Shown here piece after piece: positions 1-24,608 of a stretch of DNA of 24,608 nucleotides. The stretch spans positions 1 to 24,608 of the IMG/VR virus record IMGVR_UViG_3300044700_000088, one strand, 5' to 3'. This stretch comes from a virus. Every line of letters starts with the position of its first letter. The first letter of the stretch is position 1. Both the position numbers and the translations under genes were made by a program. Under the pieces are notes generated by a model that was not told the origin of the DNA, did not search any database, and saw only the letters and a program-made list of their open reading frames with translations.

Positions 1-10
1 ACCTTATCGT

Positions 11-196
11 TTAAGAAGAAATACCGTAGTTCTTTAAGGTTGCCGTTTCTTTTGCGTCTAACCATTTTCCAAAAGCACTCATTTCTTTGTTAACCATATT
101 TCTTTTACCGCACATGATACAAAATAGCTCTATGTGTAGCTTCTGAGAAAAAACTCTATCTACGAAAACTCTACCTCCGCATTTGCCACACCACAT
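11..196 (-). CDS. Small zinc-ribbon protein
   Basis: This 61-residue protein has two CxxC knuckles, C3-G-K-C6 near the N terminus and C26-I-M-C29 about 20 residues later, the spacing of a small zinc ribbon. The rest is a basic, mostly helical tail. Zinc ribbons of this size in phages may bind nucleic acid or a protein partner, but nothing here fixes the role. The ATG at 196 shares one base with the TAA of the upstream phosphoesterase (TAATG), so the two are probably translated together. No separate ribosome-binding site is visible. The zinc-ribbon call is secure from the cysteine pattern; a link to transcription or to the phosphoesterase is only inference from adjacency. Confidence 0.7.
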   Translation of the reverse strand: MWCGKCGGRVFVDRVFSQKLHIELFCIMCGKRNMVNKEMSAFGKWLDAKETATLKNYGISS

Positions 197-996
197 TATA
201 AAGTAAATACCTTTCCATCAACTACGCATGAGTAGTCTGGTGCAATATGAATCATTTGAATATGCGGATAGTCATTTACTATATGGGCAACGGCAAATCC
301 CTTTTGCCAATCGTGGTGCTGGCTATATTTCATTCCATCACTCTTTTCATCACACATATGTCCAATTTCATAGCCACGAAGGGTTTCTCCTTCTCCGCCG
401 TTTCTAAGTTCATATGTTACCATATGTGAGGCAATTCTGTGTGAGTGTCCACGAATAAGGGAAACCTGTAGGTCTTCCATATCTTTTCTTACTGCGCCTG
501 TGGCAGAAATAGAAAGTCCGTGGTGTACGTGAATATCTCCAAAGCGACGCTTTGGCAATTCATTATAATAGATGTATTCATATCCCAATGAGTCCAAGCT
601 CCAGAGTGACTCTGGTGTAACTTCGGTAATATAATCAGGAAGCTTTGCGTCTACGTAATTAAATACTCGTATGTCGTGGTTTCCTAATGCAGAAAATAGT
701 TGAGCATCTGGAAGCATCTCTCTTGTCTTTGCATAAAAATCTCTTGCGCCCTTTGCTTCATGTCGCATCATCGGAATAATAAGATCTTTACTATCAGTCT
801 TATGATAATTTAAAAACTCTGCTGATCTTCCCTCTGTATACTTGCTGTAGCAGGCTTGATCGTCTGTGTCTCCGAGGTAGTCCACAACATCTGGCTTAAA
901 CCACTTCATTACTTTAAACCATAGGGCAATCATCTTATCATCTTGATACGGGAACTGCTGATCGGATGATAACATCCACTTTAAATCGTTGCTCAT
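196..996 (-). CDS. Calcineurin-like metallophosphoesterase
   Basis: This 266-residue protein carries the ordered metal-binding motifs of the calcineurin-like phosphoesterase superfamily: S-D-Q-Q near residue 12, G-D-T-D-D near 42-46, G-N-H-D near 106-109, an H-H-G near 158 and G-H-S-H-R near 183. The first motif is normally D-x-H; here glutamine stands in the histidine position. The protein probably hydrolyses phosphodiester or phosphomonoester bonds with a two-metal centre, but the substrate (DNA, nucleotide or RNA 2',3'-cyclic end) cannot be read from sequence. The ATG at 996 has an AAGGT-type ribosome-binding site five bases upstream. It is the first gene after the tail-module terminator and has its own candidate promoter, so it probably opens a non-structural block. 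No signal peptide is seen. Confidence 0.85.
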   Translation of the reverse strand: MSNDLKWMLSSDQQFPYQDDKMIALWFKVMKWFKPDVVDYLGDTDDQACYSKYTEGRSAEFLNYHKTDSKDLIIPMMRHEAKGARDFYAKTREMLPDAQLFSALGNHDIRVFNYVDAKLPDYITEVTPESLWSLDSLGYEYIYYNELPKRRFGDIHVHHGLSISATGAVRKDMEDLQVSLIRGHSHRIASHMVTYELRNGGEGETLRGYEIGHMCDEKSDGMKYSQHHDWQKGFAVAHIVNDYPHIQMIHIAPDYSCVVDGKVFTL

Positions 997-1013
997 TTTC
1001 TACCTTAATATGT

Positions 1014-1038
1014 AAAAAAGTCACGGGTACGTGACTTT
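1014..1038 (-). terminator. Intrinsic terminator after tail module
   Basis: A perfect 9-bp inverted repeat (AAAGTCACG at 1017-1025 and CGTGACTTT at 1030-1038, four-base loop) is followed on the minus strand by a run of six T. It lies about 43 bases after the stop codon of the last tail gene at 1081. The opposite strand has no T run, so it should act on leftward transcription only. It also falls inside the leader of a transcript from the candidate promoter at 1051-1078. Confidence 0.75.
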
Positions 1039-1039
1039 G

Positions 1040-1060
1040 ATGTTACAGTAATTGTAACAT
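1040..1060. promoter_or_regulatory. Palindrome overlapping a -10 box (operator candidate)
   Basis: ATGTTACA at 1040-1047 and TGTAACAT at 1053-1060 form a perfect 8-bp inverted repeat with a five-base spacer. The minus-strand -10 hexamer TACAAT (1051-1056) lies mostly within one arm. This is the geometry of a repressor operator that blocks a promoter. It could instead fold as a weak AT-rich hairpin in RNA, but it lacks a T tail and is too AT-rich for a good terminator. Confidence 0.4.
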
Positions 1061-1078
1061 ATAGGTTTAGATTGTCAA
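1051..1078 (-). promoter_or_regulatory. Promoter candidate for phosphoesterase block
   Basis: On the minus strand a perfect -35 TTGACA (1073-1078) is separated by 16 bases from TACAAT (1051-1056), which is preceded by ATGT. That makes ATGnTACAAT, a one-base variant of the extended -10 found at four other intergenic sites here. The predicted start near 1044 would give a leader of about 48 bases to the phosphoesterase ATG at 996. That leader contains the terminator hairpin at 1014-1038, so output may be attenuated. Confidence 0.5.
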
Positions 1079-1080
1079 TA

Positions 1081-1500
1081 CTAGGAGTGCTGAATTACCA
1101 AGAAATAAAACTGAGTACTTCCAGCGGTGTAGCCAGTCGGCTGATAAACCTTGCACATTGCTGTCGTGCTACTAACTGAGCTTTTTACAACGTGGGCTTC
1201 ATTATGAGATAGTCCAGCTTCACGAACGGGGGTCAATGTAATAGATTTAGGTGCTGACGTCAGCTTAGCTCCACTATAATTAATTGTAAAGGTAGAAGTT
1301 TTTCCTGGGTTTAATTGAACCGTCCCTGAAATCCCACCAAATATTTGTGGGACAACCACAGTTCCAATAGTCGAATTATCAATTGCAATATTTGTAGTAG
1401 AGGATCCAAATTGAGGAACCTTTGCTTTTATCTCTGCAAGAGATGTTTCTAGCGCACCGAGTTTAGCGGCGTCAATAGGTTCTCCATCATTAAATGCCAT
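1081..1500 (-). CDS. Small phage structural protein, possible tail tip or fibre accessory
   Basis: This 139-residue protein is not recognised by family. Residues 1-35 look helical (the stretch D-A-A-K-L-G-A-L-E-T and following). The rest alternates short beta strands rich in T, S, V and G and ends in a hydrophobic strand (F-Y-F-L-V-I-Q). A short N-terminal helix followed by a beta domain is common in trimeric fibre or tail-tip accessory proteins, so a structural role is likely but inferred. The ATG at 1500 is preceded by GGAGA, and the stop codon of the upstream 57-residue gene (TAG) is built into that ribosome-binding site. It is the last gene before the tail-module terminator. Confidence 0.6.
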   Translation of the reverse strand: MAFNDGEPIDAAKLGALETSLAEIKAKVPQFGSSTTNIAIDNSTIGTVVVPQIFGGISGTVQLNPGKTSTFTINYSGAKLTSAPKSITLTPVREAGLSHNEAHVVKSSVSSTTAMCKVYQPTGYTAGSTQFYFLVIQHS

Positions 1501-1511
1501 TACATTTTCTC

Positions 1512-1685
1512 CTATGCTGGTAAAGAATCTTCATAATTCTTTATTGCTTTTTCTTTGTCTTCTTTATCTTGTGATAACTGTGTTAGCTCTGCACGTAATA
1601 TTGCAATTTGTGTCTCATAGTTTGAGACAATTTCGCCAATGCGTTGTTGTAACGCAGTTATAATTAATTCGGCTTTATCTGCCAT
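1512..1685 (-). CDS. 57-residue coiled-coil protein
   Basis: A short gene that minimum-length filters would miss. It reads M-A-D-K-A-E-L-I-I-T at the start and ends Y-E-D-S-L-P-A before TAG. The middle (residues 8-50) is a continuous charged helix with heptad spacing of I, L and A, for example I-A-I-L-R-A-E-L-T-Q-L. No membrane segment or cysteine is present. It starts nine bases after the preceding 75-residue gene, with only a weak AGGG ribosome-binding site, and its stop overlaps the GGAGA site of the next gene. The function is unknown; a fibre chaperone or a small coiled-coil virion component are the reasonable guesses. The real-gene call rests on tight packing and amino-acid composition. 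Confidence 0.7.
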   Translation of the reverse strand: MADKAELIITALQQRIGEIVSNYETQIAILRAELTQLSQDKEDKEKAIKNYEDSLPA

Positions 1686-1693
1686 TTTAAACC

Positions 1694-1921
1694 CTATTCT
1701 GCTAAAGCGTTGACTGCTGTTAACTCTGTGTTAAGAGCTGTAATTTGTCCTTGGATATCTTCTATCTGGATTTGAAATGCGGTAATGCTGGATGCTACTG
1801 GGGTAGACTTTGCATTTTCCTGCAAAATGTCTATCTCTAGGTTGTACTTGGTATAAGACAGACTTTTAATATGATTGTTAATAATCTGAGCTTTTTCTTC
1901 TTTAGTTAGTTGAATTGTCAT
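1694..1921 (-). CDS. 75-residue coiled-coil protein
   Basis: This small protein of 75 residues is predicted to be nearly all helical: a lysine/glutamate-rich start (L-T-K-E-E-K-A-Q-I-I), then heptad-like I/L spacing through to the C terminus (I-T-A-L-N-T-E-L-T-A-V). There are no membrane segments. The ATG at 1921 has one of the strongest ribosome-binding sites in the window, AAAGGAGG with a six-base spacer, and its own extended -10 promoter (1939-1966). The gene and its two small neighbours could therefore be made in excess over the fibres. It resembles its 57-residue neighbour in style but not clearly in sequence. The function is unknown. Confidence 0.75.
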   Translation of the reverse strand: MTIQLTKEEKAQIINNHIKSLSYTKYNLEIDILQENAKSTPVASSITAFQIQIEDIQGQITALNTELTAVNALAE

Positions 1922-1938
1922 TTTTGTCCTCCTTTCAT

Positions 1939-1966
1939 ATTATAGCATTATTTTTCAAGATAGCAA
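1939..1966 (-). promoter_or_regulatory. Extended -10 promoter for the small coiled-coil genes
   Basis: TATAAT on the minus strand (1939-1944) is preceded by ATGC, giving the extended -10 form TGnTATAAT. A TTGCTA -35 (1961-1966) sits 16 bases upstream. The predicted start near 1932 would place the 5' end directly at the AAGGAGG ribosome-binding site, a leader of about 11 bases. The -35 lies inside the end of the upstream 87/88-residue gene. Confidence 0.6.
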
Positions 1967-2218
1967 GTGTTTTTCTATATTGTCTGGAAGATTAGATTCT
2001 GGGGTTACGCCTATCTGTGCAAACAGATGGTTTCTTGATTGTATGAGATACTTCATATTATCGTTTGCCGCTTTTAAATCAGGTCTCTCATCTTCCCCCT
2101 CTATGCTGGGATCTGCAATAGACCTAAGTATATTATTAATATCTATCATCGCAGACCTTTGCAAATCTTCAATTACTCTAATTTGGCCTATTACTTCTTT
2201 TTCTAATTCAGTAAACAT
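1955..2218 (-). CDS. Small helical protein downstream of tail fibre
   Basis: The product has 87 residues from the second of two adjacent ATG codons. I prefer 2218 because GGAG lies only one base from the first ATG (2221) but four bases from the second. The protein is mostly helical and charged, with two helices (roughly 2-35 and 48-70) around a D/E/P-rich turn (S-I-E-G-E-D-E-R-P). No family is recognised. The fibre gene's TAA is the first part of the TAAGGAGA ribosome-binding sequence, so the two genes are translationally linked. Small proteins directly after phage fibre genes are often assembly chaperones, but this is inference only. Confidence 0.7.
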   Translation of the reverse strand: MFTELEKEVIGQIRVIEDLQRSAMIDINNILRSIADPSIEGEDERPDLKAANDNMKYLIQSRNHLFAQIGVTPESNLPDNIEKHLLS

Positions 2219-2226
2219 CATTCTCC

Positions 2227-4680
2227 TTATGCTGGGTTAACGTTGGTTGAGTTTTCTGTATATGCACCCTCATCGGAGCTTCCTACCGTGTACCTATAAA
2301 CAGAATAATTAGAGTCATACGAAACTCCCTGTACTCCAAACCTGTAGGATGTTCCAGTAAGCGAGGTATAAATATCAGATTTTGGAGTTTCGGAATATAG
2401 AGAGTGTTTTGCAGTTGCTCCAGAAGATGTATTTCTAATTCTTGTGTTCCACCACTGAAATGTTCCTCCAGATCTTGTGCTTGTCCAAGTTCCAGTTATC
2501 TGCCTTGTTGCTGTTTTTGAAGCAGACACTGTGCCAATTGTAAAAGTTGCAGGAGCAGGTGCAGCTGAAGTTGTTAAGCTATAGTTTGCGGAAGCCGTAT
2601 TGTTAGTAGATGATGTTACAGTAACTGTTCCTGTATAAGTAGTTGAAGCAGTAAGTCCAGTTTTAGAAATAGAAGTACCAGTTGTTCCAGTTCCACTAAA
2701 TGTTCCAGTTGCACTAAAGCTTGCTTGATTTGTAGATGTCCAGTTAATTGTACCTGTAGATGCAGAAACTCCAGAGTTTGCGGCCATTGTTATAGTTGGT
2801 ATTACAGCTGAATCAGTAGTTGTTATACTATAGTTAGCTGATGCAGTATGGCCAGTGGATGATGTAACGGTAACAGTTCCAGTATAGGTAGTTAAAGCAG
2901 ACAGACCTGTTTTTGATATTGACGTTCCAGTTGTTCCAGTTGCACTAAATGTTCCAGTGGAGCTAAAACTTGCCTGGTTTGTTGATGTCCAGTTGATTGT
3001 ACCTGCTGAAGGTGATATGCCAGTATTTCCGCCCATTGTTATTGTTGGTATTACTGGCGGAGTGGTCATGTTGAAAGCAATACCATTACTCCAGGCACTT
3101 GCTACACTAGAAGGGCCAACAGAGGTGTCTGTTTCTGTTTGGACAGACCTAACATACATGTACTGTGTTGCTGTTGATGATGGTCCAGTAGGATCTATTA
3201 AAGGGCTAAATGAACGAGTAGCATCTGGCGTGACAGCAGTTGTTGGGGCTGTTGCTGTACCCCACCAAAACATTTGATAGAAGGGGCCAGAGCCTCCAGT
3301 AAAGTTAGCAGAAACTGAACCTCCTGTATCGCTTACGGATACAGAGTTTAACGTAGGTGCACTTAATACAGGAGCCTGCTGATTTGCGGAAGTCACTACT
3401 GATGTAAAGCTATCGTCTATTTCTGAAGATGAAATATTTTTCCATAATGTATCTGCTATTGGAGTCCAAGTAAACGCCGATTGGCTGCCAGTAGCTCCAT
3501 TAAAATATGATCTTAAAACTGATCCTGCTCCCCAAGCATATGGTCCAGGAATTCCAGCATATCCAGTAAATCCGCTACTATAATAACCTGGACCCTCTGT
3601 TTGAATCGGAACTGAAGATCCTTTTCTTGCTATATAAATATCACAATAAGGCTGTCCTGTATAAAATTTAATTTGGTAATCTACTGCATTTGCTGCTGCT
3701 CTTACTAATGGTGATTGATAATTATAAGATCTAAAGTATAAATAATAATTACTGCTATCAGAATATTCTTGAAGCCTATATTGAACTAAATCATTACTAT
3801 ATATATTTATAATTCTTCCAGACCCTGGGCTTGCAGCAGTACTTCCGCCACTGTCTAATCCTATATATCCATTGGAACCAACATATAAAGTATTGCCAAA
3901 ACTAAAGGCATATGTTGATGTGACGGTTCCAGATGACGTGTATCCAGTTGTATCAGACCCACCGCTGTTTGTTCCAGTAACTCGTACCCTAATTACTTTA
4001 CCTAAATCACCAGGAACTATTGTATACGCATTGCTATTAGTTGAATTAAATGCAGTAGACTGTCTAATTGTTCCATCTGAGTAGCTCCACTCATACTCAA
4101 AAGTGGACGGAGAAGTATCTCCAGTTATTGTTGTCGTGCCTTTCCAAGTTCCTATTTGCTCAAATGCTGTTAGCGTTCCTCCAACTATAGCCACTCCAGA
4201 AAGACTATACGTGCTTAAAGCAACTGGTGTATATTTTGTTATTAAATATTCATATGATTGTGCTGTTGTTGACCCACTTAAATTTGTTGCTGTAACTCTT
4301 ACGCAAACAAATTTATTATCATCTGAATCAGTTGTAGTATATGTTGAAGATGTAGCACCAGATATAGCACTAAAAGCTCCAGCTACTCCATTAATATTGC
4401 TTGCCCTTTGCCATTGTCTTGCATAGCTATTTGTTCCATTGGGAGACGTCCACGAACCAAGCGATCCCGTTAGCGTTCCATATAATTTTGTACTTCCAGT
4501 GACGTCGGGTGGGACAGTATTTGCTGGTACTAAAATTCTTGTAAACACTCTTGTCCATGTGGTTGATCCAGTTTTAACCCAGGCTCCCAACAGTTCAGTC
4601 CATGTTGTGCTACCTGTTTTAACAAAAATAGAATTAATTTTTGTCCAGGCAGCGCTTCCAGTTTTCGTAAATACAGTCAT
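2227..4680 (-). CDS. Large modular tail fibre/adhesin with Ig-like repeats
   Basis: An 817-residue structural protein, very rich in T, S, G and N, with almost no charged core. Residues 4-48 hold three 15-residue units of the form K-T-G-S-x-x-W-T, like the short K-x-G-x-W repeats of other phage tail proteins. Two Ig-like domains follow (about 53-150 and 150-255), with the N/D-x-G-x-x-I/F-x-V-R-V-T-x-T-N signature. Next is a lectin- or nidogen-like region (255-430) containing V-G-S-N-G-Y-I, then an FN3-like unit (435-540), two tandem 83-residue Ig-like repeats (543-708) and a C-terminal domain with W-W and Y clusters. It probably binds the cell surface. The ATG lies four bases after the TGA of the 883-residue gene and has no clear ribosome-binding site, so translation is probably coupled. 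Confidence 0.8.
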   Translation of the reverse strand: MTVFTKTGSAAWTKINSIFVKTGSTTWTELLGAWVKTGSTTWTRVFTRILVPANTVPPDVTGSTKLYGTLTGSLGSWTSPNGTNSYARQWQRASNINGVAGAFSAISGATSSTYTTTDSDDNKFVCVRVTATNLSGSTTAQSYEYLITKYTPVALSTYSLSGVAIVGGTLTAFEQIGTWKGTTTITGDTSPSTFEYEWSYSDGTIRQSTAFNSTNSNAYTIVPGDLGKVIRVRVTGTNSGGSDTTGYTSSGTVTSTYAFSFGNTLYVGSNGYIGLDSGGSTAASPGSGRIINIYSNDLVQYRLQEYSDSSNYYLYFRSYNYQSPLVRAAANAVDYQIKFYTGQPYCDIYIARKGSSVPIQTEGPGYYSSGFTGYAGIPGPYAWGAGSVLRSYFNGATGSQSAFTWTPIADTLWKNISSSEIDDSFTSVVTSANQQAPVLSAPTLNSVSVSDTGGSVSANFTGGSGPFYQMFWWGTATAPTTAVTPDATRSFSPLIDPTGPSSTATQYMYVRSVQTETDTSVGPSSVASAWSNGIAFNMTTPPVIPTITMGGNTGISPSAGTINWTSTNQASFSSTGTFSATGTTGTSISKTGLSALTTYTGTVTVTSSTGHTASANYSITTTDSAVIPTITMAANSGVSASTGTINWTSTNQASFSATGTFSGTGTTGTSISKTGLTASTTYTGTVTVTSSTNNTASANYSLTTSAAPAPATFTIGTVSASKTATRQITGTWTSTRSGGTFQWWNTRIRNTSSGATAKHSLYSETPKSDIYTSLTGTSYRFGVQGVSYDSNYSVYRYTVGSSDEGAYTENSTNVNPA
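2557..3054 (-). repeat. Two tandem 249-bp (83-residue) Ig-like repeats
   Basis: The two units are 2806-3054 and 2557-2805. Each begins V-I-P-T-I-T-M and contains T-I-N-W-T-S-T-N-Q-A-S-F near its start and T-Y-T-G-T-V-T-V-T-S-S-T near its end. The period is exactly 249 bases with no indel, and protein identity is high by eye. The S/T-N-x-x-S pattern with a downstream T-V-T-V strand is typical of bacterial Ig-like adhesin modules. Confidence 0.9.
4537..4671 (-). repeat. Three 45-bp N-terminal K-T-G-S-x-x-W-T repeats
   Basis: Three perfectly phased 15-residue units in the 817-residue fibre: F-T-K-T-G-S-A-A-W-T, F-V-K-T-G-S-T-T-W-T and W-V-K-T-G-S-T-T-W-T, each followed by five variable residues. 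Phage tail proteins often carry similar K-x-G-x-W units, which may pack as small beta hairpins. Confidence 0.85.
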
Positions 4681-4684
4681 ACTA

Positions 4685-7336
4685 TCAACTCGTACTAAAG
4701 TAAATATCGCCCAAATTCCCAGTTATTGCGGAATTTATTGCTGCAGACGTTCCAGCAGAACCATACCAAAGAGCTCTTCCATTCATCAATTCTCCATAAA
4801 ATCCTACAACAACAGTAGAGTAGCTATAAGCATTTGATACATGTTGACTAGGTGCTCGAAATTCTGCAGCATCTAAATTTAACATATTGTATCCACGTCC
4901 TCTGTATCCATCACCTGTATTTACTGGATTAACAGTAAAATTTAATGAGTTAGTTGGTGAGCCAAGTGCTGTTGTAAGGGTTGACCCCTGACCTATCCAT
5001 ACACGTCCATCTAGCCCAAGCTGCATAAACCCATTATTGTTTGCCACGTTCATGGAAAAACCTTTTGCTGATTCTACATATAGGCCTGTAGTAGTTGACA
5101 ACATTCCTCCATCAATTGTAAGTGTACCAAATACAGAAGATCCCGTAACATCCATAAATGATCCTGTGCTTGTTACCTTTGAAGATGTAATTGTTGCTCC
5201 AGTAATTGTAGATCCTGAAGTAATTGATCCTCTTATCGTCAAGATTCCTGCAGGTGTTAGTTTAAATGATGGACCAGTTATAGAGTTGATTGTAATGTCT
5301 GGCCCGACAATGCCCTCTACTGGATCAATTGTTATTGCTTCTGTTCCCCCGCTAGGAACCCCGCTTGCAAATGTAGCTCCAGTTACAAGGGCAATCTTTG
5401 GAGTAGCGGGGTTAAGAGATATATAAGATCTGTTAGATCCGTCTGCAGCAGAGCTTCTTAATTGTGTACTATTAATTGTCCATCCGCCAATTGTTCCGCC
5501 ATTTGCAGTTATTAATCCAGTAGAGGATATGCTAAAGTTGGTTGCAGATAAACCTGATGAGTTTAATGTAATGCCACCAATTGTTCCACTTGTTCCAGTA
5601 ATATCTAAACCTTGAAGGTCTGTGTTTGCTGCTATTGCGTTTGCTGTAATGTTTCCCTGTACCGCTAATGTACCGCCAGCAAATGTCAATTTTCCTTCAG
5701 CAAGTCTAAATGTTCCATCTGACTTTATGTAATCACTGTTTGCTGCTGTTCCGCTACTATTAATTACAATACCAGTTATACCGCTTGCGCCTGATTGCAA
5801 TACGTTTGATAATCTATAAGGAACTTGATATCCAATTCCAATAAATGCAGAGTTAGTCGCACCTGACAATACATAGCTAGAAAATGTACTTGGTCCAGTT
5901 ACATCTATTGTTCCTTTAATACTTAATGCAGGTGTTGCTAAATTACCACTCCACGTTAATTTGTCTCCCAATGAAAATCTTCCGTAGTTGTCTGCATAAA
6001 ATGGTGTACCCGAGTTGTTGTAAAGCCCTACAGCATCACTTCCGCTAGTTTCTGGCCCACCAATATAAATTCTTCCGTAAGTGGGAAGCAGGTCTACGGT
6101 TTTTGTATAGGCACTTAAATGAATATCTTTGCCACCACTTGTTCCACCAACTTGAAGTTGGTTTGATGCTAATATAAAATCGCCTTTTAAATCTGGGTTA
6201 TCAATTGCTGAAGGTACTAATGGTCCATAAACTGCTGTTGTAGTTCCAGCCACGGGGGCGCTTCCTGCTGTATATGGCTGTACTGTAACCCAATACTGTA
6301 TTCCTGTTGTTAGTCCAGAAAAGGAAGCTTGATTGCTCCAAGCTTTTCTAGTTTCAATAGCGCCAAGGGCAACCGCTTGTGCGCCAGTTCCAGTTGCAGC
6401 ATTATTTGTATATAACTTTACTTCGTAATAGCCACCGCTTGTTACAAGAGATGCATTACTTGATGGGTCTGACCACGAAACTAAAATACTTTTTGGTGCA
6501 CCACTTGCAGAAATAGTAACTGCTCCAGGAACTAATATTGATCCAGGTATTGTGACTGGATAATTTGATGCGGGTGCAACCCAGGCAGAAGCATTGTTAA
6601 ATTGATTAAATGATCTTACTTTAAAATAATAAGATTGTCCTACAAACAATCCTTCAACTTTGGTTGATGTTCCGTCTGCTGGAATTACTCTAACTGGATC
6701 GGTTGTTCCAGGGTTGCTTGTCCATAAACCAATAGAGTGTCCTTTTGATCCACTGCCTGCAACAAAGCTTACGTTTGCATATCCAGTTCTATTTAAAGGA
6801 TCTGATGGCTCATTAAATCCTGCTACAACAATTGATGTAGGGGCTCCAGGTATAACTGTTGTATCTACTGAACTTGCAGAAACTGTAATTGTAAAAGCAT
6901 TAGTTGGATCTCCATTAACTCCTGACGGAGTTACCGCTATAAGAACAACTTGATATGACCCAGGCTCTGTAATTGAAATTGTTTTTGTTCCAGCGGCAAA
7001 AAATGAATCAACAACTTTTCCAGTTCCGTAGGTTGTTCCTCCTATAACATAAATGTCTACACGCTTTGTATTTGCTGGAAATGCAGAAAGAGTTACTGGA
7101 ATGTTTCCTGTTGATGTTGCAGGTACTGTTGCTGATGGGGCTCCAGGAACACCTTCTGTTGGTGTATTTATCTGATAGCCTGGAGACCAATCGCTTTTAG
7201 TATCATCTTCAAAAACCCATTGAAACTTAAATGAATAAGTCTTGTCAATTTTTAATCCAGTTACTTTACGAAGAAAGTAATTAGTATCACTACTAGTTAC
7301 TGGAACAATGGCTAGGTCTTTTAATGCGTCTGACAT
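4685..7336 (-). CDS. Tail fibre / minor tail protein with FN3 domains and G-T-I-G-G repeats
   Basis: An 883-residue structural protein. Residues 10-60 look like the second half of an FN3 fold (Y-S-F-K-F-Q-W then S-P-G-Y). Three Ig/FN3-like domains follow at about 63-158, 162-262 and 269-375, each beginning with V-P-G-A or I-P-G-A-P. After about residue 380 the protein becomes repetitive beta structure with S/T/G/N/I bias. It includes two G-T-I-G-G-(I/W)-T units about 30 residues apart (near 580-620), a motif of phage fibre beta-helices. The C-terminal 70 residues, with R-G-R-G and F-Y-G-E-L, may be a tip domain. The ATG follows directly on the TAA of the 361-residue gene (TAAATG), with no separate ribosome-binding site. 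Confidence 0.8.
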   Translation of the reverse strand: MSDALKDLAIVPVTSSDTNYFLRKVTGLKIDKTYSFKFQWVFEDDTKSDWSPGYQINTPTEGVPGAPSATVPATSTGNIPVTLSAFPANTKRVDIYVIGGTTYGTGKVVDSFFAAGTKTISITEPGSYQVVLIAVTPSGVNGDPTNAFTITVSASSVDTTVIPGAPTSIVVAGFNEPSDPLNRTGYANVSFVAGSGSKGHSIGLWTSNPGTTDPVRVIPADGTSTKVEGLFVGQSYYFKVRSFNQFNNASAWVAPASNYPVTIPGSILVPGAVTISASGAPKSILVSWSDPSSNASLVTSGGYYEVKLYTNNAATGTGAQAVALGAIETRKAWSNQASFSGLTTGIQYWVTVQPYTAGSAPVAGTTTAVYGPLVPSAIDNPDLKGDFILASNQLQVGGTSGGKDIHLSAYTKTVDLLPTYGRIYIGGPETSGSDAVGLYNNSGTPFYADNYGRFSLGDKLTWSGNLATPALSIKGTIDVTGPSTFSSYVLSGATNSAFIGIGYQVPYRLSNVLQSGASGITGIVINSSGTAANSDYIKSDGTFRLAEGKLTFAGGTLAVQGNITANAIAANTDLQGLDITGTSGTIGGITLNSSGLSATNFSISSTGLITANGGTIGGWTINSTQLRSSAADGSNRSYISLNPATPKIALVTGATFASGVPSGGTEAITIDPVEGIVGPDITINSITGPSFKLTPAGILTIRGSITSGSTITGATITSSKVTSTGSFMDVTGSSVFGTLTIDGGMLSTTTGLYVESAKGFSMNVANNNGFMQLGLDGRVWIGQGSTLTTALGSPTNSLNFTVNPVNTGDGYRGRGYNMLNLDAAEFRAPSQHVSNAYSYSTVVVGFYGELMNGRALWYGSAGTSAAINSAITGNLGDIYFSTS

Positions 7337-8422
7337 TTAAAACTCCAGCGCTAGCTTATATTCTATATCTACTTGTCTTCCAGAAACTTTTGTTAGGATG
7401 TCTGCTCCAGTTAGAACTGATCTACTAATTAAGCCAAAGTAGGGATCAAAGGTGTCTTCGTCATTAATTCTAATGCTGTCTAAGTATACAATTGTACTTC
7501 CGCCAGATCCTGCCGTGACTTCTACTCCAACCTTAACAATAGAAGTAAGATCTGGTGGTGTTGCCGTTGTGTTGCTAAATAAATTATTTAAGGTTAATGA
7601 TGTTATCTTATCTCCAGTTCCAGACTCTGGGGTAAAATCAACCCAACAATGTGAGGAATCAGAGCTATAAAACTTTACTCTAATTTTTGATAAGTTTGTA
7701 TCCATTTTCTTGTATGCAATTGCTATACTATCATTTACGCTATATCCCGATATGTCATAGAATGTTTGTGAATTGGTGTACTCTTTTGATCCACTTGCAA
7801 CCGCCCTAATGCCAATCATATTCTCTCCGATTTTAGATTGAAATGATTCTGAATTAAAAGTTGTTTCAGGATTAAATGATCCGTCTGTCCAATTTAAATT
7901 ATTATCAAATGAAGTTATAAACTGACTATCAAAACTATTAGTAGATTTTCTTGCTCCTGGATACAAACCAATTTCAGATATTACACCTGAGATATCCTGC
8001 GGTATAGTTGCAGAAAATATTGCTGAATAAGAAGAAGCGTATCCGCCAGATGTGTAATTCCCAGTTGAAGAAGATGCAATTGTAAATTGAGAATTTGATG
8101 CAGATGTAACTATTGCTGATGAAACATTATATTGTGTGGGAACGACTCCTGTTATTTTAACTGTCTGTCCTGGGCTGAAATTATTTTGTGCAGTATAAGT
8201 TACAGCCAATCCTGTAGATAAAAGACCTGTTATATCTGCAGACCTAATATCAATGCTGCTTAATGTTGCTGGCAATCTATAAAACTCAAACTCTAGTCTA
8301 GTGTCATTGCCAAATTGATTTACAGCAGAGCTTCCTATTCCTAGTGCTAGGTCTTTTGTTGTAAAATCAACTAGTCCCGCTAGGTGGCTTGTTAAAAATC
8401 TTTTACCAAACTTTGTTATCAT
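7337..8422 (-). CDS. Minor tail protein
   Basis: A 361-residue protein in the tail-tip cluster. Residues 1-55 have a form common in phage tail proteins of this position: a short helix, then A-L-G-I-G and D-T-R-L-E-F-E-F-Y-R-L-P. The middle (about 75-125) is a beta region with P-G-Q-T-V-K-I-T-G-V, which resembles repeats found in phage fibres. Residues 170-335 look like a jelly-roll or carbohydrate-binding fold (alternating strands, S-H-C-W-V-D-F, I-V-Y-L-D-S-I-R-I). A sugar-binding role is possible but inferred. The start ATG overlaps the TGA of the preceding gene by four bases (ATGA), so translation is coupled. I could not assign a named family. Confidence 0.7.
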   Translation of the reverse strand: MITKFGKRFLTSHLAGLVDFTTKDLALGIGSSAVNQFGNDTRLEFEFYRLPATLSSIDIRSADITGLLSTGLAVTYTAQNNFSPGQTVKITGVVPTQYNVSSAIVTSASNSQFTIASSSTGNYTSGGYASSYSAIFSATIPQDISGVISEIGLYPGARKSTNSFDSQFITSFDNNLNWTDGSFNPETTFNSESFQSKIGENMIGIRAVASGSKEYTNSQTFYDISGYSVNDSIAIAYKKMDTNLSKIRVKFYSSDSSHCWVDFTPESGTGDKITSLTLNNLFSNTTATPPDLTSIVKVGVEVTAGSGGSTIVYLDSIRINDEDTFDPYFGLISRSVLTGADILTKVSGRQVDIEYKLALEF

Positions 8423-8817
8423 AATAGCTCCACTCTTGCATTGATGGCCTTTAACTTTTGACCACTTGAATTTTTAATTTTAAATACTACTTGAACTGAT
8501 GGATTTCCTGCTGCATCATATACAACATCTTTTGATACCACCTGTATGTCTGAAAGAGATGGAGCCCCTGGAACTTCTGTAGGCTTTGTTCCATCTGCCG
8601 CTGCCGCTGCCGCTGCTGCTTCTTCTACAACAACCGTAGTGCCATCTACTTCGTTATAACTAATATCTCCTGAAGAAAGATACATTGCTCCAATTGTATT
8701 ACCAGGTATTACTTTTTTATAGTTTGGCCCCAAATCATTGTTTTCTGGAGAGTTTGAGTATAGAGCAATGGGTGCGTCTGCCGTGACGCTGGTTGTAGAT
8801 ACTCTTTTAGTTACCAT
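8419..8817 (-). CDS. Small minor tail protein with polyalanine linker
   Basis: A 132-residue protein of unknown function. Residues 1-65 are beta-rich, with a possible metal-free core (I-G-A-M-Y-L-S-S-G-D-I). A run of eight alanines (codons at 8596-8619) flanked by E-E and D-G forms a linker. The second half starts with E-V-P-G-A-P-S-L, the same kind of linker that opens Ig/FN3 domains in the 883-residue fibre, and holds a short beta domain. The ATG at 8817 has no ribosome-binding site, and a strong extended -10 ends six bases upstream, so a leaderless mRNA is predicted. The gene starts a new transcription block for the fibre genes. Confidence 0.7.
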   Translation of the reverse strand: MVTKRVSTTSVTADAPIALYSNSPENNDLGPNYKKVIPGNTIGAMYLSSGDISYNEVDGTTVVVEEAAAAAAAADGTKPTEVPGAPSLSDIQVVSKDVVYDAAGNPSVQVVFKIKNSSGQKLKAINARVELL

Positions 8818-8823
8818 ATTTTT

Positions 8824-8852
8824 ATTATACCATTTACAGACTACAATGTCCT
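8824..8852 (-). promoter_or_regulatory. Extended -10 promoter, predicted leaderless start
   Basis: On the minus strand, TATAAT (8824-8829) is preceded by ATGG, and AGGACA (8847-8852, four of six matches to TTGACA) sits 17 bases upstream. The expected start, seven bases beyond the -10, is 8817, the A of the ATG. The sequence between the -10 and the ATG is only AAAAAT, with no ribosome-binding site. The -35 overlaps the stop region of the upstream gene. Confidence 0.6.
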
Positions 8853-10670
8853 AGCTGTAATTGATGTCTCCAATCCATCCATAAATGAATTACTTACATT
8901 CATAACAACAAATTTCTGCGTTCCGTCAAGCCCATTTGAAGGATAATTAATTGTTATAATGTCTCCAACTGAGACAAGAGGGTTTCCAAATACCTGCATA
9001 TTTATAACAGACTGCTGCTTTGACCATAAGGTCTTAATCCAGTTAGACACTGCTTTGGCATCATCTTCTTTTTGTATCCACGAGGACTGAAATATTACTG
9101 GTTCTGGGTTTGAATACTCATTTACAGTTTTGTCTGTATACTCATGTTGACCCGATGTAACTACGTAGTTACCAATAACACTAAATGAGTGCAGTGATGA
9201 GTCATCTAAAGGTACCCAGGTTCCAGCGTTATTTACTAGGTAGACCTCCGCACCAAACGACGTAAGTCTGGATCCTAGTACGTTGACAAATTTATTTATT
9301 CCTAAGCTTGGGTAGAGGGGATATCCTGGCCTAGACTCATACTTAATACTAACTTTTCTAAGCTCTCTAGCAACTGTGCCAAACTCTTCTAGCTTTCCAT
9401 TTGTAAGACTTGTTTTATTAAAATTACTTAAAACCTTTTCTCCGTATAAAAAGCTTAGCATCGTATCATTAAATTGACCATTATATACATTTTGTAATAC
9501 TCCTGAGTTATATTGAGCTTCCTCAAGAGGCATAGCATAAACATAATCATAATATGCTGATCCTGTAGTGGCACACATAGATACATTAGGTGTTATAGGA
9601 AGAACCTTATCTAAAGGGTCTGTACTTGTAGCAGATGTAACATCTGTTGCTGTTATTTTAAAGTTGTTAATATAAACATCAATTACTCTTACCCCAGTGT
9701 CGCATTTTACCTTTATGTCTACTTTATAAGATGTTGCGCCTAAGATTCCAGTAAGGGTTTTTGAAATACCCTTTTGGCTGTCATTAAGCTTTTTAACTCT
9801 ACCATTAACTACTTTTATAATTTTTACTTCTTTATCATCAGTTTTATTCATGTTAGAAGTTGTTTGCATAAGAACGTAGTATCCTGACATTCCTAATAAA
9901 TCTGTAAAAAATCCCATACCGCCAGATGCGCTTACATCAGAAATACTGCTTTGAAAAAACATCCCTGTTCCAAAGGTGTAGTGCGAATAAGATGTTGAAA
10001 TTTCAAAATTCTTTGCTGCTATTGAAAATGCAGCAGGATCTTTTGAATTATTTGTAACTCTAAATAAAGATTTTTCAACTTGTCTATTTCCGCTAACTGC
10101 TGATGAAGACCCAGTAACATACTGTACTGGTGCCACTGGCTCATCTGAACCAGTATCTGCCGAAGCTGTGTTGTCTACTTTAACTCCGCTTGTCCCTGTA
10201 GATGCTGTACCTGTGGTTGTGGCTGTTCCTGTAGATCCTGGTGGAATTAAAACTGTTGTTGGAGTAGAAACAACTCCTGTAAGTGGATTATATGCTGGCA
10301 TAGTAAATCTATCTGTAATATAGGGACCAGTTACTCCAGTAAATGAAGCTCCGCTATATGCTCTTACTCTAATACTATACGTAGCTCCTGGAACTAATCC
10401 GCTTTTTGTTATTGTAGTTTGTCCTGAAGCAGAAGTGACTACGTCTGATCCTGTAGGAAAAACAAAATCTGGATCATTAATATTAAACATAGAAGCTGAT
10501 CCGCCAAAGCTTCCTGGTGTTGAAACTGGATGTTTAATAATAATTTTTATTGATGTTAAAGATACAGTCTCTATACTTATCCACGGAATTGTATAGTCTG
10601 CTGGAACTGGAGCGGTTGGAGTTGCATCGGGCCCTCCGCCATCTGTCATTAAATTAAAAAACCGTACCAT
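8841..10670 (-). CDS. Minor tail protein with FN3, lectin-like and hub-like domains
   Basis: The product has 609 residues from the ATG at 10670, which overlaps the TAA of the hub gene as TAATG. A GTG 12 bases upstream would lie inside that gene and is less likely. Residues about 20-115 form an FN3 domain (S-I-K-I-I-I, then G-A-T-Y-S-I-R-V-R-A). A T/G/S-rich linker follows (about 120-170), then a concanavalin/LamG-like sandwich (about 170-385). The C-terminal 110 residues contain G-N-P-L-V-S-V-G-D-I-I-T-I and G-L-E-T-S-I-T-A, the pattern that ends many phage tail hub proteins. The combination suggests a tail-tip protein attached to or completing the hub, with a surface-binding middle. The hub resemblance is by eye. 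Confidence 0.75.
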   Translation of the reverse strand: MVRFFNLMTDGGGPDATPTAPVPADYTIPWISIETVSLTSIKIIIKHPVSTPGSFGGSASMFNINDPDFVFPTGSDVVTSASGQTTITKSGLVPGATYSIRVRAYSGASFTGVTGPYITDRFTMPAYNPLTGVVSTPTTVLIPPGSTGTATTTGTASTGTSGVKVDNTASADTGSDEPVAPVQYVTGSSSAVSGNRQVEKSLFRVTNNSKDPAAFSIAAKNFEISTSYSHYTFGTGMFFQSSISDVSASGGMGFFTDLLGMSGYYVLMQTTSNMNKTDDKEVKIIKVVNGRVKKLNDSQKGISKTLTGILGATSYKVDIKVKCDTGVRVIDVYINNFKITATDVTSATSTDPLDKVLPITPNVSMCATTGSAYYDYVYAMPLEEAQYNSGVLQNVYNGQFNDTMLSFLYGEKVLSNFNKTSLTNGKLEEFGTVARELRKVSIKYESRPGYPLYPSLGINKFVNVLGSRLTSFGAEVYLVNNAGTWVPLDDSSLHSFSVIGNYVVTSGQHEYTDKTVNEYSNPEPVIFQSSWIQKEDDAKAVSNWIKTLWSKQQSVINMQVFGNPLVSVGDIITINYPSNGLDGTQKFVVMNVSNSFMDGLETSITARTL

Positions 10671-12541
10671 TATACTGACCACTTAACTTCATAACCGCTC
10701 CATGAATTTAATATGGTTGAGGCTGCGGCATAATGATTTGCAGGTGTTGTGTTAAATGCACCTCTTGCTTTAATTCTATATTTTCCAGTAGGCTGGTAGT
10801 TTGCAGAACCGACATTTGAAAGTCCTAGATATTTTAATACATCTGACTCTGTTGTTATCCATACCTCTGTCTTGACGCCATTGTAAACATATTCATATTG
10901 AATTGCATCATACTCTATAATTTCTGAATCAATTACAAGGTATCCGTTATACTCGTATAGAACTCTTTTGCTTTCGTAGCTATTTACTGTAATTGGAGAA
11001 AGATTTATATATCCGCCTTCCCCGATAGACACTGGAAGATCTTGATCAAGTGATAGGGCTCCCATTGAAGTATTGCCCGACTTCCACAGTGGCTGAGAGT
11101 TTCCAGTAAACTCTGAAGTGGTTACGCTATTCCATAGCACTTTGACCTGATTTGCACTCGCTAATTCATTCTTAGAAAAAGAAATTATATTAGGAAGATT
11201 AGATCCATCTGCGTTATATCTAAATGACCAGTCTACGTCTTTTGCTGAAGAGAACATATAGTCTCTTGTGTAAAACTGAAGCACATTGTTTTCATCAAAT
11301 ATAGCTGTCATTTGAGAATCTCTGCAAAGCTCTTGTATGGCATTCCACACAGGCTTACTGTCATCTGTCCACCAGAACTTTGGAGTAAATATTGAAGTGT
11401 CTGTTGCAGACATATTAAATTTATAGTTTGTAAAACCTACCGTATCAAGCAGTCTTCTTAATATTGCAGTTGTTGAATATCCTTCACAAATAATACTTGG
11501 TGCAATTACTTCTTGCAAAATTTTCGCTCCATCAAGTGCCGTTAAAGATATCTCTCCATATTCTGAGGAAGACCAGTTGTCTAGATAGAACACACCTTGA
11601 TTAATTTTTTCATAAGTCTGGTCAGAATTATATAACTTGTAGTATGGGTTTAATTCAATCTGCTTGTATAGATAAATCTTAGAGGCATCAAAAGTAAATG
11701 TTTTATCAAAGGAAATTATTTTACGTGTGGTTTCGTAGGACACAAGACCTAAAGATAAAGAGTTTGCTGAAACCTTCCCGATTGGTAGGATATCTTCTGA
11801 GCTTGTAGATGATTCTTTTGATATAGACATATCTGAAATAGCATCTGATATATCAACTACCCATTTAGGACAAAGCTCAATAACACCAATATACTTGCCT
11901 GCAACTCCTGCTGTGGTTAGCTTTAATGTGGTTATGCTTACTGGAGCACCTAGCACCGCTGGCTCTGTAGTCACCCATGCAGTTCCGTTATAATAAATAG
12001 TCAAAGTTCCAGCATCATATGTTCCAGCACCGAATGCTTTTATCTGTGAACTTGTTCCTTGTGCAACAGATGATCCATTTAAAAGTATGTTCCAGGTTCC
12101 TGGAGTTGAATGTGATATCTCAAATCTTGCAACTACTTTATTTGTTAATACTGCTTTTGGATATGTAATGGTTAAATCTACACCCGTGCTAATTGCGCTT
12201 AGCCAGTACTTGTAATATGTGTCTGCACCTGGGTAATATGTTCTATAGTTTAATGGGTATGTGCTAGCTCTTGGATCTCTATATGTTCCAGACCCAATAT
12301 CTCCTGTGATTCCATATTTAACTCCCGCTCCAATTGGTCGGTTAGCCTTGATGATTGAATCTATGGGGAATAACTTTTTAAAAGGCTTACTTCCGTCTGG
12401 CTTAACAATATCTGCGCCAGTGACGACGATGTTATCTACAAGTCTATTCATATTATACTCAACAGTACAACCTATATTTAAATTTAGATTTGTGCTTTGC
12501 TCAAGCTTTGTTTTGGCTGCAGGGCTTGCATATACTGGCAT
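10670..12541 (-). CDS. Tail hub / tip protein
   Basis: A 623-residue protein. After an N-terminal part with an embedded beta domain (about 105-215), residues 230-480 show hub-type features: a K-I-N-Q-G-V-F-Y-L-D-N-W strand, then G-E-I-S-L-T-A-L-D-G-A-K-I-L, a helix L-R-R-L-L-D-T-V-G-F and a later A-I-Q-E-L-C-R-D-S-Q-M-T-A-I-F-D-E segment. This order (strand, S-x-T-A-x-D, helix, probable dimer/trimer domain) matches the gp27/Tal-like hubs of siphophages. It should sit at the tail tip below the distal tail ring. No peptidoglycan hydrolase motif is seen in it. The start overlaps the previous stop as TAATG. Confidence 0.75.
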   Translation of the reverse strand: MPVYASPAAKTKLEQSTNLNLNIGCTVEYNMNRLVDNIVVTGADIVKPDGSKPFKKLFPIDSIIKANRPIGAGVKYGITGDIGSGTYRDPRASTYPLNYRTYYPGADTYYKYWLSAISTGVDLTITYPKAVLTNKVVARFEISHSTPGTWNILLNGSSVAQGTSSQIKAFGAGTYDAGTLTIYYNGTAWVTTEPAVLGAPVSITTLKLTTAGVAGKYIGVIELCPKWVVDISDAISDMSISKESSTSSEDILPIGKVSANSLSLGLVSYETTRKIISFDKTFTFDASKIYLYKQIELNPYYKLYNSDQTYEKINQGVFYLDNWSSSEYGEISLTALDGAKILQEVIAPSIICEGYSTTAILRRLLDTVGFTNYKFNMSATDTSIFTPKFWWTDDSKPVWNAIQELCRDSQMTAIFDENNVLQFYTRDYMFSSAKDVDWSFRYNADGSNLPNIISFSKNELASANQVKVLWNSVTTSEFTGNSQPLWKSGNTSMGALSLDQDLPVSIGEGGYINLSPITVNSYESKRVLYEYNGYLVIDSEIIEYDAIQYEYVYNGVKTEVWITTESDVLKYLGLSNVGSANYQPTGKYRIKARGAFNTTPANHYAAASTILNSWSGYEVKWSV

Positions 12542-13011
12542 TATACTTCATCCATGCTCAGGGATACGTTCCAATGTGGCTGTAAGCCTCTTTTGGCAAT
12601 TGCAAAGCTGCAGTCTGTAATAACAACTGTATACTCTTCGTACCCAGATGACTCTTGAGAGACTCCATTTTTTGCTATGTTTAATCTAATTTTAAAACTA
12701 CCTTGTCCCTGTTCTCCTAGGTAGAATGATCTTAAGTCTTCTGCTCCCCATGCACCGTCCACGGTCAGAGTTCTATATGATGGAAGCATGTCCCAGGATG
12801 TTGAAAACTTCCTTTTGTCTTTAATAAAATTCTTTCTTAAAGTTCCGTTTGATGTCCTTACCACCTTTTCAATTCTTTCAACATCAATGCTAAAGTCTGT
12901 ACGGTTGTGCTCGGTAACCTTATTAAATTGATTTACAGTTCCTGCGGGAGTTGCTAAAAGATCCTTAGCCTCTATGCTAAAGATTGAACCTCTTGGTAAT
13001 GTTAATGGCAT
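12541..13011 (-). CDS. Distal tail-like protein (tail tube end)
   Basis: A 156-residue beta-rich protein between the tape measure and the hub, the usual place of the distal tail (Dit) ring protein. It contains I-D-V-E-R-I-E-K, then K-R-K-F-S-T-S-W-D-M-L-P, then a strand G-S-F-K-I-R-L-N-I and a closing W-N-V-S-L-S-M-D. These alternating strands and the S-x-S-W-x-x-L-P motif are typical of tube-fold proteins that cap the tail tube. It is shorter than classic Dit proteins (about 200 or more residues), so it may be only the ring-forming N-terminal domain. The ATG overlaps the tape measure stop as TAATG. The family call rests on position and fold features, not on a search. Confidence 0.65.
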   Translation of the reverse strand: MPLTLPRGSIFSIEAKDLLATPAGTVNQFNKVTEHNRTDFSIDVERIEKVVRTSNGTLRKNFIKDKRKFSTSWDMLPSYRTLTVDGAWGAEDLRSFYLGEQGQGSFKIRLNIAKNGVSQESSGYEEYTVVITDCSFAIAKRGLQPHWNVSLSMDEV

Positions 13012-16000
13012 TAAGATTGTCCCCCAACTAATCTAGATCTTCCTTCTTTTGCATGAACCAAAGCCATCTCTGTCTTAAATCTTCTCATTACATCATCTGC
13101 TGTTACGTTAGTTCCATTAAGAGCAATATTAATTGAATAAGAGTTATTGTTATAAGAGCTATTTGCCCCGCCGCTCATTCCAGTAACTTGACCGCTTGCA
13201 ATATTATACTTAGGCATAGTGTCCGCATTTGGATAAACTACTCCACTTACCTTTGGAGTGAAAGGTATAAAGCCTTCTTCTTGTACTCCCAATGCATTAA
13301 TTCTATCATTTACTCCATAGGTTTGTCCAGCAACAACGGGACCGCCGCCCCATTTCTTTACAAGAACAGCTTCGTTGCCTTTACCGTTGTACCAGGCTTT
13401 CTTCTTTACATTATATGTATTGCCTTGGAATTCAAATGAATCTCCATCTTTAAATCCATACTTTGCTATAATAGCATTTCTTACGCCCTCTTCAAGAGAT
13501 CCGTCGTCTTTTGTTTGATCTTTTAAATAAATAGAAGAGTTTCCTTGGTTTGCTTTTATTGCAGCAGTAACATCTGCTTGCTCAATCTTTTTACTCTTGC
13601 TTACTGTCCCGCCCATTGCTTCCACAACCATTTTAAGGTTTGCTCCGCCTGTAATGTCTTTTCCTAGCTTGTCAAAGTTTGCTTTTGCTCCAACTGATAT
13701 TTCGCTAACTAATTTAGCAAAAGCCTGATTGCCTTCTCCTGGAGCATTTGGAAAAGATCCAACTCCAGGGACGTTTGTTACTCCGCCTCCAAGCTTTCCT
13801 TTATTTGTTTTTGAATCAACGTATTCTGGGAATGCCTGCTGAACAATATCAGAAGATTTTTCAAGTGTAGCAACTATAGTTTGAAGTCTTCCATCAAGAG
13901 CTTTCTGCCCCTCTGCTTTTTTAGTTGGATCTTTAAGCTTATCATTTTCAATTTTATCTATAGCTAGCTGGGCAAGAAGTGACTTAATACTATTTATTTC
14001 TCCAAGTGTCTCTGTTGCTGAAGCGCCTGTATTTTGTGCCTTAGTAACTGCTGCAGCCGCTGCATCTTTCTTTGCTTGATCTGCATCAAGGATAGCTTGA
14101 ATTTTTGCTTCTTCTTTTTTAGCATTAGCATCAATTTTATCTTCAGCCTTCTTTAACTGAGTTTCTTTCGTAAGCTGAGCAATTGCAATGTTTGCAGCTT
14201 CATAAGCATCTCTGTCTCCACGTGCTAGTGCGGCTTGGGCTTCTAACTTAAGCTTTTGTAGCTCAAGCTCAGTATTTTCAGTTTCTACAGTATCTCTTAA
14301 GGCCTTCTTTTTTGCATCAGCACGATCACGGATAGCTTTAATCTCATCTTGGTATCCTTTAATTCTAGCCTTGTTTAATCCAGCTTCGGTATTTGAATAC
14401 TTCTTTATTGCTTTTTCGCCTTCTTTAATGCTTGTAGTTAACTTGCCTGTTGCCTCATTTGCTTTACCTAATGCTCCAGTTGTATTTTCATTTGATGTTG
14501 AAGCAGATGCTGCCATCGAAAGTGCTTGTTGATAGGCTGCAATTCCCATTGCTTGTTCAGATGTTATATTCTTAAGATCAATATTAACTCCAGCCAGAAG
14601 CACTCTCCACTTGGCATACATTCCTGCAACAGTATCTGTGCTCTTTAATATTGCAGCAAGTTCAGGTCTTTCTTTCTTTAGGTTAGCAAGAGCTTTTTCT
14701 CCTAGTTGAGTATAGTCTGCACCGAGTTTGACAAGCTTTTCCCATTGCATTGTCATTGCCATAGACTCATCAATTGTATTTCCCTGTGCATCTTTTGTTC
14801 CTACAAGTGCAGCTGTTGCTGCATCTAGGCTTGATATTACGGTATCAATATTTGATGCAAATGCCTTTGGATCAACGTTTTCAATATCTGCAAGACTATC
14901 AATTAAGTTTTTAACGATAGCAGAAGCAGCGCTTCCCTTGTCTGTTATTGCAGTAAATCCTGTGCTAGTTATAGCACCAAGTCCTGCTCCAGCTTTATTT
15001 GATGCTTCTATAATTGCATAAATTTTATTTGTTGCATCTTGTGCAGACATACCTGCAGATACAAATTGTGCCTTTAGGTTTGCAGCAAGATCATTTACCT
15101 TGCTTGAATCTATACTATTAAATGTTCCTAGCAACTCTGGCATAGTTTCTTTTGCAGTTTTCTTTAATTCTTTTAGTTGTGCAATTGTTAATGTGAGCCC
15201 TTGTACTCCAGAACCAGTCATTGATTCGTATGCGGATATACCTTGTTGTTGTTGAAGCTTAAACTGCTCTCTTACATCCTTAATTGAGTTTGCTACATTC
15301 TTATAGCTAATTCCTGCTTCTTTAGCACCCTTTTCAGTAATGCCGTTTAACATTACATGTTCTCTTTGAGTCTCTTCTACTTCTTTGCGCCACTTCTTAT
15401 AAGCAAATACAGCAAGTCCAACTGCAGTAACAACTGCACCAACTGGACCAACTCTAAATAATAGACCCATTGCTTTACCAGCAATATTTGCTATTCCAGA
15501 AAGTGTTCTTAAATTTGTCATCAGCTTGCCAATTAGTGGCATAATCTTTTGTAGAGGAAGCCAAGGAAGAATATTTGCAGCCATTGTTACTCCAGTACCA
15601 ACGTTGCCGCCTATAGATTGTCCTAGCATTGATCCGCCCATCATCATTCCCATTTGAGCACCGATGCCCATTCCGCCGCCTTCTGGGCGATTTAGCATTC
15701 CTTGTCCAACAAACCCCTTGCTAGATTGAGATTTAAATCCAGAAAGAAAGCCGCCATTCTTAAAGCGTGGGATATCCATTCCTCCAACCAGACCGCCGTT
15801 CTTGTATCCAACTAATCCGCCGTCTTTGTGTCCTCTCATCCATTTTTGATTCAAAGCAATTGATCTTGGATCTGGTGCAAGTGGTGCACGACTTAGTTTG
15901 TTTTTTACCATGCTCATTAAGAAATTCATTTTTGAAATTGGTCGTGCCACACCCATATGACCTTTTTGAGTTTTAAATACTTGAGATATAGTATTGCCCT

Positions 16001-19000
16001 TACCCAACTTACCTGTATATTTATTTGAGGGCTCTTCGTCGTACAGGTCTTGTATTAAACTAAAATGTCTTTGGTTTGAATCTTTAGAGAATCCACTTCC
16101 AGTACCAATAATTTCTCTGGGTAGCTTGACGCCATCAAATCCAACTTGGCGCATTGTTCCTTTTTCAAAACCTTTACCTGAAGATAGTCTTTGATGACCC
16201 AGGAACATAAGTTCTTCTGCCAGAGAAACTTGTCTGCCTATTGCTGGACTTAATCTTTTAACATCCTTTAAATATTTAGTTATAGTAGATGAAGCCACTT
16301 TGTCGTAATATAGCTTATTAATTGTAGCAGATCCTTTTGCAGAAAAAGTTCTTTGCAGTTCTGCATGTGCACCGTTAAGTGCAATTTTTAATTCATTCTT
16401 ATCGTAACCTAATCTTGTTCCTTGATCATAAAAAACGCCCATTGGGTGCAGGCCACGAGAATAAAGGTTCTGCATATCATTTGCAATCGATATTCCAGTT
16501 GGTACCACTTTTCCTTTTGCCTTGCCTTCAAGACCTTGATTTATTTCAGTTCCTTGATGTGTCATAAAGGCAGACAGGAATGGTCTTGTATTGTCTGGGT
16601 TATCATTTATTGCTTGAAGAATTGGAAGGGTTTCTGCATTTACTGATCCCGCTTTAACAATAAACTCTCCATTAGAAACCCTTGCAATAATTGAATCAGA
16701 TGTTCCAGTTCCTGGACCACTAACTGGGCCTCCTGTATTAAACTTCTTTGGCATTGTTGTTTCAATGCTATAAGGTGCACCAAATGTTTTAACTCCGAGG
16801 CCGCCTGCAATTTTATTAAGAAGCCCTCTTGTTCTTCCTGGACGAGCAAGCTCTTTCATATTTGACTTTCCTGCTCTGTCTACAACAGGCTGGCTTAGTA
16901 GTGGAACTGAAGTCAAAGCAATAGATCTTCCTTGCTGTCCTGCAATGTCTGTAGCAGCAGCTCCCATAGCAGCTTCAATTTGTGCATTCAATGCAATAAT
17001 TTTTGCTCTTGCTTGATCTATTGTTATTTTACTTGCTTGTAATTGAGCAACAATTTCTGCTGACTCAAGGGCTGCTCGTTGTGTTAGCTTTGTCATTTCT
17101 GGCAACAAAGCTTGATACGAAGCAGAAAGCTCGTGTGTAATTAATCCTGTTCTAGAAACTTCTGTTTTCAATGCTTTTATTTCTGTTTCTGATTGCATTG
17201 CAAGTGCGCCTGTCATTGCATGCCACTTAGCAGCTTCGGCTGCAACTACTCCAGTTGAAGCTTTTCCAATTCTTGTAAGACCCTGTACTTCTGGTAAATC
17301 TGCATTTGCATAAATCTGTGGGTTATTACCTATTGTCTGATTAACTCTTGGTGCTCCAGGTACCACTCCAAATATTGTTTGGCCAGTCTTTTGATCTGCC
17401 GTCATTCCGCCAACTGGGTTCATGTGAGACATTGATCTTGTATCTGTTGGACTTAGCATTGGGTGGTTTGGATTAACTACTCTTCCAGTGACACCGTTTA
17501 CAAAATTATTTAAAGCAGGAGCTACTGATATTGCCCCTGATTGCGCCTTAGATTGCAATACAGTAAACTCTGCTACCAATCCTTCAATTGCTGTTTTTAA
17601 TACTGTTGCTGCTTGTGCATCACTGTAAAATGTTTTTTCAACAAGGCTTCCTGCTTTTTGTGCAGCAAGAATTTCTGGAGTAAGCATCTTCCAGCCTTCT
17701 CCACCTTTAAACAAGGCTTTAAAGTGAGAAACTCCTTTTATAACGTAGCCGAAGAAGTTAGCGAGAACACCAGTCAACATAATAACTGGACCGATTACTG
17801 CGGTTAATCCCCCAGCAAAAGTTAAGATCTGCTTAATAGGCTTTGGAAGTTTGGTTGTAAAATCAATAATTCCGTCTACAACATTGATAAAGAATGTTTG
17901 TACCTTAAGGAACTCTTCTCCTATTCCAGCCAGGTCTGCCTTTAGCCCTTCTATTGCTCTTCTGTACTTTCCAGAAGCAGATTCTGTTACCATTGATAAT
18001 TCTCGGTCAGCAACATCGGCTAGCTCTTGAGAACTTGCTTTCATTAAATCCATTACCTGAAGAGTCTGACTTCCTTGCTTACCTAAGTTTGCAAACAAAG
18101 CATTAAGTCTAGAGAACTGGAACTTACCAAACAACTGCTCAATTGCCTGCTGCTTTTGTAATGGGTCTAGGTTATCTAGTGCGGCCTGAAGAGCCGTTAT
18201 TGTTCCTGTTAAGTTTCCAGCATTTTTTGTTACAATTCCACCGAGATCAATTCCCATTTCAAAAAACTTTTCTTTTGCTACTTTTGTAGGATTAATTAAA
18301 GATGCTAGTGCTGATTTAAGAGCATTGGCTCCTTCTGAAGCATTAATTCCACCTTCCTTCATTGCAGTTAAGTACAAGGCTAAGTCTTGTACGCTTCCGC
18401 CTAATCCTTGAATAACTGGACCAGCTTTTGGAATTGCTTCCACTAAGTCATTAAGAGTTGTTGATGTTTGGTTTTCAACTGAGTTAAGGAAGTTAATCGA
18501 CTCAGAAAGCTGATCAGTGTTTTGCTTAAATGTTGTTTGAATTGCCAGTGTAGCCTTCATGGCTTCTTGTCTATCTACTTCACCAAGAACCGCAAGTCTG
18601 CTTGTTTCTTTGACTGAAGACAAAAGCTCATCGCCTTCTTTACCTGTTGCTGCTATATCTGCTGCAAGTGTAATTGTATCTTTAAATGAAACTCCATAAG
18701 CTTTTGAAATTTCTTTAGCGGTTGCTGAAACTTCAGTTCTTATCTTAGATAATTCTGCTGATGATGTTGCTGCCACTCCGCCATAAACCTTTGTAAGTCT
18801 GACTAGCTCTGCGTCTGCCATTCTAAATGCATCTGCTGCTGCCTTACCAAATGCCGCTAAGGGTACTGTCAACCCTACTGTTAGCTGACGTCCTGCCCAT
18901 TGAGTATTCTTACCCCAGTTAATAAGTTGGACTCCGCCGTCTTGAACAACCTTATTTAATATCTGAAGCTCTTGTCTTGCTATGGCTGTTTTATTTTTTA

Positions 19001-19439
19001 TATTATCTAGGCCTTGTGGAACCTGTACGTTAAACTGCATAAGCCCTTGGGCGTTTTTACCCAAGGGTTGTATGATGGCATTTTGTAGTGCTACTTGTTG
19101 CTTAGCAAGATCTCTAACGATTCCGCCTGAAGTTTTTGTATGTTCTTGAAACGTTCTAAAGTAGTCTCTTAGCTTAAGCTTTCCGCCATCAAGACTCTTA
19201 CCAAACTTTTCAGTATCTGAAGTTAGTGTAACAAAGTGTGTAGAAAACTGTCCAGTTCTTCTCAAATTTTCTGAGAAGGATCTGTTCATTACCGCAACTT
19301 GATTTGCAAGCTTTGCGTCTGAAGCAATTAACTGAGCTTGTAGTTTAGATAGTGAGGCTGTGACCTTATTGACATCTGCAATAAGACCTGAAAAATCAGC
19401 ATTGGCAACTATATTAGTTACAATATTTTCATTAGCCAT
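13011..19439 (-). CDS. Tape measure protein, TP901 type
   Basis: A very long protein (2142 residues) that should set tail length and be ejected with the DNA. Residues about 205-400 match the TP901-like tape measure core (M-A-D-A-E-L-x-R-L-T-K-V-Y-G-G, then S-L-A-L-Y-L-T-A-M-K-E-G-G-I-N-type repeats). Hydrophobic segments lie at about 536-575 and 1300-1346, and a Gly/Met-rich stretch at about 1253-1280. Residues about 1680-1800 are a K/E/A-rich coiled coil. G-G-x-V-type motifs recur near 900, 1195-1230 and 2033. A region of about 210 residues (980-1190) does not look coiled and may be a separate domain. If fully helical at 1.5 angstroms per residue the tail would be near 320 nm. The GGAG of the upstream site lies 14 bases from the ATG, so coupling to the chaperone gene is likely. 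Confidence 0.95.
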   Translation of the reverse strand: MANENIVTNIVANADFSGLIADVNKVTASLSKLQAQLIASDAKLANQVAVMNRSFSENLRRTGQFSTHFVTLTSDTEKFGKSLDGGKLKLRDYFRTFQEHTKTSGGIVRDLAKQQVALQNAIIQPLGKNAQGLMQFNVQVPQGLDNIKNKTAIARQELQILNKVVQDGGVQLINWGKNTQWAGRQLTVGLTVPLAAFGKAAADAFRMADAELVRLTKVYGGVAATSSAELSKIRTEVSATAKEISKAYGVSFKDTITLAADIAATGKEGDELLSSVKETSRLAVLGEVDRQEAMKATLAIQTTFKQNTDQLSESINFLNSVENQTSTTLNDLVEAIPKAGPVIQGLGGSVQDLALYLTAMKEGGINASEGANALKSALASLINPTKVAKEKFFEMGIDLGGIVTKNAGNLTGTITALQAALDNLDPLQKQQAIEQLFGKFQFSRLNALFANLGKQGSQTLQVMDLMKASSQELADVADRELSMVTESASGKYRRAIEGLKADLAGIGEEFLKVQTFFINVVDGIIDFTTKLPKPIKQILTFAGGLTAVIGPVIMLTGVLANFFGYVIKGVSHFKALFKGGEGWKMLTPEILAAQKAGSLVEKTFYSDAQAATVLKTAIEGLVAEFTVLQSKAQSGAISVAPALNNFVNGVTGRVVNPNHPMLSPTDTRSMSHMNPVGGMTADQKTGQTIFGVVPGAPRVNQTIGNNPQIYANADLPEVQGLTRIGKASTGVVAAEAAKWHAMTGALAMQSETEIKALKTEVSRTGLITHELSASYQALLPEMTKLTQRAALESAEIVAQLQASKITIDQARAKIIALNAQIEAAMGAAATDIAGQQGRSIALTSVPLLSQPVVDRAGKSNMKELARPGRTRGLLNKIAGGLGVKTFGAPYSIETTMPKKFNTGGPVSGPGTGTSDSIIARVSNGEFIVKAGSVNAETLPILQAINDNPDNTRPFLSAFMTHQGTEINQGLEGKAKGKVVPTGISIANDMQNLYSRGLHPMGVFYDQGTRLGYDKNELKIALNGAHAELQRTFSAKGSATINKLYYDKVASSTITKYLKDVKRLSPAIGRQVSLAEELMFLGHQRLSSGKGFEKGTMRQVGFDGVKLPREIIGTGSGFSKDSNQRHFSLIQDLYDEEPSNKYTGKLGKGNTISQVFKTQKGHMGVARPISKMNFLMSMVKNKLSRAPLAPDPRSIALNQKWMRGHKDGGLVGYKNGGLVGGMDIPRFKNGGFLSGFKSQSSKGFVGQGMLNRPEGGGMGIGAQMGMMMGGSMLGQSIGGNVGTGVTMAANILPWLPLQKIMPLIGKLMTNLRTLSGIANIAGKAMGLLFRVGPVGAVVTAVGLAVFAYKKWRKEVEETQREHVMLNGITEKGAKEAGISYKNVANSIKDVREQFKLQQQQGISAYESMTGSGVQGLTLTIAQLKELKKTAKETMPELLGTFNSIDSSKVNDLAANLKAQFVSAGMSAQDATNKIYAIIEASNKAGAGLGAITSTGFTAITDKGSAASAIVKNLIDSLADIENVDPKAFASNIDTVISSLDAATAALVGTKDAQGNTIDESMAMTMQWEKLVKLGADYTQLGEKALANLKKERPELAAILKSTDTVAGMYAKWRVLLAGVNIDLKNITSEQAMGIAAYQQALSMAASASTSNENTTGALGKANEATGKLTTSIKEGEKAIKKYSNTEAGLNKARIKGYQDEIKAIRDRADAKKKALRDTVETENTELELQKLKLEAQAALARGDRDAYEAANIAIAQLTKETQLKKAEDKIDANAKKEEAKIQAILDADQAKKDAAAAAVTKAQNTGASATETLGEINSIKSLLAQLAIDKIENDKLKDPTKKAEGQKALDGRLQTIVATLEKSSDIVQQAFPEYVDSKTNKGKLGGGVTNVPGVGSFPNAPGEGNQAFAKLVSEISVGAKANFDKLGKDITGGANLKMVVEAMGGTVSKSKKIEQADVTAAIKANQGNSSIYLKDQTKDDGSLEEGVRNAIIAKYGFKDGDSFEFQGNTYNVKKKAWYNGKGNEAVLVKKWGGGPVVAGQTYGVNDRINALGVQEEGFIPFTPKVSGVVYPNADTMPKYNIASGQVTGMSGGANSSYNNNSYSINIALNGTNVTADDVMRRFKTEMALVHAKEGRSRLVGGQS

Positions 19440-19450
19440 TTATCTATACA

Positions 19451-20121
19451 TTACTCCTTTGAATAACCTAAACCAGCTCCGATTCCAAATCCTGCACTTG
19501 CTGCTAATGGACCTTGTAATGAAAGTATATCATCACCTGATGCATTAATACCTAATGCTTTTCTTTGAATATCTTCAAAGGTTTTTCCTTCTTGAACTTC
19601 TTCTTCGTCTTCATCAATATTTATTTCTATGCCTTTAAGTCCTGCTGCAAATTTTCTGTCTTCTGCTTTTTGCTTCTTAAAGGATTTCAATGTTTGTATT
19701 AGCTCTGGCATTGAAAGACTTTCTTCTAGTTCTTCATAATTCTTCCAGTTTCCTAAAAGAAATACTTCACCCTCTAAAGCGGCTAAATCTAGTTCTGACC
19801 AGCCAGAACCGCTGCCGCTAGTAGGTTTGGGTCATCCATCTTAATCCCACCGCATACTTCAAGGATGCGATTTATTGTGGGTACATCAAGTGCATCTTCT
19901 AATGCATCTCTATCTGCTACCAAATCTGGTAGTTGCTTTTTTAGTGCTACTGCTACTGCATCAATCAAAACATTTAGTGTTTCGGTTTCTGATGTTGAGT
20001 CTGCCGCACCCTGTAAAGCCTTCATAAAATCTCTAAGCTCTTTGATGCTTAGTGGCTTTAGCTTAACTGTTGAGCCGTCTTGCAGTGTAATCTCTTCTAC
20101 ACTATATACTGTATTTGCCAA
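19451..20121 (-). CDS. Tail assembly chaperone, frameshifted long form (G-T type)
   Basis: Translation begins at TTG 20121, reads 99 codons in the first frame and shifts back one base at CCCAAAC (19825-19831). It then continues to the stop at 19451-19453, giving about 223 residues. The minus-one frame opens with a TGA directly before the slip site and stays open to 19451, so no independent start is needed. The extension begins P-T-S-G-S-G-W-S-E-L and includes F-L-L-G-N-W-K-N-Y-E-E-L, a lysine-rich helix, an acidic patch (I-D-E-D-E-E-E) and a Gly-rich tail. This mirrors lambda gpG/gpGT: both forms fold or load the tape measure and tube proteins before tail assembly and are absent from the virion. 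An ATG at 19711 inside this frame is unlikely to be a true start. Confidence 0.85.
19779..19831 (-). promoter_or_regulatory. Programmed -1 frameshift signal
   Basis: In the minus strand the zero-frame codons read GAC CCA AAC, giving the canonical slippery heptamer C-CCA-AAC (19825-19831). Six bases later GCGGC (19814-19818) can pair with GCCGC (19779-19783). Inside that pairing GTTCTG (19804-19809) pairs perfectly with CAGAAC (19792-19797) across a six-base loop. The zero-frame stop TAG is at 19789-19791. The slip site falls at the upstream limit of the open minus-one frame. Confidence 0.85.
19789..20121 (-). CDS. Tail assembly chaperone, short form (G type)
   Basis: A 110-residue protein between the tube and tape measure genes. 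It begins with a short beta hairpin (V-E-E-I-T-L-Q-D-G-S-T-V-K-L), the typical opening of phage tail assembly chaperones, then K-P-L-S-I-K-E-L-R-D-F-M-K and helices to the end. It is the more abundant product; the shifted long form shares its first 99 residues. The start codon is TTG at 20121, chosen because GGAGG lies six bases upstream and no ATG fits. A promoter with an extended -10 (20149-20177) sits directly upstream, after the tube-gene terminator. Confidence 0.9.
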   Translation of the reverse strand: MANTVYSVEEITLQDGSTVKLKPLSIKELRDFMKALQGAADSTSETETLNVLIDAVAVALKKQLPDLVADRDALEDALDVPTINRILEVCGGIKMDDPNLLAAAVLAGQN

Positions 20122-20148
20122 TTTAATCCTCCTAGGATCGTCTTAATT

Positions 20149-20177
20149 ATTATAACATAAAGCATTTACCAGCACAA
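20149..20177 (-). promoter_or_regulatory. Extended -10 promoter for chaperone and tape measure
   Basis: TATAAT (20149-20154, minus strand) preceded by ATGT gives TGnTATAAT. The -35 at 17 bases is weak (TTGTGC, 20172-20177), as is usual for extended -10 promoters. The predicted start near 20142 leaves a leader of about 21 bases containing the GGAGG site. It lies just after the terminator of the tail tube gene. Confidence 0.6.
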
Positions 20178-20179
20178 CA

Positions 20180-20207
20180 ATAAAGCCCCCATTTCTGGGG
20201 GCTTTAT
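20180..20207 (-). terminator. Strong intrinsic terminator after tail tube gene
   Basis: A perfect 11-bp inverted repeat, ATAAAGCCCCC at 20180-20190 and GGGGGCTTTAT at 20197-20207, with a six-base loop. On the minus strand GGGGGC is followed by TTTATTGTTG. The hairpin is nearly symmetrical and could act on both strands, but only the leftward operon has a gene ending next to it (stop at 20222). Confidence 0.85.
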
Positions 20208-20221
20208 CTAGCTAAAATTAA

Positions 20222-20908
20222 TTAGGCTGTTGTCCAAGTACGGTCAATGATCTTTCCGTATTCTGAACCTGTGTAACCTGCGTCTGGAAGCAAACGGAAT
20301 GTTACTGGGAATGATGTTGGAGTATTACGTGCAAGTGAGAATTGTGACTGTTGTACAGACAATACACGACGTGCATAGTAAATACGCTCTGAGTTAGGCG
20401 TTACATCTGTTGGGGCTTGACCAACTGCTACTAGCTGACGCTCTGTTGGTGCAATACCAAGAGAACCTGCTTCAAGTCCAAGTGTTCTACCTGAATTTGT
20501 AAGAGTTGATTGTCCTTGTCCAAAGACTACTAGAACGTTCTCTAGTGTTCCTTCTGCCATTTCTGTTGCGATCATAACTTCCATCGCAGACTTAAATAGC
20601 TTTGCTGTATCAAGCAACTGGTCAACAGTTACTGAATCGTAAGTTGGGTTGTAAGTGATCTGAAGACCATTGTTTGTAAACCCTACGTTACGGTAAGCAT
20701 TGTCTGTTACAGCTTGTGCTGCGTCAAGAGTTGTACGATATGAAGCTGAAGATGAGAAAGCTGGAACTCCATCTTTCTTACCTGCTGCAGCTACCTTAGC
20801 GATACCTGGCTCTTGGTTTTCAACATAACCTGTTACAGTTGAATCTGAATTCGAGATGTAGAGCGGTGATGCTCCCACAAGAATATTTTTGGCTGAGTTA
20901 AATGCCAT
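20222..20908 (-). CDS. Major tail tube protein
   Basis: A 228-residue protein that forms the tail tube. It opens M-A-F-N-S-A-K-N-I-L-V-G-A-S-P-L-Y, a typical tail tube start, and has a beta-rich core (Q-I-T-Y-N-P-T-Y-D-S-V-T-V-D-Q), a helix (A-M-E-V-M-I-A-T-E-M-A-E-G) and a final strand segment F-P-V-T-F-R-L-L-P-D. It is the only tube gene, and no sheath gene follows, which supports a siphovirus. The ATG has GGAGGT eight bases upstream. Arginine is coded by CGT in nine of ten cases, unlike the AGA-rich fibre genes, a sign of selection for high expression. A strong terminator follows directly. Confidence 0.9.
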   Translation of the reverse strand: MAFNSAKNILVGASPLYISNSDSTVTGYVENQEPGIAKVAAAGKKDGVPAFSSSASYRTTLDAAQAVTDNAYRNVGFTNNGLQITYNPTYDSVTVDQLLDTAKLFKSAMEVMIATEMAEGTLENVLVVFGQGQSTLTNSGRTLGLEAGSLGIAPTERQLVAVGQAPTDVTPNSERIYYARRVLSVQQSQFSLARNTPTSFPVTFRLLPDAGYTGSEYGKIIDRTWTTA

Positions 20909-20994
20909 TGTGTCTTACCTCCTGTTTTAAAAATATATATATATTGTTAAACTTTTTTGAAATCTTGGCTGGCTAGGCCTTTCCTCTAAATCTA

Positions 20995-21023
20995 ATTTTA
21001 GTGTATAATGCCCTAAAAGGCAA
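20995..21023 (-). promoter_or_regulatory. Weak promoter candidate for tail tube gene
   Basis: The 116-base gap upstream of the tube gene holds TTGCCT (21018-21023) and TAAAAT (20995-21000), 17 bases apart on the minus strand, and an AT run (20929-20945) just before the GGAGGT site. It lacks the ATGn extension seen at the other promoters here. The gap is one of the largest in the window, which supports some control function. Confidence 0.3.
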
Positions 21024-21024
21024 A

Positions 21025-21537
21025 CTAGAGAAATCTGCCGTTTGAATCCACGTGCCTTGCGTATTTTACCTCAAGGACTACATCGGTTGATAGGAAGCCT
21101 GCTAGCTCCTCTGAAGGGGCTGTAGGGGATATGTCTGCAACAAATATGCTATAGAACTTAAACTTCTGAGATATGCCTGAATACAGGTTTGCGTCCCTTG
21201 CCGACTCATCCATTCTTCTATATAGATCCATCATTAAGTTTCTTATTTGATTAATCTCAGATACGTCTGTTGAGTATATTGTAAATAGAATTTGCTCACA
21301 GCATATTACCCAGTTGTCTTCGTAAGACATTCCTATCTTGTCATATACTATATGCTTCTTCCCGCTCAAAAACTGATTCATTTCTGGCTGTTGCTGTACT
21401 GGAATAATAGGAATTAGCTCTTCTCCTAAATTATCGCTGTAATAATCTGAAGCCTGAAATAAACTATTAGACTTTAATTGGCTCCACAGGTGCTTGCGTA
21501 GATCAAGCATTACATCATAATTATAATCCGTTGGCAT
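21025..21537 (-). CDS. Tail terminator protein
   Basis: The product has 170 residues from the ATG at 21537, chosen because GGAGG lies five bases upstream; a TTG at 21549 would start inside that ribosome-binding site. Position between the neck protein and the tube protein matches the tail terminator (Tc1, SPP1 gp17 or lambda gpU-like), which caps the tube and joins it to the head. The sequence fits: an N-terminal helix (D-L-R-K-H-L-W-S-Q-L-K), a central strand-helix part (Q-I-L-F-T-I-Y-S-T-D then N-Q-I-R-N-L-M-M-D-L-Y-R-R-M-D), and a closing strand (F-L-S-T-D-V-V-L-E-V-K-Y). It overlaps the end of the neck gene by 17 bases. Confidence 0.75.
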   Translation of the reverse strand: MPTDYNYDVMLDLRKHLWSQLKSNSLFQASDYYSDNLGEELIPIIPVQQQPEMNQFLSGKKHIVYDKIGMSYEDNWVICCEQILFTIYSTDVSEINQIRNLMMDLYRRMDESARDANLYSGISQKFKFYSIFVADISPTAPSEELAGFLSTDVVLEVKYARHVDSNGRFL

Positions 21538-22315
21538 CTGAACCTCCAAAAGCTGCTGCTAGTGCTGAGCCAGCCTGCAGATTTAATGTATTTGGTGAAA
21601 AAGAGTATTTAACTTTTTTAACATCTACTGGTAATTTCATTGCTTTGGTAATAGATGAATTAAATATTTGTTGAAATTTTGAATTCTTAATTGATAGGTT
21701 TACTAGGTTGCCAGTAAAGAATTGAGCATAGGCTATCTTGTACCTGCCAGTTGCCTTGCCGCCTCCTGGCTTTTTAACTGTTACAGGCATACCTTTAGGC
21801 ATTCTAATAACGACCCCATCCATCTCGAACACAAGTCTTTCTGCATTCTTAGGTCTTATTACTAATGGCATTCCAGCTTCCATGACGGAAGCTTTGTTTG
21901 TAAACACATGCCTTGCCTTACCAAAATTTGTTGGGACCATAGACTTAGAAGGTTTAAATTCAGAAGAGATCTTAAAAGAAAGGCCGTCAGTTCCTACTAC
22001 TTTTAAATCAAACAGTCTTGCTGAAGGTGTTCCAACCTTTTTCCATTCATAAACATGGTGTAATGTTTTAGGGTTTGTTCTGGACTGAGAGTCTACATAA
22101 TTTCCAAAGTCTTTTTTTATTTGATTAAATAGTATGCTTTGAAATTTTGATTGAAATTGTTTATTAGTTGTAACCTTTGAGATAACTGATGCCTGATAAT
22201 ATATAGCTGCTGATATTTGAGCAACTGTGCTATCCTGCAAAACTGCGCCTTTAGTTCCGCCCATGTTTTTTTGTAACCCACTGGCTGCTTTAACTAATAC
22301 GGCACTAGTATCCAA
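21521..22315 (-). CDS. Neck / head-tail joining protein
   Basis: A 264-residue protein in the place of the neck (Ne1, HK97 gp10-like) gene. The first 90 residues are helical (I-S-A-A-I-Y-Y-Q-A-S-V-I-S-K and Q-S-K-F-Q-S-I-L-F-N-Q-I-K-K-D-F-G-N-Y). A beta-rich part follows with H-V-Y-E-W-K-K-V-G-T-P-S-A-R-L-F and a basic strand pair near 175-200. HK97 gp10 proteins are shorter (about 130-150 residues), so this one is extended. The start is TTG at 22315 with GGAGA about ten bases upstream; it overlaps the head closure gene by 11 bases. The name rests mainly on gene order and partial resemblance. Confidence 0.6.
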   Translation of the reverse strand: MDTSAVLVKAASGLQKNMGGTKGAVLQDSTVAQISAAIYYQASVISKVTTNKQFQSKFQSILFNQIKKDFGNYVDSQSRTNPKTLHHVYEWKKVGTPSARLFDLKVVGTDGLSFKISSEFKPSKSMVPTNFGKARHVFTNKASVMEAGMPLVIRPKNAERLVFEMDGVVIRMPKGMPVTVKKPGGGKATGRYKIAYAQFFTGNLVNLSIKNSKFQQIFNSSITKAMKLPVDVKKVKYSFSPNTLNLQAGSALAAAFGGSDANGL

Positions 22316-22733
22316 TCGTCTGGTTCTCCGATCTCTTTACAGATGTGTTGTATCCTACGACTGTGCCAAATGGGTCTGTCATTGGTGTTGAACCCATTAC
22401 TTCAAAAACTGTTGGGGTGTCTGTAGGAAAATTTGCTTCAGCCCATATTGTGTTGCCTGATGAATCACATATGTTTGTAATCTTTTCACGCAGTGTAACT
22501 TTATCTGTTGTTCTTAATTGTAATATTTCATTATTAACGTATCGGCTTCCGATCACTTGCTTATCTCCTGTTACAGTAGATGCAGTGTTAGATATGGAAC
22601 CCTTTGCATGGCAGGCCATTGTTCTATCGTACTGCCACTCTCTTTTCAGGGCCCCAGTGTTTGGGTCTTGATAATCTACTTGTTTATAGACATCCATCTT
22701 CATGGTTAAAACTGAATCTATAATGTTAAACAT
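22305..22733 (-). CDS. Head closure protein
   Basis: A 142-residue beta-rich protein at the head closure position (Hc1, SPP1 gp16-like), which seals the portal complex and forms the docking ring for the tail. The order D-V-Y-K-Q-V-D-Y-Q-D-P-N-T-G-A, then R-E-W-Q-Y-D-R-T, then I-L-Q-L-R-T-T-D-K-V and a strand with V-F-E-V-M-G fits the small barrel of this family, whose members usually have 100-140 residues. The ATG at 22733 overlaps the TAA of the adaptor gene as TAATG. Its own stop lies inside the neck gene. Confidence 0.75.
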   Translation of the reverse strand: MFNIIDSVLTMKMDVYKQVDYQDPNTGALKREWQYDRTMACHAKGSISNTASTVTGDKQVIGSRYVNNEILQLRTTDKVTLREKITNICDSSGNTIWAEANFPTDTPTVFEVMGSTPMTDPFGTVVGYNTSVKRSENQTIGY

Positions 22734-23713
22734 TAGATTACTACCATTTGATTAATTATATATGGCAATAGAATTTGGTCAACATAAACATTTCCTGTGC
22801 CTCTATATGTCTCGGCATTGTACTCAAACTTCCAGTCAAATGTTGATATGTTTTTGATGTATTTATCTCTCCAAACTTTATCCTTTGAGAAATAATCTTT
22901 CATAAGCTCAATTGCTGCAAGCTCTACTTCATCAGGAACACGTTCCCATCCGTATCTGCCAGCAACTCTATACACAGAGTCTTTTCCAAATGCTCCACCT
23001 GTAGAGTAATTAATTGATGGGGGAACCATTCCATTTGCTACATAAACAGTATTGTCTAGCATGGTAGCCTTGTTAACCCTTATACCAAACCCGCTTTCAG
23101 ATATGATGGTGTCATAGTTCCAGTTATTTACATTATTAATGTTATCTAAAAGTAGTATGTCATTCTCATACAATTTGTGTAGGTCTGCTAGTTTAAATGG
23201 TAGCGGCAAAACATCTGCTCCTGCCCCGTACACAGTATGCAGATCGTCATACAAGCTAAATACTTGGCCAGTGTAGTTTTCAATTATCTTTCTGGCATAT
23301 CTTTCAGCTTCAGCAATTTCAAAATAAGACTTATAGTTTGGATCAGACGGGTCAGAGCCTAATTTCAAAACGTCTCCTGCTTGTGTAATATCAACATACG
23401 GAGTAACTACAAAAAGCTTATGCTCTTTTGTAATAGCAGTTCCTTCGACTGAATATTGCCATACAAGATTAAGTTGTTTATTTCTATTTGTTAATGAGTG
23501 TGGAGGGTACACTTCGTAAACACCTATGTCTGTTTCCAACTTTGTTGGAGTAAGTGTTGTAATAAGTGTACCTGGGTTAATAGCAGGAGTTATTGCTGGG
23601 TCCTCTGTTATGTCATATACCCGAACAACAGGAAGGGCATCAGCATCTTTTGGAGAGCCTTTCCAATAAACCTTGTGCTTTACTGGCGAGTTTGTACCTA
23701 CTAATATCTCCAT
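22733..23713 (-). CDS. Head-tail adaptor with extra N-terminal beta domain
   Basis: A 326-residue protein. The C-terminal two thirds (about 115-326) match the head-tail adaptor class (Ad1, HK97 gp6 / SPP1 gp15-like): A-E-R-Y-A-R-K-I-I-E-N-Y-T-G-Q near 135, L-P-L-P near 170, and the helix-turn-helix G-W-E-R-V-P-D-E-V-E-L-A-A-I-E-L-M near 258. These adaptors usually have about 100-200 residues. The extra first 110 residues form a beta-sandwich-like domain ending in L-F-V-V-T-P-Y. The adaptor should bind under the portal, and the extra domain may face outward. The ATG lies 10 bases after the stop of the upstream gene, with no clear ribosome-binding site, so translation is probably coupled. Confidence 0.7.
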   Translation of the reverse strand: MEILVGTNSPVKHKVYWKGSPKDADALPVVRVYDITEDPAITPAINPGTLITTLTPTKLETDIGVYEVYPPHSLTNRNKQLNLVWQYSVEGTAITKEHKLFVVTPYVDITQAGDVLKLGSDPSDPNYKSYFEIAEAERYARKIIENYTGQVFSLYDDLHTVYGAGADVLPLPFKLADLHKLYENDILLLDNINNVNNWNYDTIISESGFGIRVNKATMLDNTVYVANGMVPPSINYSTGGAFGKDSVYRVAGRYGWERVPDEVELAAIELMKDYFSKDKVWRDKYIKNISTFDWKFEYNAETYRGTGNVYVDQILLPYIINQMVVI

Positions 23714-23723
23714 TTAATAAAGG

Positions 23724-24131
23724 TTAAGCGTAGTAATCCTGAACTTCTTTAGGGGTTGCTATGCGGAAACCTTCCTCCTTGTCAAAAATTTTCTGAGCAT
23801 CTTCTTCTGTCATTGCAACAAAAGGGTGCTCTTTTGTAAACGTAAATCCGACTATGTCGTATCTATAATTTTCTCTTGTCATTCTTACTAGAACTGTATC
23901 CTCTGGCTTATCTGACTTTGGATCAAATCTAGGAAGTATCTCTTCCGTTTCAGCAAACTCTTCAGCTGCCTCTTCAACATCTTTAATTGTCTTTTGGTAT
24001 ACAGACCAAGTCACGCCTTCTTCGGCAAGAGTGGCAATAATGTCTGCCTTATTTTTAATTCCATCAGTATCAACTGCAAAGTCTTCTGCAATCTTTCTGA
24101 GTTCTGCAACTTTTAATGTCTCAAATGACAT
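23724..24131 (-). CDS. Small SAP/HeH-like protein after the capsid gene
   Basis: A 135-residue protein. Residues 2-40 (L-K-V-A-E-L-R-K-I-A-E-D-F and K-N-K-A-D-I-I-A-T-L-A) show the two-helix pattern of SAP/HeH/Rho-N-like domains, which often bind nucleic acid. The middle is very acidic (E-E-A-A-E-E-F-A-E-T-E-E). The C-terminal half (75-135) has R-M-T-R-E-N-Y-R-Y, a strand G-F-T-F-T and a final helix. Small proteins of this kind often sit beside phage capsid genes, but whether it is in the virion, in packaging or a cement protein is unknown. The ATG has GGAG with a five-base spacer and its own promoter (24157-24185). Confidence 0.7.
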   Translation of the reverse strand: MSFETLKVAELRKIAEDFAVDTDGIKNKADIIATLAEEGVTWSVYQKTIKDVEEAAEEFAETEEILPRFDPKSDKPEDTVLVRMTRENYRYDIVGFTFTKEHPFVAMTEEDAQKIFDKEEGFRIATPKEVQDYYA

Positions 24132-24156
24132 ATTTTCTCCTTTGTTAGGTTCTTCA

Positions 24157-24185
24157 ATTATAGCATTGTTAAATTAAAATGAAAA
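24157..24185 (-). promoter_or_regulatory. Extended -10 promoter after capsid terminator
   Basis: TATAAT (24157-24162, minus strand) is preceded by ATGC (TGnTATAAT), with TTTTCA (24180-24185) 17 bases upstream inside the T-rich tail of the capsid-gene terminator. The predicted start near 24150 gives a leader of about 19 bases that contains the AAAGGAG site of the next gene. Confidence 0.6.
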
Positions 24186-24208
24186 GCCCCCAAAATTAAT
24201 TGGGGGCC
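24182..24208 (-). terminator. Intrinsic terminator after major capsid gene
   Basis: On the minus strand GCCCCCAA and TTGGGGGC form an 8-bp G/C-rich stem around a short AT loop, followed by TTTTCATTTTAATTT. It lies about 20 bases after the capsid stop codon (24228). Confidence 0.8.
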
Positions 24209-24227
24209 TTTCTTGGGTTAATTCTAA

Positions 24228-24608
24228 TTAAGAAGCAACCTTAACGTTCTTTACGACTACCCAAGCGTCAGCTTGTTCGATTTGGACGCCAACACGTGTG
24301 TACATTGTGTACTCGATTGAGTCCTTACGTGGCCAGAAGAAACGGTAAACAGTTACATCACGCTTGATACCAATAACTACGTTATTTGGGAATGTCAAGT
24401 GGATATCTCCATGTGAACCAGTTTGTCCTGAGTAATCTCCAGCTTGTGTCTCTGGAAGAAGTGGAACTTCAACAATCGGAATACCGAATGCGAATGGTGC
24501 CACATATCCTGCAGGTCCACCTAGTGGTGCAACTCCACCACGGATAACGCTTGAAGCGATATCTTGTGGAATTGTTTGGTTTGTTCCAATGCTGTTAGCA
24601 TATAGGAA
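24228..24608 (-). CDS. Major capsid protein, C-terminal part (open at window edge)
   Basis: The frame is open to the window edge, so only the last 126 residues are seen; a GTG at 24503 is an internal valine, not the start. The visible part begins F-L-Y-A-N-S-I-G-T-N-Q-T-I-P, contains Q-D-I-A-S-S-V-I-R-G-G, P-L-G-G-P-A-G and G-I-P-I-V-E-V-P-L-L-P, and ends with N-N-V-V-I-G-I-K-R-D-V-T-V and A-W-V-V-V-K-N-V-K-V-A-S. This is the pattern of the A-domain and P-loop end of HK97-fold capsid proteins (specific P-L-L-P segment, closing I-G-x-x-R-D-V strands). All five visible arginines are CGT. The terminator directly downstream and this codon bias fit very high expression. Confidence 0.8.
   Translation of the reverse strand, partial: FLYANSIGTNQTIPQDIASSVIRGGVAPLGGPAGYVAPFAFGIPIVEVPLLPETQAGDYSGQTGSHGDIHLTFPNNVVIGIKRDVTVYRFFWPRKDSIEYTMYTRVGVQIEQADAWVVVKNVKVAS

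Follow-up and report, generated by a model that had tools for sequence, protein, structure and literature searches.

A small helical protein encoded behind a phage tail fibre varies with the fibre's C-terminal end: a candidate end-specific chaperone or cap

Introduction

Tail-fibre ends usually decide which bacteria a phage infects. A question of general interest is how a fibre end that has been swapped can still fold and assemble. A virus genome fragment in which three very small genes follow the tail fibre raises this question in a concrete form: what do these genes do, and does any of them belong to the fibre end? The window analysed here, a linear virus record of 24,608 bases, carries on its minus strand the order fibre (817 aa), A (87 aa), B (75 aa), C (57 aa), D (139 aa) and metallophosphoesterase (MPE). 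The features used below are as follows.

2227 to 4680, minus strand: tail fibre, 817 aa
2227 to 2469, minus strand: last 80 fibre residues and stop codon, the portion tracked by A
1955 to 2218, minus strand: gene A, 87 aa (88 if started at the ATG at 2221), predicted helical hairpin; its type tracks the fibre C-terminal end
1939 to 1966, minus strand: promoter-like site of B, TTGCTA-16 nt-TATAAT, with the -10 box at a near-fixed distance from the B start in set 1
1949, minus strand: point at which DNA homology with locus L003 resumes, 28 nt before the B start
1928 to 1936, minus strand: ribosome-binding site of B, GAAAGGAGG, the longest among those examined in the window
1694 to 1921, minus strand: gene B, 75 aa, predicted helical hairpin; tracks the fibre N-terminal part
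1512 to 1685, minus strand: gene C, 57 aa, PHROG 10610, containing LQQRIGEIVSNYE; also in Streptomyces phages
1081 to 1500, minus strand: gene D, 139 aa, a small fibre-like protein by eye; next gene downstream
196 to 996, minus strand: MPE, PHROG 221, used as lineage marker and synteny anchor

Matches to the MPE are found in phages of Mycobacterium, Streptomyces, Rhodococcus and a few other actinobacteria, the best being in Rhodococcus phages, and the host is therefore probably actinobacterial. The phage group is widespread and uncultured. A second promoter-like site (TTGACA-16-TACAAT, 11 of 12 positions) lies on the minus strand at 1051-1078, between D and the MPE.

Loci and methods

Relatives of A in IMG/VR were found at two loci by a single-protein search and at eight by a wider profile. 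B had relatives at 55 loci, while C matched 316 IMG/VR stretches by one profile and at least 551 and at least 541 by two others, in overlapping sets. At most 80 C-matching stretches were taken on from each of these last two profiles, and 162 distinct loci were compared in two separately fetched sets.

Set 1 comprised 103 dereplicated loci, three of them without a fibre; 95 of the other 100 were used, four Streptomyces loci and L074 being left out. For the comparison of A with the fibre end, 60 of the 95 were available (19 were without A by that filter and 16 had a Cys-rich small protein); a looser filter, which admitted proteins of up to 150 aa, some of them non-helical, retained 75 of the 95. 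A was present in L093 and L100 and absent from L045 and L144. Set 2 was fetched with other C profiles, and 67 of its 150 loci were used, 53 of them with A; left out were 34 loci that set 1 contained already, 31 duplicates, 16 lacking B and two lacking a fibre. Cleaning of set 2 removed eight of the 53, namely seven with a non-helical-looking LHTDER protein and L300, which has a different small protein of non-helical appearance. The combined set consisted of 90 of the 162 loci (A present and a complete fibre of at least 600 aa), or 84 after dereplication.

Covariation was expressed as the correlation of pairwise similarity matrices, with partial Mantel tests and permutations. Set 1 had already been seen when the similarity cut-offs (0.28, 0.45, 0.6 and others) and the fibre segments were selected; the test of A against the fibre end was fixed before set 2 was fetched.

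Three conserved small genes

The initial annotation had described three consecutive tiny open reading frames of 87, 75 and 57 codons between the fibre and the last tail gene, all helical and unlike holins, and the three frames were found, on the minus strand. A, B and C are real, conserved genes under purifying selection: the frames are kept in relatives, and dN was smaller than dS in every pair computed for them. For example, dN and dS were 0.129 and 1.31 for A between the window and L001, and between the window and L003 they were 0.044 and 0.69 for B and 0.049 and 0.42 for C; synonymous sites are near saturation in the most distant B pairs, so that dN/dS says less there. No membrane segment of the kind expected of a holin or spanin was seen in A, B or C by 19-residue Kyte-Doolittle hydropathy, the highest means being 0.56, 0.62 and 0.43, respectively. 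The similarity of C to an Rz-like spanin profile is weak (E 0.028). No fusion of A, B or C to a protein longer than 110 aa was found in the set-1 loci.

The typical set-1 locus reads fibre, A-slot, B, C, D and MPE. B and C are nearly constant across these loci; the A-slot holds many different small proteins or is empty. It had also been suggested that the three proteins form one coiled-coil complex or act together in fibre folding. Among 59 set-1 loci dereplicated by fibre end, however, A, B and C varied largely independently of one another (r 0.13 for A-B, 0.02 for A-C and 0.36 for B-C). Since each gene tracks a different part of the neighbourhood, a single three-protein complex is unsupported. 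The part of the suggestion that concerned fibre folding fared better: for A, folding or assembly of the fibre is the reading with the best support, and for B it is plausible.

Gene A tracks the C-terminal end of the fibre

Similarity of A followed similarity of the last 80 fibre residues in set 1 with r 0.80 (60 loci), and the partial correlation given the MPE and C was 0.83 (56 loci), a value reached in 0 of 2000 permutations. After dereplication by fibre end under the looser A filter, r was 0.65 for A (59 loci), and the same loci gave 0.13 for B, 0.05 for C, 0.12 for D and 0.07 for the MPE against the fibre end. The result was reproduced in set 2, where r was 0.74 (53 loci) and 0.62 after dereplication (45 loci). 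Cleaned set 2 gave 0.75 (45 loci), 0.59 after dereplication (38 loci) and a partial correlation given B and C of 0.74 (0 of 1000 permutations); in the combined set this partial correlation was 0.731 (0 of 1000).

The signal is concentrated at the very end of the fibre. Going upstream along the fibre in the 84 combined loci, the correlation with A fell from 0.73 for the last 80 residues to 0.48, 0.29, 0.26 and 0.18 (at -400), and it was 0.12 for residues 1-80. With the preceding 80 residues controlled, A and the last 80 residues were still correlated at 0.635, whereas the reverse comparison gave 0.109, a weak value though above all permutations.

Natural recombinants tell the same story. Among 140 pairs of loci with similar B and different fibre ends, A was common to three; among 66 pairs with a similar end and a different B and fibre N-terminal part, A was common to 51, against a background of 4.6%, although in both counts loci recur among the pairs, which are not independent observations. 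The window itself provides both kinds of pair: compared with L003, its similarity is 0.92 for B, 0.10 for the end and 0.09 for A, and compared with L001 it is 0.90 for the end, 0.82 for A and 0.39 for B.

For clustering, 115 A-slot proteins from 110 of the 162 loci were grouped into 27 clusters, twelve of which had at least three members. Nine of these twelve were each confined to one fibre-end cluster (12 of 12 members, 11 of 11, 5 of 5, the window's own 4 of 4, another 4 of 4 and four of 3 of 3), and a tenth had six of its seven members in one. The window's A cluster comprises four loci plus three related ones. A clusters and end types do not pair off exactly: large A clusters of 27 and 16 proteins are spread across six and ten end types, some fibre-end types contain several A clusters, and 15 of the 66 pairs with the same end do not share A. 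In addition, L027, L035 and L037 have a protein of 140-143 aa directly behind the fibre that is A-like by eye, so that the A copy located farther away in these loci is weak evidence.

These results suggested that A, which changes mainly with the fibre end, probably helps to build or cap that end.

Gene B tracks the N-terminal part of the fibre and may mark an exchange border

B is encoded closer to the 3' end than to the 5' end of the fibre gene, yet it tracks the N-terminal part of the fibre. In the combined set, B correlated with fibre residues 81-240 at r 0.51-0.55 (0.55 for residues 161-240) and with the last 80 residues at 0.10. Given A and C, the partial correlation of B with the end was -0.002 (536 of 1000 permutations as high) and that with residues 1-80 was 0.337 (0 of 1000). 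The latter fell to 0.188 once the end of the upstream gene was also controlled, and part of the tie between B and the N-terminal part may thus reflect shared descent of the tail backbone. For residues 161-240, a partial correlation of 0.422 (0 of 1000) remained with A, C, the MPE and the end of the upstream gene controlled. Set 2 gave 0.67 for B against the first 120 residues and 0.35 against the end (0.69 and 0.26 after cleaning), and the partial correlations given A and C in cleaned set 2 were 0.592 (0 of 1000) and 0.106 (19 of 1000). In set 1, the corresponding values given the MPE and C were 0.45 and 0.27 (0 of 2000 for the end). Collectively, B is tied mainly, but not exclusively, to the N-terminal part of the fibre.

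The claim that one of the three genes has its own promoter and the strongest ribosome-binding site was borne out for B as far as sequence signals go. B has the longest Shine-Dalgarno match, 9 nt, among 23 upstream stretches examined in the window (these include one gene with two starts and one with a wrong start, and the window's last gene was left out). A scan of the window for promoter-like sites, which found 43 compared to 39.2 in shuffled sequence, proves nothing by itself; it is conservation in relatives that supports the B site. The 60 nt preceding B contain TATAAT in 85 of 95 set-1 loci, with its first base 20-24 nt ahead of the start codon in 80, and GGAGG precedes B in 85 of 95. Before the other set-1 genes, TATAAT was found at 1 of 73 fibres, 15 of 64 A, 2 of 95 C, 1 of 86 D and 5 of 87 MPE genes. 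In 1.07 Mb, the plus strand carries 84 copies of the composite TATAAT-N2-10-GGAGG, of which 82 lie at B. In set 2, whose loci are more divergent, TATAAT precedes B in 31 of 67 loci, and the composite was found 30 times at B and once elsewhere per strand. The transcript predicted from this site would start about at the ribosome-binding site, which would be unusual.

The same site coincides with mosaic borders. In 115 pairs with a different end and A and a similar B, DNA homology over B begins at a median of 28 nt before its start (10-90% range, -52 to -21); between the window and L001, the shared block continues to 55 nt inside B. Because the homology blocks begin about at this promoter-like site of B, the promoter and leader region may serve both as a promoter and as an exchange border.

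These borders also lend themselves to a simpler explanation, in which A only travels with the fibre end by lying between that end and the recombination-prone site at the B promoter. Adjacency alone can produce such figures: the C-terminus of the gene upstream of the fibre and fibre residues 1-80 are correlated at r 0.77 in the combined set, as strongly as A and the end, so that A could merely hitch-hike. Passive co-travel of this kind is nevertheless unlikely, as A is under purifying selection and other neighbouring pairs in the combined set are less correlated (A-B 0.12, B-C 0.38). Furthermore, occupancy of the A-slot depends on the type of end: it is filled at 107 of 126 ordinary ends but at 3 of 36 Cys/PPxF-rich ends (Fisher p 1.2e-17).

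Predicted folds, paralogy and family searches

AlphaFold2 predicted helical hairpins for both A (helices 4-33 and 46-68, pLDDT 83.6, from 6 sequences) and B (helices 7-37 and 43-71, pLDDT 97.0, from 75 sequences), in agreement with the helical character noted initially. Six of the twelve larger A-slot clusters, with 73 of the 115 proteins, scored at least 95% against the B profile in hhalign, and four scored 39-75%. In controls, reversed B gave at most 8% for the A clusters, family C gave up to 65% (A3), and C against reversed B gave 26%; with control values up to 65%, only the six clusters at or above 95% count and scores of 39-75% prove nothing. By profile comparison, these six clusters are homologous to B. 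For the window's own A, hhalign gave no demonstrable homology to B (3% for its cluster, and 0.1%), and the related cluster A8 scored 0.4%; the window's A resembles the B family in predicted fold and in place. Several B-like genes stand in a row between the fibre and C in L106, and L226 has at least two A-slot genes, which suggests recent duplication in the family.

It had been noted that the proteins do not look like obvious known chaperones, and profile searches, one of the checks proposed at the time, agree: no such family and no known unrelated family matched above its cut-off. A and B had no match above cut-off in Pfam, PHROGs or NCBIfam and no PHROG or Pfam match that named a fibre assembly protein (Tfa/gp38); the Tfa proteins of lambda and Mu are fibre assembly proteins grouped with T4 gp38. 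The window's A matched no PHROG or Pfam family up to E 1. The window's B had weak matches only, the best at 0.0068 to a family of unknown function and one at 0.036 to a tail needle profile. Among 75 B members there was no Pfam match, and three PHROGs without description were matched by one member each. In named phages, no tblastn match to A or B was found up to E 1, and fold searches with the A and B models in the PDB and with B in BFVD gave no match below E 0.1; fold hits such as those to prefoldin and EsxB were set aside as generic helical hairpins. Against solved sequences, the B profile had 25 matches up to E 1, of which the best three (3.8e-4, 0.0016 and 0.0051) were sc-apCC3 chains, names that suggest designed coiled coils, and others were keratin, tail needle gp26 and similar proteins. 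These were taken as generic coiled-coil similarity.

The predicted folds bear on two further readings of A. In the manner of the gp38 adhesin of T2-type phages, A could be a permanent virion component, either a small adhesin or a clamp for the trimer, that stays at the fibre end instead of departing like a chaperone. The same covariation with the end would be expected, and A is small, soluble and free of membrane segments. But A is predicted as a plain helical hairpin with no further domain, and an adhesin is less likely for the 73 of 115 A-slot proteins paralogous to B, as B tracks the other end of the fibre. This second argument fails for the window's own A, which has no demonstrated homology to B. 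On balance, a permanent virion protein appears rather unlikely. Alternatively, A might interfere with the receptor to exclude superinfecting phages, in which case A and the fibre end would covary by both matching the same receptor. This is very improbable for a protein with no membrane segment and, by eye, no signal peptide, in a slot many of whose proteins are paralogous to B with its tie to the fibre N-terminal part.

Gene C

C is a conserved protein of the tail module. It belongs to PHROG 10610, of unknown function: ten of ten members of alignment A1 match this family, the best at 7.7e-25, and the window's C matches it over residues 1-36 only (9.1e-5). The C profile had five matches among solved sequences, the best at 0.15. 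In set 1 and in the combined set, C correlated best with the MPE (0.46 and 0.48), and in set 2 with B (0.59).

All 16 records matched by the window's C among named phages are Streptomyces phages, with E 3e-5 in one and 0.3-0.7 in the other fifteen; the weak scores are supported by the position of the gene, behind a long tail gene and before the MPE. The 57-aa gene had been called short enough to be missing from automatic annotation, which is not always so: in the isolated Streptomyces phages its homologues, among them Annadreamy gp42, are annotated "hypothetical protein". These phages have an extra gene of 134-148 aa behind C. A protein of about 135-150 aa following C, missing from the window, was noted in Streptomyces phages and in L004-type loci, with L004 (6288-6761) and gp43 of Annadreamy (L012, 8191-8598) as examples; the two share, by eye, similar GFRDGTLI and YLIS stretches and had no Pfam match up to E 0.01. 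A pattern-based scan of 84,980 prokaryote genomes for C yielded 87 fitting stretches, none of which encodes a relative, though distant relatives can escape such a search; there is thus no prophage evidence from C.

Fibre ends without A

The three small proteins in the A-slot of Cys/PPxF-rich ends look non-helical by eye. Among the 126 ordinary ends, a counted A is absent from 19; these include two of the 16 ends of one type and four of the six "PRWLKV" ends. Between the fibre and B, 29 of 36 loci of the Cys/PPxF type have a Zn-ribbon protein or an open reading frame of at least 180 aa, compared to 15 of 126 ordinary ones. Five such intervening genes were scanned against Pfam: L060 has a radical SAM/SPASM protein, L087 a 2OG-Fe(II) oxygenase and L110 a Zn-ribbon protein just below the DUF6171 cut-off, and L027, which has an ordinary end and A, has a GlcNAc glycosyltransferase (PF11397) and a DUF7164 protein. 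Modification-type genes were also seen by eye in L048, L050, L091 and others, where A would stand, behind Cys- or PPYF/PPFF-rich ends. Possibly, the fibre ends in such loci are enzymatically modified.

In L043, L076, L169, L186, L189, L192, L194, L227, L286 and L096, the gene behind the fibre encodes a different small protein that looks non-helical and carries DILHTDERL or DVLHTDERL as a motif; the fibre ends in ..LDNFSA, ..YDNLSI or similar in the first nine and in a Cys-rich stretch in L096.

A proposed role for A and B

The explanation we favour, with a probability of roughly 0.55, is that A is an end-specific tail-fibre chaperone or cap and B a general fibre partner, with binding and chaperone activity as the presumed basis of the covariation; our confidence is limited to this level because genes lying side by side can co-travel without contact, as the value of 0.77 illustrates. 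A would be a small helical hairpin that binds the C-terminal end of the newly made fibre, most likely as an assembly chaperone or transient cap keeping the C-termini of the fibre chains together. That end is presumably the receptor-binding one. If A fits its own end type only, the fibre end and A would have to be exchanged between phages as one cassette, for which the promoter and leader of B would be the common right border. B, presumably made from its own promoter, would be the unchanging partner and serve the conserved N-terminal region of the same fibre.

A wider scheme can be put forward tentatively, as something possible but doubtful. Paralogous tiny helical hairpins might give each end of the fibre its own partner, a constant B at the N-terminal part and, at the receptor-binding end, an interchangeable protein from the A-slot, with the B promoter and leader as the standard cassette border; phages with Cys/Pro-rich ends might drop A and use modifying enzymes instead.

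The proposed roles suggest a function for genes so far unlisted or called hypothetical. Most ordinary fibre-end types carry their own small partner, short enough for easy co-expression, and the small gene behind a fibre end should probably be included when such an end is produced in the laboratory. Furthermore, the many natural recombinants in this widespread, uncultured phage group provide a ready-made test.

Comparison with known systems

Among the matches listed from the open-access literature, outside which subscription journals and preprints largely or wholly fall, no description of the A/B family or of such a paired partner system was found, and the accessible parts of a paper on Planktophila phages (PMC10202952) do not mention such genes. 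A and B are set apart from gp38 by size, and from gp38 and Tfa by the absent profile match. The gene for T4 gp57A sits between genes 57B and 1, unlike A and B, which lie behind the fibre. No homology to T4 gp57A was found (hhalign 0.6% for B, 0.1% for A and 0.3% for C against the single T4 sequence).

The logic of the T4 system is nevertheless similar. According to the accessible parts of PMC3004832, T4 employs a general fibre helper, gp57A, which serves gp12, gp34 and gp37, together with the gp37-specific gp38, and B and A would share this division into a general and a specific helper. gp57A (about 80 aa) resembles A and B in being of similar size, Cys-free and a helper of fibre assembly; A and B contain aromatics and prolines, which gp57A does not, and gp38, at 22.3 kDa, is much larger than either (PMC3004832).

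Further parallels for A are found where the fibre and its own chaperone travel together. In the Alteromonas phages A5 and V22, they are shared as a host-recognition module, and the chaperone has a helical part and was proposed to be a transient cap (PMC10579305, accessible parts). The chaperone of cyanophage Pam3 also has a helical part and is described as embracing the distal fibre (PMC9608196, accessible parts). As far as these texts go, both kinds of chaperone have extra beta parts, whereas A and B are predicted as bare helical hairpins; for neither A5/V22 nor Pam3 do they describe a paralogue of the chaperone that serves the opposite fibre end. A shares one trait of cognate fibre chaperones: it is encoded beside the fibre and evolves with its C-terminal end.
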